From Deltaproteobacteria bacterium (GTDB lineage Bacteria; Myxococcota; JADLHZ01), in the NCBI GenBank assembly GCA_020848545.1, contig JADLHZ010000147.1:1-64000 (forward strand): a DNA stretch of 64,000 nucleotides, written 5' to 3'. The notes under the pieces were generated by a model that was not told where the DNA came from, did not search any database, and saw only the letters and a program-made list of their open reading frames with translations. This document shows positions 1-64,000 of the stretch, one piece after another (position 1 is the stretch's first letter; the number at the start of each line of letters is the position of its first letter). The position numbers and the translations under genes were made by a program.

Positions 1-3000
1 CGGACGATGACGTTGTAGACGTTGTTCGCGCCCGCATCGGCAGGCGCCTCGAAGTCGCGCGCGCTCTGGAAGGTCAGCACGCCGCCGCTCGTGATCGAGA
101 AGAAGCTCGCATCGGCGCCGCCGTTCAGCGTGAACGTGCGCGCGTCGTTCTCCGGATCGCTCGCGGTCGCGGTCGTCACCGCCGTCTGGTTCTCCGCCAC
201 ATTGACCGTGGCGCTGCTCGTAAACACCGGCGGCTCGTTGACGTTCGTCACCGTCACGGCCATCGGCAGATCGGTCGAGAGGCCGTTCGAGGTGGCGCGC
301 ACGATCACGTCGTAGACGTTGTCCGCGCCCGAGTCGGTCGGGTTCTCGAAGTCCTTCGCCGTCAGGAACGTGAGCACGCCACCGCTCGTGATCGAGAACA
401 ACGCCGCATCGGCGCCGCCGTTCAAGCTGAAGGTGATCGCGTTGCCTTCGGCGTCGGTGGCCGTCGCGGTGGTCACCGCCGTCTGGTTCTCGGGCACGCT
501 CACCGCGTTGCTGCTCGTGAACAGCGGCGGATCGTCGACCGCGTTGACCGTGATGTTGACGGTGTCGTTGTCGGACGCGGCGCCGCCCGTGCCGGTGTTG
601 CCTTGGTCGTTGACGTTGAGGGTGAGCACCGCGTTTGGCGGCGACGCGAGGTTCAGCGTCGGGATGAACGTGATCGTCGCGATCGCGTTGTTCACGTTCG
701 CCACGGTGCCGGTGAAGGTCATGGTCGTGTCGGTGGTGCCGTCGCCGACGCTGAAGGTGAGCCCGGTGATGGCGCCGAGGGTCAAGGTGCCGCGCGTGAC
801 GCTCAGGGTGACGAGCAGCGGGTTCGGCCCCGAGTCAGGGTCGCTCGTTTGGATGCGGTTCACGTTCGCGCTCGAGAACACGAGCGGAACGTCTTCGTTG
901 GTGGTCTGTAGGCCCGGCACGGTGTTCGTGGGGCCGTTGTTGGCGACGGTGCAGACGATCGTCAGCGCCGGCGACGTCTGCCGCTCCGGGGACTGCGTGC
1001 TGACCACGGTGCCGACCATCGAGTAGAGGGAGTTGTCCGGCGCCGTGTTCGCCATCAGCATCTTGAACTCGATGCAGATCGGAATGTTGGCGCCGACGCT
1101 CGCGAACGCTTGCGTCGCCGGCGTCGCCGGATTGCCGAAGCCGGTGAAGACGCCGTTCGTGCTCGAGCGGAAGCTGTTGTTGACGTAGCTCAGGCCCGGC
1201 ACCGTCGTCGGAATCGGCGCCGAGAGGATCACGTTCGTCGTCGCCACCGTCGTCTGCGCGCACGCGGTGAACGTGATCTGCGTGTTCTGGTTCATCGTCG
1301 CCGACAACGCCGGCGTCGTCGTCACGGTCCACACTGGCGCCGTGATCGTCGTCGTCGCTTCGTTCGACCACGCGAGGTTCGCGTTCGAGCCGCTCTCGAC
1401 CCGCGCGCGATTGGTGATGACCGCGCCGCCCGGCAACGCGCCGGCGATGACGTCGAAGGTCACGTTGCGCACTTGCCCCGCGGTCACCGTCGCCGGCGCC
1501 AAGGTGCAATCGACTTCGCCAGGGCCTGCGTTCAGCGTGCACGCCGCGCCGGTGCCGCTGCCGGCGACGAAGGTCAGCCCTTCTGGCAGCACGTCGTGCA
1601 GCACGACGTTGTTGATGTCACTGCCGCCGGTGTTCGTGACTTGGAAGACGTAGGTGAATTGCTGCCCGGTGATCACGCTCGCGGGCGCCGTCTTCGTCAC
1701 GGTGAACGGGCTACGCAGGAGCGTCGTCTGCGCCGTCGGCGAGAGCGGTTGGCCGCCGAAGATCGCGTCGACGTCGATGCTGATGGTCTCGCTGTCGTCG
1801 ATCGTCGGCGCCGCCGCCGGCGTCAGCGTCAGCGCGACGTTCACAGTTTGAAAGGGCTGCAGCTGCGTCGCGTTCGGGCCGGTCGTATCCAAGGTCACGC
1901 GGAAGCGGCGCATGCCTGCAGGGGGCACCGGTCCGCTCGTCTCTTCGACGGCGTTGACGACGTAGGTGCCGCCGCCGGGCTTGGTCACGGTCGCCGGCCA
2001 CGGTCCGCCGACTGACAAAAAGTCCGCGTCGAGCGTGGCACGAAAGACGAGCGCGCTCACCGGGCCTTCGCTGCCGGAAGCCGCGCTCATGTTCAGCGTG
2101 ATGTTCGGCGTCGCCCCGAGCGGCAAAGTCGCCGGCGTCGCCGCCACCGACGCGTCGAGCAAGGACTCGAGGAGCAGCGGGCTCGGCGGGATGATCGAAA
2201 AACCCATGTCGAAGGTGGTGCCGGTGCCGCCGGGGACGTCGGCGTCTTGTTGATAGGTGACGACGATCGGCGCCGACGCGACGATGCGCGTGCCGGCCAA
2301 GTTCGCGAAAGTGCCGCCGCCGAAGAACTTCAGTGCCGAGTTGCGCTGCGTGTCGAGATATGGATCGTTACCGCCGGAGCGTGTGCGCAGCGTGTAGCTC
2401 GGCGCCAGCGAATTGCACGCGTACGAAGCCGGACAATCGCTCGCGGCGACGATGGTGCCGCTGCCGTCGATGTCGACGATGCTCGGCGTCGCGCTGCCGG
2501 GGTAATAGATCTCGACCTTCGTCAGATCCTCCGTCGGCGCGATGAAGATCGCGTTGCCGTTGTTGGCGGCGCCGGCGGCGGTCGGCGTGTACGGGATGAC
2601 GTATTCGTTCGTCAGGATGCGCGTCGGGACGAGCGCGTAGCTATAGTCCGAGTTGAAGCTGAGATCGTGAATGCCGATGCCCCAGATCGGCACGTCCGAG
2701 CGCAGGCGCGTGGCGATCGGATAGTTCGGCGCCGACACCGCCCAGTTTTGCGCCAGGAGATCGTGCGTGCCTTGGCTGTTCGCCGGGATGTTGATCGTCG
2801 TCGGCACGGCGTTTCTGTTGAACACCGTCACCGTCGCCGCGGTCTCGTTCGGGTTGAACAGGTACAAGCGATGCGTCATGCCGGCGAGCGGTGCGCCGTG
2901 GGGCAGCACGAAATCGCGACCGTAGGCGCGCACCGGCAGCACGGCCTCGAGATCGATCGCGGGGTTGGCCGCCGTCGAAACGTTGGTCATCGCCACAGCG

Positions 3001-3998
3001 ACTTCTTTGTCCGCGTCGAGACGCGTACCGGCGACGAGGAGCAAGCTCTCGGCGAGCGTCAGGTTCGTCTCGTCGCGCGTCCCGACGATCGCGGCGGTGC
3101 CTGCGGTCGAGAACGACTGGCCGCTGTTCAAGGTGACGGTCACGTTCTTCGTGCCGTTGTCCAAGGTGATCGTCGTGTTGTCTTCGAACGCAGTCACGAA
3201 CGCGCGCGCGAAGCGGAACGGGTCGGCGCCCGTCTGGCCGATCGGCAAGCGGAAGCTCAGGAAGCCGCGCAGCGACTCCTTCGAGAAATGCTCGAGCGAC
3301 GTCGCCCAGCGTTCGCTGTTGGCGATCTGCGGATAGACCTCGTGAATCAAGCTGATGCCGCCGCCGATCGTGCTGATGCGATCGCCGCCGTCGAAGCGGA
3401 CGGCGACGCCGCGCGGCGAGGTGAGGATATTCGAGCACGCGTAGCTACAGGCCTGCGTCGTCGCGACGAGCGGCACCGTTTGCGCGTCGGTGCCCGTGTG
3501 CAGCGGATCGTCGGTGAAGTTGCAGCTCGCAGCGGCGCCGACCGGCACCGCTGTCTGCGTCATGCCGCCGGCGGGCGTGCACGGCACCACCTGATTGTTG
3601 GTGGTGCTGGTCAGGGAGATCGTCTGACCCTTGAACAAGCGAAAGCGCAGAGTCGTCGCCTTCAACAGAGGCGGCGCCGCGTAAGCATCCGTCTCGAAGC
3701 CATCTTCCCAGTGATCATAGACGACGATCTGATCGTCGGCGCTCGCGGTGAACGAGACGACCGAGTTCATCGTCAACACGCCCGCACCGGCCGCGCCGAA
3801 GGTGCCCGGGGCCTGCTGCTTCAAGATCGACAGCACCTGCGATTCGCGCGCGGTGACCATGTAGGTCTGCTTACCGACCGTCGTGTCGGCGAGGGCGGGA
3901 GCGGCGATCAACAGCGCGAGGATAACCGTGAAAGACTTCACCTTCGTTCTATCGATGCCCGCGGGAAACCATTGAGAAAGTCGCAGAGCGTCCCACAT
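1..3998 (-). CDS. Giant secreted adhesin-like protein, C-terminus beyond the left edge
   Basis: One reading frame stays open from about 3998 to base 1, giving at least 1,330 residues. A signal peptide (VKSFTVILALLIAAPALA) precedes a cleavage-like ALA-DTT site. Roughly residues 300-450 resemble the IgGFc-binding N-terminal type. A DUF11 repeat lies near 770-830 (GQQFTYVFQVTNTGG). A cadherin-like segment follows near 1030-1130 (NEDVPLVFSS), then tandem cadherin-type repeats from about 1156 with the motif VPENQTAVTTATATDAEG. ATG 3998 has an AGGAG 8 nt upstream and lies 4 nt after the OmpA gene stop. GTG 3941 would give a more usual signal peptide length. The protein is probably cell-surface or secreted and acts in adhesion; the ligand is unknown. 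Confidence 0.85.
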   Translation of the reverse strand, partial: MWDALRLSQWFPAGIDRTKVKSFTVILALLIAAPALADTTVGKQTYMVTARESQVLSILKQQAPGTFGAAGAGVLTMNSVVSFTASADDQIVVYDHWEDGFETDAYAAPPLLKATTLRFRLFKGQTISLTSTTNNQVVPCTPAGGMTQTAVPVGAAASCNFTDDPLHTGTDAQTVPLVATTQACSYACSNILTSPRGVAVRFDGGDRISTIGGGISLIHEVYPQIANSERWATSLEHFSKESLRGFLSFRLPIGQTGADPFRFARAFVTAFEDNTTITLDNGTKNVTVTLNSGQSFSTAGTAAIVGTRDETNLTLAESLLLVAGTRLDADKEVAVAMTNVSTAANPAIDLEAVLPVRAYGRDFVLPHGAPLAGMTHRLYLFNPNETAATVTVFNRNAVPTTINIPANSQGTHDLLAQNWAVSAPNYPIATRLRSDVPIWGIGIHDLSFNSDYSYALVPTRILTNEYVIPYTPTAAGAANNGNAIFIAPTEDLTKVEIYYPGSATPSIVDIDGSGTIVAASDCPASYACNSLAPSYTLRTRSGGNDPYLDTQRNSALKFFGGGTFANLAGTRIVASAPIVVTYQQDADVPGGTGTTFDMGFSIIPPSPLLLESLLDASVAATPATLPLGATPNITLNMSAASGSEGPVSALVFRATLDADFLSVGGPWPATVTKPGGGTYVVNAVEETSGPVPPAGMRRFRVTLDTTGPNATQLQPFQTVNVALTLTPAAAPTIDDSETISIDVDAIFGGQPLSPTAQTTLLRSPFTVTKTAPASVITGQQFTYVFQVTNTGGSDINNVVLHDVLPEGLTFVAGSGTGAACTLNAGPGEVDCTLAPATVTAGQVRNVTFDVIAGALPGGAVITNRARVESGSNANLAWSNEATTTITAPVWTVTTTPALSATMNQNTQITFTACAQTTVATTNVILSAPIPTTVPGLSYVNNSFRSSTNGVFTGFGNPATPATQAFASVGANIPICIEFKMLMANTAPDNSLYSMVGTVVSTQSPERQTSPALTIVCTVANNGPTNTVPGLQTTNEDVPLVFSSANVNRIQTSDPDSGPNPLLVTLSVTRGTLTLGAITGLTFSVGDGTTDTTMTFTGTVANVNNAIATITFIPTLNLASPPNAVLTLNVNDQGNTGTGGAASDNDTVNITVNAVDDPPLFTSSNAVSVPENQTAVTTATATDAEGNAITFSLNGGADAALFSITSGGVLTFLTAKDFENPTDSGADNVYDVIVRATSNGLSTDLPMAVTVTNVNEPPVFTSSATVNVAENQTAVTTATASDPENDARTFTLNGGADASFFSITSGGVLTFQSARDFEAPADAGANNVYNVIV

Positions 3999-4002
3999 CG
4001 CC

Positions 4003-5685
4003 TCACTCCTGCCCTGCTTGCACGATCAGGAATTCGACGCGCCGATTCTTCGCGCGGCCGCGGTCGGTGTTGTTCGGCGCGATCGGCTTGTCTTGCCCGT
4101 ACCCCTTGGCTTCCAGCCGTGCCGCGTCAACGCCCTTCTCGATGAGGTAGCGCACGACGGACTGTGCGCGGCGCTGCGAGAGGTCCAGGTTCTTCTCAGG
4201 CTTGCCGACGTCGTCCGTGTGCCCTTCGACGCGCACGACCGCGACCTCCGGGTGGACCAAGATCACCTCCGCCACGTTGTTGAGCAGCGGGAATGACACG
4301 GGCTTGATCGTGTCCTTGCCGGTATCGAAATAGACGGCGTCCAGGATCTCGAGCTTATCGGCCTTGATGACGACGAGCTGCTTGACCGCGCAGCCTTGGT
4401 TGGCCACCGGTCCCGGCTCGTTCGGGCAATTGTCCAAGCGATCGACGACGGTATCGCCGTCACCGTCTCGGTCTGGGCAACCACGATTGGGCAGCGGTCC
4501 CGGCTCGTTCGGGCAGCCGTCTTTCTGGTCAACCGTCCCGTCCTTGTCGTTGTCAATCTCGGGGCAACCGTCCTCGTCTTCGAACGCGTCGCGATCTTCG
4601 GGATCGTTCACGCAACGATCGACGTCGTCCTTCAAGCCATCGCCGTCGGTGTCGGGGATCTCCACGACGATCACCTTCGGTGGCGGCGGTGTCTCCACAG
4701 GCTTCGACGCCGGCGCAGAAGCTGGTGCGCTCGCGGGCGCCGGCGCCGGCGGATCCGCGATCCAGCCGACGCGCACCCCGGCGAACACACGAAAGTCCGG
4801 CGTGCCCCACCCTTGCGTGAGCCCCACCCCGGCGCCGGCGAACGCTTGCACGAGCTTGATGAATTCGTAGCTGAGCATGCCGCGTAGCTCGAGCGCCGTC
4901 TGGTTCGGGCGCTGAAACGGCCGCAGCAAGGACGTGGCGCCGCTGAAGCTGAGGTCGACCTCGAAGGGCGGCATGCCGCGATCCTTGAAGCGAAAGCCTG
5001 CTCCGAGCCGCCACGTGAGCTCGCTCTCCACGTCTTGCAGCACGCTCGAGGTTCGCGCGCGCGCGTCGAAGCCGATGTTCAGCGCGAGGCGAGGCCCCTT
5101 GAACGCGCGCGAGATCAAGATCTCCGGCTTGAACGTGACGCTCGGCTCGCCGAGGTATTGGCGCTGCATGCCGGTCGGGAAGGTGACAGCGAGCAGCACG
5201 CCGAGATCGATCACGTGTTGATCCGATCGGAGAATCCGCACCTTCGGGCTCACCCGCAGATCGCCGACGCCGATGACCGAGAGCGAGCTGAGGTCGGTGG
5301 AGAACGCCTGCGGCTGCGCCGACGGCCGCCCTTGGTAGAGCGCGAGCGGCAGCTCGAGGCCGATCTCGATCCACTCGTAGAAGCCGACGGTGCCGATGAG
5401 CGAGGCGCCGAGACGATCTTGGATCAGCGACGCGACTTGCTGGCGCGTCGTGACGTCGGAGACGACGAGCGGGTTCCTCGCGTAGCCGAACCACAAACCA
5501 GCGTCCCACGAGAGGTGCGGGATGACGCGCGCCCATTCGACGTCGATGATGCCCTCACGGTTGAGCGAGAGGCGCAGGCGCTCGCCCGGGAAGTTCGTCG
5601 TTTCTTGGACGATCGTTTGCGCCGCCGCTGGCGCGACGAGCAACGAGAGCATAAAGACCACGGCAAATATGCGGCGATGCAGCAC
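4003..5685 (-). CDS. OmpA-family outer membrane protein with TSP3 calcium repeats
   Basis: 560 residues from a GTG start. A signal peptide ends at APAAA-QT. Residues about 25-300 look like an outer-membrane beta-barrel. A Pro/Ala-rich linker (PAPAPASAPASAP) leads to thrombospondin type-3-like Asp-rich repeats at about 335-430 (DTDGDGLKDD, DNDKDGTVDQKDGCP). The C-terminal OmpA domain at about 440-555 carries VRVEGHTDDVG and LSQRRAQSVVRYL, the peptidoglycan-binding signature. The gene sits 4 nt upstream of the giant adhesin and is probably co-transcribed with it. The likely role is to anchor the outer membrane to peptidoglycan, possibly supporting surface display of the adhesin; that link is inference. 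Confidence 0.93.
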   Translation of the reverse strand: MLHRRIFAVVFMLSLLVAPAAAQTIVQETTNFPGERLRLSLNREGIIDVEWARVIPHLSWDAGLWFGYARNPLVVSDVTTRQQVASLIQDRLGASLIGTVGFYEWIEIGLELPLALYQGRPSAQPQAFSTDLSSLSVIGVGDLRVSPKVRILRSDQHVIDLGVLLAVTFPTGMQRQYLGEPSVTFKPEILISRAFKGPRLALNIGFDARARTSSVLQDVESELTWRLGAGFRFKDRGMPPFEVDLSFSGATSLLRPFQRPNQTALELRGMLSYEFIKLVQAFAGAGVGLTQGWGTPDFRVFAGVRVGWIADPPAPAPASAPASAPASKPVETPPPPKVIVVEIPDTDGDGLKDDVDRCVNDPEDRDAFEDEDGCPEIDNDKDGTVDQKDGCPNEPGPLPNRGCPDRDGDGDTVVDRLDNCPNEPGPVANQGCAVKQLVVIKADKLEILDAVYFDTGKDTIKPVSFPLLNNVAEVILVHPEVAVVRVEGHTDDVGKPEKNLDLSQRRAQSVVRYLIEKGVDAARLEAKGYGQDKPIAPNNTDRGRAKNRRVEFLIVQAGQE

Positions 5686-5695
5686 GGAACTGCTA

Positions 5696-5724
5696 TGTTA
5701 AGCGGCTCGCGCGCCCAGTACCAA
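5696..5724 (-). promoter_or_regulatory. Possible promoter of the OmpA-adhesin operon
   Basis: On the minus strand TTGGTA (5724-5719) is followed 17 nt later by TTAACA (5701-5696), resembling -35 and -10 boxes. It lies only about 10 nt before the GTG start, so the transcript would have almost no leader. This is weak evidence in a GC-rich genome. Confidence 0.3.
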
Positions 5725-5831
5725 ATATTCACACACCCACAACGTCATACCGAACCGTGACGAAGTGCGCGGGTGCGGACCGCGGCGCCGCACCTACTAC
5801 TGAGCCGAGCACACGTGCTATGCGGCCGCGC

Positions 5832-6329
5832 ATGGAACTGCTCGTCCTCGTCTTCCTCCACGTCGTCGCCGGCGCGCTCTGGGCTTCTGCCGCCGTGGTC
5901 CAAGGCTTCTTCCTCGTCCCCGCGATCTTCGACGCCGGCCCGGGTGGCGGCGCCGTGATGGCCGGCATCACCAAGCGCAAGTTCGTGCCCTTCATGTTGA
6001 TCGTCAGCTGGACCGCGCTGCTCACCGGCCTTCGCCTCTATTCGATCCGCTTCAGCAGCGCGTGGGTGACGACGCCCGAGGGCATCGTGCTCTCGCTCGG
6101 CACGCTGCTCGCGATCAGCGCCGCTGTCATCGGCATGGCGCGGCAGAAGCCGACGGCGGAGAAGTTGGCGGCGCTCGCTTCGGAGATCAAAGGCGCACCG
6201 ACACCCGCGCAGGCGCAAGAAATGGCCGCGCTTGGCCAGCGGCTCGTCAAGATCGCACGAGTGACCGCGTACCACTTGCTCGCCGCGCTCGTGCTGATGG
6301 CGTCGCATCGGCTCGCGGCGGTGCTCTGA
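5832..6329 (+). CDS. Small integral membrane protein, four predicted TM segments
   Basis: 165 residues beginning MELLVLVFLHVVAGALWASA. Four hydrophobic helices are visible: about 3-25, 50-70, 78-100 and a C-terminal one. The first helix has a His and a Trp (LHVVAGALW), a pattern seen in DUF2269/CopD-type membrane proteins, but I cannot assign the family firmly. An upstream ATG at 5820 would add four residues. The stop overlaps the next start (TGATG), so this protein and the MAPEG protein are probably made together. Confidence 0.7.
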   Translation: MELLVLVFLHVVAGALWASAAVVQGFFLVPAIFDAGPGGGAVMAGITKRKFVPFMLIVSWTALLTGLRLYSIRFSSAWVTTPEGIVLSLGTLLAISAAVIGMARQKPTAEKLAALASEIKGAPTPAQAQEMAALGQRLVKIARVTAYHLLAALVLMASHRLAAVL

Positions 6330-6760
6330 TGCAGGGGCCGATCTTCGTCACGATCGCCTACATCTTGGTCTACTACGCGCTGCAGTCGCGCGGGCTTCGG
6401 GTGAAGAGCCGACTCAAGCGCGAGTACAAAGCACGCGGCGAGAAGTTCGATCGCTACTTTCATCAGGATCGCCAGCTGCTCGCCGCGGATCGCAAGGTGC
6501 TGAACATGGCCGAGCACATGCCGCCCTTTCTCGCGCTGCTCTGGTTGAACGCGAGCTTCGTCGGGCCGCTGAGCGCGACGATCGCCGGCAGCGTGTACGT
6601 CGCCGCGCGCATCCTCTATCCGTTCATGATGGGTGATACGCTCGGGACGTACGTGCCGCGCCGGATCTTGCTCGCGACGGTGCCTGGCTACGTCGTGCTC
6701 GGCTACTTGGCGATCTCGCTCTTCGTCGTCACTCTTCGGAAGACGTTGGCGGGTACGTGA
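6329..6760 (+). CDS. MAPEG-family membrane protein
   Basis: 143 residues with four hydrophobic segments. The central part, FLALLWLNASFVGPLSAT followed by GSVYVAARILYP, matches the MAPEG fold (membrane-associated proteins in eicosanoid and glutathione metabolism). The length is normal for bacterial members. ATG 6329 overlaps the preceding TGA by one base. The 3' end overlaps the convergent TPR-like gene by 32 bp. Glutathione-dependent detoxification is the family's usual role; the substrate here is unknown. Confidence 0.8.
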   Translation: MQGPIFVTIAYILVYYALQSRGLRVKSRLKREYKARGEKFDRYFHQDRQLLAADRKVLNMAEHMPPFLALLWLNASFVGPLSATIAGSVYVAARILYPFMMGDTLGTYVPRRILLATVPGYVVLGYLAISLFVVTLRKTLAGT

Positions 6761-7241
6761 TCGCCGCGAAGAACGAGCACGCGCTGCTGACGGCCACATC
6801 GCGCTCGACGTAGATCTTGCAAAACGCGTCCTCGTCGATGAGCTCGATGCATTCTTCGATCTCGAGATCGGCGTAGGGATCGACCTCGATCTCGACCATC
6901 GGCTCGCCGACGTAAGGAATGAGCTCGACGCTGCGCGGCTTTGGCGCGCTCAACGCGTCGACGGCGTCGATCGCATGGCCGAGCTGCTTCTCGGCGGCGG
7001 CGATGACGGCGCGGGCATGGCGCAGCTGGCCACGGGCGACGAAGGCCTTGGCGGTCTGGATGAACCAGTTCTTCGCCTCGTCGAATTCGCCAGCCTTCAC
7101 ATGTGCTTCGGCGCAGCGCAGGCGCAGCCACGGATCGGCCTGATCGAAGGCGACGAGCTGCTTTCTGACCTCGGCGCATTCCTTGAAGCGGCCGCGTTCG
7201 AAGAGCCGGGCGGCACGGTTTTTCAGGTTACGAACGACCAC
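6729..7241 (-). CDS. Hypothetical protein with N-terminal TPR-like helices
   Basis: 170 residues from GTG 7241. The first about 90 residues are helical and TPR-like (AARLFERGRFKECAEVRKQL, LRCAEAHVKAGEFDEAKNWF). The rest is acidic (EIEVDPYADLEIEECIELID) and has no known motif. No signal peptide or TM segment is seen, so it is probably cytoplasmic. The 3' end overlaps that of the MAPEG gene. The N-terminal half resembles the helical part of the cNMP-binding protein at 9689-10939 in style only. Confidence 0.6.
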   Translation of the reverse strand: MVVRNLKNRAARLFERGRFKECAEVRKQLVAFDQADPWLRLRCAEAHVKAGEFDEAKNWFIQTAKAFVARGQLRHARAVIAAAEKQLGHAIDAVDALSAPKPRSVELIPYVGEPMVEIEVDPYADLEIEECIELIDEDAFCKIYVERDVAVSSACSFFAAITYPPTSSEE

Positions 7242-7335
7242 GGGACGGTTATCGCCGTCGCCGCACGATCGTTCACGAATTCGACGTCACCGCGGTGATC
7301 TGGCGCCGCCGGCGCCCGCTGCTACATTCGCCCTC

Positions 7336-8907
7336 ATGATCCTCGGCCTCGGCGGCTTCGATCACAACGGCGCGGTCTGCGCGGCGGCGGGCGGCGCCAT
7401 CACGGCGTTCCTCGAGGCGGAGCGGCCGGCGCGCGCGAAGAACTTGGGCCTCTCGTCGCCTGAGATCATCGACGCGACCTTGGCTGCGCTCGGACCTCTG
7501 CCGCCGCCGGCGCACATCGCGCTCGCTGACGCACGCTTCACCGAGCGCGCATCGTCGTGGCTGATGCCGTACTTGGATCGGCGCTTCCCCGGCGTGCCGC
7601 GGACGATTCACCATCACCACGACTGTCACCTGGCGTGCGCGTTCGCGGCGTCGCCTTTCGATCGCGCGACCGCGGTGTCGCTCGACGCCGCTGGCGATGG
7701 GCTCGCGGCAGCGACGGGCGTGGCGACGCGCGCGCTCCCGGCGAAGCGCACTCTGCAAGTCGCGTCGCGGCACTCGCTCGGGCGCCTCTGGTGGGCGGTG
7801 AGCGAGTACTGCGGCATGCCGAGCCATCACGCCGCGGGCAAGACGATGGCGCTCGCGGCGTACGGTGAGCCTCGCTTCCTCGATGCGTTGGCGGCGGCGT
7901 GTCCGTTGCTTGCCGACGGACGTTACGAGTGGAGCGGCCCGCCCGAGGATCCCGAGCGCTTTCGCGAGATGACGGGCGCGCTCGCGTGGATCGAAGCTTT
8001 GACCGGAGCACCGCGGGCTCGGGGCGAGCCGGCGCAGATCCACAAAGACGTCGCCGCCACGATGCAAGCGTGGACGGTACGCGTTGTCTCGCACGTGGTG
8101 CGCGCCGCGGTCGCCGCGACCGGGATCCGCGACGTGTGTATCGCGGGGGGCGTCGCGTTGAACGGGTTAGCGAACGAAGCGCTGCTGCGCGACGGCGTCG
8201 TCGATCGGCTCTTCGTCCCGTCGTGTCCAGATGATCGCGGCCTGGCGATCGGCGCGGCGTGCTTGGCGGCAGCGGCGCGTGGCGAGCCGATCGTGGCCGT
8301 GCGCGACGGGCTCGATCCTTTTCTCGGCGCGCCCGCGAGCGGCGAGATCCCCGCGGGGTTCACCGTGGTGAGCGCTGATCTCGACGTCATCGCCGCGCGC
8401 CTCGTCGCTGGCGATCTCTTGGCGATCTGCGACGGGCGCGACGAAGCAGGCCCACGCGCGCTCGGCCGGCGCAGTCTGCTCGCGAGCCCGGCTTCGTCGT
8501 CGCTGCGCGCGCGGCTGAACGACATCACGGGCCGCGAGCAGTTCCGCCCGTTCGGCTGCAGCTTGCCGGCGGAGCATGCGGCGAAGTGGCTCGGCATGCG
8601 CGGCGACTCTCCTTATATGCTGCGCATCGTCGAGGTGCCGCCGGCGGTGCGCGATCGCATCCCGGCCGTGGTCCACGTCGACGGCACTACACGGCCGCAG
8701 ACCGTGTCGCGCGATCGGCAGCCGTTCTTGCACGCCTTGCTCTGCCGCCTCGAAGCGCACGGGCATCCACCGCTGCTCTTGAACACGTCGCTCAACGGGC
8801 GCAGCGAACCGCTGGCGCACTCGCGCGCCGATGCGTTCGCGATCGCGTCGAAGCTCGGGCTCGACGGCGTCATCAGCGACGGCGCGCTCTACCGTAGTTC
8901 ACCGTAG
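7336..8907 (+). CDS. Carbamoyltransferase, NodU/CmcH/TobZ family
   Basis: 523 residues beginning MILGLGGFDHNGAVCAAAGG, the family's usual N-terminus. The N-terminal Kae1-like domain has the metal-binding HHHHDCHLACAFAASPF and SHHAAGKTMALAAYGEP. Next come the nucleotide site (CIAGGVALNGLANEALL), the YrdC-like region marker DEAGPRALGRRSLLASP, FRPFGCSLP, and a C-terminal NTSLNGRSEPLAHS. These enzymes carbamoylate hydroxyl groups of sugars or natural products using carbamoyl phosphate and ATP. No biosynthetic cluster surrounds it, so the substrate is open. A longer in-frame start exists upstream, but the family begins at this ATG. Confidence 0.9.
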   Translation: MILGLGGFDHNGAVCAAAGGAITAFLEAERPARAKNLGLSSPEIIDATLAALGPLPPPAHIALADARFTERASSWLMPYLDRRFPGVPRTIHHHHDCHLACAFAASPFDRATAVSLDAAGDGLAAATGVATRALPAKRTLQVASRHSLGRLWWAVSEYCGMPSHHAAGKTMALAAYGEPRFLDALAAACPLLADGRYEWSGPPEDPERFREMTGALAWIEALTGAPRARGEPAQIHKDVAATMQAWTVRVVSHVVRAAVAATGIRDVCIAGGVALNGLANEALLRDGVVDRLFVPSCPDDRGLAIGAACLAAAARGEPIVAVRDGLDPFLGAPASGEIPAGFTVVSADLDVIAARLVAGDLLAICDGRDEAGPRALGRRSLLASPASSSLRARLNDITGREQFRPFGCSLPAEHAAKWLGMRGDSPYMLRIVEVPPAVRDRIPAVVHVDGTTRPQTVSRDRQPFLHALLCRLEAHGHPPLLLNTSLNGRSEPLAHSRADAFAIASKLGLDGVISDGALYRSSP

Positions 8908-8930
8908 CGGGCGCTTCGGGGATTGAGGGG

Positions 8931-9629
8931 TCAGTCAGCGGCGACGAGGGCCTGGAGCACGGCGCGCTCGGCGTTCGGGTGGTTCGGCATGTCCTTCGCT
9001 TTGCCGACCATCTTCGCCTTCGCCCCTTTGCCCTTGCCAGCGATTTTGTAGCCGTGGTGCTCGTCGTGCGTGACGACGTGCTTGCCGGCAGCAACGCCGG
9101 CCCCGAGCTCGACGTCGCCGTCGCAGATGCACACCATGCTCAGGTTCTTCTTCGTCGCATCGACATAGAACGTCGTGCCGCGCGCGCCGGCGACCGCGTT
9201 CTCGGTGATCACCTCGTAGTCGCTGCGGCCCTTCGGCAGCATGCTCCACAGGATCCCGGCCATCAGCTTCAACGAGATCTTGTGCTTCGGCGACGCGCCG
9301 ATATCGACGTCGGCGTTCTCGCGCACTTCGATGACGCCGCCCTTCTCGAGCGTCAGCACGGCGCGCGCGGCCTTTCCGGTGTGCAGCTTCGCGGTGGCAG
9401 GAATCTCCATGTCCACCGCCGCGGGACGGCCATCGAGGGTGACCTCGCCCGTCACTTGCAGAAAGCGCCGAAGCGGCTTCGCCACCGGCACGGACGCCGG
9501 CGCCGAAGCAGGCACCGACGCGGGCGCAGCGATCTTTGGCGGCGCCGCCGTCGGTACGGGCGTCGGCGTCGGCTCGGGCTCGGGCGTGCAGGCGGCGAAG
9601 AGGATCAGCGAAGCAGCGAGGATGCGCAT
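8931..9629 (-). CDS. FecR-domain lipoprotein
   Basis: 232 residues. The signal peptide MRILAASLILFAAC ends in a lipobox, with lipidation expected at Cys14. A Pro/Ala-rich linker (about 16-50) leads to a FecR-like domain (about 60-190): VTGEVTLDGRP, ARAVLTLEKGGVIEVRENAD, and ENAVAGARGTTFYVD, the typical VRGT-like strand. The C-terminus is Lys-rich (AGKGKGAKAKMVGKAKD). FecR domains often sit in envelope signalling or structural proteins. No sigma factor or TonB receptor is adjacent, so this is not a classical iron-uptake FecR. Confidence 0.85.
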   Translation of the reverse strand: MRILAASLILFAACTPEPEPTPTPVPTAAPPKIAAPASVPASAPASVPVAKPLRRFLQVTGEVTLDGRPAAVDMEIPATAKLHTGKAARAVLTLEKGGVIEVRENADVDIGASPKHKISLKLMAGILWSMLPKGRSDYEVITENAVAGARGTTFYVDATKKNLSMVCICDGDVELGAGVAAGKHVVTHDEHHGYKIAGKGKGAKAKMVGKAKDMPNHPNAERAVLQALVAAD

Positions 9630-9688
9630 GAGCCACGACTACCACGGACTCGCGCGTGATCCAGGCTTCGGGTCCTCCCGCGTTGACG

Positions 9689-10939
9689 CTAGATCAACGC
9701 CAACGCCTCGTCGTCCTCGATGTTCTCTAGGATGAGCTCGCTCGATCGCAGCCGCTCTTCACTCAGCGACGCGAGCTCCGTCTGCATGTGCGGAAACGCC
9801 GCGATGAGCCCCTGAAAGTCGCTGCGATCCAAGAACAGAACTTCGCCCTCGTCGGCGCCGCGCACGCTCGCGGTCGTCGGCGTGTCGCGCAAGAGCGAGA
9901 TCTCGCCGAAGAGATCGCCTTCCTTCAACGTCGCGAGCTCGACCTCGGCGCCGTCGCGCTTCTTCATCACGCTCACCGAGCCGCGCAAGACGACGAAGAG
10001 CCCCTGCCCCTTCTCACCTTCCGTGACGAGCGCTTGCCCCGGCCTGAACGCGAAGGCGCCGAACAGCCCAACGACGGACTGGCGCGTCTTGCGATCGAGC
10101 GTGCGCAGCAAGGGCGAGGTGAGCGTGATGTTCTCGAGCAAGCGCCGGCGCGAGAACGCGTACATCGCTTCCTTCATCGCCTTGCTGTGCGCGAGCATGG
10201 TCGCCTTGTTCAGCTCGAGCACGATCGATCCACCGACGCTCGTGATCGACGCGTTGCGAGGCCGCTGCGACACGAGCGCCATCTCGCCGAAGATCGTGCC
10301 CGGCGTGAGGCGGCCGAGCGCGCGCTCTCCGTGGTCGGTCGTGCGCGACGCGACCAGCGTGCCATCGAGCACCAAGAAGCACGACGAGCCTTGCGCGCCC
10401 TGCTTGACGATCGTCGATGCGTGGCCGACGACGTGCAGCTTCATCGCGCGCAAGACCACGATGAAGTCTTCCGGCGTGAGGCGCGAGAGCAACGGCACCG
10501 CCGGATATTTCTCGGGCAACGCGTCGCCGACGTTGCCGAGCGCTTGGGCGGCGTTGAGCGCATCACTGACGGGCGCCGGCGTCGGCCCTGGCGGCGGATC
10601 GATCGGCGTCGCCGCCGGCACGAGCTCTTGGCCGAAGAGGCCGGCGTAGATCATCGCGATCTCACTGTTGATCGCGTCCGAGTCTCGGCCCATCGCTTCG
10701 AGCAGCTTGCACGCGAGGATCGCCGGCACCGGCTGGCCGATCTTCGCGTAGCCGTCGCCGAGCGCGCGGAGCAACGCCGCGGCCGCGTCGGATTCGCCCA
10801 AGGTCACGAGCGCGTCGACCACGCGAAAGCGCGCCGGCCAAAACGCGGGCGCCGCCTGCGCGATCGCCACGAGCTCGGCGAGCGCCGTGGAAGGATCGTC
10901 GTGCAGCTTCGCTATCGAGGCTTGGTAGGCATCGCGCAT
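9689..10939 (-). CDS. Helical-repeat protein with two cyclic-nucleotide-binding domains
   Basis: 416 residues. Residues 1-100 are TPR-like helices (LHDDPSTALAELVAIAQAAP). Two cNMP-binding folds follow at about 155-270 and 285-400. The first phosphate-binding cassette reads FGEMALVSQRPRNASI and the second FGEISLLRDTPTTASV. The Glu is kept in both. The usual Arg-Thr/Ser-Ala is altered in the second, so it may not bind cAMP. No DNA-binding domain or TM helix is present, so it is not a CRP-type regulator. It is probably a cytoplasmic sensor or scaffold. Confidence 0.88.
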   Translation of the reverse strand: MRDAYQASIAKLHDDPSTALAELVAIAQAAPAFWPARFRVVDALVTLGESDAAAALLRALGDGYAKIGQPVPAILACKLLEAMGRDSDAINSEIAMIYAGLFGQELVPAATPIDPPPGPTPAPVSDALNAAQALGNVGDALPEKYPAVPLLSRLTPEDFIVVLRAMKLHVVGHASTIVKQGAQGSSCFLVLDGTLVASRTTDHGERALGRLTPGTIFGEMALVSQRPRNASITSVGGSIVLELNKATMLAHSKAMKEAMYAFSRRRLLENITLTSPLLRTLDRKTRQSVVGLFGAFAFRPGQALVTEGEKGQGLFVVLRGSVSVMKKRDGAEVELATLKEGDLFGEISLLRDTPTTASVRGADEGEVLFLDRSDFQGLIAAFPHMQTELASLSEERLRSSELILENIEDDEALALI

Positions 10940-10985
10940 CGTTTGCCTAGATCGGAGGGTTCGCGCCTTAAGTCAACCCAGAAGC

Positions 10986-11357
10986 TCAGGCGGCCTTGTG
11001 CAGATAGAGCCGCTGCAAAGCGTGCTCGACGATCGACAACAGCGCCCAGGCGCGCTCGCGCCGATCGGCCGGGTTGAGCGCCCGCGCGATCAGCGTCTCG
11101 TCGAGCGCCTTGGCGATCACGCCGGCGTCGCGCAGCTTGGCGATGATCTCTGCGAGACCACCACCCATCCGAACGCCGCGCTCTTCGGCGAGATGCGCGA
11201 GCAACCACTCGAGCACCCGCGTCGCGACCTGCGGGGCGTTCGCTCTGAGCGCCGCGCGTGCTTCGAGGTAAGCACCATAGACGCGAATCGGAACACCGAC
11301 GGGCCGCGCGCCAGCTTCGGCCGCCTCGTTCCACCGGCGATCGTCGATCTCTTCCAT
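10986..11357 (-). CDS. Small DUF4145-like protein
   Basis: 123 residues from ATG 11357 (MEEIDDRRWNEAAEAG). All-helical. The pattern ARAALRANAPQVATRVLEWLLAHLAEERG followed by LRDAGVIAKALDETL resembles the DUF4145 helical domain, in which a short helical bundle is often attached to restriction or defence enzymes. Here it stands alone. The assignment is tentative; function unknown. Confidence 0.65.
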   Translation of the reverse strand: MEEIDDRRWNEAAEAGARPVGVPIRVYGAYLEARAALRANAPQVATRVLEWLLAHLAEERGVRMGGGLAEIIAKLRDAGVIAKALDETLIARALNPADRRERAWALLSIVEHALQRLYLHKAA

Positions 11358-11403
11358 GCCAAAAGCATAGCCGATGCCGGATAATCCCGCCCGATGACCT
11401 GGT

Positions 11404-11973
11404 ATGCTTGCACCCATGGGCGAAGCGATGAGCAAGGGGAACGGATATCTCACGTCGAAGCAGGTGTGGACCGAGCTGCTCGCGCCCGAAGAGCTGCAGA
11501 AGATCGTTGCCGCGCTGTCGCCGCCGTCGCGCGCGCTCTGGGATCACCCGCCGCTCGCGGTTGCGTGGCTGCCACGCCAGCACACGATCGAGTTTGCGAT
11601 CCGCGCGCACGAACAGCTCGGTGAGCGCGCACTGTCGCTGGCGCACGAAGCGGCGCGGCGCATGGTGCACAAAGACTTCACCGGCATCTATCGGGCGCTC
11701 ATCCGCCTCGCGACCGTCGACTACGTGCTCAGCAAGGCGATGAAGTACTACGATCAATACACGCGGGACTCCGGCACGCTCATCGCCAAGCGAACCGGAC
11801 CGAAGAGCACCTTCAACCGCTACGAAGGGCTCCCTGACGCGACCGAGATCGACTGCTGGTTCCTCGGCGGCGCCGGCCTCGGCATCCTCGAGCTCGTCGG
11901 CGCGAGCGGAGCGCAGGTGACCCGCCGCTCGCTGCTGCCGGATGGCGTGATTGAGCTCGCGTACGCTTGGTAG
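11404..11973 (+). CDS. Conserved hypothetical protein, possibly DUF2378-like (myxobacterial family)
   Basis: 189 residues; ATG 11416 and 11428 are equally possible starts. Helical N-terminal half (LLAPEELQKIVAALSPPSRAL, AHEAARRMVHKDF). The C-terminal half is predicted beta-rich, with DCWFLGGAGLGILELVGASGAQVTRRS ending in a strand (VIELAYAW). This layout resembles the myxobacterial DUF2378/V4R-like fold, in which a small-molecule-binding domain ends in a similar Gly-rich turn. I cannot confirm it by eye. It is divergent from the DUF4145-like gene. Confidence 0.65.
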   Translation: MLAPMGEAMSKGNGYLTSKQVWTELLAPEELQKIVAALSPPSRALWDHPPLAVAWLPRQHTIEFAIRAHEQLGERALSLAHEAARRMVHKDFTGIYRALIRLATVDYVLSKAMKYYDQYTRDSGTLIAKRTGPKSTFNRYEGLPDATEIDCWFLGGAGLGILELVGASGAQVTRRSLLPDGVIELAYAW

Positions 11974-12432
11974 TCACTGGTGCAGCGACAACGCGCCCGT
12001 CGTGCGAACGACGAGCTTCTCGCCGCCGTGCTGCGTCGCCATCGAGATGATGCGATCCGGGAAGTCGATCTGACGCTTGAGGCGCAGCTCATCACCGTCG
12101 GCGACGAAGACACGCAGGCTCTTCAGATCTTCACGCACGACCATGTGGCGGCCTGAGCGCGATCCGAAGAGGTCGCGACCATAGATGTTGAACGCTTCGA
12201 AGCTGAAGCCGTGGCTGAAGGCGATCGGATCGGTCGGCACGACGTAGCCCGGCGCATCGAGCAGGCGCGGCCAAAGCGTCGCAAAAGGTGAGATCGTGTC
12301 GCCGCACTCAGCTCGCCACATCCGCGAAAACGAAGGCGAGGCGGCGATCGTGTCGCGGTTGACGGTAAGACCCACGTAGCCTCGGCCCGTGACGCTGCAG
12401 GTTTCGCGCTGGATCGCCCGGACGCGCGTCAC
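11974..12432 (-). CDS. Hypothetical protein, possibly truncated at the N-terminus
   Basis: 152 residues from GTG 12432, convergent with and directly abutting the preceding gene. Short strand-like stretches (LKSLRVFVADGDELRLKRQID, GEKLVVRTTGALSLH) suggest a beta-propeller or similar C-terminus. Sensible residues continue upstream of the GTG (CHAYSAPHGETRV) as far as a TGA, so the gene may have lost a lipoprotein-type N-terminus. No family recognised. Confidence 0.5.
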   Translation of the reverse strand: MTRVRAIQRETCSVTGRGYVGLTVNRDTIAASPSFSRMWRAECGDTISPFATLWPRLLDAPGYVVPTDPIAFSHGFSFEAFNIYGRDLFGSRSGRHMVVREDLKSLRVFVADGDELRLKRQIDFPDRIISMATQHGGEKLVVRTTGALSLHQ

Positions 12433-12547
12433 ACGTGTCTCGCCGTGCGGCGCAGAGTACGCGTGACATGAACGTCAGCTGATCACGGTGTCGCGGCCGG
12501 CGGGCGACCGATCGAGACCACTGTGGCGTGGCGATCGCGCACGCTGT

Positions 12548-13039
12548 ATGACAGCGCCCATGTTTCTCAACGCGCGCCTCGACGGCGTCTCGGTCGTCGT
12601 CAAGGTGAAAGCCGGCAGCAAGCGGAGCGGCCTCGTCCCGGCCACGGAGTGGCTGCGCGTCGACGTCAAGGCGCCCGCCGTCGACGGCAGAGCGAACGCC
12701 GCGGTGCTTCTGATGCTGCGGCAGTGCTTTCGCTGCGAGGTCGAGATCCTGCGCGGGGAGCGAGACTCCCGCAAAGTGATTTTGCTGAAGGGCGCGCGCC
12801 TCGACGCTGTCGAAGAGACGCTGGCGAAGCTGCAGACCGATCGCTTGCCCGACGTGCGCGACGGCCTCACGCGCATCGAGCGTTTGATCTTGCTCGAGCT
12901 GCACCGGGCGCAAGCAGAGTTTCCGGGGCGACGCGTGCCGAGCGCGATCGTCTATGGTCGGGTCTGCGAGCACGAGAACGTCAACTTGGATCCGCGCGAG
13001 TTCGAGGCGCTGCTCAGCCGTCTCGCGCGCGGGGCATGA
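12548..13039 (+). CDS. DUF167 (YggU-like) protein with a C-terminal extension
   Basis: 163 residues from ATG 12548; ATG 12560 is an alternative start. Residues about 8-90 are the DUF167 fold: VVVKVKAGSKRSGL, LRVDVKAPAVDGRANAAV and VEILRGERDSRKVILLKG, the family's three signatures. Most DUF167 proteins end near 95 residues. Here another 70 helical residues follow (LTRIERLILLELHRAQAEF), of unknown role. The function of DUF167 is not established. The HEAT-repeat gene starts 26 nt downstream. Confidence 0.85.
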   Translation: MTAPMFLNARLDGVSVVVKVKAGSKRSGLVPATEWLRVDVKAPAVDGRANAAVLLMLRQCFRCEVEILRGERDSRKVILLKGARLDAVEETLAKLQTDRLPDVRDGLTRIERLILLELHRAQAEFPGRRVPSAIVYGRVCEHENVNLDPREFEALLSRLARGA

Positions 13040-13065
13040 TCCCGCGCGTGTGATACGCTCCCAGA

Positions 13066-14313
13066 GTGCTGCTGCCGCCCGTCGACCTCGCGCCCTGGCG
13101 CCACGAAGCCGAACGGCTCGCCCTCGTGCCCGAGACATGCTCGCGCGTGTGGTCGGCCACCGCGCGTGGGCTGCAGGTGGCGTTCGAGATCATTCCGGTC
13201 GGCAGCACGGAAGCCGCGCTACGGGTGAGCATCGGGCTGCCCCCGGCGCGTGAGAATCTGAGCATCGGCTGCATGGACCACGCGCTACCGCTCGTGGATC
13301 GGGTGTTGACCGGCGACCAAATCTTCGACGCCAACGTGTTCGTGCGCGGCCCGGAGCCCTTTGTGTACGGGCTCCTCGATGCGCCGGCGCGACGCGATCT
13401 GCGCACGCTCGTCTGCGATCGCGGGGCGCGCGTCGAAGGCGGCGTCCTCGCGCTCGAGCCATGGGCGACGACGCGGATCAAGAGTGACGAGGTGACGGCC
13501 GTCGTCGAGGCCATGCTCGCGATGGCGGCCGTGCTCGCGCGGACGCAGGCTCAGGCCGAGCAGGCGATCGCGCGCATCTGGCTCGACGATCCGAACGCCG
13601 AGGTGCGTTCGCTCTACGCCGATCGCTTCGCAGCCCACGGCGCCATCCGCCGTGTCGTCGATCACGCGCGGGCCGGCGTGCCGCCAAAGCCGCTGGCGAG
13701 CCTCGCGCCGAGTGAAGCGCTCGCGCTCATCGAACGCGTCGGTCAAAACGAAGACGGTGCCCGCGTCGTCGCTGCGCTCTGCGAGCATCCGGCGCACGAC
13801 GTGTTCCTGCGCTCGCTCCACGCGGTGATGCGCATGAACGTGACGACGCTGCAGACGCTCGTCGGCGAGGGCAGCCTCTCGTCCGAAGCTTGCGAGCGCG
13901 CGCTCGGCATCGTGCCCGAGCTCGTCGTGAAGGATCCGAGCTTCGGCGCCACTCTGCTCGGCTTGCTCTTCGGCCGCCTAGAAGCGCGCAACGTGCTCTT
14001 GCGTGCGCGCTACCTCGAAGCGTTCGGCGAGGCCGGCGACAGCAGCTGGGCGCGGCTTGTCGCTTCGCAGCTCGACTCGCCGCACGCCGAGGTGCGCGAT
14101 GCGGCGATCTACGCGCTCGCGAAGATCGGCGCCGAAGAGAGCCTCGGTGCGCTCGAGCCGTTCACCACCGGCGTGTTGCGCAGCGGCGAGGTGAAGAACG
14201 CGGCGCGCGGTGCGATCGCGGCGATCGAAGCGCGGCTGCCGGCGGCGCCAGGATCGGTGTCGATCAGCAAGGACCGCGCCGGCGCGCTGACGGCCCCCGA
14301 CGACAACACCTAA
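13066..14313 (+). CDS. HEAT-repeat protein
   Basis: 415 residues from a GTG start. The N-terminal 130 residues are mixed alpha/beta and unassigned. From about 150 the protein is helical, and near 340-400 it shows clear HEAT repeats: WARLVASQLDSPHAEVRDAA, IYALAKIGAEESLGALEPF. Such repeats usually mediate protein contacts. No signal peptide or TM, so it is cytoplasmic. It follows the DUF167 gene closely and may be co-transcribed with it. Confidence 0.8.
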   Translation: MLLPPVDLAPWRHEAERLALVPETCSRVWSATARGLQVAFEIIPVGSTEAALRVSIGLPPARENLSIGCMDHALPLVDRVLTGDQIFDANVFVRGPEPFVYGLLDAPARRDLRTLVCDRGARVEGGVLALEPWATTRIKSDEVTAVVEAMLAMAAVLARTQAQAEQAIARIWLDDPNAEVRSLYADRFAAHGAIRRVVDHARAGVPPKPLASLAPSEALALIERVGQNEDGARVVAALCEHPAHDVFLRSLHAVMRMNVTTLQTLVGEGSLSSEACERALGIVPELVVKDPSFGATLLGLLFGRLEARNVLLRARYLEAFGEAGDSSWARLVASQLDSPHAEVRDAAIYALAKIGAEESLGALEPFTTGVLRSGEVKNAARGAIAAIEARLPAAPGSVSISKDRAGALTAPDDNT

Positions 14314-14539
14314 AGACCGGCGAGCGGTTGCCAACCCACGAACCTGTCGAACGCGTTCGTCGTGCAGTGAGCGAGGGAGCGTCGTCGAGGAAGAAGCCGT
14401 GCTGGCACGATGACAGCCGCAGCGGTGTCCTTCGAAAATACGGTGCATGTCTCACTGGCGGCCCGGTTTGGGAGCGATGGCGCGAAAACGACAGTGCTTG
14501 GCAGCAAATTCGAGGCGGGCTCACGTATCGAAACCCGGC

Positions 14540-16159
14540 ATGAAAAAACTCGTCTGTCTCCTCGCGCTCGCCTCGGCCTGTCAGGTCCCGCCAGCTGAGT
14601 CGCAAACCCCGACAGGCACGCTGGGCACCACCACGAAGCCATCGCTCACTTGCCCCGAGGACTACACGGCGTGCGGCAACATCTGCGTCGACGCCGACAA
14701 CGATCCGAGACACTGCGGCGCGTGCAACAACGCGTGTGAAGCTGGCGCCCTTTGTCTCGCCGGGAGCTGCCGCGCCGGAGCTGCGAGCTGCGATCGGACG
14801 CACGGCTGCCCGACCGCGTACTTCTGCGATCTCAACAAGGCTTCTTGCGTCTACGGCTGCATCGAAGACTGGCAGTGCAAGGCGCCGTTCGTCTGCAACA
14901 AGAAGGCGCACCAGTGCTACTGGCCCGACGCGCCGGCCACACCCGGGACGACCCCGGAAACGAGCACCGAAGAGACGTCGACGCCCGTAACCCCCGGCGC
15001 TTCGTGCGCGATGGAGAACGACTGCGCGAACGGGCTCACCTGCCAGCTCGAAGCGAAGCGCTGCGTCTGCGCCGCCGGCACCAGCGTCTGCAGCGGCACC
15101 TGCAAGGCCCTCGCGACCGACGTGAAGAACTGCGGCCTCTGCGGGCTCGGCTGCGCCGCGGGCCAAGGCTGCAAAGCGGGCCTCTGCTTCAACTTGAATG
15201 CGTGTGACGACTTCTCATGCCCACTCGGCCAGCACTGTGACGACGTCAGCGGGGCCTGCGCGCCAGGATGCACGCTGCCGCACCACTGCCGCGTCGGCGA
15301 GGTGTGCGACGGCGGCACTTGCGAAGCGTGCGTCGCCGACTGCCGCGGCAAAGCGTGCGGCGACGACGGCTGCGGCGGCACCTGCGGCGCGTGCGGCGGC
15401 AGCGACATCTGCAGCGCCGATTCCGAGTGCGTGACGCCGTCGACCGCCGTCTCGGCACTCGATCTCTTGCTGATCGTCGACGACTCGGGCTCGATGGAGG
15501 CGATCCAGAACGAGGTGAAGACCGCGGCGCCGCTGCTCATCGACGCGCTCGACGCGACCGGCGTCGACTATCGCATCGGCGTCACGACGACCGATCTCGA
15601 TCGCACGAGCCCTGCGCCGGGCGCTTTGCTCACGGCCACGATCACCGTCGTCTCGGCTCAGGCCGCCGATCGCAAAGCGCAGCTCGGTGCCATCTTGAAC
15701 CGACTGACTACCCAGGGCTCGCCAACCGAGTACGGCGCGATGACGGCCTTGGTCGCCGCGACGCCGTCGGCGACGAGCTACCCCATGGACGGGCCTTGGG
15801 GCGCAAGCGCTGCGATCTTTGGCGCCCGCAATGCGCAGCTCTGGCGCGACAACGCTCGCTTCGGCGTGCTTCTCTTCTCGGACGAAGACGACGCCTCGGG
15901 CGATCTGACGAAGATCTCGCTCAGCGACATCGCGGCGCAGCTCGTCTCGAAGAAGAGCTCGCCGACGCTCGTGCGCTTCGCGGCGATCATCGAGACCAAC
16001 GCGACGACGCAAAGCTGCACGCGGGTGTCTACGGGCGCCGGCGCGCCACAGTACAGCTCCTTCATGCAGGCGCTCGGCACGACGGTCGGCAAGAAGTTCG
16101 ACATCTGCCAGAGCGTCAGCACGCATGTGCCCGGCCTCGCGGCGTTCCTCACGCAGTGA
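14540..16159 (+). CDS. Cys-rich lipoprotein with a C-terminal VWA domain
   Basis: 539 residues. The signal peptide MKKLVCLLALASAC has its lipobox Cys at 14. Residues about 40-300 hold many Cys in EGF- or Dickkopf-like spacing (CGACNNACEAGALCLAGSC, CVADCRGKACGDDGCGGTC). The C-terminal VWA domain (about 305-535) begins LDLLLIVDDSGSM, an intact MIDAS Asp-Xaa-Ser-Xaa-Ser motif for divalent metal. Probably outer-membrane anchored and surface exposed, binding protein partners. The 226 bp before it holds no gene I can support. Same architecture as the lipoprotein at 19472-20836. Confidence 0.9.
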   Translation: MKKLVCLLALASACQVPPAESQTPTGTLGTTTKPSLTCPEDYTACGNICVDADNDPRHCGACNNACEAGALCLAGSCRAGAASCDRTHGCPTAYFCDLNKASCVYGCIEDWQCKAPFVCNKKAHQCYWPDAPATPGTTPETSTEETSTPVTPGASCAMENDCANGLTCQLEAKRCVCAAGTSVCSGTCKALATDVKNCGLCGLGCAAGQGCKAGLCFNLNACDDFSCPLGQHCDDVSGACAPGCTLPHHCRVGEVCDGGTCEACVADCRGKACGDDGCGGTCGACGGSDICSADSECVTPSTAVSALDLLLIVDDSGSMEAIQNEVKTAAPLLIDALDATGVDYRIGVTTTDLDRTSPAPGALLTATITVVSAQAADRKAQLGAILNRLTTQGSPTEYGAMTALVAATPSATSYPMDGPWGASAAIFGARNAQLWRDNARFGVLLFSDEDDASGDLTKISLSDIAAQLVSKKSSPTLVRFAAIIETNATTQSCTRVSTGAGAPQYSSFMQALGTTVGKKFDICQSVSTHVPGLAAFLTQ

Positions 16160-16167
16160 ACTTTCGC

Positions 16168-16196
16168 TGGACGATCTTCGCCGCATCCTTTATACA
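16168..16196 (+). promoter_or_regulatory. Putative sigma70-type promoter for the RbfA/RtcB operon
   Basis: TGGACG (16168-16173), a 17-nt spacer, then TATACA (16191-16196); TACAAT at 16193-16198 is an alternative -10. It begins 8 nt after the VWA gene stop. Transcription would start near 16203, just before the leader ORF's Shine-Dalgarno site. No sigma54-type site, as used for E. coli rtcBA, is visible here. Confidence 0.45.
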
Positions 16197-16223
16197 ATCG
16201 CTTCGTTTTCTCGGAGGCCCACC

Positions 16224-16262
16224 ATGCGTGCCACATTCCATCCGGCGATCGCCGCTCTGTAG
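16224..16262 (+). CDS. Possible 12-residue leader peptide
   Basis: A tiny ORF, MRATFHPAIAAL, ends in TAG at 16260-16262. Its ATG has an excellent Shine-Dalgarno, GGAGG at 16213-16217, 6 nt upstream, which is better than those of most genes here. The stop codon falls exactly at the 5' base of the predicted hairpin at 16262-16322. This resembles a leader peptide of a translation-controlled attenuator. It could also be the remnant start of an older gene. Confidence 0.4.
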   Translation: MRATFHPAIAAL

Positions 16263-16322
16263 ACCGAGACCCGTCTCTCTCGATTGAACTCCACCAGCGC
16301 CCCGCGGCGCAGGGGTCTGGTC
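16262..16322 (+). promoter_or_regulatory. Predicted folded leader RNA upstream of RbfA/RtcB
   Basis: GACCGAGACCC (16262-16272) pairs with GGGTCTGGTC (16313-16322) to give ten base pairs with one bulged G. It encloses a second hairpin GCGCC-CCGC-GGCGC (16297-16310). A competing hairpin, GAGA-CCCG-TCTC (16266-16277), uses the same 5' strand, so the two folds exclude each other. A ribosome ending translation of the leader peptide would cover this strand. The structure was found by eye without energy calculation. Confidence 0.4.
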
Positions 16323-16389
16323 ACGTCCGGCATCGTCCGCTCTGATTCCACTTTCACCGAAACTGTGGCGCGGGGACGATGGACTACAT

Positions 16390-16749
16390 CTGAAAACGAA
16401 AGATTCACTGACCGAGAAGTACTTCGGCGACCGCGAGAGCCGCGGCGCCTCACATAGAGCGGAGCAACTGGCAGCGCAGATAGAGCGCGCGCTTCAGTGG
16501 GTGTTCGGTGGCGAGCTCGCCGACCAACGCCTGCACGACGCGTTCATCGACAGCGTGCGGCCGGCGCCCGACGCCTCACGCTTCGAAGTGATCGTCATCG
16601 TGCGATCACCCGAGGCGATCGAGGGCACTCGCGACGCCCTGCGTGCCGCGGCGCCTTATCTGCGATCGCAGGTGGCGCGCGGTATTCATCGAAAGCGCGT
16701 GCCCGAGCTGGCCTACGTGTGTCTGGCACCACCGAAGGAGGCGTCATGA
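16390..16749 (+). CDS. RbfA-like ribosome-binding factor, start unresolved
   Basis: The C-terminal part, FEVIVIVRSPEA then LRSQVARGIHRKRVPELAYV, matches the KH-like fold of RbfA, a 30S assembly factor. In-frame coding continues upstream through HRAEQLAAQIERALQWVF, the usual first helix, so the first standard start, GTG 16501, would cut the domain in half. No ATG, GTG or TTG lies in frame between the stop at 16285 and 16501. CTG 16390 would give a normal-sized protein of 119 residues. ATG 16379 opens a 4-codon frame that a -1 shift would join. The stop overlaps the RtcB start (ATGA). Confidence 0.7.
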   Translation: MKTKDSLTEKYFGDRESRGASHRAEQLAAQIERALQWVFGGELADQRLHDAFIDSVRPAPDASRFEVIVIVRSPEAIEGTRDALRAAAPYLRSQVARGIHRKRVPELAYVCLAPPKEAS

Positions 16750-17843
16750 TCCACACGTGGCTCACGGGCCCGCTCGACAGCGACGTGCAAGCCGCCCTCG
16801 AACGCTTGACGCGCAGCGAGGACGTTCAGCGCATCGCCGTCATGCCCGACGTGCACCTCGCGAGGGAGGTGTGCGTCGGCACGGTGCTCGCTACGTCGCG
16901 GCTCTTGTATCCGTCGGCGATCGGCGGCGACATCGGCTGCGGCATGGCGGCGATGCGCTTTCACTGCGACGCCCGCGTCATCGCATCGCCAACGGCCGCG
17001 GCGCGCGTGTTCGAAGCGCTCTACGATCGTCTGCCCGCGCGGCGTCGATCGCGGGGCGACGAGGACGCGTGGGCGCCGCCGCACGCGCTCTCACACCCGA
17101 AGCTCGTGGCCTTCGCCGACAAAGACGGCGCGGCGCAGCTCGGCACGCTCGGCAGCGGCAATCACTTCCTCGAGCTGCAGGAGGACGACGCTGGCGCGCT
17201 CTGGGCCATGGTGCACACCGGCTCGCGCGGGATCGGCCAGCAGATCCGCGATCATCACTTGCTGCACGCACGCGAAACGGCCACCGGCATGCACGCGCTC
17301 GACGCCGAGACCGACGCGGGCCGCGGGTATCTGCACGACGTCCGATGGGCCGTTCACTACGCCGAGGCGAGCCGGCGCCGCATCCTCGAACGGCTCGCCA
17401 ACTTGATGCGGGATCTCTTCGGTGTGGATGCCGATCTCGGCGGCTCCTTCGACTGCCACCACAACTACATCGCGCGCGAAGACGAGCTGTGGGTGCACAG
17501 AAAAGGCGCGATCGCCGCCCACGACGGCGAGCTCGGCATCACACCGGGCTCGATGGGCACGCAAAGCTTCCACGTGCGCGGCAAAGGCAAGAAGGAGGCG
17601 TTGTGCTCGAGCGCGCACGGCGCCGGCCGCGCGCGCAGCCGCTCGGAGACACGCAAGCGGGTGTCCGTACGACGGCTCGGCGAAGAGATGCGCGGCGTCT
17701 ATTATGATCACCGCATCGCGGACGGGCTGCGCGACGAAGCGCCGTCAGCATACAAGGCGATCGACGAGGTGATGCGCGCACAGCAGGAGCTGACGGCGAT
17801 CGTGCGAACCCTGCGGCCGCTGCTCAGTTACAAAGGAGTCTAG
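16746..17843 (+). CDS. rtcB: RNA-splicing ligase RtcB
   Basis: 365 residues, slightly shorter than E. coli RtcB. All core motifs are present: MPDVHLAREVCVGTV, GGDIGCGMAA (metal-binding Cys), GSGNHFLELQE, HTGSRGIGQQI, CHHNYIARE, GITPGSMGTQSFHVRGKG and SSAHGAGRARSRS, whose His is the guanylylation site in the family. RtcB joins 2',3'-cyclic phosphate or 3'-phosphate RNA ends to 5'-OH ends using GTP and Mn2+. It overlaps the RbfA-like gene by 4 nt, suggesting coupled translation and repair of ribosomal or tRNA breaks. No RtcA cyclase or PrfH is adjacent. Confidence 0.95.
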   Translation: MIHTWLTGPLDSDVQAALERLTRSEDVQRIAVMPDVHLAREVCVGTVLATSRLLYPSAIGGDIGCGMAAMRFHCDARVIASPTAAARVFEALYDRLPARRRSRGDEDAWAPPHALSHPKLVAFADKDGAAQLGTLGSGNHFLELQEDDAGALWAMVHTGSRGIGQQIRDHHLLHARETATGMHALDAETDAGRGYLHDVRWAVHYAEASRRRILERLANLMRDLFGVDADLGGSFDCHHNYIAREDELWVHRKGAIAAHDGELGITPGSMGTQSFHVRGKGKKEALCSSAHGAGRARSRSETRKRVSVRRLGEEMRGVYYDHRIADGLRDEAPSAYKAIDEVMRAQQELTAIVRTLRPLLSYKGV

Positions 17844-17876
17844 ACTCCTGGCCGCCACCTCGGGCATGCGCGCGGC

Positions 17877-18239
17877 ATGAACGAGCACTTTCATTCGCAT
17901 GCGAACGACATCGACGCCGTCGAGCGCGATCGCATTACCGCGTTTTGCGCCGCTGAAGTCGCCCGCGGAGAGGACTGGGTGAAACTCGCCGAGCGCGTGC
18001 TCGGAGAGCTCGCGTTCTATTCGATGCAAGTGAAGTCGAAGACGGGCCAATGGTCGATGGGCGAGCTCGATCGCTTCGTCACCGAGAGCCTGCCGAGCCA
18101 CCTCGGCGATCCCACGGTCACGCGCGCGGCGCCGGAAGTCATCACGGTGTTTGCGCGGTGGTTGAAAGCGAGCGGACAGGTGCCGAGCTGCGACGTTCCG
18201 GCGATCGAAAAACGGATGCGCAAGGTCTCAGGGCGCTGA
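17877..18239 (+). CDS. Hypothetical 120-residue protein
   Basis: 120 residues, helical, with no signal peptide or TM: VERDRITAFCAAEVARGEDW, KLAERVLGELAFYSMQ, PEVITVFARWLKASG. It begins 33 nt after rtcB on the same strand and may belong to that operon. Its stop abuts that of the convergent esterase gene. No family recognised. Confidence 0.65.
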   Translation: MNEHFHSHANDIDAVERDRITAFCAAEVARGEDWVKLAERVLGELAFYSMQVKSKTGQWSMGELDRFVTESLPSHLGDPTVTRAAPEVITVFARWLKASGQVPSCDVPAIEKRMRKVSGR

Positions 18240-18240
18240 T

Positions 18241-19344
18241 TCACCAGCTCATCACGTGCTGCAAGGTCTCGGTGATCGCGCGCGCCACCTTCGCGTGCCG
18301 CGCGAGCGTTGGATGGTAGTCGCAGCCGAGCCCGTCGGCAGGATCCTCCGGCGGCAGCGCGATCACGTGCACATTGTTGTCACCGAGCCGGCGCGCGGCG
18401 GCAGTGATGTATCGGCGCATGCGTGTCCAAGCGTGAACGTTAGGGGGCCACGCGTCCTCGACCGGCGGGATCATGCAAAGGATCTGCGCCATCGGGTTGT
18501 GCTCGCGGATCTTCGCGATGAAGCCGCGGTAGGTCTCGACGAAGGCGCGCTCGCCTGGATCGCTCGCGGAGATGTCGTTCGATCCCAAGCCGACGATCAC
18601 CGCGTCCGGCGTCCACCGCGCGAAGTCCCATCGTGACGCGGCGTCCTCCGGGATCGTGAGCCCGTAGATCTGCGGCACCGTGAGCGCGTCGATCGGATCC
18701 AAGCTCGCAGGCGGCGGCTGCTTCGGATCCTGGTAGTTTCGGGCGACGCCCTTGCCCGACCACGCGACGACGTGGTGCTCGGCAGCGAGCGCGCGCGCCG
18801 TCAACGACGGCCACGCGAGCCACTGGTTTTGGGTCGCCTCGCTGAAGTGGCAGTCTTTGCTCGTGCCTTCGTTGCCGTAGCCGGTGGTCAACGAGTCGCC
18901 AACGAGCTCGATGCGGCGCATCGGCGCGGGATCGGGCGGCAGGAACTTGTCGGCCTCGAGCGCCACGAGCTGCGCCACGCCGACGAACGCCTCGCTCTGC
19001 TTGAACACCGTGAGCCGATGCTGCCCCGCCGCCAGCGCAGAAGCCGACCAACGCAGGCGGCCGTCCGCGGGGACGATGAGCTGCTCCGGTGCGCGATCGT
19101 CGAGCATCACCTGGAAGCGGTTCGGCCACGTGCGACCTTCGGGATCGGGGTGCTTCGGCAGATCGACGATCTCGAAACGCACAGACGTGCCCGAGACCTT
19201 CGCCGAGAAGCCGGTCGCCGACCACGCCATGCGCGGACCTTTGACGTCGCTGAAGTCGACTCGGCCGAAGAAGCGCGCGCGCTTTTCGAGCGGCGGTTGG
19301 CAGGCGCAGAGAAGCGCGAAGACGATCGCAACGGCGCGGAGCAT
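18241..19344 (-). CDS. SGNH/GDSL esterase lipoprotein, carbohydrate esterase family 2 type
   Basis: 367 residues. The signal peptide MLRAVAIVFALLCAC has its lipobox Cys at 15. An N-terminal beta-sandwich (about 25-140; FFGRVDF, RLRWSASALAAGQHRLTVF) precedes an SGNH hydrolase domain (about 145-365). The catalytic Ser is in VGDSLTTGYGNEG, the oxyanion Asn in VGLGSNDIS, and Asp/His in DYHPTLARH. This two-domain layout is that of CE2 acetyl esterases, which deacetylate polysaccharides. Likely periplasmic or outer-membrane anchored. Confidence 0.9.
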   Translation of the reverse strand: MLRAVAIVFALLCACQPPLEKRARFFGRVDFSDVKGPRMAWSATGFSAKVSGTSVRFEIVDLPKHPDPEGRTWPNRFQVMLDDRAPEQLIVPADGRLRWSASALAAGQHRLTVFKQSEAFVGVAQLVALEADKFLPPDPAPMRRIELVGDSLTTGYGNEGTSKDCHFSEATQNQWLAWPSLTARALAAEHHVVAWSGKGVARNYQDPKQPPPASLDPIDALTVPQIYGLTIPEDAASRWDFARWTPDAVIVGLGSNDISASDPGERAFVETYRGFIAKIREHNPMAQILCMIPPVEDAWPPNVHAWTRMRRYITAAARRLGDNNVHVIALPPEDPADGLGCDYHPTLARHAKVARAITETLQHVMSW

Positions 19345-19471
19345 GCGCCATGTAAAGCACGCTTTGTCGCAACGCGCGAAGGCAAGCGCGTGCGGCGATC
19401 GCTGACCGCCCGGTCGCGCTTTGGCTGCCGCGTGTTTACGAACGGCGCGCGGCGAGGGCACGTTCCGCGCC

Positions 19472-20836
19472 ATGCGTCTGCTCGCTCTCGCCGCCCTCCT
19501 CGTCGCCTGCGATGATGCGGGGCTCGCCAAACGCTCCGTCCAACCCGGGCCGGTCGCCGCACCAACGCTCGCGGCGGACCAGGCGCTCGACTTCGGGCAC
19601 GTGATCGTCGGCCGCACGAGCACACTGACGCTGCACCTCACCGCTTCCGGCGGCACCGTGACGCTCGCGCCGCCGGTGATCGACGGCGCCGGCCAGCGCG
19701 CGTTCAGCACGCCGAACGAAGCGCTGAGCATCGACGGCGACGCGACGATCGCCGTGACCTTCGCGCCACATCGCCTCGGCAAGCTCAGCGCAGCGCTCGA
19801 CTTCGATGGCCGGGTCCGCGTCGCGCTCAGCGGCGAAGGCGTCGACGCATGCGGCCCGAAGGTGCAGCGCTTCACCACGCCGACAGAGGCGCCGCCGAAG
19901 CTCGACGTGCTCTTCGTGATCGACGACTCGCCATCGATGACCATCGGTCAAGCCGCGATCCGCCAGCAGATCTCGCTCTTCGTGCAACGTCTGGCGACCC
20001 AAGGGCTCGACTATCGCATGGCCGTGGTCACGACGAGCATGAACGTCGACCGTGGCGCCGGCACGCTCGTCGTCGCCGCGGATCAGAAGCTGAAGATCGC
20101 CGAGGGGCCGAGCGCGGTCCAAGACTTCCAAAAGATCTTGGAGCGCGTGACGACCGGCGGCTCCGACACCGAGCTTGGCTTGCTCGCGATGATCGTGGCG
20201 CTGACACCGCCGGATCGAACGGTGAGCTACAACGTGGCGAGCGGCGTCAGCGCGTCGTACCAAGGCTTGGGCAAACGCGACCCGGCGTTCTGGCGCGACG
20301 ACGCTCGCCTCGCCGTCATCATCGTGTCCGACGAGAACGACGGCGGCTCCAACTTCGGCTCGACCTCCAGCGAAGATCTGCGCGCACCCGCCGCGTACGC
20401 TGCCGACTTGCTCGCGCTGAAGCCGCACCCGGGCGCGAACCTCCGCGTCGTCGCGATCGTCGATCCAGGCTCGTCGAGCAAAGGCTGCGGAATCTCGGCG
20501 GCGTCCGCCGGCGCGCCGCGCTACCACGCGTTTATGACCGCGCTCGGGCCCACCATCGGATCGACCTTCGACTACTGCAGCAACTTCGGCACGACGATGA
20601 GCGTGGCCGGCAGCTTCGTCGCCGTGCCTGCGTGTCACTTTCTGCTGCAGGAGGCGGTGGGTGATCCGCCGCCCGCCGACGTCGCGCTTTGCAACGCTGC
20701 GACATGTCTCCCGCCCGCGGACTTCGTGCTCCTACCTCCGACGGCCGCCGAACCGAACGGGAGCGTGGAGATCTTGCGCGGCTGTCCTTCGCCCGGCGAG
20801 TCCGTGGAGCTGCGCTACACCGCCTGCACTCTCTGA
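19472..20836 (+). CDS. VWA-domain lipoprotein with an N-terminal Ig-like domain
   Basis: 454 residues. Signal peptide MRLLALAALLVAC, lipobox Cys at 13. Residues about 30-125 form an Ig-like choice-of-anchor/ASPM-SPD-2-Hydin-type domain (LDFGHVIVGRTSTLTLHL). The VWA domain (about 140-390) begins LDVLFVIDDSPSM with the MIDAS motif, and ends near a Cys-containing loop. A paralogue in design of the lipoprotein at 14540-16159. Probably a surface protein; partner unknown. The dihydrouridine synthase gene follows after 44 nt. Confidence 0.9.
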   Translation: MRLLALAALLVACDDAGLAKRSVQPGPVAAPTLAADQALDFGHVIVGRTSTLTLHLTASGGTVTLAPPVIDGAGQRAFSTPNEALSIDGDATIAVTFAPHRLGKLSAALDFDGRVRVALSGEGVDACGPKVQRFTTPTEAPPKLDVLFVIDDSPSMTIGQAAIRQQISLFVQRLATQGLDYRMAVVTTSMNVDRGAGTLVVAADQKLKIAEGPSAVQDFQKILERVTTGGSDTELGLLAMIVALTPPDRTVSYNVASGVSASYQGLGKRDPAFWRDDARLAVIIVSDENDGGSNFGSTSSEDLRAPAAYAADLLALKPHPGANLRVVAIVDPGSSSKGCGISAASAGAPRYHAFMTALGPTIGSTFDYCSNFGTTMSVAGSFVAVPACHFLLQEAVGDPPPADVALCNAATCLPPADFVLLPPTAAEPNGSVEILRGCPSPGESVELRYTACTL

Positions 20837-20880
20837 TTGCCCATTCGCCTGCGAAGCTGCTACGCGCAGCCCTTCGTCGT

Positions 20881-21888
20881 ATGTCCCGCTCCTTCGACAC
20901 ATTGATGGCCACCCGGCCCGTGATCTTGGCGCCGCTCGAAGGCTACTCGGACGCCGTGTTTCGCCGCCTGTGCCGAAGCCTCGGCGCCGAGCTCTGCGTC
21001 ACCGAGTTCGTCAACGTCGAGAACCTGCTCCACGATTGCCGGCGCGCCAAACGCAAGATGACGCTCGCGCCCGACGACCGGCCGACGGCGATCCAAATCT
21101 ACGGCGCCAACCCGGACACGCTCGAAGAAGCCGCGCGCATCGCCGAAGCGGCCTCTCCTTCGTATATCGACCTCAACTGCGGCTGCTGGGTGCCGAAGAT
21201 CGCCGGCCGTGGAGCCGGCGCCGGATGGCTGCGCGATCCGGAGAAGATGGTGGAGATGGCGGCGCGGATCGTGCGCGCGGTGTCGCTGCCGGTCACCGTC
21301 AAGACGCGCATCGGCTGGGGCCCGGAGTCGGACATGCCGATCGTCGATCTCGCGCGCCGGCTCGAAGACGTGGGCGTGCGTGCGCTGACCATCCATTGCC
21401 GCACGGCAAAGATGGGCCACACCGGCGCCGCCGATTGGACGTGGGCGCAGCGCGCGCGTGAGGTCGTATCGATACCGGTGATCGTCAACGGCGACGTCAC
21501 CAGCGCCGAAGCCGCTGAGCGCGCGCTCAACGAGACGGGATGCGAAGGCGTGATGATCGGCCGCCGCGCCATCCAGCACCCGTGGATCTTCGCGGAGGCG
21601 CGCGCGCTGCTCGATCGCGGCGTGGTGCTACCGCCGCCAGATCGCAAAGAGCGCATCCGCGTGGCGCGCGAGCACTTGATCGCGACGGTCGCCGAGTGGG
21701 GCGAGCGCTTCGGCGTGCCGGTCATGCGCCGCTCGTACGCCGGCTACTTCGCGGGGCTACCGGACTTGGCCGAGCTGCGCGCGGCACTGAATGCGTGCCC
21801 CACGCTCGAAGGGACGCTCGCGATCCTCGACGACGCCGATCACTCGCCGTACGCGCCGAGCTTCGCCCAGACGCCGTCCTTTGCCTGA
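20881..21888 (+). CDS. dus: tRNA-dihydrouridine synthase
   Basis: 335 residues. An FMN-binding TIM barrel opens with VILAPLEGYSDAVFRRLCR. The tRNA-site loop is IDLNCGCWVPKIAGRGAGA, where most Dus enzymes have Asn-Xaa-Gly-Cys-Pro; the catalytic Cys is kept and Pro is replaced by Trp. VTVKTRIGW and TIHCRTAKMGHTGAADW supply conserved Lys and His, and VNGDV with GVMIGRRAIQHPWIF the phosphate-binding end. It reduces uridine to dihydrouridine in tRNA with NADPH. The subgroup is closest to DusB in layout. The 3' end overlaps the beta-helix fragment by 49 bp. Confidence 0.92.
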   Translation: MSRSFDTLMATRPVILAPLEGYSDAVFRRLCRSLGAELCVTEFVNVENLLHDCRRAKRKMTLAPDDRPTAIQIYGANPDTLEEAARIAEAASPSYIDLNCGCWVPKIAGRGAGAGWLRDPEKMVEMAARIVRAVSLPVTVKTRIGWGPESDMPIVDLARRLEDVGVRALTIHCRTAKMGHTGAADWTWAQRAREVVSIPVIVNGDVTSAEAAERALNETGCEGVMIGRRAIQHPWIFAEARALLDRGVVLPPPDRKERIRVAREHLIATVAEWGERFGVPVMRRSYAGYFAGLPDLAELRAALNACPTLEGTLAILDDADHSPYAPSFAQTPSFA

Positions 21889-22796
21889 AGGCGAAAGTCG
21901 TGCGCCGCCGCGTCGACGAAGCGCGGGTCTGACGCCTCGACCACGCCGGCGCCGAAGGTCACGTTGACGCCGTCGTTGTGGTAGCTCTGCTGCACGCTCG
22001 AGCTCGTGATCGACGCGTTGACGGTGTTGCAATACGCCACGCACGAGGTGGAGAAATCTCGCCCAGCGGCGTTGCCCCAAAAGATCGCATTCTTGAAGGT
22101 GTAGACGTCCTGCGCGGCGTTGCCCTCGTCGATGACGACGCCCGGCCCCGGCGCCGCGCAGGTCGCGTCGAGCGCGCCGTAGTTCGTGACGTGATCGAAG
22201 CTCGCCACCGTCGGCGCCGCGTCGTCCGGGCCGCTGTCGAGGTAGATGTTGCCGCCACAGTTCCTATCGTAGATCTCGTGGTCGCTCGTGCAGTGCGCAG
22301 AGTCGTCGCAGAACATGCCGCCGCCGGTGTTGTCGGCGCGGTTGTCACGATAGACGTTCCAAGTGAGCGTGGCGCTCGTCTCTTGGCCGCCGGGCGAGTA
22401 GGCGCCGAGGTAGAGGCCCGCGCCCCAGCCGGTCACGGTGTTCTTGATGAAGGTGTTGCCGGTGATCGTCAGCGTGTGGCCGAAGAAGTAGAAGGCGCCG
22501 CCGTGTGACGCTTGCGGCTCGTCGCCGGCGTTCTCTTCGACGAGGTTGTTCGAGACGGCGATGACGCTCGTGTTCGTCGAGTCACCGAGGAAGCCGCCGC
22601 CGCAGCAGTCGCGCACGACCGCCTGCGAGTAGCCGGTGATCTCGAAGCCGTCGACGGCGGTGAGCTCGGTGCCCTTCGGCGCCGGATCGTCGTAGCGCAG
22701 AAACGAGCCGCCGCTCCCCTGCGCTTTCGTGACGTAGAGCGACGAATCGCGCACCTTGAACTCTTTGCGCGCCTGAAAGCCGCCGACCGAGCAGGC
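21840..22796 (-). pseudogene. Beta-helix (choice-of-anchor type) lipoprotein remnant lacking its signal peptide
   Basis: About 318 residues of right-handed beta-helix coils: NNLVEENAG, LTITGNTFIKNTVTGWGAGL, YRDNRADNTGGGMFCDD, ending FRLQAKDGVWAKLGAYGE. The first sensible residues, ACSVGGFQARKEF, look like the mature end of a lipoprotein after its lipobox Cys, but an in-frame TGA (22797-22799) comes just before and no signal peptide is in frame. ATG 22812 (MRACLSLL) is one base out of frame. Either the 5' end was lost or a small shift broke it. Translation from GTG 22754 could still make 304 cytoplasmic residues. Confidence 0.65.
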
Positions 22797-22810
22797 TCAG
22801 GCATGCACGC

Positions 22811-22855
22811 ATTTCTAAATTTATTATACTGTTAACAATATGTCCACTGTTTTTT
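22811..22855. other. AT-rich patch between two minus-strand genes
   Basis: Thirty bases at 22811-22840 contain only four G or C, in a region otherwise about two-thirds GC. On the minus strand it carries a perfect TATAAT but no convincing -35 box. It follows the TAA of the desaturase and lies just before the broken start of the beta-helix gene, so it may be a promoter, a terminator remnant or a recombination scar. Confidence 0.5.
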
Positions 22856-23863
22856 GCGCGCGGGGAAGCTCAGCCGCCAGAGATACGAAAAGCTGTCCTG
22901 CAAGGAGGCCAAGGTCGAGCGGTACTCAGAGTACTGCACGCCGTGCTTCTCGCAGAGCGCCTTCACCTTCGGTGCCAGCGCGTGGAGCCGCTCGGGCGGC
23001 AGCCACGGCCACAGGTGATGCTCGATGTGCCGATCGAGGCCGCCGACGAGCCAGCGACCGAGCGCTGAACGCACGGCGAAGTTCTTGCTCGTCTCGACCT
23101 GCAGCTTGGCGCGCTCGTCGCGATCGAGCGCACGGTTGCTCGCGCCGTGATGCGCGGTCGAGACCTCGGCCCCCACGCTGCTTGCGGTCTGCATCGCGAC
23201 GAAGATGTAGTTGCGCAGGGTCGTCGCCGCGAAGGTGCCGATCACGACCGGCAGGAAGCTCGGACCCGAGAGGACCGGGAACAAGAGGTAGTTGTAGGCG
23301 ACGAAGGCGGCGATCTTCTTCAGCTCGCTGCGATCGTCCTGTTTGCGCATCCCGCGCGCTTTCAGAAAGCGATCGTAGTCGAGCGCCCACGTCTCGAACA
23401 CGAAGAGGCCGCCGATCACCGTGTTGAAGAGGTGCCACGGCCGCCACGGCGTCGTCGCATGTACGCGGAACAGCGGATGCATCGTGTCCGGATCGGCGTC
23501 GAGCAACGACGGATGCACGTGGTGGATCTTATGCGCGCGCCGCCAAGTGGCGGTCTGCATCGGGATCGCGAGCGTCTCGTAGTCGCGCGCTTGCATCGCC
23601 TCGGCGTCGGGCAAACCCGCATAGGCGCCGTGCGTCACCGAGTGCATCAGGTGCGCTTCCATCGAGAAGTGAAACGCGAGCAGCGAGAAGCCGGCGAACC
23701 AACCGACCGGCTCGCGCGAGAACATGAGCAGCGCACGACCGCCGATCTCGCCGGCCCGCGACGCCCGCTTGATGCGCTTGAAGCGGCGCACGTCGACGGC
23801 GCCGAGCTCGCGGCGCGCCTCGTGACCGAGCGCTTCCATCGCATCAGCAAAGCCGGTGAGCAT
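22832..23863 (-). CDS. Membrane fatty-acid desaturase
   Basis: 343 residues from ATG 23863. Four or so hydrophobic segments and three His boxes: HLMHSVTH, RAHKIHHVHP and HIEHHLWPWLPPE, binding the di-iron centre of the acyl-lipid/acyl-CoA desaturase superfamily. The third box of HxxHH type with Trp-Pro resembles front-end desaturases. No cytochrome b5 domain is fused. It introduces double bonds in membrane fatty acids or related lipids; position unknown. The last codons run into the AT-rich patch (KKQWTYC). Confidence 0.88.
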   Translation of the reverse strand: MLTGFADAMEALGHEARRELGAVDVRRFKRIKRASRAGEIGGRALLMFSREPVGWFAGFSLLAFHFSMEAHLMHSVTHGAYAGLPDAEAMQARDYETLAIPMQTATWRRAHKIHHVHPSLLDADPDTMHPLFRVHATTPWRPWHLFNTVIGGLFVFETWALDYDRFLKARGMRKQDDRSELKKIAAFVAYNYLLFPVLSGPSFLPVVIGTFAATTLRNYIFVAMQTASSVGAEVSTAHHGASNRALDRDERAKLQVETSKNFAVRSALGRWLVGGLDRHIEHHLWPWLPPERLHALAPKVKALCEKHGVQYSEYRSTLASLQDSFSYLWRLSFPARKKQWTYC

Positions 23864-23910
23864 GCACCGCCGTCTAGTCCATATCCGGCCATCTTTGCTA
23901 CGCACCGGCC

Positions 23911-24087
23911 ATGCTCTTGAACGTCCACTTGCCGAGCGCAGGCTACGCGCGCGCGTGGAACACCATGATGCCGCTCGCCAAAGAGCGCGGCATGCACGGG
24001 CAGTTCCTCGGCGTGTTCAGGTATACCGACGACGGCAGCCGATCACCGGGCAAGATGCCGCGCACCGAGCTCTGCATCCCGGTCTGA
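23911..24087 (+). CDS. Short GyrI/effector-binding-domain-like fragment
   Basis: 58 residues from ATG 23911 to TGA 24085. The pattern AWNTMMPLAKERGMHGQFLGVF, then a short Asp-rich turn, then PRTELCIPV, resembles the C-terminal half of one GyrI-like effector-binding repeat, in which a helix precedes an acidic loop and an Arg-x-E-x-C-x-P-V strand. Full domains have about 150 residues, so this is either a fragment or a micro-protein. The 154 bp after it carry no gene I can support. Confidence 0.4.
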   Translation: MLLNVHLPSAGYARAWNTMMPLAKERGMHGQFLGVFRYTDDGSRSPGKMPRTELCIPV

Positions 24088-24241
24088 GGCTGGAACGCCG
24101 GCGCCGCGTCTGTGCTCGGCAATGCGAGATCGAGCATGGCCAGGCGCTGCGCCTCGAAGGCGCGCGCCACGCAGCTGGAAAGGGCCGCGGCTGGTCGGAA
24201 ACCCGATCCTTCGTCGCTTTCATGGCAACCTCTGAGCCGAG

Positions 24242-25018
24242 ATGGATCATCCGCGCTTCGAGAAGCTCTATAACTTCCGCGACGTCGGCGGCATGCGAAC
24301 GACGGACGGACGCACGCTGAAGACCGGTGTGCTCTTTCGCTCCGACGCCCTCTCCCGCATGAGCGCGCGTGACCAGGCCACGCTGCAGGCGCTCAACCTG
24401 AAGCTCATCTGCGATCTGCGCGCGCCGAAGGAGAGCCAGAAGCGTCCTGCGCCGCGCAAGATCGACGTCCGTGTGATCAACGTGCCGCTGCACGAGCAGC
24501 CGATGCACGATCGCATTCATCGCGAGGTGCGCGGCTTCCTCTTCGGCAAGTCCGGCGACGAGGAGTTCCACGTGCTCACGCGCGACTACTACCGCCACCT
24601 CGCCTTCGAGCAGACCGCACGGATGAGGGAAGTCATCAGCTTGCTCGCGAAGGAAGAGAGCCTGCCGGCGCTCTTTCACTGCACCGCCGGCAAGGATCGC
24701 ACTGGCTTGGTCGCGGCGGTGATCCAGCTCATGGTCGGCGTGCCCTACGAGGCTGTGCGCGAAGACTACCTGCGCACGAACGACAGCTTCGCGCCGCGGC
24801 TCGACAAGATCGTGCGCTTCTTGCGCGTGCTCACGCTCTTTCGCGCCTCGCCCGAGCGCGTGCGCACCGTGCTGAAGGCGCACCCGCGCTTTCTCGACGA
24901 CGTCCACGCCCAGATCGTGGAGCGCTTTGGGACGATCGAACGCTATCTGTCCGAAGCTTGCGCGATCGATAGGGAGACCGTGCGCCGCTTGAAGACGCGC
25001 CTGCTCACCGACGATTGA
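24242..25018 (+). CDS. Tyrosine protein phosphatase (Y_phosphatase3 type)
   Basis: 258 residues. The N-terminus NFRDVGGMRTTDGRTLKTG and FRSDALSRM are the bacterial tyrosine-phosphatase signature. The catalytic P-loop is FHCTAGKDRTGL, with Cys and Arg in place. Helical C-terminus. No signal peptide, so probably cytoplasmic, dephosphorylating Tyr (or phosphoinositide-like) substrates. It is followed by the five-copy 10-bp repeat. Confidence 0.92.
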   Translation: MDHPRFEKLYNFRDVGGMRTTDGRTLKTGVLFRSDALSRMSARDQATLQALNLKLICDLRAPKESQKRPAPRKIDVRVINVPLHEQPMHDRIHREVRGFLFGKSGDEEFHVLTRDYYRHLAFEQTARMREVISLLAKEESLPALFHCTAGKDRTGLVAAVIQLMVGVPYEAVREDYLRTNDSFAPRLDKIVRFLRVLTLFRASPERVRTVLKAHPRFLDDVHAQIVERFGTIERYLSEACAIDRETVRRLKTRLLTDD

Positions 25019-25035
25019 AGAACGACGCGCGCGGA

Positions 25036-25085
25036 GTGCTACTCAGTGCTACTCAGTGCTACTCAGTGCTACTCAGTGCTACTCA
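25036..25085. repeat. Five perfect tandem copies of a 10-bp repeat (GTGCTACTCA)
   Basis: GTGCTACTCA is repeated five times without a mismatch or spacer, between the convergent phosphatase gene and the small KERQ-rich gene. The stop codon of the latter (25079-25081) lies in the last copy. On the minus strand the unit reads TGAGTAGCAC and carries stops in two frames. The period equals about one helical turn, so all copies face the same side of the DNA. Confidence 0.97.
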
Positions 25086-25264
25086 AGGGGCGGCTGCGGC
25101 CCCAAGACGAGGCCCACGAGATCCGGATCCTCGCCCGTCTCAGCGGCGATCTCGGCCCGCGTTTTCTTCGCCTCTTTGCGCGCCACCTTGGCCGCGGCTT
25201 TTTCGGCCTGACGCTCGAGGCGTTGGCGCTCTTTTTGGCGTTTGAGCATCGACGGACGCTGCAT
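25079..25264 (-). CDS. Small basic helical protein
   Basis: 61 residues from ATG 25264, or 56 from ATG 25249. A charged helix (LKRQKERQRLERQAEKAAAK) is followed by an acidic tail (GEDPDLVGLVLGPQPPLE). It lies 7 nt downstream of the RRM protein gene on the same strand, so the two probably share a transcript. The basic helix suggests nucleic-acid or ribosome contact; this is inference. Its stop lies in the tandem repeat. Confidence 0.6.
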   Translation of the reverse strand: MQRPSMLKRQKERQRLERQAEKAAAKVARKEAKKTRAEIAAETGEDPDLVGLVLGPQPPLE

Positions 25265-25271
25265 ATTCACC

Positions 25272-25601
25272 TCACCAGCCGCGGTGGCCGCCGCCGCCGC
25301 CGCCACCACGCCCGCCGCCGCCGCCACGTCCGCCACCGCCACCGGAGCGGGGCTCTTGCGGACGCGCTTCGGACACATTGAGCGAGCGGCCTTCGAACTG
25401 TTGATTGTTCAGCTTATTGATCGCGGTCTGCGCTTCTTCGTCCGAGCTCATCTCGACAAAGCCAAAACCCTTGCTTCGGCCGGTGTCGCGATCAGTGATG
25501 ATCTTGCAAGATTGAACCGTGCCGCAGCTCGCGAAATGGGCCTGCAACGATTCTTCTGACGCGGAGTAAGGGAGATTACCGACATAGAGCTTGGAGCTCA
25601 T
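25272..25601 (-). CDS. Glycine-rich RRM RNA-binding protein
   Basis: 109 residues. One RNA-recognition motif at about 3-80: RNP2 is LYVGNL and RNP1 is SKGFGFVEM. A Gly/Arg-rich tail follows (RSGGGGGRGGGGGRGGGG). This is the bacterial/plant glycine-rich RNA-binding type, often cold-induced. A strong AGGAGG stands 5 nt before ATG 25601. The transcript leader contains a run of nine U, which may matter for translation or stability. It probably acts as an RNA chaperone. Confidence 0.93.
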   Translation of the reverse strand: MSSKLYVGNLPYSASEESLQAHFASCGTVQSCKIITDRDTGRSKGFGFVEMSSDEEAQTAINKLNNQQFEGRSLNVSEARPQEPRSGGGGGRGGGGGRGGGGGGGHRGW

Positions 25602-25744
25602 CGTGCCTCCTAGGGCAAAAAAAAACGCCGTATAGAGTACGAAGCAAAATGCTTTGAGCTCGAGAACGGTGCCGTTATGATGGCACGTTTTTGGGCCGTT
25701 TCCCACAAAAGCCAGTGGAAATTTTTGGGCCAGGAACCGGGGCC

Positions 25745-25906
25745 TCAGCGCGGGCGCGGTGTCTCGCGGCGAGGAGGCGAGGCGACCGCTTGGACCTTCG
25801 TGTTGCGCAGGTGGCGCGCGCGCAGCGTTTCGGCTTTGCGATTGGCGAGCCAATCAGACAGGAGCTCTTTCCTTTGGGCTTGCGGGGACGGGGCTGACTT
25901 CATCAT
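25745..25906 (-). CDS. Possible small basic protein
   Basis: 53 residues: MMKSAPSPQAQRKELLSDWL and ANRKAETLRARHLRNTKV. A predicted helix rich in Arg, Leu and Glu with a Pro/Arg tail. It lies alone in the 360-bp stretch between the RRM gene and the conserved gene at 25963. It may be a true small gene by composition, but no family is recognised and the Shine-Dalgarno is poor. The rest of this stretch holds the RRM leader and an inverted repeat at 25669-25686 (GTGCC...GGCAC). Confidence 0.35.
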   Translation of the reverse strand: MMKSAPSPQAQRKELLSDWLANRKAETLRARHLRNTKVQAVASPPRRETPRPR

Positions 25907-25962
25907 GGTGGGTGCGTGTAGTAGAATGCGAGAAATCCCGCCAGCAAAAACGACCGTCCGCC

Positions 25963-26370
25963 TCACTTCGCTCGCATCTTGTTGCCCCGCGCTTCGTGGG
26001 TGAGCTCGGCGAGCTTCAGCGCCTCGAGCAGCGGCGGAAGATACATGCCAAAGCGCCCGCGCAGGCCCTTCTTGAGCCCGTAAAAGCCCCCGACGGGGTT
26101 CTTCTTGGAGCGCCCCCACGCCTCGACCGTGCCGTCCTTGGCTGGTTTCTGCTCGTCGGCGCTGCCGAGCTCCATCCAGTCGCCGTGCTTCTTCAACATC
26201 GCGTGGAGATCGTCGATCGCGCGCAGGTCGTAGTGCAGCACGGTCTTGCCGACGGTGCAGACGAGCACCTCTTTGCCGTCGATCGCTTCGACGTGCATCG
26301 TGTAGTCGGAGCTCAACGGCGGCGTCTTCAGCTTCAGCGGCTTCTCTTTCGTGCCGATCTTGTGGCTCAT
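25963..26370 (-). CDS. Conserved hypothetical protein, 135 residues
   Basis: Begins MSHKIGTKEKPLKLKTPPLS. It is rich in conserved-looking polar motifs: VLVCTVGKTVLHYD, DLHAMLKKHGDWMELGSADE, AWGRSKKNPVGGFYGLKKG and FGMYLPPLLEALKLAE. No signal peptide or TM. ATG 26370 overlaps the TGA of the SRPBCC gene (ATGA), so they are translated together. A related domain occurs in myxobacteria as a stand-alone protein in my recollection; function unknown. Confidence 0.75.
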   Translation of the reverse strand: MSHKIGTKEKPLKLKTPPLSSDYTMHVEAIDGKEVLVCTVGKTVLHYDLRAIDDLHAMLKKHGDWMELGSADEQKPAKDGTVEAWGRSKKNPVGGFYGLKKGLRGRFGMYLPPLLEALKLAELTHEARGNKMRAK

Positions 26371-26798
26371 GAGCGCGACTCCGCTTTCTTCTTGAGGTCG
26401 GCCGCAAAGCGATCGAACGACTCGTCGAAGGAGGGGATCATCTTGGCGAAGAGAGGGAACAAGGGTCCGCCGATCTTCTCGCGCATGGAGAAAGTGACGC
26501 CGGCGCCGCGGGGCGAGACTTCGTAGGTGCGCTTTCCCATCGCGTCGCCCCACACGAGCTTGCGCGGCGGCTGAAACTCCTTCACCGCGAGCTTGAACGT
26601 CCGCTTCGGATCGAGCTGCGACTTGAGCTTCAGCTTGTTGCCCAAAGCGATCTCGCCGTCGATCGAGATCACCGTCGAGCTCCACTTCGGGTACTCGGCG
26701 GCGTTGGTGAGCAGCGCCCAGATCGTCTCGGGGCTGGCGTCGATGTCGACGCTGACTTCGGTCTCTCGCGAAAAAGTACGATGTACGGTCTTTGCCAT
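26367..26798 (-). CDS. SRPBCC-family (START-like) protein
   Basis: 143 residues. The fold is visible in VSVDIDASPETIWALLTNAA, EYPKWSSTVISIDGEIALGN, KLVWGDAMGKRTYEVSPRGAG and a long C-terminal helix (ESFDRFAADLKKKAES). This polyketide-cyclase/AHSA1-like domain binds hydrophobic ligands in a deep pocket. It lies 15 nt after the AraC regulator and overlaps the next gene by 4 nt. The ligand is unknown. Confidence 0.88.
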   Translation of the reverse strand: MAKTVHRTFSRETEVSVDIDASPETIWALLTNAAEYPKWSSTVISIDGEIALGNKLKLKSQLDPKRTFKLAVKEFQPPRKLVWGDAMGKRTYEVSPRGAGVTFSMREKIGGPLFPLFAKMIPSFDESFDRFAADLKKKAESRS

Positions 26799-26813
26799 AG
26801 GCTCACCATCGCC

Positions 26814-27662
26814 CTACTTCGCGCGCGAGTCTTGTACAAATTGGACAAGGTTGGGGCTGAAGTCGGCCGGCGCGCCAGCAGGGAAATAGCCGGCTTGCAC
26901 CTTTGGCACTGCGCCCGCGTAGGTCTTGCACTCGCGCACGAAGTGCGGCTGGTCGTAGTAGCCGCATTCGGCCGCGACCTCGGCGAGCGTGCAGCCTGGA
27001 TCCCGCTTGAGCCGGGTCAGCGCGGCCTGAAAGCGCACGATGCGCGAGTACGTCTTCGGGCTGAAGCCGAGGTGCTTCTGAAACAGCCGATCGAGCTGGC
27101 GGATCGACACGCCGCCAAGCGCGCACAAGGCGTCGATGCGCGCGAGGCCACGCTCCGCTTCGAGCTGCGCCTTGACGGTGTCGAAAGTTTTCCGCGCCGG
27201 CGTGAGCTGTAGGCGCGGCAAGAAGTACGCATCGAGTCGTTCGCGTTGCGCGTCGACGTCGTCGCCGGCGCCGCGCAGATCGTCCTCGAGTTGGGTCACC
27301 TCGCGATCGAAGGCGCGCACAAGCGGCACCACCTTGTCGTTCCATGCGTGCACCGATCGCCCGGTGAACGCTGCGAGGCCACCGCTGTGGAAGCGCACGC
27401 CTGTAATGGTGACTTCCCCGCGCTGCGTGATCCGGATCGGGCGCAAGCGCTGCGCGTCGAGGTTCGACGCCTTTACCACGCGCGTCTTCCCGCCGATCAC
27501 CGCGCGGCTGTACGGCACGCCAAAGTTGAAGACGAGATCGGCGCGGGCATCGACGTAGACGTCGACCGTGAGATCGAAGGGTCGCTCGGCCGTCGCGCGG
27601 ACGAACCAATAGTGCTCGATGTAGCGCGCGAGAGCGGCGTGCGGTGGACGAAGCTGATACAT
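26814..27662 (-). CDS. AraC-family transcriptional regulator
   Basis: 282 residues from ATG 27662. The N-terminal ligand domain (about 1-150) is of the DUF6597 type (MYQLRPPHAALARYIEHYW, DLVFNFGVPYSR, VRFHSGGLAAFTG). A C-terminal AraC double helix-turn-helix (about 165-270) has RQLDRLFQKHLGFSPKTYSR and TLAEVAAECGYYDQPHFVRE. Probably controls its own operon, including the SRPBCC gene 15 nt downstream. Confidence 0.93.
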   Translation of the reverse strand: MYQLRPPHAALARYIEHYWFVRATAERPFDLTVDVYVDARADLVFNFGVPYSRAVIGGKTRVVKASNLDAQRLRPIRITQRGEVTITGVRFHSGGLAAFTGRSVHAWNDKVVPLVRAFDREVTQLEDDLRGAGDDVDAQRERLDAYFLPRLQLTPARKTFDTVKAQLEAERGLARIDALCALGGVSIRQLDRLFQKHLGFSPKTYSRIVRFQAALTRLKRDPGCTLAEVAAECGYYDQPHFVRECKTYAGAVPKVQAGYFPAGAPADFSPNLVQFVQDSRAK

Positions 27663-27726
27663 GGCCGCGCCGGGCGCTAGCACGCAGCCAGCTGCAGCAG
27701 AAGCGACTTTTGATGCACCCCGAGGC

Positions 27727-28497
27727 ATGGCGCTGTACCAAACACGCGTGGAGCCGAAGCCGAGCGCGCCGTCGATCGACGCCGTCGAGCACGCGCTGCG
27801 CCGGCTCTACATCGCGCCGAGCGATGAGCCCGGCCGCGCGCTGCGCGACGAAGACCGCAAGAAAGTGCGCGAAGTGACGGCGTTGCTCGAAGAAGTCGCG
27901 CGCATCGGCCGCCGCCGTGTCGTCGTCGAAGCTGCGTCGGGGCACGCTTACGCGGGCTTGCTCGCCGCGCAGCTCTGCTCGGGGATCGAAGCGCTCACCT
28001 TGATCGAGCGCGAGCCCGATCGCGTCGCCCACGCGCGCGCCGCGGCGGAGCGGCTCGGCCTCATCGCGGACGTCAAGGAAGGCGACGTGGACGACGCGGC
28101 TCTGTGGCCCGAGCATCCGGATCTCGTGATCGGGCTGCACGCGTGCGGACCGGCGTCTGACGCGATCGTCGAGATGGCGATCGCGAAAGAGGCACGCTGG
28201 CTGTTGCTCGTGCCGTGCTGCTACGCGAAGACCGTCGCCTTCTCAGCGGCCGCTGAAGCGCGCGCCGAAGCGATCGGCATCCCGCGACAAGCGCCGATCC
28301 GCCGCGCGTTCATCGAGGCGCTGATCGACGCGGAGCGCACGCTGCGCCTCGAAGCGGCAGGGTACGAGGTGACCGTGCGCGAGCTGGTGCCACGCTCGGT
28401 CTCCGGCCACAACTTGCTCTGGCGCTGTCGCAAGAGCGGTGAAGCCGGGCGTATGGCCGCGGCGCGCGCGCAGCTCGGGCGGCTCAGCGAACAGTGA
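27727..28497 (+). CDS. SAM-dependent methyltransferase (Methyltransf_32-like)
   Basis: 256 residues from ATG 27727. Motif I reads VVVEAASGHAYAGLLAAQLC, then LTLIEREPDRVAHARAAAE and DLVIGLHACGPASDAIVEM. The His-Ala-Cys-Gly and a later VPCCYAK match the Methyltransf_32/Kelch-type family, whose members methylate RNA or protein. The first Gly-rich loop is AASG rather than DxGxG. An earlier ATG at 27661 overlaps the divergent AraC start and is less likely. Confidence 0.82.
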   Translation: MALYQTRVEPKPSAPSIDAVEHALRRLYIAPSDEPGRALRDEDRKKVREVTALLEEVARIGRRRVVVEAASGHAYAGLLAAQLCSGIEALTLIEREPDRVAHARAAAERLGLIADVKEGDVDDAALWPEHPDLVIGLHACGPASDAIVEMAIAKEARWLLLVPCCYAKTVAFSAAAEARAEAIGIPRQAPIRRAFIEALIDAERTLRLEAAGYEVTVRELVPRSVSGHNLLWRCRKSGEAGRMAAARAQLGRLSEQ

Positions 28498-28554
28498 ACG
28501 GCACAGAACGATGCGAAGTGGCGACGAGCGTAGGCCCGAGGCATGCTTGTTCGC

Positions 28555-28758
28555 ATGCGAATCCTCGTTCTCTCCCTCTCCCTGATCAGTGCCGCGGCGT
28601 GGGCCGGTGCCCCTGCCCCGAAACCGAGTAAACCGCCGGCCGCCTGCAAGACCGACGCGGACTGCGACGCCTCGGCGAAGCAAACCTGCTCGAACGGCAA
28701 GTGCAGGAACCCGGGGCCGACACCGCCGCCGGAGCACCCGCCGCCGCCGACCACGTGA
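28555..28758 (+). CDS. Small secreted Cys-rich protein
   Basis: 67 residues from ATG 28555, or 71 from ATG 28543. The signal peptide MRILVLSLSLISAAAWA is cleaved near WAGAPAPK. The mature part holds four Cys in CKTDADCDASAKQTCSNGKC, the Dickkopf-like pattern common in myxobacterial proteins, then a Pro tail (PGPTPPPEHPPPPTT). Probably secreted or surface; function unknown. Confidence 0.72.
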   Translation: MRILVLSLSLISAAAWAGAPAPKPSKPPAACKTDADCDASAKQTCSNGKCRNPGPTPPPEHPPPPTT

Positions 28759-28762
28759 TGTG

Positions 28763-29767
28763 ATGACACGAGAAGACCGCGCGTTCGACCTCGCGTTCAT
28801 TCTCGGCGTGCCGGCGCTGGCCTGCGCGATGGGGCTCGCCGTCGCCTTCGACTCCGCGCTCTTCCTGCCGCTGCTCGCGGTGCACACCTGGTGCTTCAGC
28901 TTCGATCACGTGATCAGCACGTTCACGAGGCTCGTCGGCGCGCCCGAGGATCGCCGGCGCTACCGCTTCTTGGTCTACGCGCTGCCGCCGCTGGTCTTCG
29001 CTGCGCTCTTTGTCGCGAGCCGTGCCGTCGGCGTAGTCGGGCTCGCGACCTTCTACTTTCTGTTCCAGTGGTTTCACACGACCCGCCAGAGCTGGGGCAT
29101 CGCGCAGCACTATCGCCGTATGGCCGGCGGGCTCGCGCAAGATCCCGTTTGGCTCTCGGAGCTCACGCTGTGGGGCTTGCCGATCGCCGGCCTGCTGCAC
29201 CGCTGCCAACAGCAGCCGACGTCGTTCTTGTTCATGGATCTGCGGCTGCCGCCGGTGCCCGAGAGCGTCGTCACCGCCGCCGTCGTGGTCAGCGTCGCGC
29301 TCGTCCTCTTCTTCTTCGCCCGCCGGCGCGCCGTCGGGTCACGGCCACACACGCTCTACTTCAGCTCACACTTCTTGGTCTTCGCGCTCGCGTACTTGGT
29401 GATCGACGACTTGCACGCTGGCTGGCTGCTCGTGAACGTGTGGCACAACGTGCAGTACCTCGTGTTCGTGTGGCGGAAGAACCGCGAGCGCTTCGCCGCC
29501 CGCGCCGACACGCCGATCCTCGCGTGGCTCTGCCAGCCCGGCCGTGCGCGTGGGGCCGCGTACTTCGCGGCGTGCCTCGCTGTGTCGACGCCGATCTTCG
29601 CCGTGCTCTATGCGCTCACCGACCGGGTCGACCTATGGCTCGTCGGCAGCGAGATCGTCTCGATCACCTTGCTCGTCGCCTTCACGATCAACTTTCACCA
29701 CTACGTGGTCGACGCGATCATCTGGCGCCGGCCTCAGACGCGCCTAGGGAGCACGAACGCTTCGTAA
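28763..29767 (+). CDS. Integral membrane protein with conserved histidines
   Basis: 334 residues with about eight hydrophobic segments. Histidines lie in or near the helices: HTWCFSFDHVIST, YFLFQWFHTTRQSWGIAQHY, WHNVQYLVFVWRK and NFHHYVVDAIIW. The spacing suggests a metal or haem site, as in the Brp/Blh carotenoid-cleavage and related families. I cannot assign one. It starts 5 nt after the secreted Cys-rich gene. Confidence 0.72.
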   Translation: MTREDRAFDLAFILGVPALACAMGLAVAFDSALFLPLLAVHTWCFSFDHVISTFTRLVGAPEDRRRYRFLVYALPPLVFAALFVASRAVGVVGLATFYFLFQWFHTTRQSWGIAQHYRRMAGGLAQDPVWLSELTLWGLPIAGLLHRCQQQPTSFLFMDLRLPPVPESVVTAAVVVSVALVLFFFARRRAVGSRPHTLYFSSHFLVFALAYLVIDDLHAGWLLVNVWHNVQYLVFVWRKNRERFAARADTPILAWLCQPGRARGAAYFAACLAVSTPIFAVLYALTDRVDLWLVGSEIVSITLLVAFTINFHHYVVDAIIWRRPQTRLGSTNAS

Positions 29768-29816
29768 GCGCTGATCGATTGCCTTTCGTGCCGCGGCCAG
29801 GCATGCGGCCCGCAGC

Positions 29817-30659
29817 ATGATCGCCGCTGATCGCCTCGCCAACGTTTCACTCTTCGAGTCGCTCGACGGCGACGAACGCGCGCTGCTCGCCTCGCAGATG
29901 GACGAGGTCAGCTTCGAGAGCGGAAAGATCCTGTTTCACCACGGCGACGCGGGCGAAGCCGCGTTCATCGTCGTGTCCGGCGAGATCGAGCTCTACATCG
30001 AGGACTCGACCGGCGAGCGCGTCGTCCTCGACACGGCGGGGCAGGATGATCTCTTCGGCGAGCTATCGCTCCTCGACGGCGAGCCGCGCAGCGCATCGGC
30101 GCTCGCGTTGAGCCCGACCATCTGTCTGCGTGTCGATCGCGCGGATCTCGAGATGCTCTTCGCCAAGCATCCAACCGCGGCGCTGCGCGTCCTGCGCGGC
30201 GTCTCGAAGCGCCTGCGCCATGCGAACCAGCTGCTCGGCGTCCGCGCCAGCGCGCCGTCGCCGAACGAGGCGATCGAAGAGCACCTGACCACCCTGCAGC
30301 GCGTCGCCGACAAAGCCGCAGCGTTCTCCGGCACGTTCTCGTTTCTCATACTGCACATCGTTTGGTTTTCGGGGTGGATCGGCGTGAGCTTGGCCGCCAA
30401 GCAGGGCGTGATCGATCCTTGGTGGCAGTTCGATGACTACCCGTTCGGCCTGTTGACGATGGTCGTCTCGCTCGAAGCGATCTTCCTGTCGTGCATGGTG
30501 CTCATCAGTCAGAATCGGCAAGCGGCCAAGGAGCGCATCCGAAGCGATGTGGAGTACGCGGCGAACATCCGCGCGGGCCAAGAGGTCACGCAGCTGCATG
30601 TGAAGCTCGACCGGCTGTCGGAGCTGCTCGCGCGCAAGCTCGCCGGGACCAGCAAATGA
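29817..30659 (+). CDS. cNMP-binding plus DUF1003 membrane protein
   Basis: 280 residues. A cyclic-nucleotide-binding domain (about 8-120) contains FGELSLLDGEPRSASALA, a complete phosphate-binding cassette. The DUF1003 region (about 155-240) has two TM helices, FLILHIVWFSGWIGVSLA and FGLLTMVVSLEAIFLSCMVL, and a cytoplasmic coiled tail (RQAAKERIRSDVEYAANIRA). Its stop overlaps the RbgA start (ATGA). It is probably a membrane sensor for a second messenger. Confidence 0.92.
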   Translation: MIAADRLANVSLFESLDGDERALLASQMDEVSFESGKILFHHGDAGEAAFIVVSGEIELYIEDSTGERVVLDTAGQDDLFGELSLLDGEPRSASALALSPTICLRVDRADLEMLFAKHPTAALRVLRGVSKRLRHANQLLGVRASAPSPNEAIEEHLTTLQRVADKAAAFSGTFSFLILHIVWFSGWIGVSLAAKQGVIDPWWQFDDYPFGLLTMVVSLEAIFLSCMVLISQNRQAAKERIRSDVEYAANIRAGQEVTQLHVKLDRLSELLARKLAGTSK

Positions 30660-31498
30660 GCATCGAATGGTTCCCCGGGCACATGCTCACCGCGAAGAAG
30701 GAAGCGGCCGAGGCGATGGCGAAGAACGACGTCGTCATCGAGGTGCTCGACGCGCGCATCCCGTACGCGAGCTGCAATCCGATGATCGAGACGCTGCGCA
30801 AGAAGAACCAACGGCCCGCGTTGAAGATCTTGAACAAGGTCGACCTCGCCGACCCCGAACAGACGCGTGCGTGGCTCGACTATTATAATCGTCAGGACAG
30901 GACGCGGGCGATCGCGCTCGCGGCGAAGAATTCGGGTGAGGTCGCGAGGATCCCGAAGGAGTGCGCCGCGCTCACGGCGTCGTCGGCCAAGCGCAAGCAG
31001 CCGCTCTGCCTGATGATCCTCGGCGTGCCGAACGTCGGCAAGTCCACGCTGATGAACACGCTGCTCGGAAAGCCGGTCGCCAAGGTCGGCAATGAGCCGG
31101 CGATCACGAAGCACCAGATGCGGCATCAATTGAAGAACGGCATGTGGCTCACCGACACGCCCGGCATGCTCTGGCCCGGCGTCTCGCAGGAGAGCGCCGT
31201 TCGTCTGGCGGCGGTGCACAGCATCGGCCGAAACGCGTATACGGACGACGAGGTCGCGCTCTTTCTCGCGAAGTATCTCCTGCAACACTACCGCGCCGCG
31301 TTCGAGAGCCGCTTCAAAGCCACCGAGCCCTACGCCGACGAGCACGCGGCGATCGCGCAGATCGCCAAGGCGCGATCGTATGCGGCGAAGGGCGCACCGG
31401 ACCTCTCGCGCGCGGCGGCGGCGTTGCTGACCGATTTTCGCAGCGGCGCGATCGGCCGGATCACGCTCGAGCGCGTCGAAGCTTTGCGCCTGAGCTAA
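30656..31498 (+). CDS. rbgA: Ribosome biogenesis GTPase RbgA/YlqF
   Basis: 280 residues. A circularly permuted GTPase: G4 (ILNKVDL) comes first, then G1 (ILGVPNVGKSTLMNTL) and G3 (LTDTPGMLWP). N-terminal IEWFPGHMLTAKKEAAEAM is the family signature. The C-terminal helical ANTAR-like domain follows (about 190-280). RbgA promotes the late assembly of the 50S subunit. ATG 30656 overlaps the stop of the cNMP/DUF1003 gene by 4 nt. The 3' end overlaps that of the convergent cupin gene by 4 nt. Confidence 0.95.
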   Translation: MSIEWFPGHMLTAKKEAAEAMAKNDVVIEVLDARIPYASCNPMIETLRKKNQRPALKILNKVDLADPEQTRAWLDYYNRQDRTRAIALAAKNSGEVARIPKECAALTASSAKRKQPLCLMILGVPNVGKSTLMNTLLGKPVAKVGNEPAITKHQMRHQLKNGMWLTDTPGMLWPGVSQESAVRLAAVHSIGRNAYTDDEVALFLAKYLLQHYRAAFESRFKATEPYADEHAAIAQIAKARSYAAKGAPDLSRAAAALLTDFRSGAIGRITLERVEALRLS

Positions 31499-32574
31499 CG
31501 CACGACTTCGATCGCGCCGAGTCGAAGCAGTGTCCGCACGAGCGCGCGCAGTGCCACCGGCGCCGCCGTCGTGCACATGTCGAGCGCGAAGACCTCGTCC
31601 TGCGCCACGAGCCATTGCGCCGCGGCGACGAGATCGCTCTCGATCGCCAGCGCGCGTTGCTCGATCACGAGCTGCCACGGATCGGCGTGCAACGCGGGCG
31701 GCACGCGCCACTGCAGCCAACGTTGCCCGAGCAGCACGTCCTCGGCGCTGATCCCGCGAACGACGTCCGGCAGCGTCGCCAAGACGCGCGCGAGCATCGC
31801 CTCTCTCTCGGGCCCGATCGGATACGCGCGCCAGGCGGCGTCCTGCTTCAGCGTGTTCGTCAGCTCGTCGAGCACGAGGCGAAAGAGCGGCGGCGGCTTG
31901 ATCACGAACGCCACCGCGAACGACTCCGAGTGCACGGTGGTTTCGTGCCAGTGCCCACGCGGCAGAAAGAGCGCGTCGCCGGGCTGCATGCGCACGGTCT
32001 CGGCGCGCTTGGGCATCTTCGTCGGCAAGCGCCTGCCGTCCGTCGACGATCGCGCATCGCTTCCCGGAACGACGACCATGCTCGAGAGCGGGTTGTCGAT
32101 GTGCTCGTTCTTCGCGATGCGCCACGTCTTCGTGCCGGCGAGCTGCACGTTGAAGTTGAGATCGAAGTCGTAGTGCATGCTCGTGCCCGCGTTCTTCCTC
32201 GGCGACGCAAAGCCTTCGATCGTGATCCAGCCCGGATCGATCTCGAGATCGTCGGCGAGCGATGCGCAGAACTCGCCGATCTCGGGCACGGCGTGCTCCA
32301 GCTGCCGCAGGTAGAGCGTGTGCCCGGCGGCGTAGAAGGACAGCGCGTCCTTCGCGTTGGCAGCGTCGACGCGGAAGCCGTTCGCGCCGAACACGCTCAA
32401 GTGCACACCTGGCGCCGACACGATGCGCTCGAGATCGGTGATGCCCTCAGGCAACGCCCGCGCGTCGAGGTGGCCCTTGCTGACGTAGAGCGAGTGCGGC
32501 CAGGCGCGCGCCAAGAAGGCGTCGCGGCCGCGGGCGCCCAAGATCTGCGCGAGGCCGGGAGAGGATCGCGCCAT
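31495..32574 (-). CDS. JmjC/cupin_4 dioxygenase-like protein
   Basis: 359 residues. The double-stranded beta-helix carries the iron-binding HYD triad member in SMHYDFDLNFNVQLAGTKTW and the distal His in ALFLPRGHWHETTVH. This is the ribosomal-oxygenase-like cupin_4 family (2-oxoglutarate and Fe(II)), whose best-known bacterial member hydroxylates ribosomal protein L16. Helical C-terminal part from about 235. It follows the kinase-associated lipoprotein by 4 nt. The substrate is unproven. Confidence 0.82.
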   Translation of the reverse strand: MARSSPGLAQILGARGRDAFLARAWPHSLYVSKGHLDARALPEGITDLERIVSAPGVHLSVFGANGFRVDAANAKDALSFYAAGHTLYLRQLEHAVPEIGEFCASLADDLEIDPGWITIEGFASPRKNAGTSMHYDFDLNFNVQLAGTKTWRIAKNEHIDNPLSSMVVVPGSDARSSTDGRRLPTKMPKRAETVRMQPGDALFLPRGHWHETTVHSESFAVAFVIKPPPLFRLVLDELTNTLKQDAAWRAYPIGPEREAMLARVLATLPDVVRGISAEDVLLGQRWLQWRVPPALHADPWQLVIEQRALAIESDLVAAAQWLVAQDEVFALDMCTTAAPVALRALVRTLLRLGAIEVVR

Positions 32575-32578
32575 GCAC

Positions 32579-33412
32579 TCAGCCTTTCTTCTTCGCCTTG
32601 CCTTTGGGCTGGACCGGCGCTTGCCGCTCGAACACGAAGGCGGCGCTGTTGCTCTGCTCGACGAACCCTTGCTTCACGACCGACTCTTCGCTGCCGGCGA
32701 AGCGCTTCAGCTCGGCGGTGCCGAAGTAGCCGGCGAAGGTGCGCGTCAGCAGCCCTTGCGGCGTGGGCTTTGGCACCGCGCTCAAGCGCACGGCGCCCTT
32801 GTCGTCGAGCGCGACGTCGAGCGCGGTCTTGTCTTTGCCGCTGCTCAACGTGCCGGTGAGCTTGCCGCCCTTCTTGGCCACGACGAGCGTCGCCGGTTTG
32901 TTGCCGACGGTGCCTTCCCACGGCGCCTCGCACAGCGCTTTCTCGGCAGCCGTGACGTCGAGCGGCGGATCGAGCGCGTCGACCGTCTGCTTCGTCGTGG
33001 CGAACCACTTGATCTCGCCCTGCGGGATCGTGTGGCTCCCGGCGATGGTGCTCTTGTCTTCTGACAGCTTGCCGACGAGCTCGGCCAGGGGAAAACGGCC
33101 ACCGCCGACGAAGCGATTCTTCGGCGATCCCTTCAGGTGCACGCTGCCGTCGGCGTCGCGGGTGACGGTGAACTCGTCGGTGAGGATGACACGACCGAAC
33201 AAGCGGTAGGCCATGGTGGCGGTGAGCGCGCCGTTCGCCTGTTTGAACTTCAGCTCGCCCGCGCTTGAATGAACCTTGGCGGCCCACGTCGCCGCGGTGA
33301 GATCGGCATCAACGTTCGCTGCCGCGCCAGGCTTCGCGTCCGGCGCGGTCGCCTCTTCCTCGTTGCAAGCGACACAAACGACGAGGACAAGCGACAGCCA
33401 GCGGACGGTCAT
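32579..33412 (-). CDS. Two-domain lipoprotein linked to a Ser/Thr kinase
   Basis: 277 residues. Signal peptide MTVRWLSLVLVVCVAC, lipobox Cys at 16. Two beta-rich halves follow. The second begins PWEGTVGNKPATLVVAKKGG and resembles the end of the kinase encoded just upstream (KWEGTCGERALHLAFTG). The start overlaps the kinase stop by 4 nt. Lys-rich C-terminus (KGKAKKKG). It may be a periplasmic partner or ligand-binding twin of the kinase. Confidence 0.82.
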   Translation of the reverse strand: MTVRWLSLVLVVCVACNEEEATAPDAKPGAAANVDADLTAATWAAKVHSSAGELKFKQANGALTATMAYRLFGRVILTDEFTVTRDADGSVHLKGSPKNRFVGGGRFPLAELVGKLSEDKSTIAGSHTIPQGEIKWFATTKQTVDALDPPLDVTAAEKALCEAPWEGTVGNKPATLVVAKKGGKLTGTLSSGKDKTALDVALDDKGAVRLSAVPKPTPQGLLTRTFAGYFGTAELKRFAGSEESVVKQGFVEQSNSAAFVFERQAPVQPKGKAKKKG

Positions 33413-34809
33413 GGGGTTCTCCTCAGGGTGATGTCGGCGCTCGCCTCATAGGTCGAGCCGGCGCTCGTGTAGTGCGTCTCGAGATTTCCTGCCAGGCCTC
33501 GAAGGTCGCTCGTCAGGCGCAGATACATCTTCTCTTCGGTGGTCGTGCCGCCGCGCGTCTCCTTGCGCGTCAGCGTGACGACGCCCACGCGCGAGAGCTC
33601 GATCGCGGCTGGCGTCCCATCGGCGATGGCTCTTGGGCGCGCATAGCTGCCCGTGAACGCGAGGTGCAGCGCACGCTCACCGCACGTCCCTTCCCACTTC
33701 GCATTGGCGATGGCGGCCCAAATCTTTTGCGGATCACGCTCGGCGCTCAACGCGAGGCGCACGGGCGGCGGTAGATCTGCAGGTCTCGCCGGCGGATCAG
33801 ACGCGAGCGCGACGGGCGTCACGACCACGGGCTTCGGAGCGACCGCTGGCGCAGCGATCGTGTCGTCTTTCGGTGAACGCATGAAGACCACGGCGCTCAC
33901 CCCGCCCATCAGGACCACGAGCGAGGCGGCGACGAACAGCGCGGGCTTCGGCGCGCTGCGCACCGGCGCCGGCGGCCGCTCGAGATCACGCACGACCTCG
34001 CGCGCACTTTGATAGCGTCGCGCCGGCGCGATCTCCGTCATCTTCTCGAGCACTCGGCAAAACGCCTCGCTGACGTTGATGTGCTTCTTCAGCTCCAGGC
34101 GCTGCTCACCGGTGCGCCGCATGTCGGTCGGATCTTTTCGCGCCAGCAACACAGCCACCGTCACCCCGAGCGCGTACAAGTCCGTCGCCGGCGTCGCTTC
34201 ACCCAGGTACTGCTCCATCGGCGTGAAGCCCGGGGTGCCGATCGCCAAGGTCGATCCACCTTCGGGGCGCAGCACGTCGCGCACGAGATCGAAGTCGATG
34301 AGCACGATGCTGCCGTCGGGCTTCTGCATCAAGTTCGACGGCTTGATGTCGCGGTGGATCACCGGCGGCGACAGCCCGTGCAAGTACGAGAGCGTCGCTA
34401 ACGCACGGAGCGCCACGTCTTTGGCGCGGGCTTCGTCGAAGTGGCCTGCCTTCGCCAAGGTGGCGCCGGGCACGAGCTCTTGCACCAAACAATAGAGCGC
34501 GGCGTGAGCGCGCATCTCTTCGAAGTAAGTGATGAGCCGCGCGATCCCTGGATGCGACAAGCCGACGAGCACCTCGGCGCTGCGGCGAAAGAGCTCGAGC
34601 GCCTTCGGATCCTTCACGCGCGAGAGCGACAACACTTTGATCGCGACCGCCTCGCCGCCGTCCGGTGGCTTCGCCGCGTAGACTCGACTCTGTCCGCCCG
34701 CGCCGAGCAGCCGCTCCAAGACGTACCCAGGGCCCAAGCTCATCCGCTCGCCGCACCGCGGGCATTGTTCGGCGTCGGACGCGACGTCGCAGACGGGGCA
34801 AAGGGCCAT
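33409..34809 (-). CDS. Zinc-ribbon Ser/Thr protein kinase with an extracytoplasmic domain
   Basis: 466 residues. An N-terminal zinc ribbon (CPVC...CPRC, Cys 4, 7, 16 and 19) precedes a Hanks-type kinase domain (about 28-275). The Gly-rich loop is LLGAGGQSRVY, the ATP Lys is 58 (VAIKVL) and the catalytic loop is HRDIKPSNL. The metal motif is DFD (172-174) instead of the standard DFG, and GTPGFTPMEQY marks the activation loop. One TM helix (about 297-318) leads to a C-terminal external domain like that of the downstream lipoprotein. Probably an envelope signal transducer. Confidence 0.93.
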   Translation of the reverse strand: MALCPVCDVASDAEQCPRCGERMSLGPGYVLERLLGAGGQSRVYAAKPPDGGEAVAIKVLSLSRVKDPKALELFRRSAEVLVGLSHPGIARLITYFEEMRAHAALYCLVQELVPGATLAKAGHFDEARAKDVALRALATLSYLHGLSPPVIHRDIKPSNLMQKPDGSIVLIDFDLVRDVLRPEGGSTLAIGTPGFTPMEQYLGEATPATDLYALGVTVAVLLARKDPTDMRRTGEQRLELKKHINVSEAFCRVLEKMTEIAPARRYQSAREVVRDLERPPAPVRSAPKPALFVAASLVVLMGGVSAVVFMRSPKDDTIAAPAVAPKPVVVTPVALASDPPARPADLPPPVRLALSAERDPQKIWAAIANAKWEGTCGERALHLAFTGSYARPRAIADGTPAAIELSRVGVVTLTRKETRGGTTTEEKMYLRLTSDLRGLAGNLETHYTSAGSTYEASADITLRRTP

Positions 34810-34878
34810 CGTGACGTCTTAGATTAGGCTGCCCCACGAAATAGACAAGGCCAGGCGCCGCATGGCAGAGCGCCGGCC

Positions 34879-35880
34879 ATGAAAAGCCTGCGTCGCGCCG
34901 CGGTCCTCTCGCTCGTCACTCTCTCCGCGTGCGGTCCGGCACCCACGAAGAAGACCGTGTTCTTCGTGCGCATCGAACGCGGCAACGCCGTCGGCGACAT
35001 CGTGCGGATCGATCTGAGCGTCGACGGCAAAGTGACGCCGGTGACGAACCCCGACGGCGCCGCGCTGTCGCTGCCGCTGACCCGCGAGGTCCCGCTGCCG
35101 GACGATCAATCGGGTCCGGTCATCGTCACCGCCACGGCGGTGAGCCCCGATGACGGCGAGCTCGCCACCGCCAGAACGTCCGGCGGCATCGTCCCCGGCG
35201 AGACCATCACCTTGGAGCTCGAATTCGGCGTCGACCTTCAGATCACGCCCACAGAGCAAAGCTTCGGATCAGTCGTCCTCGGCCAGGAGAGCGAGGCGCG
35301 CGCTTTCATCGTGACGAACAACGGCGCTTCAACGACGGGGGCTTTGACGGTCAGCTTGAGCGGCAAAACCGCCAACAGTTTTTCGATCCTCACCAACACT
35401 TGCGACGCGGAGCTCCCCGCTGGCGACAACTGTACCATCACGGTGGTCATGCGACCCACGGCGGCGGGCGGGCGTTCTGCGCAGCTCAACGTCAGCGCGA
35501 GCCCTGGCGGCAGCGCGCGAGTCCTGATCAGCGGCGTCGGCCAGGGATCCAAGCCCGCGCTGCTCGCCGCCGACGCCACGATGGCGACCTTCGACACCGC
35601 CGTCGGCCAGCGCAGCGGCGCATTCACTTGGACGATCAAGAACACCGGCGATGTGCCGACGGGCGCGCTGAGCACGAACAAAGCCGTGGTCGACACCGGC
35701 GAGAAGGATCCGTTCAATCTGATCGATGGCTGCGACGGCAACACGCTCGCCGCCGGCGCGAGCTGCACAATCGCGGTCGAGTTCGTCGCGCTCAGCACAA
35801 GCTCGCGCACGATGGTCGTGGGCGTGACGGCGGCGACCGGCGGCATGGTTCTGCTCGCCGCCACGGGGCAAGGCCGCTGA
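34879..35880 (+). CDS. Lipoprotein with tandem choice-of-anchor D Ig-like domains
   Basis: 333 residues. Signal peptide MKSLRRAAVLSLVTLSAC, lipobox Cys at 18. One domain (about 25-120) precedes two ASPM-SPD-2-Hydin/choice-of-anchor D repeats: QSFGSVVLGQESEARAFIVT with TCDAELPAGDNCTITVVMRP, and MATFDTAVGQRSGAFTWTI with CDGNTLAAGASCTIAVEF. Such repeats are structural and surface-located in myxobacteria. The stop overlaps the next gene's proposed start. Confidence 0.88.
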   Translation: MKSLRRAAVLSLVTLSACGPAPTKKTVFFVRIERGNAVGDIVRIDLSVDGKVTPVTNPDGAALSLPLTREVPLPDDQSGPVIVTATAVSPDDGELATARTSGGIVPGETITLELEFGVDLQITPTEQSFGSVVLGQESEARAFIVTNNGASTTGALTVSLSGKTANSFSILTNTCDAELPAGDNCTITVVMRPTAAGGRSAQLNVSASPGGSARVLISGVGQGSKPALLAADATMATFDTAVGQRSGAFTWTIKNTGDVPTGALSTNKAVVDTGEKDPFNLIDGCDGNTLAAGASCTIAVEFVALSTSSRTMVVGVTAATGGMVLLAATGQGR

Positions 35881-37862
35881 GCCTGCCTTTCCATCACCAG
35901 GTCGTCGCGCGCGCCGAGACCGGGGCCCGCGCCGGTCTGTTGCACACTCGCCGCGGCGTCGTCGCGACGCCCGCGTTCATGCCCGTCGCTACCCACGCGC
36001 ACGTGCGCAACCTGACCATGCACGAGGTGGCGGCGAGCGGCGCCGGAATCTGCCTCGCGAACACCTATCACCTGCTCCTGCGCCCAGGCACCGACGTCTT
36101 CGACCGCGCGGGCGGCATCCATCGCTTCATGCAGTGGGAGCGCGCGGTGCTGACCGACTCTGGTGGGTTTCAGGTCTTCAGCTTGCCCGGCGAGCGTGAG
36201 GTGAGCGAAGCCGGCGCGCGCTTTCGCAGCCCGTTCGACGATCGCACGATCCTGCTCTCGCCGGAGACGAGCATCGCCGCGCAGCGTTCGATCGGCTCCG
36301 ACGTCATGATGGTGCTCGACGTCTGCGTGCCGTCGACGGCGAGCGAAGCGACCGTCGCCGAGGCGATGCACCGGACGCACCGGTGGGCGCTGCGCTCGCT
36401 CGCCGCCCGCACGACAGAGCAAGCGCTCTTCGCGATCGTCCAAGGCGGTGTTTCGCCGGCGCTGCGCAGCGAGAGCGCCGCCTTTCTCCGCGAGCATTCC
36501 TTCGAAGGCTTCGCGATCGGCGGCCTCGCGGTCGGCGAAGCGCGCGAGCAGCTCTACGAGATCACGCAGCACACAGCGCAGGGTTTGCCCGCTGAGAAGC
36601 CGCGCTATCTCATGGGCGTCGGCACGCCGATCGATCTCGTCGAAGCGGTGAACGCCGGCGTCGACATGTTCGACTGCGTCTTGCCGGGAAAGATGGCGCA
36701 GCAAGGCTACGCGTACACCTTCGCCGGCGCGCTGCGGCTCACGAAAGAAGAGTTCAAAGACAGCGACTCACCGATCGAGGAGACGTGCGCGTGCCCGGTG
36801 TGCCAGCGTTACACGCGCGGGTATCTGCGCCACCTCGCGCACGGCGGTCACGGCCTCGCGCACCGCTTGCTGGCCGAGCACAACCTCTGGTTCTATCAAG
36901 CGCTGATGCAGCGGATGCGCGCGGCGATCGTCGAAGCGCGCTGGCCCGCTGCATACGCGACGCTCCGCCAAGCGCTGACGCCGCCGAAGATCGTGCGCCG
37001 TCTGCCGGGTGCGTTGTCTGGCGACTTCGAGCTCGTCACCTTGAGCTCGGGCTGCCGCGCGGTGAGGCACGTGAAGAACGGCGAGGTGATGCATCCCGTC
37101 GGGCCGTGGCGAGAAGCGAACGGCCTCTACGTCGAGCAAGTCGCCTTGCGAGAGAAGCTCATGCGCCGCAACGACGAGCCGCTGCGCATCCTCGACGTCG
37201 GCCTCGGCGCTGCGGCGAACGCCGTCGCCGCGCTCACGTGCGCGGTCGAGCTCGGCGCCGCGCGCAGCCGGCCGCTCGAGATCGTCAGCCTCGAGCGCGA
37301 TCTCGCGGCGCTGCGGCTCGCGCTCGGCGACGCGGCGGGTTTTCCGTTCTTGCAGCCCTTTCGCGCCGCATGCGAAGCGATCTTAGAGGACGGCGAGTGG
37401 TCCGCAGGCGAGCTCGTGTGGCGGGTGATCGTCGGCGACGCGCGCGAGACCATCGACGAAGCCGACGGCGCGTTCGACCTCATCTACTTCGATCCGTTTT
37501 CGCCGGCGTCGAACCCCGCGCTCTGGACCGTGGCGTTCGCGCGGCGCCTGCGCTCGAAGGCGCGCTACCAAGAGTCGGCGCTCGTCACCTATAGCGCGGC
37601 AACGCCCACACGCGTCATGTTCCTCTTGGCCGGCTTCTTCGTCGGCCACGGCGCCGCGACCGGCACGCGGGTCGAGAGCACGTTTGCGAGCACGCAGCAG
37701 GCGCTCGTGCCGGCGCCGCTCGGTGCGCGCTGGTTGCAACGCTGGCGGCGCTCGTCGGCGCGCGGCCCGCACGACGCCGCCTGCACGGAAGAGATCGAGC
37801 GCGCGATCGAAGCGCATCCGCAGTTTCAAGTGACGCCCACCACGGCAGTCGCGACGCTGTGA
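35877..37862 (+). CDS. tgt: tRNA-guanine transglycosylase fused to an MnmC-like methyltransferase
   Basis: 661 residues if it starts at CTG 35877, which overlaps the previous stop (CTGA). No ATG or GTG lies close enough, and the usual family N-terminus begins here (LPFHHQVVARAETGARAGLL). Residues 1-370 are TGT: LTDSGGFQVFSLPG, FAIVQGGVSP, AIGGLAVGE, FDCVLPGKMAQQGYAYT and zinc Cys in CACPVC. Residues about 385-600 are an MnmC (DUF752) domain: HVKNGEVMHPVGPWREANGL, ILDVGLGAAANAVAAL, FDLIYFDPFSPASNPALW and LVTYSAATPTRVMFLLAGFF. TGT exchanges G34 for preQ1/queuine; MnmC methylates a U34 side chain. Confidence 0.9.
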   Translation: MSLPFHHQVVARAETGARAGLLHTRRGVVATPAFMPVATHAHVRNLTMHEVAASGAGICLANTYHLLLRPGTDVFDRAGGIHRFMQWERAVLTDSGGFQVFSLPGEREVSEAGARFRSPFDDRTILLSPETSIAAQRSIGSDVMMVLDVCVPSTASEATVAEAMHRTHRWALRSLAARTTEQALFAIVQGGVSPALRSESAAFLREHSFEGFAIGGLAVGEAREQLYEITQHTAQGLPAEKPRYLMGVGTPIDLVEAVNAGVDMFDCVLPGKMAQQGYAYTFAGALRLTKEEFKDSDSPIEETCACPVCQRYTRGYLRHLAHGGHGLAHRLLAEHNLWFYQALMQRMRAAIVEARWPAAYATLRQALTPPKIVRRLPGALSGDFELVTLSSGCRAVRHVKNGEVMHPVGPWREANGLYVEQVALREKLMRRNDEPLRILDVGLGAAANAVAALTCAVELGAARSRPLEIVSLERDLAALRLALGDAAGFPFLQPFRAACEAILEDGEWSAGELVWRVIVGDARETIDEADGAFDLIYFDPFSPASNPALWTVAFARRLRSKARYQESALVTYSAATPTRVMFLLAGFFVGHGAATGTRVESTFASTQQALVPAPLGARWLQRWRRSSARGPHDAACTEEIERAIEAHPQFQVTPTTAVATL

Positions 37863-37880
37863 TGAGGCGAGCGATCGTCC

Positions 37881-38351
37881 TTACATCGTGCGCTTCGTCT
37901 TCGGCGGGTTGCCGCGCAGCTTCTCGAACTCTTCCGCCGCCTTCGCCTCGGCATCCTCGCGCGACGTCGGTGCCGGCGGCGCTGCGCTCGCGGCGGGCTC
38001 CGAGAGCTCGGCCAGGGCGTCGAGCTCGTTGATCCCTTTGCGCGCCCGTTCGAGCGCGGCGTCTTCGAGCGAAGGCGTGAGGGGATCGTTGGCGGTGAGC
38101 GCATCGATCGACGCTGCGCTCGGCACGCCACGTTGGCGCGCCAGGCGTTGCAGCTCGGCGAGCTCCGAGCGCGCTGACGCGAGCTGCTGCTCCGTCGCCG
38201 CGAGCTCGGCCGTGAGCGCTTCGTCGCTGCCGCCCTCCGCACGCACGCGCGCGAGGTCGGCTTCGAGCTGCTCTTTCTTCACGATCAGCCCGGCAGCGAG
38301 CTTCTTGTTGAGGGACACTGCTTTCGAGATCGCGTCCGATGCATCGCTCAT
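37881..38351 (-). CDS. Coiled-coil hypothetical protein
   Basis: 156 residues from ATG 38351. Long amphipathic helices (LIVKKEQLEADLARVRAEG, LTAELAATEQQLASARSELA) indicate a coiled coil at about 30-85. The rest is low-complexity and ends KLRGNPPKTKRTM. No signal peptide or TM. Convergent with the TGT fusion gene; no family recognised. Confidence 0.65.
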   Translation of the reverse strand: MSDASDAISKAVSLNKKLAAGLIVKKEQLEADLARVRAEGGSDEALTAELAATEQQLASARSELAELQRLARQRGVPSAASIDALTANDPLTPSLEDAALERARKGINELDALAELSEPAASAAPPAPTSREDAEAKAAEEFEKLRGNPPKTKRTM

Positions 38352-38386
38352 GGCGGCAGTATACACCATTCATCGCCGCGGCTTCG

Positions 38387-39439
38387 CTAGGGCCGCGCCT
38401 CGAGGATCAGATTGAACGGCGTCGCCGTCGCGCGGCGGAAGCGCGTGAATCCGCCTTCTTTCACGATGCGGCCGAGGCGCCCTTCGCCGGCCTGCGCACC
38501 GAGCGCGGGGCCGCGGCGCGAGAGCGAGTGCGGCACGCAGATCATCGTCGACGCCGAGTAGAACACGCGGCCGACGGGGTTGTGGTTCTCCTCACGCTTG
38601 TCCGACGCGAACGGCTCGACGATCATCCAGTAGCCGTCGCTCGCCAGCGCGTCCTTCGCTCTCCTCGCGGCGCCAGTCGGGTTCTCCATATCGTGCAAGC
38701 AATCGAAGTGCGCGATGAGGTCGTAGTCACGCCCGGGAAAGTCGGTCGCGCCCGCGACGTCGAAGGTGACCCGATCGGCGACGCCGGCGGCCTTCGCACG
38801 CTCTCGCGCGGCGATGATCGACGGCTCGTGCGTGTCGTAACCGAAGAAGCGCGAGCGCGGATACGCCTTCGCCATGATGATCGTCGACGCGCCAAAGCCG
38901 CAGCCAACGTCGGCGACCTTGGCGCCCTTCTCGAGCCGAGCGGTCGCGCCATCGAGCGCCGGCAGCCAGCTCGAAACCAGGTTGCCCGTGTAGCCCGCGC
39001 GGAAGAAGCGCTCGGTGCCTTCGAACAAGCAGTGGTGATGCTCGCCCCACGCAAATCCCTCGCCGGACTTGAAGCGCGCGCTCATCTGATCGATCGCCGC
39101 CCAGCACGCCGCCGCCACTTGGAACATGCCGGGCACCGACGCCGGATGATCGTCGTCGGCGAGCGCAGCCGCTTGCTCCGGCGGCAACGCATAGCGCTGG
39201 CTCTTCGGATCGTAGACGACGTAGCCGCCGGACGTCTGCGCGTCGAGCCACTCCTGCACGTAGCGCTCGACGGTTTGCGTCTTCTCGGCGAGCTCCTTGG
39301 CGCTGCACGGCGCCTTCGCCAGCGCCTTGTACAACCCGAGCCGATCGCCCAAAACCACGAGCGCCGAGCTCATCGCTGCGCCCGCGTCAGCCACCACTTT
39401 GCCCAAGAATTCGTTGAGCTTCTTTTCGTCGGGGATCAT
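38387..39439 (-). CDS. SAM-dependent methyltransferase with N-terminal winged helix
   Basis: 350 residues. The N-terminal winged-helix/dimerisation region (GDRLGLYKALAKAPCSAKEL, YVQEWLDAQTSGGYV) is of the type found in Rv2258c-like enzymes. The methyltransferase fold follows from about 155: VADVGCGFGASTIIMAKAYP, FGYDTHEPSIIAARERA, AHFDCLHDMENP and DGYWMIVEPFA. Its substrate is probably a small molecule. CGTTAC-type inverted repeats lie just upstream and overlap the end of the large AAA gene. Confidence 0.9.
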   Translation of the reverse strand: MIPDEKKLNEFLGKVVADAGAAMSSALVVLGDRLGLYKALAKAPCSAKELAEKTQTVERYVQEWLDAQTSGGYVVYDPKSQRYALPPEQAAALADDDHPASVPGMFQVAAACWAAIDQMSARFKSGEGFAWGEHHHCLFEGTERFFRAGYTGNLVSSWLPALDGATARLEKGAKVADVGCGFGASTIIMAKAYPRSRFFGYDTHEPSIIAARERAKAAGVADRVTFDVAGATDFPGRDYDLIAHFDCLHDMENPTGAARRAKDALASDGYWMIVEPFASDKREENHNPVGRVFYSASTMICVPHSLSRRGPALGAQAGEGRLGRIVKEGGFTRFRRATATPFNLILEARP

Positions 39440-39461
39440 GTCCCACCTCCTGACTAAGAGG

Positions 39462-39490
39462 CGTTACTTTCGTCGTTACGGGCTGTAACG
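39462..39490. promoter_or_regulatory. CGTTAC inverted/direct repeats ahead of the methyltransferase gene
   Basis: CGTTAC occurs at 39462-39467 and again at 39474-39479; the second is followed, after GGGCT, by GTAACG at 39485-39490. The second pair is a perfect 6-bp inverted repeat with a 5-nt centre. A related inverted repeat occurs at 62431-62448. No U-tract follows, so an operator is as likely as a terminator. Confidence 0.35.
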
Positions 39491-42406
39491 GCAGTAGGTC
39501 CCGGTCCGTAACGCGCGCTGCAAATGCTCGCCAAGTGGCGGAGATAGCTCGGCAATCCGGCTGACGGCGTCCATCAGTCGTTGGCGGACGTTCACCCGGG
39601 CCTTGTCTGCCGAGGACGCGGTCTTCCGGCTCTGTCCTTTATATGTGTGGCCGAGCTGCTCGCTCAGCGCTTCCTGCTCGGCCCGTAGGCTCTCGGCCCG
39701 GGCGGCGTCGTTCCAGTCGCCGGCTTCGTCGAGCTCGGCTTCGATCTCGCGCAAGCGCTCCTTGTAACGCGCGAGGGCGACGTCGTCGATCAACGCGGCG
39801 CTCGACTCGCGAAGGCCACGCTCGCCGGGCGGCGCCATCAAGTCGACCACGTGATGATCGACGCCGGGCGCTTCGACCAGGCGCGCGAGCAACTGCAAGC
39901 CGCGGCTGTCTTTCAAGCGCGCTTCGTCGCCGCCTTTCTTGATCGTCCAGAGGTCGCCGTCACGCTGCATCACGAGCGGCGAGCGGCCCATTCCGAGGCG
40001 CTCGAAGATCGTGTGCGCTTCGTCGGTGAAGCGCGCCGCGCGGCTCTTGTCTCCGACGTCGCGCGCGTAGGCGAGCAAGATGCGCGCACGCCACGGCGCC
40101 GCTCCGAGCGCGTCGGCGCGCTTCAACGCCTGCTCGTAGTGCTCCGCGCGCTTCGTGAGCCGCGCGAGCGAGAGCGCAATCGGCGCGTCGCACACCATCG
40201 TGAAGACGCCCCACACATGGTTTCGCGCGAGGAGCGGCTCGAGCAGGTGCGCGATCGGTGCGGGTTGTCCAAGCTCGACCGACGCGTCGGCGATCCACGC
40301 CGCCGACAAGCGCGGCGTGAGCTTCGCGAGCGGCGGCAGCGCGGCCGGTTGGCCTATGCGTGCACGCAGCACCGGCGCGAAGGCTTGCGCGTACACAGCG
40401 TCCGCCACGCGCTCGACCATGGCGATGGCATCCGGCGCCTCCGCCGCGAGCACGTCGTCCCGCAGCGCCTGCACCGCGAGGCCGACGCGCTGCATCCGCA
40501 GGCTGAAGGCGGCGTTCGGATCATCGAGCTTGTCGGCGATCGTCCGCGCTTCCTCGGCGAGCGCCTGCGCATCGGAGAAGCGCCCGAGCGTGATCGCACG
40601 CATGCCGCGCAGCAAGAGACCGGGCCACGTGAGCGACGGTAGCTGCAAGCGCTTCGCGTGATCGACGTAAGCGGCGATGGCAGCGTCAGTAGCCGCGGCG
40701 TCGCCGTGCTCCACGTAGTCGAAGGCGAGGCGCAGCCAACCACGGGCGACGCGGAGCGGCTCGCCGAGCGACTCTGCGAGGGCGATGAGCTCCTGGTTCC
40801 TGGCGATGCGCTCGTCTGGGGCGGCGAAGTAACTCATCGCCGACGTCGCAGACAGCAGCACCGCCAAGTGCGTGCGCGGGTGCGAAAGGCGTGTCGACGC
40901 CGCGATCGCCTCTCGCGCGAGCGTGAGCGGTTGCTCGAAGTCGTCCGCGGGCTGCAACGCGGCGGCCAAGCGTGCGAGCAAACGAGCGTGCAGCGGACCT
41001 TCCGCTTGGAGCGCGAGTGCGTGACCGGGGTGAGCGATGAGCGTCTGGTCGACGACAGCGAAGTTCGTCATCTCGCCGTAAGCCAAGGTCGCGAGGGCGA
41101 CGCGATCGCTGTCGCCGAGCTCTTTGGCGAGCGCGAGCGCCGCGAGGCACTTCTCGCGGCTGCGCCCTTGATAGCCCGCCGCGCTCAACGCGTGCGCCGC
41201 TGCAAGCAACATGTCGCAACGCGCTTCTGCGCCGGCGGCCAGCGGCAGCGCTCGCTCGAGCATCTCGGCCGCCTCGTCGAACGCGAGCCGGCGCGTGGCC
41301 TCCTCCGCGACCTGCCGCGCTTTGTCGGCGACATCTGAGCTGCCGCCGAGGAACGCGTGGTGCATCGCTTCAGGGTGCGCGCCACGCGTCCACAAGACGT
41401 CGGCGCAGCGTGCGTGGAGCGCACGTTTCTCGGCGTCACCGAGCTCGGCGTAGGCGGCCTCGCGCAAGAGCACGTGCGAGAAGGTGGCGCTGCCGTCTTC
41501 GCGCGTGAACAGAAGATCCGCAGCGAGCGCTTCTTTGAGCGCCGCCTGCACGTCACCGAAGAGCTCGCCGGCGAGGCGCAGATCGACGTCGCGCCCGAGC
41601 ACGGAGGCGCGGACGACAAAAGCGCGCGTCTCCGCCGACACGACGTCGAGGCGCTGCTTCAGCACGTCGCGCACGGTGTCCGGCATTCCGCTCAGCGCCG
41701 CCCCCCGCGCGCGGTTCGTCCGGAGGAGGCGGAGCATCTCGAGCGCGAAGAGCGGGTTGCCCTCGCTCGCTTGCCACACGGCGGCGCTGATCTGTTCGTC
41801 TTCGCCAGCGGTGAGCTCGCCGACCTCGCGCTCATCGAGGCGGGCGAGCGGAACGTAGCGGGCCTCACGGGCGATCTTCGCGAGGAGCTCACTGGCTTCC
41901 GCCGAGAGCCGCGCTTCGACGTCGCGATAGGCGCCGATGACGAGCAAGCGCGGGCTGCGTGCGCGCGCCACGAAGTGCAAGAGCGCCAACGACGCGGCGT
42001 CGGCGGCGTGGAGATCATCGAGCACGATCGCGAGCGGCCCAGCGTCCGTCAGCAGTGAGAGGACGGCATCGAACAAGCGGAAGCGCGCTTGCGCCGGATC
42101 GAGCGGCGGCAGCGCTTCTTGTGTCCCGAGCTCAGGCAGCAACTGCGCGAGCACCGAGAGACGCTCCCGGCCAAGCGCCGCGAGAGCCGCGCGATCCTGC
42201 ACCACGGCGCGCAGCACCTCTATCCAGGGCCAAAACGCGGGTGCGCCGCCTGCTTCCCACGCGCGACCCCAAAGGACCCGCGTTCGGGAGCGTTCGGCGA
42301 ACGACTGGAGCAGCCGCGTCTTCCCGATGCCTGGCTCGCCGGCGATGAGCGCGACGCCGTGCGTGAGCTGGGTCAAGAGAGTGAGCTCGCGCTCGCGGCC
42401 GATCAT
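39476..42406 (-). CDS. Large AAA ATPase regulator (LuxR/AfsR-like ATPase part)
   Basis: 976 residues. An N-terminal AAA/STAND ATPase: Walker A at 23-30 in LIAGEPGIGKTRLLQSF and Walker B in LAIVLDDLHAADAASL, then GAYRDVE and a winged-helix region. Helical TPR-like repeats occupy about 300-800. The C-terminal domain (about 805-976) ends with RVNVRQRLMDAVSRIAEL and LQRALRTGTYCRYSP, a module common at the C-terminus of myxobacterial AAA regulators. It lacks a clear LuxR DNA-binding domain. Probably a cytoplasmic signal-integrating ATPase. Confidence 0.88.
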   Translation of the reverse strand: MIGRERELTLLTQLTHGVALIAGEPGIGKTRLLQSFAERSRTRVLWGRAWEAGGAPAFWPWIEVLRAVVQDRAALAALGRERLSVLAQLLPELGTQEALPPLDPAQARFRLFDAVLSLLTDAGPLAIVLDDLHAADAASLALLHFVARARSPRLLVIGAYRDVEARLSAEASELLAKIAREARYVPLARLDEREVGELTAGEDEQISAAVWQASEGNPLFALEMLRLLRTNRARGAALSGMPDTVRDVLKQRLDVVSAETRAFVVRASVLGRDVDLRLAGELFGDVQAALKEALAADLLFTREDGSATFSHVLLREAAYAELGDAEKRALHARCADVLWTRGAHPEAMHHAFLGGSSDVADKARQVAEEATRRLAFDEAAEMLERALPLAAGAEARCDMLLAAAHALSAAGYQGRSREKCLAALALAKELGDSDRVALATLAYGEMTNFAVVDQTLIAHPGHALALQAEGPLHARLLARLAAALQPADDFEQPLTLAREAIAASTRLSHPRTHLAVLLSATSAMSYFAAPDERIARNQELIALAESLGEPLRVARGWLRLAFDYVEHGDAAATDAAIAAYVDHAKRLQLPSLTWPGLLLRGMRAITLGRFSDAQALAEEARTIADKLDDPNAAFSLRMQRVGLAVQALRDDVLAAEAPDAIAMVERVADAVYAQAFAPVLRARIGQPAALPPLAKLTPRLSAAWIADASVELGQPAPIAHLLEPLLARNHVWGVFTMVCDAPIALSLARLTKRAEHYEQALKRADALGAAPWRARILLAYARDVGDKSRAARFTDEAHTIFERLGMGRSPLVMQRDGDLWTIKKGGDEARLKDSRGLQLLARLVEAPGVDHHVVDLMAPPGERGLRESSAALIDDVALARYKERLREIEAELDEAGDWNDAARAESLRAEQEALSEQLGHTYKGQSRKTASSADKARVNVRQRLMDAVSRIAELSPPLGEHLQRALRTGTYCRYSP

Positions 42407-42463
42407 CGGGCAGCGAGCTTAGCCTCATTGCAGCCGAGCCGTCACGCAAGTAAGACGACGAGC

Positions 42464-42934
42464 GTGAATACACCCGCACCCATCGCCGCTCGCGTCGCGC
42501 ACATGCTCACGCTCCCGGTCCTCGTCGACTTGCTCGTGCCGCCCTACGCGCAGGCGCACAACTGCCTCGAAGAGGAGGTGATGGACGACGTCAAGCGCGC
42601 CCTCGTCGATGCGCGGCTGCAGGATCCGTTGCGCGTCGCCATTTGGGCCGGCTTGAAGAAGGACCGGCCGAAGGTCGACGACAGCGAGCTCATCGAAACC
42701 TTGGCGAAGGCGATGACGAAGAACCGCCGCATCACGGCAACGCCCGAGAAGGTGATCGACAAGATGGCCGCGCTCTTCGCCTCGCTCGACGTCGCCGTGG
42801 GCCGCGCCGCCGACGCCACGCGGGCGATGCTGGAGAGCCCGCAGGGCAAGGCCGCCGTCGAGAAGTCGATCGGCGCCACCGGCGAATACCTCGCGCAGCG
42901 CATTTCGCCCGCGCGGTCGACAAAAGACGCGTGA
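42464..42934 (+). CDS. Hypothetical helical protein
   Basis: 156 residues from GTG 42464; ATG 42503 is an alternative. Predicted helices: CLEEEVMDDVKRALVDARLQ, ELIETLAKAMTKNRRI and ATPEKVIDKMAALFASLDV. The N-terminus has a mild hydrophobic stretch (MLTLPVLVDLLVPPY) but no real signal peptide. Divergent from the large AAA gene. No family recognised. Confidence 0.65.
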   Translation: MNTPAPIAARVAHMLTLPVLVDLLVPPYAQAHNCLEEEVMDDVKRALVDARLQDPLRVAIWAGLKKDRPKVDDSELIETLAKAMTKNRRITATPEKVIDKMAALFASLDVAVGRAADATRAMLESPQGKAAVEKSIGATGEYLAQRISPARSTKDA

Positions 42935-42987
42935 TTTCCTGCGCAAGCCTGTTGCGTCGGCCTGCCTAGATCGCACAGAACACTCGG

Positions 42988-43821
42988 GTGGTACGCTTTC
43001 GTTATCCCGAAGATCATCGGCCGATCGCCCTCGTCACCTTGCTGTTCATCGCCAACGTCGCCGCGTACTTCACGCTCGACTCTTGGCAGCTCTTGCTCGC
43101 GTGGTTCGCGCTGAACGTGATCCCGCGCGGCGGCGTTGCGGCGTTCAACCATCATCACCAGCATCTCAACGTGTTTCACAACGTGGTGGCGAATCGCGTG
43201 CTCGAGCTGATGTACGGCTTGATGACCGGCATCATCAGCCATGCGTGGGTGCTGCACCACTCGCTCGGCCATCACGTCAACTACCTCGACCAAGACAAAG
43301 ACGAGTCACGCTGGCGCAAGAAGGACGGCCGCCGCATGAGTGAGCTCGAGTACACCTTCATCGTCGCGATCACCGCATACCCGCGCGCGTGGCGAGTGGG
43401 CGCCCGCTATCCTGCGTATCGCCGGACCATGGCGTGGATGGGCCTGCTGACGCTCGCGCTGCTCGGCGCCGCGCTGTGGCACCGGCCGCTGCCGGCGTTC
43501 ATGGTGTTCGTCTTCCCGATGATCTTCGGGGTGTTTCACACGGTGTGGGCCACGTACACGCACCACAGCGGCAAGAGCACCGAGTCGCACTATCAGGCGA
43601 GCAACAACATCCTGCACGCGGGCTACAACTGGCTCACCGGCAACCTCGGCTATCACACCGCGCATCACAGTAAGCCCGGGGTACACTGGTCGCGCCTGCC
43701 GGCGTTGCACGCGACGATGGAGCACCTCATCCCTGCCGATTGCTACGTCTCGCCGGGGTTTCCGTTCCGGCTCAGCCAGCGGACGACGCGCGACGCGAGC
43801 AGTGCTATGCCGAGCGCATGA
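42988..43821 (+). CDS. Membrane fatty-acid desaturase
   Basis: 277 residues from GTG 42988, with four hydrophobic segments. His boxes: FNHHHQHLNVFHN, LHHSLGHHVNYL and LGYHTAHHSKPGVHW, the di-iron ligands. This is a shorter desaturase or hydroxylase than that at 22832-23863 and of a different subgroup. The stop overlaps the DUF2911 start by 4 nt, so they form an operon. Lipid substrate unknown. Confidence 0.87.
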   Translation: MVRFRYPEDHRPIALVTLLFIANVAAYFTLDSWQLLLAWFALNVIPRGGVAAFNHHHQHLNVFHNVVANRVLELMYGLMTGIISHAWVLHHSLGHHVNYLDQDKDESRWRKKDGRRMSELEYTFIVAITAYPRAWRVGARYPAYRRTMAWMGLLTLALLGAALWHRPLPAFMVFVFPMIFGVFHTVWATYTHHSGKSTESHYQASNNILHAGYNWLTGNLGYHTAHHSKPGVHWSRLPALHATMEHLIPADCYVSPGFPFRLSQRTTRDASSAMPSA

Positions 43822-44345
43822 AGAAAAAGATCGTCATCGTCGTTGCGCTCCTCGTCGTGATCATCGCCGGCTACGCCGCGTGGCTCGCGCTCGTCGGCAG
43901 CAAGAAGAGTCCGAAGGACACCGTGAGCAGCGACGCGCTGGCGACGAGCGTCACCTACTGCCGCCCGTACAAGAAGGAGCGGCTGATCTTTGGTGACGAG
44001 GCGAAGGGCGCGCTCGTGCCCTACGGCAAGTATTGGCGGCTCGGCGCGAACGCGGCGACAGCGATCACCTTCAGCAAGGACGTCACCTTCGGCAACAAGC
44101 CGGTGAAGGCCGGCACCTATTCGATGCACGCGTTTCCCGGCCAGACGACGTGGAAGGTGAACCTCAACAGCGACGTCGATCGTTGGGGCGCGAGCGAGCC
44201 GGATCACAGTAAAGACGTCGTTAGCATCGAGGTGCCGGCCGAGAACGGCGGCGCGCCGGTCGAGCAGTTCACCATCAGCTTCACCGACAAGATGCTCTTC
44301 GCTTGGGACACGACCAAGGTCGCGGTGCCGATCGCGGTGAAGTGA
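43818..44345 (+). CDS. DUF2911 protein, membrane anchored
   Basis: 175 residues. An N-terminal TM or uncleaved signal anchor (KKKIVIVVALLVVIIAGYAA) is followed by the DUF2911 beta fold: SVTYCRPYKKERLIFGD, LVPYGKYWRLGANAATAITF, VKAGTYSMHAFPG and FTISFTDKMLFAWDTTKVAV. The domain is widespread in Bacteroidetes and Myxococcota; function unknown. Both ends overlap neighbours, with the TGA of this gene and the ATG of the next sharing one base. Confidence 0.9.
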   Translation: MKKKIVIVVALLVVIIAGYAAWLALVGSKKSPKDTVSSDALATSVTYCRPYKKERLIFGDEAKGALVPYGKYWRLGANAATAITFSKDVTFGNKPVKAGTYSMHAFPGQTTWKVNLNSDVDRWGASEPDHSKDVVSIEVPAENGGAPVEQFTISFTDKMLFAWDTTKVAVPIAVK

Positions 44346-45445
44346 TGCGCCGTCGCGCGCTGGCGGCGCTAGGCATCCTCGCGTTCTTGGGCGCCGCCTA
44401 CTGGATCATCGGCCGCATCCAGTACCGGCTCAAGGTCATGGACGTGGAGGAGTACGAGCCCCGCTCCACCTTGAAGGTCCCAGCGCACCCGAAGACGCGC
44501 GCGAAGTTTCCGTTCATCGACGTGCATGGCCACCAGTGGTTCATGCCGGTCGCCGATCTCGATCCGCTCGTCAAAGAGATGGACGAGCTCAACATGGGGC
44601 TCATGGTGAACTTGAGCGGCTACCGCGGCACGCTGCTCGAGTGGTCGCTGAAGAACGTGGCCGAGCATCACGCGAAGCGCTTTCTGATCTTCGTCAACCT
44701 CGACTTGGAGAAGGTCGACGACGTGCCAGCGCTCGTGGCGCAGCTGGAGAGCGGCGTGAAGCAAGGCGCCGCCGGGCTGAAGGTGTTCAAAGGCTTCGGC
44801 CTCACCGACAAGGACAAGGACGGCAAGCGCATCGCCATCGACGATCCGCGCCTCGCGCCGGTGTGGGAAAAGTGCGGCGAGCTTCAAGTGCCGGTGCTGA
44901 TCCACTCGGGCGAGCCGTCGCCGTTCTGGTCGCCGAAGGATCGCTTCAACGAGCGCTGGCTCGAATTGAAGCAGGAGCCCGATCGCTATCGGCCGCCGGA
45001 TCGCTTCCCGCCCTTCGAGCAGATCGTCGCCGAGCAGCACCGGCTCTTCGCGCGCCATCCGAAGACGAAGTTCATCGACGCGCACCTCGGTTGGTTCGGC
45101 AACGACCTCGCGCGCCTCGGCAAGCTCTTCGACGAGCGGCCGAACGTCTACACGGAAATCGGCGCGGTGCTCGCGGAGCTCGGCCGCCAGCCACGCTTCG
45201 CGCGCGAGTGGCTGATCCGCTACCAAGATCGGGTGCTCTTCGGAAAAGACGCCTACAAGAAGGAGGAGTACTACGTGTACTTCCGCGTGCTCGAGACGGC
45301 GGACGAGTACTTCGACTACTATCGCAAGCGGCACGCGCACTGGAAAATGTACGGGCTCGATCTGCCGGACGAAGTGCTGAAGAAGATCTACTTCGAGAAC
45401 GCGCTCGCGTTGTTTCCGCAGATCGATCGGGCGGCGTTTCGATGA
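44345..45445 (+). CDS. Amidohydrolase (Amidohydro_2), membrane anchored
   Basis: 366 residues. One N-terminal TM (AALGILAFLGAAYWIIG). The metal-dependent TIM barrel starts at FIDVHGHQWF, followed by HSGEPSPFWSPKD, FIDAHLGWFGND and VLFGKDAYKKEE. The last supplies the catalytic Asp position. These enzymes hydrolyse or decarboxylate cyclic amides or similar substrates. It is the third gene of the desaturase-DUF2911 operon, suggesting a shared lipid or membrane-linked task; that is inference. Confidence 0.88.
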   Translation: MRRRALAALGILAFLGAAYWIIGRIQYRLKVMDVEEYEPRSTLKVPAHPKTRAKFPFIDVHGHQWFMPVADLDPLVKEMDELNMGLMVNLSGYRGTLLEWSLKNVAEHHAKRFLIFVNLDLEKVDDVPALVAQLESGVKQGAAGLKVFKGFGLTDKDKDGKRIAIDDPRLAPVWEKCGELQVPVLIHSGEPSPFWSPKDRFNERWLELKQEPDRYRPPDRFPPFEQIVAEQHRLFARHPKTKFIDAHLGWFGNDLARLGKLFDERPNVYTEIGAVLAELGRQPRFAREWLIRYQDRVLFGKDAYKKEEYYVYFRVLETADEYFDYYRKRHAHWKMYGLDLPDEVLKKIYFENALALFPQIDRAAFR

Positions 45446-45466
45446 CGCTCACGTCGTGAGCAACGC

Positions 45467-45979
45467 TCACTTATCGAGGTAGACGATCTCGGCGCCGAAC
45501 TTCGTGAAGACGTCGTTCATCCGTGTGAGGCCGTCGCCGATGCGGGTGAGAAATCCGAGCGCGTCCTTCAAGCACCGGTACTCTTCGGTCGTGAGCTCGC
45601 CCATCTCGAAGGCGGTCTCGACCTCGGCGGCGACGCTCGCGAGCGCGCCTTTGAACGCAGTGACGAGCTCGGCCATCTCGGCCTTGCCGATCGACTTTCT
45701 GCTGTCGAAGCCCATCTGTTCGAGGATCGCCAACGCCTCTTCGCTTTCGAGGCCCATCTTCTTCGCGAGCGCGGCGATGTCGAGCCCGTTTTCGAGCACG
45801 TCGTGCGCGCTCGGCACGGACACGGCCGTACCGTCGTGCTTGCGCCAGATGCGCGACGTGTCGCCGCCTCGCCATGCCTGGCCAGCAGCCCCGTCGCTGT
45901 TCGAGAGCACGCTGTCTTTCTTGTCGCGGTAGTTGATGTGGGAAGGACGCTGTTGGTTTTGGATCGCTGCAACGGGCAT
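45467..45979 (-). CDS. Hypothetical cytoplasmic protein
   Basis: 170 residues with a good AGGAG 6 nt before ATG 45979. Polar N-terminus (SHINYRDKKDSVLSNSDGAA) and helical remainder (LDIAALAKKMGLESEEAL, LTTEEYRCLKDALGFLTR). No signal peptide, TM or known motif. Convergent with the amidohydrolase gene; function unknown. Confidence 0.7.
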   Translation of the reverse strand: MPVAAIQNQQRPSHINYRDKKDSVLSNSDGAAGQAWRGGDTSRIWRKHDGTAVSVPSAHDVLENGLDIAALAKKMGLESEEALAILEQMGFDSRKSIGKAEMAELVTAFKGALASVAAEVETAFEMGELTTEEYRCLKDALGFLTRIGDGLTRMNDVFTKFGAEIVYLDK

Positions 45980-46115
45980 GAGAGTCTCCTGGGTTGAAAG
46001 TTGCGACGATCATCGGACGCAGAACGCCGACGTTTCGGGCCTGCGGATCGCAACGCGGCGCATGTCCTGCGATAGCGAGGTGGGCTCAGTTTCCGGGCTG
46101 TGATAATTGCACGCG

Positions 46116-47006
46116 ATGCCTGCAAGCCTCGGCATGCGCGTCGCGAGCCTCTACCTTCGCCTCCAACGCGGGCCCACGCGCTCGCCGGAAGCGCTACGCA
46201 GGGAGTACCGCACGCGCGCGTATCCGCTGCCGGCGAAGGTGTCGCGCGGCGTGCGAAAGATCGCCGAGGTGAAGGAAGCGCGCGTCGCGAGCCACTTGGT
46301 CTACACGCTCACGCCCCGCGCGACGCCGAGCGATTGGCACATCGTCTACACGCACGGCGGCTCGTTCGTGCACGCGGTCGACGCCGCTCACTGGGACATC
46401 CTCGCCGCGATCGTCGCGAGCACGCGCGCGACGGTGAGCGTGCCCATCTATCCGCTGGCGCCGGAGCACCCACGTGCCAAAGCCTTCGAGCTCCTCGAGG
46501 CGATCTACCGCGACCTCGTCGCGACGACGGACCCTGGCCGCATCGCGCTCTGTGGCGACTCCGCCGGCGGCAACCTGGCGCTCGCACAAGCGCTGCATTT
46601 TCGCGAGCGCGCGCTGCCGCTTCCGGCGCGCATCGTCTTGTTCTCACCGTGGCTCGATCTGACGCTCGCCGATCCTGCCGCGATCGCGCTCGAACAGAAG
46701 GACGTCATGCTTCGTCGCGATGAGCTCGTCGAGTTTGGCCGCTGGTGGGCCGGCGCGACGGATCCGCGCGATCCACTGCTGAGCCCACTCTTCGCCGACC
46801 TCGCCGGCCTACCGCCGATCCTGATCTTCCAAGGCACGCATGATCTCTTCCTGCCTGACGCGCGCACGTTTCGCGATCGCGCGGTCGCCGCCGGCGTGCA
46901 GGCGACGCTCTTCGAAGCCGACGGTGCCTTTCACGACTACATGGCCGCGACGTTCACGCCAGAAGCGAAGGCCGTCTTCGCCGAGATCGCCAAGAGCCTG
47001 AGATGA
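46116..47006 (+). CDS. Alpha/beta hydrolase, HSL-type esterase
   Basis: 296 residues from ATG 46116. HSL-family motifs: HIVYTHGGSFVHAVDAAHW (oxyanion hole, HGG), ALCGDSAGGNLALAQAL (nucleophile Ser), the Asp in FQGTHDLFLPDARTF and His in ADGAFHDYMAATF. Function: hydrolysis of esters of short to medium acyl chains. No signal peptide, so cytoplasmic. Confidence 0.93.
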   Translation: MPASLGMRVASLYLRLQRGPTRSPEALRREYRTRAYPLPAKVSRGVRKIAEVKEARVASHLVYTLTPRATPSDWHIVYTHGGSFVHAVDAAHWDILAAIVASTRATVSVPIYPLAPEHPRAKAFELLEAIYRDLVATTDPGRIALCGDSAGGNLALAQALHFRERALPLPARIVLFSPWLDLTLADPAAIALEQKDVMLRRDELVEFGRWWAGATDPRDPLLSPLFADLAGLPPILIFQGTHDLFLPDARTFRDRAVAAGVQATLFEADGAFHDYMAATFTPEAKAVFAEIAKSLR

Positions 47007-47083
47007 TCCGCGAACGTGCCACGAGCGCCTCGAACGCGCCGGCGTCGATCGTCTCGCCTTCGTGGATGTGGCGCCCGGCTAAG

Positions 47084-48289
47084 CTAGGTCGGCGTCGCGA
47101 ACAAGGGCGCGCCGGCGGCGTGCGCAGCTTCGGCGAACGCCGCCGCGGTGTTCTCGAGCATGACGTCGGTGTGGCCGATCGTCACCTGCGCGCGGATCCG
47201 TGCCGAGCCCTCGGGAACCACCGGATGACAGAAGCCGAGCGCGTAGGCACCCTTTTGGTACAAGAGGTCGGTCATCTTCTGCGCGACCGTCGCGTGGCCC
47301 ACGTGGATCGCGATCGCCGGGTGCTTGCCTGGCAAGAGATGAAAGCCGTGGCGCTCGAGCGCGAGGCGGAACGCACGCACCTTCTCCATGAGCGCCTCGC
47401 GCGACTTGTCGGCTTGCTTCGCGAGCTCGATCGCCTTCAACGCCGCCGCGGCCGACGCCGGAGGCAGCGCGGTCGACGTGAGGTATGGCCGCGAGCGCTG
47501 CCGCAACCACGTCGCCATCACCGACGGACACGCGATGAAGCCGCCGCTGCCACCGCCGAGGGCGTGCCCGAAGGTGCCAGTGATCACGTGCGGCTTGGCC
47601 GTCACCGAGAGCTCGACGTGCGTGCCGCGTCCACTCGCGCCCCACACACCGATGCCATGACTGTCATCGACGGCGACGAGCGCGTCGTACTGTTCGGCCA
47701 GGCGATAGATCTCCTCGAGCGGCGCCGGCCCGCCGTCGAGCGGAAACACGCCGTCCGTCGCGATGATGCGAAAGCGCGCCGTCCGCGAGCGGCGCAAGCG
47801 GTCCTGTAAGTGCGCAAGATCGCGGTTGCGATAGGTGTAGACGCGCGCCCGGCTCAGCCGGATGCCGTCGGCCAGGCTCGGACGGATGAGCTCGTCGCAA
47901 AAGATGAAATCGCGCTCGCCGAGCAGCGCCTCGAAGAGGCCGGTGTTCGCCTGGTAGCCGGACGCGAAGACGACGGCGTCGTCGGTGCCGAGCCACTGCG
48001 CGATCGTCTTCTCCAACGCGAGGTGAATCGGCAGCGTGCCGGTGATCAAGCGCGTAGACGCGAGGCCCACGCCGTACTTCTGCAACGCCGCCGCCGCCGC
48101 GTCCTTCACTACCGGGTGGTTCGCCAAGCCGAGATAATCCGACGAGGCCAGGTTCACGAGCAGCCTGCCGCCGAGCGTCATCCCCGCGCCGGCGGGTGAA
48201 TCCAAGGTCTGCTCGCGCTTCAAGGCCGCGTCGAGGTCGAGGCGCCGGTTCTGGTTGTGCAAAAACTCCATGAACAGGTCCGAGCTCAT
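47084..48289 (-). CDS. Alpha-oxoamine synthase homologue lacking the PLP lysine
   Basis: 401 residues in the fold of 2-amino-3-ketobutyrate CoA ligase (Kbl) and BioF: LASSDYLGLANHPVVKDAA, FASGYQANTGLFEALLG, VAVDDSHGIGVWGASGRG and TGTFGHALGGGSGGF. In active family members the last motif is TGTLGKALGG, with Lys forming the Schiff base. Here it is His242 (codon at 47564-47566). The ring-stacking His of the NHAS motif is Arg136. Asp208 and His211 remain. It is the last gene of the MotA/MotB-like operon, overlapping the preceding gene by 4 nt. Confidence 0.88.
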   Translation of the reverse strand: MSSDLFMEFLHNQNRRLDLDAALKREQTLDSPAGAGMTLGGRLLVNLASSDYLGLANHPVVKDAAAAALQKYGVGLASTRLITGTLPIHLALEKTIAQWLGTDDAVVFASGYQANTGLFEALLGERDFIFCDELIRPSLADGIRLSRARVYTYRNRDLAHLQDRLRRSRTARFRIIATDGVFPLDGGPAPLEEIYRLAEQYDALVAVDDSHGIGVWGASGRGTHVELSVTAKPHVITGTFGHALGGGSGGFIACPSVMATWLRQRSRPYLTSTALPPASAAAALKAIELAKQADKSREALMEKVRAFRLALERHGFHLLPGKHPAIAIHVGHATVAQKMTDLLYQKGAYALGFCHPVVPEGSARIRAQVTIGHTDVMLENTAAAFAEAAHAAGAPLFATPT

Positions 48290-48837
48290 TTCGCCTCCGC
48301 CTTTGCGCCCGCGATGAACCACACGAGCGATGACGCGCAGATCTGCCACGACAACCCGGTCTCGAACGCGCTCCCCGCGCAGTAGGCATCGATCGCTCTG
48401 GCCAGCACCGGCGTGCCTTCGAGCGAGCCCTCGGTTCTCAGGCGTAGATCCGCCGCGAGGGCCGCCTGCATCCGGCGGATTTCGCGCGCCACCTCGCGAC
48501 GCCAATCTTTTGTCTGCTGCATGATCTCGTAACGCCGCGCCGCCGGCACCCACTGCTGCTCGGCGAGCACGTTGCTCACGATGACGTCTTCGTAGGCCAG
48601 GCAATCGGCCGTGTTCGGCTGCGCTTCACAGTGCCTCTTCGCCGCGGCGATCATGCAGTCGACGCGAATACGCCTGCTGCCCGCTGCACAGGCGCCGCGC
48701 TCCGACAAAGACGCTTGCTCGTACGCGCGCGCCAAGACGTCGCTCGGTGTGCGCTGCGCCGCCTCGATCAACACCTGCAAGCGCGCCACGCGTTCATCGC
48801 CGCTGTACACCGCCAGCAGCAGGAAGAGCACGCTCAC
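48286..48837 (-). CDS. Small exported Cys-containing protein of the Mot/Tol-like operon
   Basis: 183 residues from GTG 48837, which overlaps the upstream stop (GTGA). N-terminal MSVLFLLLAVYSGDERVARL is a short signal-peptide-like stretch. The mature part is helical (LQVLIEAAQRTPSDVLARAY, AARRYEIMQQTKDWRREVA) with Cys in GACAAG, DCMIAAAKRHCEA and DCLAYED that could form disulphides. Probably periplasmic. It overlaps the PLP-fold gene by 4 nt. No family recognised. Confidence 0.7.
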   Translation of the reverse strand: MSVLFLLLAVYSGDERVARLQVLIEAAQRTPSDVLARAYEQASLSERGACAAGSRRIRVDCMIAAAKRHCEAQPNTADCLAYEDVIVSNVLAEQQWVPAARRYEIMQQTKDWRREVAREIRRMQAALAADLRLRTEGSLEGTPVLARAIDAYCAGSAFETGLSWQICASSLVWFIAGAKAEAK

Positions 48838-50372
48838 AGGCGCCCTCTCTGGCGCTGATACTGCCGGCGGAAGACGCGCACGAAGTTCTTCAGGTGCATT
48901 TGATACGGATACACTTCGAGCACGTCGTGCTGCGTGCTCAGCCACGCCGGATCCAAGAAGATGTCCAAGCTCTCGAGGCCGTAGAGCCGGCTCAGCGAAA
49001 AGTCCTCGCCTGAGAGCGTGGCCTTCAACGCCGAGACGTCGTCGCGATCGACGCCCTCCTCGCTGAGCAGCTTGCCGTAGTGAAAGCCGCGCGCGAGCAC
49101 CTGCGCGACGGCGTCGTAGCGATCGGTGCGCAGCGCGTCTGGTGCGGGCGCGACGCGAACATCCTGCGCCGAGAACGGGTGCTCGCCGATGAAGAACTCG
49201 CGAGACGCGCGGGCGTCACCGCCGGGCCGCTCCATGTAGCACTGAAAGCTCAAGAAGTGTTGCGGCGGCAGCGCGCGCTGCGCCTTCCCCGTCTTTGAGC
49301 GCTCGAGCACCGCCAACACTGATCCGAGCGCACCTTGCGCATGCAGAAAACCAAAGGTGTCTGCGGTGAGCTGCTCACAGGCGTCCTCGAGCGCGCCCCA
49401 ATGCACCATGTACTCGCGGCAGGTTCCGGAGGGCGCTTGATAGCGGCTCTCGAACAAGAGCTGCGCGAGCAAATGCTCGAACACTTGCGAGCGGCTCGCG
49501 TCGGCGGGTGGGCGATGCGGCAGCAGGCGGTAGCGATCCTCGCACGTGCGCTCAGAGAACGCGCCGGTCTTCGGATCGGGCAGGTTGGTCCACACATGGT
49601 GCGCGGCGTGCGGCGCCGACGCGAGCACTTGCCGCTGCGCGCCGCGGATGTTGCCGAGCTGGGCGAAGCGCGCGGTGAGGTCGTGCCACGATCGCGCGAA
49701 GCGCTCCGGCTGAAAGACGCCGCTGACGTTGTCCCAAAAGCCACCGAGCAAGCGCCACGCGTAGTGCAGCAGCGGCTCGTCCCACTGGCGCAGCGTACAA
49801 ACGGCACGGTTGATCGCGCGGGAATGCGCAACGGCGCACTCGCCGAGATCCTTCGCGTAGCCGAGCTCGTAGGCCCGCCGCACGAGCGCGCAGCCCGGCG
49901 CGTTGGGATCGATCTCCGCTGGGCGATTCGAGAGATCCGGGCAGTATGAGCCGACGCTGACGCCACCTGCGACGCGCGCGAGCTGCGAGAACGCGCGCGA
50001 GTCGATCGCGCCGAGCGCCGCGATCAAGACGACGCTCACACAGATCACGAGCTGCGCGGCGCCCGGCAGATCGAACGCCTCGCCGTGGTTCTGCCCGAGC
50101 GTCACCCGCCGCTTCTTGCCGCCGACGAAGTGCGCCTCGTCCTCCCAGATGAAGCTGTCGGACGACCAGCCGAAGAACTGCTGGCTGCGCTCGCTCAGGC
50201 GGAAGAAGCGATACGCGAGCGTGCCCGTCACCACCGCGAAGACGCCCGCGAGCAGCAGGGCGCCATTGTCGCGCGCCGCGAGCCGCTCCGGCGACAAGAC
50301 GCCGAGCGCGCCGCCGGCGATGAGCGCCAGCGCAGCGAGCAGCAGCGTCGCCAAGGTCTTCGCGCCGATCAC
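48834..50372 (-). CDS. Membrane protein of the Mot/Tol-like operon, 512 residues
   Basis: Starts at GTG 50372, overlapping the MotB-like stop by 4 nt. Three hydrophobic segments at about 5-25, 35-55 and 110-130 (TLATLLLAALALIAGGALGV, LVICVSVVLIAALGA) are followed by a large domain with paired Cys (GSYCPDLSN, GCALVRRAYELGY, GECAVAHSRAINRAVCTL). The C-terminal half resembles nothing I know and contains FLSFQCYMERPGG and YPYQMHLKNFVRVFRRQY. Cys placement suggests a periplasmic domain. Confidence 0.8.
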   Translation of the reverse strand: MIGAKTLATLLLAALALIAGGALGVLSPERLAARDNGALLLAGVFAVVTGTLAYRFFRLSERSQQFFGWSSDSFIWEDEAHFVGGKKRRVTLGQNHGEAFDLPGAAQLVICVSVVLIAALGAIDSRAFSQLARVAGGVSVGSYCPDLSNRPAEIDPNAPGCALVRRAYELGYAKDLGECAVAHSRAINRAVCTLRQWDEPLLHYAWRLLGGFWDNVSGVFQPERFARSWHDLTARFAQLGNIRGAQRQVLASAPHAAHHVWTNLPDPKTGAFSERTCEDRYRLLPHRPPADASRSQVFEHLLAQLLFESRYQAPSGTCREYMVHWGALEDACEQLTADTFGFLHAQGALGSVLAVLERSKTGKAQRALPPQHFLSFQCYMERPGGDARASREFFIGEHPFSAQDVRVAPAPDALRTDRYDAVAQVLARGFHYGKLLSEEGVDRDDVSALKATLSGEDFSLSRLYGLESLDIFLDPAWLSTQHDVLEVYPYQMHLKNFVRVFRRQYQRQRGRL

Positions 50373-50962
50373 GGTTTTGCGGCCACCTTGTCTTCGATGC
50401 TGATGCGGCGATTCTTCGCCTTCGCCTCGCGCATCGCGTCTCGTTCGGCCGGCGTGAGCGTGCCGGTGAAGGTCGGCACGACCTCGGCCGGAGCGTTGTC
50501 CGCGTGCGTGCACAAGGCGACGTGATCAGGCAGCGCTGGGCCGTACTTCTTGATCTCGTGATACGCCGTCAGCGCGCGCTGATAGCCGAGCTCGAGGTTC
50601 TTCTCCTTGTCGCCGTCGCCGTCGGTGTGACCGTGGATGATCAGCTCGCGCTGCGTGAGCGGGCCCGAGTCGAAGCTGAGCACGGTGCCGCTGTCGTCGG
50701 CGAAGAGATCGGACATCACCTTTTGCCCATCGCGGGAGAGCGCGCTTTTTCCTGGCTGGAACAAGACGTCGCCCGGCAAGTTCACCATCTTCACCGTCTG
50801 CGTGCCGACCGAGTCGCTGACGCCGGACTTGCCGCTGCGATTCTGGATCGCCCACAGGATCACGAAGAAGATCATCACGTTCGTCATCAGATCGATGTAG
50901 ATAATCTGCCAAGTGTCGAACGCGCGCCGCCCGCGTGATGCGCGCTTCGTCTTTCGGATCAT
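50369..50962 (-). CDS. MotB/OmpA-like proton-channel and peptidoglycan-binding protein
   Basis: 197 residues. A single N-terminal TM, DTWQIIYIDLMTNVMIFFVILWAI, has the Asp24 position that binds protons in MotB/ExbD-type stators. The OmpA-like domain at about 80-190 carries LIIHGHTDGDGDKEKNLELGY and the tail AKNRRISIEDKVAAKP. The layout matches MotB: cytosolic tip, one TM, periplasmic peptidoglycan-binding part. It overlaps the MotA-like gene (ATGA), so a stator-like pair is probable. Confidence 0.88.
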   Translation of the reverse strand: MIRKTKRASRGRRAFDTWQIIYIDLMTNVMIFFVILWAIQNRSGKSGVSDSVGTQTVKMVNLPGDVLFQPGKSALSRDGQKVMSDLFADDSGTVLSFDSGPLTQRELIIHGHTDGDGDKEKNLELGYQRALTAYHEIKKYGPALPDHVALCTHADNAPAEVVPTFTGTLTPAERDAMREAKAKNRRISIEDKVAAKP

Positions 50963-51765
50963 TGCTTCACCTCGATCGCCGCCTTGTTGTCGAAGATCAC
51001 CTTCAAGGCGCGGCAGACGGTGTCGAAGTCGTAGTCGAGGCTCTTCAGACGCTGCTCGAAGCGCGTGGCGCTGATCTTGTAGAGCGACGAGTACAGCGCG
51101 CCGTAGAGCGTGCACTTCAACGCCAGCGCGAGCTGCGGCGACAGCTGCTCCACGGTGACGACGCTGCCGAGGCTATCGAACATGCTGATGAGGCCGAGCA
51201 CCGTGCCCATCAGGCCGAGCAGCGGCATCGTGCCGGCGACGAAGTCCAGGTGCGCGGCCGAGTGATCGTAGAGCTCTTGGCACTCGACGTAGTACGAATA
51301 CGCCACGTACTCGGCGTACTCGTAGTCCTTCTGCTTCTCTTGCACGGCAACGAGATCGCGCACGAGCGCGTTGTCCGGCAGCTCGATGCGCATGCCCTTC
51401 TCCATCGGCCCGGTCTTCAGCTCGCCCGCGCGATCGCGGCGCAGCGCCAAGCCGTCCTCGAGCGCGACCAAGGTCTCTTGCAGCATCGTCGCTTTGGCCG
51501 TGATGTGCTTCGACGAGAAGAACACCGTCACCGCCGACAAGAGCAGCTTTCCAATCTCGGCGCCCGTCGCGTAGACGAGCAAGCCGAGCGACACGCCGAG
51601 GAGCGCGATGAAGAAGTTCTCGGTGACGAAGAAGACACCCGACACGACGAGCAACCCGGCGAAGCCGAGTAGGCCGACGACGCCAGCGCCAGCCGCCTTC
51701 TCGTTGATCGCAAGCGCGCTCTTGGTCGTCGCGTCGAGCGCAGCGTTACCTCTCTCTTCTGACAT
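50959..51765 (-). CDS. MotA/TolQ/ExbB-like proton channel protein
   Basis: 268 residues from ATG 51765. TM segments at about 28-48, 52-72, 170-190 and 205-225. The channel signature is FVAGTMPLLGLMGTVLGLISMFD, then VTVEQLSPQLALALKCTLYG, as in the MotA_ExbB domain. The cytoplasmic loop is long (ALEDGLALRRDRAGELKTGP). Coupled to the MotB-like gene by a 4-nt overlap and to the upstream multi-TM gene by 20 nt. Confidence 0.9.
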   Translation of the reverse strand: MSEERGNAALDATTKSALAINEKAAGAGVVGLLGFAGLLVVSGVFFVTENFFIALLGVSLGLLVYATGAEIGKLLLSAVTVFFSSKHITAKATMLQETLVALEDGLALRRDRAGELKTGPMEKGMRIELPDNALVRDLVAVQEKQKDYEYAEYVAYSYYVECQELYDHSAAHLDFVAGTMPLLGLMGTVLGLISMFDSLGSVVTVEQLSPQLALALKCTLYGALYSSLYKISATRFEQRLKSLDYDFDTVCRALKVIFDNKAAIEVKQ

Positions 51766-53830
51766 CGGTGTCTCCGTTCGCTTGGGCGCGCAGCTCGGCC
51801 ATGCGCGCGGTGTAGGTGTGGTGGTAGGCGATCGCCTCTTTGGCCAAGGCGAAGAAGACGCCAAAGAACACGAGCGCAAGTGAGCCTATGACGACGGCGC
51901 GCGTCCGCCGCGTCGCCACGCTCGCGCCGCGGAAGAAATGAGCGAGCCAGCGCACGCGCGGGTCTTTGCTCGCGTCGACGATGCGCTCCGAGGTCGCGAG
52001 CAGGGCCGGACCGCTGGCGCGCGCTGTGAGCCAGGCTTTGTCGCCACCGCCGAGCTGATGCAGATACTGCAGCAACGGGTGCAGCGTATGGTTGAGCGCG
52101 ACATAGGTGTCTGACACCCGGGTCGCCGGCGAAGCGAAGAGGCTCGGGAGCCACGGCATGCACAAGCGCAGCGTGCTCAGCGGCGCGTTGCCGCGCGAGA
52201 TGTCGCCCACGGCGCCGACGAGCGCGCCGAAGAGGAAGTCCTTGTGCGAAGGATCGATGTCGTCGAGGGCGCCGTGCGTCAGGAACTTCTCGAACGCGCC
52301 GGTGTGCTCGCCGCCGGCCTTTTGCGCTAGCGGCGGCGGCGCGTTGTCGTGGCGGGGCGTCAACCATCCGACGACCGTCGTGTTTTCGCCCATCGCGCGC
52401 GGCATCGATGCTTCGGGCAGCGCCATCGCCTTGCCGAGCTGCTTGCGCACGACTTCGAGCGCGTCATCGAAGTGCTTGTCGTGCGGCGTCGCGCTCGGCG
52501 ACGGCGACAAGAGCCCCCACGCCATCTCTTCGGGGTTCACGGTTCGCTCCGGCGCGACGAGCTCGTCCGGTAGCTCACCGAGCGCGAGCTCACGGCTCTG
52601 CTCGCCGACGACGATGCGCGGGCGCGCGAAGCCGCCGCCGTAGATGTGCACGCCGGGCTTCGTCCCTGGGAGAAACAGCGCGCGGCGCAGCACCGCAGGG
52701 TCGAGCGAGACGCCACTCCTGCGCGCGGCGGCGAGGAAGTAGCGGCGCATGTGTGCGTGCCAAGCGTTCTTCGTGCTCGGCGGACCGACGACGAGGCGGA
52801 GATCCAAGAAGGTCGTGAGGTTGTCCGCCAGCGCCATCAGCCAAAACCACGCGAGGAGGCCCGCGCCCGGCACGAGCAAGATCCAGGTGATGCGATGCTC
52901 GATGAGCGAGATCGCCCACAGCAAGAGCACGAACGGCGTCAGCATCAACGCGCGAAACACCGCCAGCGAGAACCACGCTGCGAGCACCGGCCACAGCGCA
53001 CCTTGACGCACGTTCGACAAGCCAGCGATCGGCGAGAACACGAAGCGAAGCACGATCAACGCGAGCGTGCCCCAGAGAACGCCGCCGACGAGCGGAAGGA
53101 TGAGGGTCGGCACGGCGCTCAGCCCGCGCAGCTGCATCTGGATCTCGAGCGGACGCCAATCGAGGCGGCTCACCGCCACGACAAGGAGCAGCAGCGCGAC
53201 CAGGATCCCCGACCACAGCCACGAGCTCGGCCGCTCCTGGCGCAAGAGATCACTCGTGCGGACGAGCACCCATAGCAACACGACGGGCAGGCACAAGAGC
53301 GCCGCCAAGATCGCGATGAAGCCGAAGACGAGCCCCGCCGGCAGACCGACCGGTTGAATCACGATCGCGAGGCCGGCGTCGGTTGGCCGCGTGTCGAGCA
53401 GGCCGCCGCTCGCGGTGATCGGCCGCACGAGGTCGCCGACGCGCTGCTCGAGACGGGCCGAGGTCGTTCCTTCAATCGCGACGCTGCCCCTGGCCGCACG
53501 CGCCGGGCTCCAAGTTTCGTGCACTTCGTAGTCGAGGGTGCCGCCGCGGAGCGCGCCGAGCACGACGATGTCGACCCCGCGCATACCGTAGAGGTTCACG
53601 ACGCACCGAGGCGTCCGCTTCGGGCACTGCGCGGTGGACGACGTTTTGTCGACGAGCCGCACCCGCGAAAAACGCGCGAGCTCCTTGGCGATGACGCCGG
53701 CGATGGCTTCGGCAAACCACGCGTCGCCCTCGCCCGGTGCCACGTCGATGACGACGGCAGCCCGCTCTTGCGGCTGCGCAAGGTCCGCGAAAAGCAGGCT
53801 CACGAGAGCGATGGAGGTCGCCGCAAGCAT
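51746..53830 (-). CDS. Multi-TM envelope protein with an N-terminal TolB-N-like domain
   Basis: 694 residues from ATG 53830. A signal peptide (LAATSIALVSLLFADLAQ) precedes a periplasmic domain (about 25-150) of TolB-N/FlgO-like appearance (AVVIDVAPGEGDAWFAEAIA, ELARFSRVRLVDKTSS). Six or so TM helices at 170-380 (GLVFGFIAILAALLCLPVVL, LWSGILVALLLLVVAV) lead to a large soluble part and a final TM (AVVIGSLALVFFGVFFALA). The stretch VHIYGGGFARPRIVVGEQS recalls M48 peptidases, but no HEXXH is present. It is the first large gene of the Mot/Tol-like operon. Confidence 0.82.
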   Translation of the reverse strand: MLAATSIALVSLLFADLAQPQERAAVVIDVAPGEGDAWFAEAIAGVIAKELARFSRVRLVDKTSSTAQCPKRTPRCVVNLYGMRGVDIVVLGALRGGTLDYEVHETWSPARAARGSVAIEGTTSARLEQRVGDLVRPITASGGLLDTRPTDAGLAIVIQPVGLPAGLVFGFIAILAALLCLPVVLLWVLVRTSDLLRQERPSSWLWSGILVALLLLVVAVSRLDWRPLEIQMQLRGLSAVPTLILPLVGGVLWGTLALIVLRFVFSPIAGLSNVRQGALWPVLAAWFSLAVFRALMLTPFVLLLWAISLIEHRITWILLVPGAGLLAWFWLMALADNLTTFLDLRLVVGPPSTKNAWHAHMRRYFLAAARRSGVSLDPAVLRRALFLPGTKPGVHIYGGGFARPRIVVGEQSRELALGELPDELVAPERTVNPEEMAWGLLSPSPSATPHDKHFDDALEVVRKQLGKAMALPEASMPRAMGENTTVVGWLTPRHDNAPPPLAQKAGGEHTGAFEKFLTHGALDDIDPSHKDFLFGALVGAVGDISRGNAPLSTLRLCMPWLPSLFASPATRVSDTYVALNHTLHPLLQYLHQLGGGDKAWLTARASGPALLATSERIVDASKDPRVRWLAHFFRGASVATRRTRAVVIGSLALVFFGVFFALAKEAIAYHHTYTARMAELRAQANGDTDVRRER

Positions 53831-53900
53831 GGGACGTGCATCTTGCCCCGGCGTGGGCGTGGCGGCACATATAATAGACGGCGGCAACCGGCGCGCGGCG

Positions 53901-54095
53901 TCACTCTTTCGAAGGAATCAGTCGCCCCGTCCGCGGCTCGGACTCTTCGCCGTACGCCGCGATGAGCGGGTTCTTGACGTTGCGCACCTCTGCCCACGTC
54001 AGCGGCGGCGTCGGAATCGCGTTCAAGCAAAGGGGAAAAGCGACGGCGACGAAGAGCAAGATCGCAACGAAGCGGAGGTCGATCGCGAGTCTCAT
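53901..54095 (-). CDS. Small protein with a signal peptide or TM anchor
   Basis: 64 residues. N-terminal hydrophobic stretch LRFVAILLFVAVAFPLCLNA, then polar (AEVRNVKNPLIAAYGEESE) with a C-terminal RLIPSKE. It lies 70 nt upstream of the Mot/Tol-like operon on the same strand and may be its first gene. No family recognised; coding status moderate. Confidence 0.5.
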   Translation of the reverse strand: MRLAIDLRFVAILLFVAVAFPLCLNAIPTPPLTWAEVRNVKNPLIAAYGEESEPRTGRLIPSKE

Positions 54096-54160
54096 GCCCG
54101 AGACAACGCAGCGCGGGCGCAGCTGGTTTCAGGAAAGTCACTGAGGTAGGCCTCCCCGTC

Positions 54161-55024
54161 ATGCCAGCCGTCGCCCTCATCACCTCCGCGGCGTTCCCCA
54201 AGCTCTACGAAGACGACCTCTTGCTCGTCCCCGCGCTCGCGGAGCTCGGCATCACTGCCGTCCCCGCCGTGTGGAGCGATGCAACGATCGACTGGAGCTC
54301 GTTCCGCGCGCTGGTGATTCGCTCACCGTGGGACTACTTCGAGCGCAACGCGGAATTCCTCGCGTGGCTCGACGCTCGGATCCAAAGCGGCGTCCTCATG
54401 TGCAACGCGGCCGACATCCTCAGGTGGAACTACGACAAGCGCTACCTCGTCGATCTCGCAAAGGCAGGCGTGCCACTGGTGCCCACGATCTGCGTCGCGC
54501 GCGGAGAGAAGGCCGACGTCGCGGCGCTGGCGCGAGCGCGCGGCTGGAACGAAGTCGTCATCAAGCCAACGATCTCCGGCGGCGCCTATCGCACGCATCG
54601 CTTCTTGGTCGACGACGCGATGGCGTACGGCAAAGAGATCGACGAGATCCTCTCGGACCGCGGCCTGCTCGTGCAGCCTTTTCTCCCCGAGATCATGAGC
54701 GGCGGCGAGCTCTCGCTGCTCTTCTTCGATGGCGTCTTCAGCCACGCCGTCCGCAAGCGCGCGAAGCCCGGCGAGTACCGCGTGCAGTTTCAATACGGCG
54801 GCAGCAACGAGAACGCAGACGTCTCTGCCGAGCTCATCGCGCAAGCACGTGCGTGCGCGCTCGCCGCGCCGTCGCTGCCCGTCTACGCGCGCGTCGACGG
54901 AGTGATACGCGACGGACAGTTTCTGCTGATGGAGCTCGAGGTGTTCGAGCCGCTGATGTTCCTCGCGCGTCACCCGGAGGCGCCGTCCCGCTTCGCGCGC
55001 GCGATTCGCGGCCGGCTGCGCTAA
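54161..55024 (+). CDS. ATP-grasp protein
   Basis: 287 residues. The ATP-grasp fold can be traced by RALVIRSPWDYFERNAEFLA, RWNYDKRYLVDLAKAGVPLV, VVIKPTISGGAYRTHRF, LVQPFLPEIMSGGELSLLFF and YARVDGVIRDGQFLLMELEV. The order matches the RimK/DcsG-like group, which joins an amine to a carboxylate using ATP. No peptide or antibiotic cluster is nearby, so the substrate is unknown. Preceded by GAGGTAGG, a fair Shine-Dalgarno. Confidence 0.88.
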   Translation: MPAVALITSAAFPKLYEDDLLLVPALAELGITAVPAVWSDATIDWSSFRALVIRSPWDYFERNAEFLAWLDARIQSGVLMCNAADILRWNYDKRYLVDLAKAGVPLVPTICVARGEKADVAALARARGWNEVVIKPTISGGAYRTHRFLVDDAMAYGKEIDEILSDRGLLVQPFLPEIMSGGELSLLFFDGVFSHAVRKRAKPGEYRVQFQYGGSNENADVSAELIAQARACALAAPSLPVYARVDGVIRDGQFLLMELEVFEPLMFLARHPEAPSRFARAIRGRLR

Positions 55025-55192
55025 GGGCCCGCTCGGCCGGAACACGGTGCCGTAGCACTCGATGATCGACGGATTCAGGTGCACCACGCAATCCGTCTCC
55101 CTGCAGCGAACCCACAGCGGGTTATCGCTTCGGATCGTGGGTCGTCGCAACTGTTTGACTGTGGGCGGCAGGTTCGAGCTAAAGCCGCCTCA

Positions 55193-55978
55193 ATGCCCTC
55201 TCTCGAACCGTTTTATCTGCGCGACCGCGAGCGCTACACGGCGACCGCGTCGACTGAAGGTCCCTGGGATCCGGCGCTGCAACACGGCGGTCCCGTGGCG
55301 GCGCTCCTCGCGAGCCGCATCGAAGCGGCGGCGGTGAGCGCTGAGACCAGAGTCGCGCACTTCGCGCTCGAGTTCTTCGCTCCGGCGCCGCGCGCGCCGC
55401 TCGACGTCGAGACGAGCGTGGTGCGGCCCGGCAAGAAGATCGCCCTCCTGCGCGCCACGGGCTTGCATGCGGGCCGCGCCGTCGTGTCGGCGAGCGCGTG
55501 GGTGCTCGCCACGCGCGAAGGCCGAAGCCCGCTGATCCATTTACTAGACGCGGCGCCGCCGCCGATGCCGCAGAAAGCGATCGAGACCTACTTCGAGTCG
55601 GTGCCGCACTTTGGCTACGGCGACGCGCTCGAATGGCGCTTCACCGAGGGCGGCTTCAACAGGCTCGGCCCTGCGGCGGTGTGGGCGCGGCTGCGCGTGC
55701 CGATCGTCGAGGGCGAGGCGATCTCGCCGCTCGCGCGCGTCTTGGCGATGGTCGACTCGGCGAACGGCATCAGCGCAGAGCTCGATCCGACGGAATACCT
55801 CTTCGTGCCCGTGAACCTCACGGTGGCGCTCGCGCGGCCGCCGGCGACCGAGTGGACCGGCATGCGCGCGCTCACCGCGATGGCGAGCGACGGCGTCGGT
55901 GTGACGCGCGCGCATCTCTACGACGAGCGCGGCGCCATCGGCGAAGCGCTGCAGACGCTCTACGTCGAGAAGCGCTGA
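55193..55978 (+). CDS. Acyl-CoA thioesterase-like (double hot-dog) protein
   Basis: 261 residues from ATG 55193. Two hot-dog halves, with GPWDPALQHGGPVAALLASR and VAHFALEFFAPAPRAPLDVE in the first and PLARVLAMVDSANGISAEL with NLTVALARPPATEWTG in the second. This is the TesB-like or 4HBT_3 type. It hydrolyses acyl-CoA thioesters. A GC-rich stem (GGCGGC...GCCGCC) lies just before the start. The 168-bp gap before it has no gene I can support. Confidence 0.87.
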   Translation: MPSLEPFYLRDRERYTATASTEGPWDPALQHGGPVAALLASRIEAAAVSAETRVAHFALEFFAPAPRAPLDVETSVVRPGKKIALLRATGLHAGRAVVSASAWVLATREGRSPLIHLLDAAPPPMPQKAIETYFESVPHFGYGDALEWRFTEGGFNRLGPAAVWARLRVPIVEGEAISPLARVLAMVDSANGISAELDPTEYLFVPVNLTVALARPPATEWTGMRALTAMASDGVGVTRAHLYDERGAIGEALQTLYVEKR

Positions 55979-55981
55979 GCT

Positions 55982-56455
55982 TCACTCGCCGTCGATGTCG
56001 AAGTCGGCCGCCTGCGCGTCGGCCAAGTGCCCGGCGCGCACGACCCCGACAGTACCGAGCGCGTGCAAGATCTTCGGATAGTCCTCGAGAACCGACAGGA
56101 GCCCCGCTTTGTCGAACGCGAGACAACGCACCTCGTCCACAGCGACGACGCTGGCGGTGCGCGGCTCGTCATTCAGCACGCCCATCTCGCCGAAGAACGA
56201 GCCGGGCCCGAGGCGCGCGACCTCGGTCGGCTCCGGCTTGGCGTCGGTCATCACGCGCACGGTTCCGCGCACGATGACGTAGAAGGTCTTCGCGGTCTGT
56301 CCCTGCCGGATGATCGCGGTGTTCGGCTGAAACGAGACGTCCATCGCGACCTCGGCGAGCCGCCCGAGACCGTGGGCGTCGATCGCAGCGAAGTCTTTGT
56401 TCGCGGCTCTGAAGCGCTCGAGGATCGCCAGGACTGTCACTTTGTCGTCGGTCAT
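55982..56455 (-). CDS. Single-domain cyclic-nucleotide-binding protein
   Basis: 157 residues from ATG 56455. One cNMP-binding domain: AEVAMDVSFQPNTAIIRQGQ, TFYVIVRGTVRVMTD and the cassette FFGEMGVLNDEPRTASVVAV, which is nearly canonical. Short C-terminal tail, no effector domain. It lies 8 nt after the upstream membrane-anchored gene and its stop is 3 nt from that of the convergent thioesterase gene. Probably a soluble second-messenger receptor. Confidence 0.9.
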   Translation of the reverse strand: MTDDKVTVLAILERFRAANKDFAAIDAHGLGRLAEVAMDVSFQPNTAIIRQGQTAKTFYVIVRGTVRVMTDAKPEPTEVARLGPGSFFGEMGVLNDEPRTASVVAVDEVRCLAFDKAGLLSVLEDYPKILHALGTVGVVRAGHLADAQAADFDIDGE

Positions 56456-56463
56456 CTGGGCCT

Positions 56464-56979
56464 CTAGAACAGTCCGCTGCAGGCACCAGGCAGGCGCTGG
56501 CGAGCGTTGGTCGCGATAGCGCTCGTCGGAGCCAAGCCGACCACCATGGCCAACGCCAGGCAGCGCTCTTGTGCGCCCGGGGTCAGCGCAGCGAGCATGA
56601 ACGCCGCCTTCGGCGCGCGCGGATCCAATGGATGATCTTCCGCCATCGTGCGCAAGCCGATGAGCGCCGTCGGCACGTCGCCGCGGACGCGCGCCTTCTC
56701 GGTGCGCGACCAAAGCTTGTCGAGCGGCGATGCGACGAGCGGCCGCGGGGGCAGCAAGATCTGCCGCTGAAAGGTCGGGGGCGCCGCCTGCGCCACGAGC
56801 CCGGTGCTGGCGCCGGGAGGCTCCGCGCTCCGCGCCCAATAACCGAAGCCGAAGACGATGATGGCCGCGACGATCACGCGCATCAGCCAAGCCGGCGTCC
56901 GCGGCGCGCGCTGCCGTTCCCAGCGTTGCGTCGACATGCGCCGCCACTCCGAGGTGAGATCTGGCTCCCAATCTCTCAT
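56464..56979 (-). CDS. Membrane-anchored hypothetical protein
   Basis: 171 residues. A single TM (WLMRVIVAAIIVFGFGYWA) at about 31-49 follows a basic N-terminus. The external part is helical and contains SPLDKLWSRTEKARVRGD and PTALIGLRTMAEDHPLDPRA. Two C-terminal Cys (RCLALAMVV, GACSGLF). Probably co-transcribed with the cNMP-binding gene downstream. No family recognised. Confidence 0.68.
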   Translation of the reverse strand: MRDWEPDLTSEWRRMSTQRWERQRAPRTPAWLMRVIVAAIIVFGFGYWARSAEPPGASTGLVAQAAPPTFQRQILLPPRPLVASPLDKLWSRTEKARVRGDVPTALIGLRTMAEDHPLDPRAPKAAFMLAALTPGAQERCLALAMVVGLAPTSAIATNARQRLPGACSGLF

Positions 56980-57111
56980 GCCCGACCTCTAAGCCTGGTC
57001 AGCCTCCGGCGCAATCACAAAAGCGAGCTCGGGCTCCGCGCGCAGCGCCTCTATTGACGCGCTCGCGAACGAAGTTTGGCCGCGGGGATGCGCGAGTAAG
57101 GGCGCAGCGGA

Positions 57112-58137
57112 TCACCCCTTGGCCGAAATTTCCGCAACGCGCGCGACGAGCACGTCGTTGAACGATCCTTTTCTGATCACGTTGTGCACCGCGGTCGCTT
57201 CTTGCGCCTTCTTCACCACCGCATCAGCCGCGCCGGTGAGAAACACGAGCTTGCTCTTCGCTGCGCGCTTGGCGATCTCCTTCAAGCGCTCGGGGTTCAA
57301 CACCGACGCGCCCGGCTCGAGCAGCAAGAGCGTCGTCGTGGGAAGCGCGCGCATGAGATCGGCCAGCGTCTCGTGGCTGGTGACGGTGTAGCCCGCCCGC
57401 GTGAGGGCCACCGTCATGAGCTGTCGCACGAGCCAGCTCTCATCGAAGACGGCGATGGTGACGCCGTCGATGAGCCGCGACCCGGCGCCCATCGCCCGCG
57501 CGACGATGTGGCGGATGCGCTGCATGGGAGCGTTTGGCGTCACCATGAACTTCAGCTGCCGGGAGGCTCTTCTTTCGCCGACGACTTCAGCGTCGATCTC
57601 GAAGAGCTGCTCTCCGTTCGTGTCGAACACGGCCAGGCGACCCTTGGCGCCGACCGGCGGAGCGTCCTGCGCCACGAACGACGCGTTGAAATGACCGAGC
57701 GCAGAGAGACTGCCGCTCCTGCTGCCCTCCGCGGTCGAGAAGACGGCGCGCAACGCGACCTCGGCGTTCGGCGCCGTGGCGCGGTTCATCCACAGCATGC
57801 GCGAGAGCTCGTCGAGCAGCTCTTCAGGCGAGAGCTCCGGCGGCAGCAGCGTCGTCACCAGCGGTCCGATCGGCGCCGACGGCGGCAGATCATCGATCAG
57901 GCAAATCCGCAGCGTCCCGGCCTGCACCAAAGGCTCGAGCGATGCGACTTCCGCCGCGCTGATCTGCGTGGCGTTTTGGCTGTCCGCGAACAGGAAGCAC
58001 GGGCCGAGCCCCATCAAGCGCACGGCATCGGCGGCGGACGTCGCGCGCTGCAGCGGGTAGCCTGATCCGACAAGCGCCTTGACGATGGGCCCGGACTCTC
58101 CCGGCTTCACCAGAAGGACGATACGAAAAGTCTCCAT
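57112..58137 (-). CDS. PilZ-like protein flanked by receiver-like domains
   Basis: 341 residues from ATG 58137. The N-terminus is receiver-like (FRIVLLVKPGESGPIVKALV). A central PilZ-like beta-barrel lies at about 125-220 (LAVFDTNGEQLFEIDAEVVG, SRQLKFMVTPNAPM). The C-terminal receiver-like domain has VFDESWLVRQLMTVALTRAG, LLLLEPGAS in place of the phosphoacceptor Asp, LTGAAD and a late Lys (NVIRKGSF). The Glu may mimic phosphorylation. It is probably an adaptor that binds cyclic di-GMP or a partner. Divergent from the gene at 58221. Confidence 0.75.
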   Translation of the reverse strand: METFRIVLLVKPGESGPIVKALVGSGYPLQRATSAADAVRLMGLGPCFLFADSQNATQISAAEVASLEPLVQAGTLRICLIDDLPPSAPIGPLVTTLLPPELSPEELLDELSRMLWMNRATAPNAEVALRAVFSTAEGSRSGSLSALGHFNASFVAQDAPPVGAKGRLAVFDTNGEQLFEIDAEVVGERRASRQLKFMVTPNAPMQRIRHIVARAMGAGSRLIDGVTIAVFDESWLVRQLMTVALTRAGYTVTSHETLADLMRALPTTTLLLLEPGASVLNPERLKEIAKRAAKSKLVFLTGAADAVVKKAQEATAVHNVIRKGSFNDVLVARVAEISAKG

Positions 58138-58220
58138 GAACGGCGTATCTAGGAAGCGCGTGCTGAAGATTGCAATCCCCCTCTCTTGATTCGGATGCCT
58201 CACTTCGGTCACGACAGCGC

Positions 58221-60398
58221 ATGACGACCTTTCAGTTCTTCCGCGCCGGCGGCTTCGACCAGGTGCGCTTCGACTCCGGGCGTGATCTCGCGAGCGTAGA
58301 CGCGCTGGATCAGAAGCTCTGGGTCGCGCTGGCGTGCCCGACGAAGGGGCTCGGGCTCGATCCACGCACGCTCGAGCTCATCGACACTGACAAGGACGGC
58401 CGCATCCGCGCGCCCGAGCTCATCGCCGCGATCAAGTGGGCGATGGCGTTGGTGAAGGATCCGGACGATCTGCTCCGCGGCGAAGGCTCACTCCCGCTCA
58501 GCGCGATCAACACCGACAACCCGGACGGCGCGCGGCTCCACGCCGCGGCCAAGGCGGTGCTGCAGGGCCTCGGTCGCGCCGACGCCACGACGCTCACGAT
58601 CCCAGAGTCAGCCAACGCGGCGAAGTCGTTCGACGCGATGCCGCTCAATGGCGACGGCGTGCTGACACCCGACTGCGCCGACGGTGAGCAAGCCAAGCAG
58701 CTCATCGCAGACATCTTGGCGACGGTCGGCGGCGTCGCCGATCGCTCCGGCAAGGCAGGCGTGTCGCAGGAGACAGTGAGCGCATTTTTCACCGAGGTGC
58801 GCGCCTACCTGAAATGGCTCTCGGTGAATGACGACGCGGTTTCGGCGGCGAAGCTCTCTGGCGACGCGGGCGACGCGTTCGCGGCGCTGCAAGCCGTTCG
58901 TTCGAAGATCGACGACTACTTTGCACGCTGTCGCGTGGCGGCGTTCGATCCACGCTCGACCGCCGCGCTCAACGGCGAGCAGAAGGACTACGCGCCACTC
59001 GCTGCCAGCGAGGTGCGGCTGAATCACGCGGACCTGCGCGCCTTGCCCTTGGCACGCGTTGAAGCAAAGCGCGCGCTACCGATCGGCGCGGATACGAACC
59101 CCGCATGGACGGAAGAGATCGAACGCTTCGCGACGCTCGTCGTGACGCCGATACTCGGCGCACGCGCGTCGCTGACGGAGAGCGACTGGCATACGCTCCA
59201 CGATCGCTTCCGCCCGTGGGAGGAAGCCCAAGCGACGAAGAAGGGCGCGGTGGTCGAGGTGCTCGGCGGCGTGCGCTTGAAAGAGATCGCCGCGGCGCCG
59301 GGGCTGCTCGACCCCTCCTTCGCGGCCGACTTGGCGAAGGCACCGGTGGCGGCAGCGATCACGTCGCTCGAGCGGCTCGCGCTCTACCGGCGCGACTTGT
59401 TCCGTCTGGCGAACAACTTCATCAACTTCCGCGACTTTTACGAGCGCAAGACGCGGGCGATCTTTCAATGCGGCACGCTCTACCTCGATCAGCGCGCCTG
59501 CGATCTGTGCATCCGGGTAGACGACATGGCGAAGCACGCGACCATGGCGCCACTCTCGCGCGCTTGCCTCGCGTACTGCGACTGCACCCGTGCATCCACC
59601 GGGGAGAAGATGACCATCGTCGCCGCATTCACGGCGGGCGACTCCGACAACCTGCTCGTCGGCCGTAACGGAATCTTCTACGACCACGAGGGCCGCGATT
59701 GGGACGCGACGATCATCAAGCTGATCGACAATCCGATCTCGGTGCGCCAGGCGTTCGCGAGCCCATACAAGAAGGCGCTGCGCTTCATCGAGGAGCAGAT
59801 CGCCAAACGCGCCGCCGAAGAAGACAAGGGCTCGCAGACGCTGATCACCAGCAGCGTCGATCACGCGGGCTCGGCGGCAACGACAGGAAAGGCTCCGCCG
59901 GCGCCGAAGAAGCTCGACATCGGCATCGTCGCCGCGCTCGGCGTTGCCGTTGGCGGGATCACCGCGGCGCTGAGCGGCCTCTTGCAGGCGTTCTTCGGCC
60001 TCGGCTTCTGGATGCCGTTCGGCTTCGTCGCGTTGCTGCTCGCGATCTCCGGCCCTTCCATGTTGATCGCGTGGCTGAAGCTTCGCCAGCGCAACATCGG
60101 GCCGCTCCTCGACGCCAACGGCTGGGCGGTCAACGCGAACGCGCGCGTGAATATCCCCTTCGGCGGGTCACTCACCGCGCGAGCGACGCTGCCCAAGGGA
60201 GCGAAGCTCGACACCCGCGATCCCTACCGCGAGGCGCGGCGGCGGTGGTGGCTCTACATCGCCGCGGTGATCGCGGCGTCTTTGACGACCGCGTGGGCCC
60301 TAGGCAAGCTCGAGCATCTGCTTCCCGAGCGGCTACAGCACGACAAGATCTTCGCCCCCCCGGGACCCGCGTCTGCGCCGGCAGCGCCCGGACGCTAG
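58221..60398 (+). CDS. Large EF-hand-like protein with C-terminal TM segments
   Basis: 725 residues. N-terminal FQFFRAGGFDQVRFDSG, then an EF-hand-like loop LIDTDKDGRIRAPELIA at about 55-70. A second Asp-rich motif (AMPLNGDGVLTPD) lies near 150. The middle is helical with Cys clusters (QCGTLYLDQRACDLCIRV, ACLAYCDCTRAST). The end has three TM helices (about 575-595, 600-625 and 680-700). Homologues with this architecture occur in Bacteroidetes and Myxococcota in my recollection, without known function. Confidence 0.8.
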   Translation: MTTFQFFRAGGFDQVRFDSGRDLASVDALDQKLWVALACPTKGLGLDPRTLELIDTDKDGRIRAPELIAAIKWAMALVKDPDDLLRGEGSLPLSAINTDNPDGARLHAAAKAVLQGLGRADATTLTIPESANAAKSFDAMPLNGDGVLTPDCADGEQAKQLIADILATVGGVADRSGKAGVSQETVSAFFTEVRAYLKWLSVNDDAVSAAKLSGDAGDAFAALQAVRSKIDDYFARCRVAAFDPRSTAALNGEQKDYAPLAASEVRLNHADLRALPLARVEAKRALPIGADTNPAWTEEIERFATLVVTPILGARASLTESDWHTLHDRFRPWEEAQATKKGAVVEVLGGVRLKEIAAAPGLLDPSFAADLAKAPVAAAITSLERLALYRRDLFRLANNFINFRDFYERKTRAIFQCGTLYLDQRACDLCIRVDDMAKHATMAPLSRACLAYCDCTRASTGEKMTIVAAFTAGDSDNLLVGRNGIFYDHEGRDWDATIIKLIDNPISVRQAFASPYKKALRFIEEQIAKRAAEEDKGSQTLITSSVDHAGSAATTGKAPPAPKKLDIGIVAALGVAVGGITAALSGLLQAFFGLGFWMPFGFVALLLAISGPSMLIAWLKLRQRNIGPLLDANGWAVNANARVNIPFGGSLTARATLPKGAKLDTRDPYREARRRWWLYIAAVIAASLTTAWALGKLEHLLPERLQHDKIFAPPGPASAPAAPGR

Positions 60399-60428
60399 GA
60401 CACCGATTCCACCCACGGCGGACCGTCC

Positions 60429-60776
60429 TCAACGTGCGCGTGCGCGTGGACGTCGCGCCCGGGGAGTCTTTTTCTTCACGACCGGCCTTCTCTTCGGCGG
60501 GCCCAAGATCGCCGCGGCGACTTCGCGCACGAAAGCGTGATCGTCACCTTTGAAGGTGCCGTGCATGAACAGCTCGCTCAGCCAGTGCCCAACGAGCACG
60601 TAGCCGGTCTCCTCGCGCGTGATCAGCGCCTGCCTCCCGGCCGCGAGGATCTGCCGGCCATACAAGGTGTCATCGATGACGCGGCGGACGTCTTTGTCGG
60701 GCGCCGGACGGACACCGACTGAACGCGCCAGACGCTTCGCACACTTGATCAAGAGCGGAATGTTCGGTTCGGCCAC
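60429..60776 (-). CDS. Small basic hypothetical protein
   Basis: 115 residues. Helical core (LLIKCAKRLARSVGVRPAPD, DDHAFVREVAAAILG) and an Arg/Lys-rich C-terminal tail (PVVKKKTPRARRPRARAR) suggesting contact with nucleic acid. No signal peptide. Convergent with the gene at 58221. No family recognised. Confidence 0.65.
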   Translation of the reverse strand: MAEPNIPLLIKCAKRLARSVGVRPAPDKDVRRVIDDTLYGRQILAAGRQALITREETGYVLVGHWLSELFMHGTFKGDDHAFVREVAAAILGPPKRRPVVKKKTPRARRPRARAR

Positions 60777-60809
60777 GACCCGAGCGTAGCACGGAAGAAG
60801 ACGCGGCGC

Positions 60810-61214
60810 TCAACGGGGCGGAAGCGAGTACGTCACCGACGCCTGCGCGACGAGCTTGCCCTCGGCGTCCTTGATGTGCACCTCGCCGACCGCGAGCTGC
60901 TTGCCGAGCTTCAACAGGCGCCCGGTGGCGCGCACGTCGCCGGCGGCGGGCTTGCGCAAGAAGTTGATGTCGAGGTGCGTGGTGACGGCGAGCCCGACCG
61001 GACCGAGCTTCGCGAGCAGCAAGAAGTAGAGCGCGGTGTCGGCGAGCGTCATCAACGTCGGGCCCGAGAGCGTGCCGCCCGGTCGCAAGAACTCTTCACG
61101 AAAGGGCACGAGGCAATCGATCTCGTCGTCACGGATCGCGCTGATCTTGCAGAAGCTGACCGCGGCCGGAAAGTGCTCGACGAGAAACGCTTCGATCTCG
61201 CTTGCGCTCATCAT
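60810..61214 (-). CDS. PaaI-type hot-dog thioesterase
   Basis: 134 residues from ATG 61214 (or 133 from 61211). PaaI-like fold: VPFREEFLRPGGTLSGPTLM, TLADTALYFLLLAKLG, VTTHLDINFLRKPAAGDVRA and QLAVGEVHIKDAEGKLVAQA. The GPTLM/DTAL region replaces the Asp-containing helix of classical PaaI. It hydrolyses acyl-CoA esters; substrate unknown. 47 nt downstream of the CPBP gene on the same strand. Confidence 0.87.
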   Translation of the reverse strand: MMSASEIEAFLVEHFPAAVSFCKISAIRDDEIDCLVPFREEFLRPGGTLSGPTLMTLADTALYFLLLAKLGPVGLAVTTHLDINFLRKPAAGDVRATGRLLKLGKQLAVGEVHIKDAEGKLVAQASVTYSLPPR

Positions 61215-61261
61215 GATGCCGCATGCTCTTAGGCGGCGAGGTCGACCGCTGTCGAGGAGGT

Positions 61262-62344
61262 TCACAGGGGGACACGGCCGACGAAATAGGTCAGGATCGG
61301 CAGCTGTAGATCCATCAAGCCGTGCACGACGACGATGTACGGCATGAGCGTCGGCCGGCGGCGAATCAGAAAACCCACGAGCAACGCAAACGGCAGGAAC
61401 ATCGTCGCACGCCACGCCATGAAGCGACCGTCGGTGAGGAGCGGGAGCGCCGCGTGTTGCACGCTGAGAAACAGCGCCGCGATCGTCGTCGCGAGAGCGG
61501 ATGGCACGTGGCGCGCGAGCCGCACGGCGACGTGACCGAAGTAGAGCGGTATCTCCGCGAGCGCCTGCGTCAACGGAAACACGAGCGCGATGGCGACCAA
61601 GCCCGCCGTCGGCAGCGGCTTGAACATGAGCGCGTTGCCAGCGTCCGGGTTGCCCCACATCGCGGTCGCCATCAGTCGATTCGGCAACCATGCGATCGGT
61701 CCTGCGACCACGAGCAAGCCGCCGAGCCACCCGAGATCGCGCCGCCATGTGCCGGCCGTGAAGCGCCAAAGGCTCGCGAGATCTTCCCGGGCCCGCGTCA
61801 GCGAAGCGAGCGTGACGATGTTCACAAAGGCAGCGTACGCGAGCCACCATGCGCTCGCCGTGTCGAACGCGTCCTTCGTCCCGAGCGCCTGCAGGACTAG
61901 AAAGGAGCTGACATGTAGAAGCGCAAAGAGCACCGTCCGAGACACGAGGAGCCACCACGTGAAAGGATCACCGCTCATCCGCGCGCCGATGCCGAACAAG
62001 AGCGCGCCGAGCAGCCAGAACGGCGCGTGCAGCGGCGCGTAGAACGTGCGAAGCAGCGCGATCTGAACGCCGATCCATCCGCTGGTGAGGACGCCCTGCA
62101 ACAAGACGATGAGAAACGCGCGGGGATGCCGGCGCCAGACGAGCGCGAAAGCGACGGCAGGTAACGCACCGTTGACCGCGAGCAACACGAGCCCGGGAAC
62201 GCGATAACTCCGAAACGGTGTTCCCTCGAGCCAGCCAGGCGGGAGCTGTAGGAAAGCGCCGTCCGGAGAAAGAAGGAGAGCGAAGCCTCCATAGATCCCG
62301 CCAGCGCTGAGGGCGGCGAGCAAGACGAGCGCCAGGGTGCGCAT
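61262..62344 (-). CDS. CPBP-type intramembrane protease-like protein
   Basis: 360 residues from ATG 62344. About eleven hydrophobic segments. The C-terminal half resembles the CPBP/Abi (CAAX protease) fold: AEIPLYFGHVAVRLA, LFLSVQHAALPLLTDG and YIVVVHGLMDLQLP supply the expected His, His-x-x-x-Asp. The first motif has one Glu, where active members have Glu-Glu-x-x-x-Arg. It may be inactive or atypical. The N-terminal four TM segments are extra. Confidence 0.72.
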   Translation of the reverse strand: MRTLALVLLAALSAGGIYGGFALLLSPDGAFLQLPPGWLEGTPFRSYRVPGLVLLAVNGALPAVAFALVWRRHPRAFLIVLLQGVLTSGWIGVQIALLRTFYAPLHAPFWLLGALLFGIGARMSGDPFTWWLLVSRTVLFALLHVSSFLVLQALGTKDAFDTASAWWLAYAAFVNIVTLASLTRAREDLASLWRFTAGTWRRDLGWLGGLLVVAGPIAWLPNRLMATAMWGNPDAGNALMFKPLPTAGLVAIALVFPLTQALAEIPLYFGHVAVRLARHVPSALATTIAALFLSVQHAALPLLTDGRFMAWRATMFLPFALLVGFLIRRRPTLMPYIVVVHGLMDLQLPILTYFVGRVPL

Positions 62345-62430
62345 GACATCGGGCCATGCACTCTGCACGCCAGGAGAGGAACACTGCCGACCGCACAAGG
62401 ACGAGGCAACGTAGCGTCTTGGCCACGTGC

Positions 62431-62448
62431 CGTTACCGCTCAGTAACG
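62431..62448. promoter_or_regulatory. CGTTAC-CGCTCA-GTAACG inverted repeat
   Basis: A perfect 6-bp inverted repeat with a 6-nt centre, 8 nt after the stop of the fasciclin gene and about 90 nt before the CPBP start, both on the minus strand. The half-sites equal those at 39474-39490. There is no U-run, so a terminator is doubtful; a shared operator is possible. Confidence 0.35.
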
Positions 62449-62455
62449 AGCGCGC

Positions 62456-62989
62456 TCATTTGGCGGGCGGCAGCAAGACCCCGTCAATCACGTGGACGAT
62501 GCCGTTCGAGGCGGGGATCGACGCCACGATCGCGGCGTCGTTGATCGAGACTTTACCGGCGTTCACGTGGAGGGTGACCTTGGCGCCGTTGGCCATGGCG
62601 AGCGTCTGGCCGTCCTTGAAGTCTTTGCTCTGAAGCACCGAGGTGGTCACGTGGTACTTGAGGATGTTCTTCAAGTCGTCTTGTTTTTCCGGCGCAACGA
62701 GCGCTTCGACGGTGCCCTTCGGCAATTTATCGAACGCGGCGTTGGTTGGCGCGAACACCGTGAACGGGCCGGCGTTCGAGACGGCCGTGACGTAGTCCGC
62801 GGCCTTGAGCGCTGTCACCAGCGTCGTGTGATCCTTCGAGCCGACCGCGATGCTGACGATGTTGGTCGGGTCGAGCGGCGGCAGGTTCGACTTTGGCGCG
62901 GCGGCCGGCGCGGGCGGCTCCGGTGGCGGCTGCGAGCTCTGACAAGCGATGCCGAGGACGAGAGCACAAAGGGTCGCGAGTGTTTTCAT
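62456..62989 (-). CDS. Fasciclin-domain lipoprotein
   Basis: 177 residues. Signal peptide MKTLATLCALVLGIAC, lipobox Cys at 16. A Pro/Ala linker, then one FAS1 domain (about 42-175): LVTALKAADYVTAVSNAGPF, TVFAPTNAAFDKLP, LKYHVTTSVLQSKDF and ASIPASNGIVHVIDGVLLPP, a complete set of family motifs. Surface adhesion is the usual role. Confidence 0.94.
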   Translation of the reverse strand: MKTLATLCALVLGIACQSSQPPPEPPAPAAAPKSNLPPLDPTNIVSIAVGSKDHTTLVTALKAADYVTAVSNAGPFTVFAPTNAAFDKLPKGTVEALVAPEKQDDLKNILKYHVTTSVLQSKDFKDGQTLAMANGAKVTLHVNAGKVSINDAAIVASIPASNGIVHVIDGVLLPPAK

Positions 62990-63103
62990 GCGCCACGAGA
63001 CCGCAAGGCCCGTGCCACAACAGGGACAGCTGTATCTACGATTCGCGAGTGAATGGCACCAAACGGTGACTCGCGCGAAGGTGAGGTAACGGCTGCAATC
63101 GGA

Positions 63104-63379
63104 TCATTCCTCGCGCAGAACACCGCCCTTGATCACCGCGTTCTTGCCGGTCGAGATGAGCATCTTCGTCTGCTTGGCAATTCGGATCTCGCAGCCGCTC
63201 TCGATGCCGCCCTCTTGGGTGCCGTTCGGTGCGATCGTCACCTTCGTGGTGGCCCCCTCGCAAGCGATCTCCACGTCGTATTTCTTCTTGTCCTTGTTGA
63301 TCAGATTCGCCGCGTCGACCGCGTCCGCGCAAACGCAGGTGACGACAAAGCTCGCGACCAAGAGAAAAGCTCTCATCAT
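63104..63379 (-). CDS. Small secreted protein
   Basis: 91 residues (90 from ATG 63376). Signal peptide MRAFLLVASFVVTCVCADAV, cleaved near DAVDA-AN. The mature part is beta-rich with two Cys (VEIACEGATTKVTIAPNG, ESGCEIRIAKQTKMLIST), probably one disulphide. No family recognised. It follows the beta-helix gene by 19 nt. Confidence 0.75.
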   Translation of the reverse strand: MMRAFLLVASFVVTCVCADAVDAANLINKDKKKYDVEIACEGATTKVTIAPNGTQEGGIESGCEIRIAKQTKMLISTGKNAVIKGGVLREE

Positions 63380-63398
63380 TGGTAGAGCTTAACACACT

Positions 63399-64000
63399 CT
63401 ACTGTTCGTAGACGCCGATGCACCACGGCACGCTACGCGGCGCGCCGGCGAGATCGAGCGCCCCAAGGCCGACGTCGGCGCTGGCGTCGAGGCCGGCCGA
63501 GAAGAAGCTCGGGTCGATCAGGTGAAAATCGAAGGTGGTCAGCTCTTGCGCAGAGTGCCCCGTCGAGCCCGCGTTGTAAGGGTAGGTCACGAACACGGCC
63601 GACGCGCCGGTGGGCGCCACGAGGTTGGCGGCGTGATTGGCGTCGAAGTTCAGCGCCGTGGCGGTGGTGAAAGAGACGAAGCTCGAGTTCACGTACAAGC
63701 CGCCGCCAGCCTGCGTGTCGATCGTAAAGACATTATTGAGAATGATGGCGTCCGAGCCACTCGTGACCTCGCGGACGCCGTACGCGCCCGAAACACCGCC
63801 GCGGTGGTAAAGAACGTTGTTCGCGATCAAGCTGTTCACCGGGCCGCTGGCGCCGTTCAAACGCACACCGGTCATCTCGCTGCCCGCGTCACCAAAGTCG
63901 ATGACGTTGTTGATCACCTTCGCGGACCGGTCGTAGCCAATGTCGACGCCGACAGAGAAAGACCCGGCGCCGGCGCGGATGACGTTGCCATAGATCAGCG
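63399..64000 (-). CDS. Beta-helix (choice-of-anchor type) surface protein, N-terminus beyond the right edge
   Basis: At least 200 residues, open to the window end: LIYGNVIRAGAGSFSVGVDI, NNVIDFGDAGSEMTGVRL, SLIANNVLYHRGGVSGAY and ALDLAGAPRSVPWCIGVYEQ. Repeated short Asn- and Gly-rich strands form right-handed beta-helix coils. The C-terminus with Ile-Gly-Val-Tyr-Glu is typical of these proteins. Probably exported, but the signal peptide is outside the window. An internal GTG at 63917 is not the true start. Confidence 0.8.
   Translation of the reverse strand, partial: LIYGNVIRAGAGSFSVGVDIGYDRSAKVINNVIDFGDAGSEMTGVRLNGASGPVNSLIANNVLYHRGGVSGAYGVREVTSGSDAIILNNVFTIDTQAGGGLYVNSSFVSFTTATALNFDANHAANLVAPTGASAVFVTYPYNAGSTGHSAQELTTFDFHLIDPSFFSAGLDASADVGLGALDLAGAPRSVPWCIGVYEQ

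What the first reader, a model, noticed from the sequence alone, without database searches (positions are those of the whole stretch)
47084..54095. Possible new envelope machine: MotA/MotB-like pair embedded in a unique six- to seven-gene operon
Six genes overlap by 4-20 nt on one strand: a multi-TM protein with a TolB-N-like domain, a MotA/ExbB-like channel, a MotB-like protein with channel Asp24 and an OmpA domain, a 512-residue Cys-rich membrane protein, a small exported protein, and a PLP-fold protein. A small anchor-containing gene lies just upstream. Known stator systems (Mot, Tol-Pal, Exb, Zorya, Agl/Glt) have other partners. The tight coupling implies a single complex that converts proton flow into envelope work or sensing. 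The function is inference.
Basis: partly seen in the sequence, partly recalled or inferred. Interest (0 to 1): 0.78.

Follow-up and report, generated by a model that had tools for sequence, protein, structure and literature searches.

The report
Unknown ion-motor operon with dead enzyme
A rare, horizontally shared set of five or six bacterial genes encodes a membrane ion motor with previously undescribed envelope partners and a cytoplasmic protein that descends from a metabolic enzyme but has lost its active site, so it is probably a new kind of motor-driven envelope machine whose job is still unknown.

Summary
Six genes (A-F, window 53830-47084, minus strand) overlap by 20, 4, 4, 4 and 4 nt. 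The upstream small ORF is not conserved and is left out. Three further loci carry A-E without F, and one is cut by a contig end. Unlinked D homologues were never found. B/C form a separate MotA/MotB-type lineage with all ion-path and peptidoglycan-binding residues invariant. C is ZorB-like, with a short linker. A has a periplasmic TolB_N/PelC-like domain. D and E are disulfide-type periplasmic proteins of unknown family. Unexpectedly, F descends from glycine C-acetyltransferase (Kbl), but none of 8 copies keeps the four catalytic residues (the window has His for the PLP lysine), whereas 18 of 18 paralogues in the same genomes keep them. F is present only where A has its large cytosolic domain. 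The cassette is rare (about 0.5-2% of genomes) and horizontally transferred. Best reading: a new ion-driven 5:2 motor system that works on or senses the envelope, with F as a pseudoenzyme regulator docked on A. Its function remains inference.

The parts
51746..53830 (-). Gene A: signal peptide, periplasmic TolB_N/PelC-like domain, five TM helices, cytosolic domain, last TM helix, short periplasmic tail (694 aa)
   Evidence: ORF/start; homologues; hydropathy; fold
53411..53764 (-). A, residues 23-140: periplasmic domain with TolB_N/PelC/LpoB-type fold
   Evidence: block pLDDT 57-82; Foldseek to PelC E=5.6e-4, TolB-Pal 1.2e-3, TolB 1.9e-3
51911..52825 (-). A, residues about 336-640: predicted cytosolic domain, present only in loci that also carry F
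   Evidence: alignment, hmm domains, TM count
50959..51765 (-). Gene B: MotA/TolQ/ExbB-family channel subunit (268 aa), with invariant Thr188 and Thr219
   Evidence: Pfam 1.5e-15; own clade 99/98; residues
50369..50962 (-). Gene C: MotB/ZorB-like subunit (197 aa), TM helix with Asp24, short linker, OmpA-like peptidoglycan-binding domain
   Evidence: invariant Asp24, Asp114, Arg129
50891..50893 (-). C Asp24 codon, the predicted ion-carrying residue
   Evidence: invariant in 11 of 11
48834..50372 (-). Gene D: three TM helices and a periplasmic domain with eight conserved cysteines (512 aa), no known family
   Evidence: only found in this operon
48286..48837 (-). Gene E: small exported protein with six cysteines invariant in 11 of 11 (183 aa), no known family
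47084..48289 (-). Gene F: Kbl/BioF-type (alpha-oxoamine synthase) fold without the catalytic residues (401 aa), predicted cytosolic
47564..47566 (-). F residue 242: His in place of the PLP-binding lysine

Best explanation
This is a dedicated ion-driven motor system of the cell envelope. Shown: a conserved, co-inherited operon A-B-C-D-E(-F), B/C homologous to MotA/MotB-type channels with intact ion-path and peptidoglycan-binding residues, and F without a complete catalytic site. Inferred: B and C form a 5:2 complex in the inner membrane; ion flow past Asp24 of C turns B around a C dimer that is tied to peptidoglycan. A (periplasmic TolB_N/PelC-like head) and D/E (disulfide-stabilised periplasmic modules) are the load or sensor, in place of the flagellar rotor or TolA/TonB. 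F is a pseudoenzyme that docks on the cytosolic domain of A and regulates the machine, perhaps by binding an acyl-CoA or amino-acid-like ligand that its ancestor used. The whole unit is accessory and moves between lineages.
For: Same gene order in window, L015, L016, L017, L018, L031, L032, L034; A-E without F in L035, L036, L037; L033 cut by a contig end. D only in this context: 3 of 58, 1 of 379 and 7 of 369 genomes, always in these operons. B a single clade apart from 30 MotA/TolQ/ExbB paralogues of the same genomes, 99/98. Thr188 and Thr219 of B, and Asp24, Asp114 and Arg129 of C, invariant. A's N-domain fold like PelC/TolB. Eight and six conserved cysteines in predicted periplasmic parts of D and E. 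F: 0 of 8 keep the H/D/H/K tetrad, against 18 of 18 paralogues; F forms one group (88/95) beside true Kbl. A's cytosolic domain and F are present or absent together (8 with, 3 without; about two independent events on the tree). Transfer: B of G543 and G395 76% identical although RpoB is only 59% identical.
Against: No experiment, no complex model, and usable structure only for about 120 residues of A: the D model is worthless (pLDDT 34) and the rest of A is poor. The 5:2 stoichiometry rests on homology alone. The A-F partnership rests on about two independent events. Three F copies still have the lysine (but lack the histidine equivalent to BioF His207), so a changed chemistry cannot be excluded. 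The short linker of C makes it unclear how it reaches peptidoglycan.
Confidence: 0.62

Rival explanations
1. A Zorya-like defence system: B/C sense envelope damage by an invader through peptidoglycan and, through ion flow, switch on a membrane or periplasmic effector (D/E), with F as a cytosolic switch.
For: C matches ZorB1 models in 11 of 11 members, E down to 1.2e-15, and has a short linker as described for ZorB (PMC11890865); patchy distribution with horizontal transfer.
Against: B lacks the long cytoplasmic tail of ZorA and barely matches ZorA models (best 8.8e-5); no nuclease, helicase or other effector family in A-F; flanking genes are not consistently defence genes; absent from the plasmid and phage collections.
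Confidence: 0.15
2. A variant of the Tol-Pal or Ton force-transducing type: B/C energise A, D and E to pull on or stabilise the outer membrane or import a substrate.
For: A has a TolB_N/PelC/LpoB-type domain; C combines the TolR/MotB role with a Pal-like OmpA domain.
Against: No TolA/TonB, no TolB propeller and no Pal lipoprotein in the operon; host genomes have 7-19 MotA/ExbB-family hits each; too rare to be a housekeeping system. C has an OmpA domain, which such B subunits are said to lack (PMC12505986).
Confidence: 0.15
3. F is an active enzyme with altered chemistry, and the operon is a biosynthetic or lipid-modifying unit energised by B/C.
For: F is a full-length Kbl homologue (NF005394 413 bits), and three copies keep the PLP lysine.
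Against: No copy keeps all four catalytic residues; window, L015, L018, L031 and L034 lack the lysine; loci without F keep A-E; no other metabolic gene recurs beside the operon.
Confidence: 0.08

Closest known systems
MotAB / PomAB flagellar stator
   Same: B has the MotA-type plan by hydropathy and profile alignment (two N-terminal TM helices, cytosolic segment, channel helices); C has the ion-carrying Asp and an OmpA-like domain.
   Different: Separate clade; linker in C about 18 residues against 52 in E. coli MotB (PMC12505986); partners A, D, E and F instead of a flagellar rotor.
Zorya (ZorAB)
   Same: C is closest to ZorB among defence models; short linker before the OmpA domain; accessory, horizontally moved operon.
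   Different: No ZorA tail, no ZorC/D/E or other nuclease; membrane and periplasmic partners instead.
Tol-Pal / ExbBD-TonB / AglRQS
   Same: Ion-channel subunit of the same superfamily (TolQ 45 bits) and a TolB_N-like domain in A.
   Different: No TolA/TonB, propeller, Pal lipoprotein or Glt partners; C carries an OmpA domain.
Kbl (glycine C-acetyltransferase) and the lysine-less LCB1 subunit of serine palmitoyltransferase
   Same: F is descended from the Kbl branch of the alpha-oxoamine synthase family; like LCB1 it has lost catalytic residues (LCB1: PMC3794620).
   Different: LCB1 pairs with a catalytic homologue; the window's genome has no Kbl over the curated cut-off, and F is tied to a motor operon.

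Membership tests
Zorya anti-phage system | ZorB: TM helix with Asp plus OmpA-like domain | tested here: met
   C matches ZorB1 in 11 of 11 members; Asp24 invariant
Zorya anti-phage system | ZorA with long C-terminal cytoplasmic tail | tested here: not met
   B is 256-284 aa, ends about 40 residues after the last channel helix; window copy has no ZorA hit
Zorya anti-phage system | Associated helicase/nuclease effector (ZorC/D, ZorE or type III genes) | tested here: not met
   No such family in A-F
Flagellar stator (MotAB/PomAB) | Long plug+linker in the B subunit (52 aa in E. coli MotB, PMC12505986) | tested here: not met
   About 18 residues between TM helix and OmpA domain in C
Flagellar stator (MotAB/PomAB) | OmpA-like peptidoglycan-binding domain | tested here: met
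   OmpA hit in 10 of 11; Asp114 and Arg129 invariant
Flagellar stator (MotAB/PomAB) | Torque interface fitting FliG | not tested
   No reliable model of B was made
ExbBD/TolQR/AglRQS type (generic ion transporters, PMC12505986) | Compact periplasmic domain without OmpA homology in the B subunit | tested here: not met
   C has an OmpA domain
Tol-Pal | TolA, TolB propeller and Pal lipoprotein in the operon | tested here: not met
   None among A-F; only a TolB_N-like fold in A
Kbl/BioF alpha-oxoamine synthase enzyme | Fold type I PLP enzyme sequence | tested here: met
   Aminotran_1_2 2.4e-45; 1fc4 3.8e-93; below the equivalog cut-offs
Kbl/BioF alpha-oxoamine synthase enzyme | Catalytic His/Asp/His/Lys residues | tested here: not met
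   0 of 8 F proteins against 18 of 18 paralogues

The most novel reading that the evidence does not exclude
A previously undescribed, horizontally mobile, ion-driven trans-envelope machine in which a 5:2 motor works on or senses the periplasm through a TolB_N/PelC-like head and two disulfide-rich proteins, and whose activity is gated from the cytoplasm by a catalytically dead Kbl relative acting as a metabolite or lipid-precursor sensor.
Probability: 0.3. Interest if true: 0.85.

Novelty: new variant of a known kind. Interest (0 to 1): 0.7.

Why it matters
Only a handful of ion-driven 5:2 motor systems are described (Mot/Pom, Exb, Tol, Agl, Gld, Zor), and their partners define what the motor is used for. 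A further system with four undescribed partners would widen what such motors are known to do. The consistent loss of an active site in an enzyme that stays tied to a motor operon is a rare, testable case of an enzyme turned regulator. The operon is compact (6.7 kb), so expression in one step and single-gene removal are practical.

Tried and rejected
Small upstream gene (53901-54095): no counterpart in the four loci tested, dropped. Known families for D and E: Pfam, NCBIfam and PADLOC, and for D also PDB profiles, gave nothing above chance. Plasmid or phage origin: no match. Conserved neighbours beyond A-F: none recurring in more than two loci. Defence-island context: PADLOC hits among 90 flanking proteins are scattered, each family in at most two proteins, no consistent system. 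F as partner of a genuine Kbl (LCB1-like): not general, since a Kbl over cut-off is present in only 4 of 12 host genomes and not in the window's. Literature: no paper found describing this gene set.
Full report
Observation. The six genes are as described: A 53830-51746, B 51765-50959, C 50962-50369, D 50372-48834, E 48837-48286 and F 48289-47084, all on the minus strand, overlapping by 20, 4, 4, 4 and 4 nt. B is a MotA_ExbB protein (1.5e-15). C has a MotB_plug segment (6e-7) and an OmpA-like domain. F is a PLP-fold protein (2.4e-45). A, D and E belong to no curated family. The 64-aa ORF at 53901-54095 has no relative in the four loci tested and is not counted.

Recurrence. A scan of GTDB genomes for B found two contigs: a Myxococcales MAG (L015, JANXMC010000844, 72% identity) and a Bdellovibrionia MAG (L016, JAUHWN010000011, 52%). 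Both carry all six genes in the same order, as do two genomes of the window's own phylum (L017, L018). A search of 369 genomes of the phylum of L016 gave seven more loci: L031, L032 and L034 have A-F; L035, L036 and the divergent L037 have A-E without F; L033 is cut by the contig end inside C. In L037 the A gene is assigned by position and plan only (200 aa, signal peptide, periplasmic part, one TM helix); it has no detectable sequence similarity. B was found in 3 of 195 genomes of the window's phylum, 8 of 369, and 1 of 184 in the order of L015. D was found in 3 of 58, 1 of 379 and 7 of 369 genomes, always inside these operons. No other gene family recurs beside the operon in more than two loci.

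The motor. B proteins form one clade apart from 30 MotA/TolQ/ExbB paralogues of the same genomes (99/98); paralogues score at most 34 bits against the B profile, while B members other than L037 score 378 or more. By PDB profile search B is about equally far from MotA (8gqy), TolQ and PomA. C is closest to ZorB (8qyd; PADLOC ZorB1 in 11 of 11, best 1.2e-15) and MotB; that 8qyd is ZorAB is from my own knowledge, the table calls it 'membrane protein'. In B, Pro181, Thr188 and Thr219 are invariant in 12 of 12; in C, Asp24 and the OmpA-domain residues Asp114 and Arg129 are invariant in 11 of 11. Equating these with known ion-path and peptidoglycan-binding residues is from family knowledge and from the TolQ alignment. 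The linker between TM helix and OmpA domain is about 18 residues, against the 52-residue plug and linker of E. coli MotB used in PMC12505986. That survey describes flagellar B subunits with a long linker plus OmpA domain and generic ones with neither; C has the domain without the long linker, closer to what is described for ZorB (PMC11890865).

The envelope partners. A begins with a signal peptide; residues 23-140 are the only part of its model with usable confidence (block pLDDT 57-82), and Foldseek matches them to PelC (5.6e-4), TolB of the TolB-Pal complex (1.2e-3) and LpoB (2.8e-2). Hydropathy puts five TM helices before a soluble stretch (about 336-640) and one after it; L016 and L032, which lack two of the helices, still have an odd number, so the soluble stretch is predicted cytosolic. 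In a few other members the simple hydropathy scan misses one helix, so this topology is a prediction. D has three N-terminal TM helices in most members and eight cysteines conserved in 10 of 11, all in the predicted periplasmic part; E has a signal peptide-like N-terminus and six cysteines invariant in 11 of 11. These look like disulfide-stabilised periplasmic proteins (inference).

F is a dead enzyme. F is a full-length relative of glycine C-acetyltransferase (NF005394 413 bits, TIGR01822 387 against a cut-off of 493; 1fc4 E=3.8e-93). At the PLP lysine the window has His; the other copies have Ala, Lys, Asp, Lys, His, Lys and His. Scoring the four positions equivalent to E. coli BioF His133, Asp204, His207 and Lys236 (numbering from family knowledge), no F keeps all four: RDHH, RDQA, HDLK, HHLD, HHSK, SSEH, HHNK, HDHH. 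All 18 paralogues from the same genomes keep HDHK. The eight F proteins form one group (88/95, not fully supported) whose nearest relatives are true Kbl proteins (100/99). The ORF is intact in all eight and 35-49% identical to the window copy, so it is maintained. A precedent is LCB1, the lysine-less subunit of serine palmitoyltransferase (PMC3794620), but a general Kbl partner is lacking: the window's genome has no Kbl over the cut-off.

A-F link. The eight loci with F all have the long A with the cytosolic domain; the three loci without F have short A proteins (370, 249 and about 200 aa) without it. L035 and L036 are sisters (100/99) within a group that also holds F-bearing L034, and L037 is the outlier, so this is about two independent events. 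It suggests that F docks on this domain.

Spread. Across lineages B is nearly as conserved as RpoB, yet B of G543 and G395 are 76% identical while their RpoB are 59% identical, and G543 and G523, with 84% identical RpoB, have B only 26% identical. The cassette has moved horizontally at least once. It was not found in the plasmid or phage collections.

Interpretation. The best-supported reading is a dedicated ion-driven envelope motor system with its own load proteins and a pseudoenzyme regulator. Shown: gene set, linkage, conservation of motor residues, loss of F's active site, periplasmic-type features. Inferred: 5:2 assembly, direction of force, roles of A, D and E, ligand sensing by F. A Zorya-like defence role and a Tol/Ton-like role remain possible. 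Filing under Zorya, flagellar stators, generic transporters or Tol-Pal fails on at least one tested defining feature each. No paper describing the set was found in the open-access library, which does not cover subscription journals.

Noticed in passing
L018:5592-7157: Directly after F (1-nt overlap) lies a gene for an ABC1/UbiB-like atypical kinase fused to a ribosomal protein L7/L12 C-terminal domain; not seen at the other loci.
   Followed up: partly
L031:5711-6928 and L037:6742-7932: An AAA_14/DUF4143 ATPase gene lies upstream of the operon in two distant loci; it may be chance, since the family is common.
   Followed up: partly
L033:1257-5510: A separate ExbB/ExbD/ExbD-like cluster with a large exported protein lies a few kb from the operon.
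   Followed up: no
L037:9208-13099: A highly divergent version (B 26% identical, D with one TM helix and fewer cysteines, A of about 200 aa) hints at a wider family of such operons.
   Followed up: partly
L055 (G000:C65:19004-20155): An alpha-oxoamine synthase domain with intact catalytic residues lies within an 1845-residue open frame in the window's own genome, possibly a multidomain biosynthetic enzyme.
   Followed up: no
window 54161-55021 and 55079-55975: Divergent neighbours: a weak ATP-grasp (glutathione synthetase-like) protein and an acyl-CoA thioesterase (4HBT_3); not conserved beside the operon elsewhere.
   Followed up: partly
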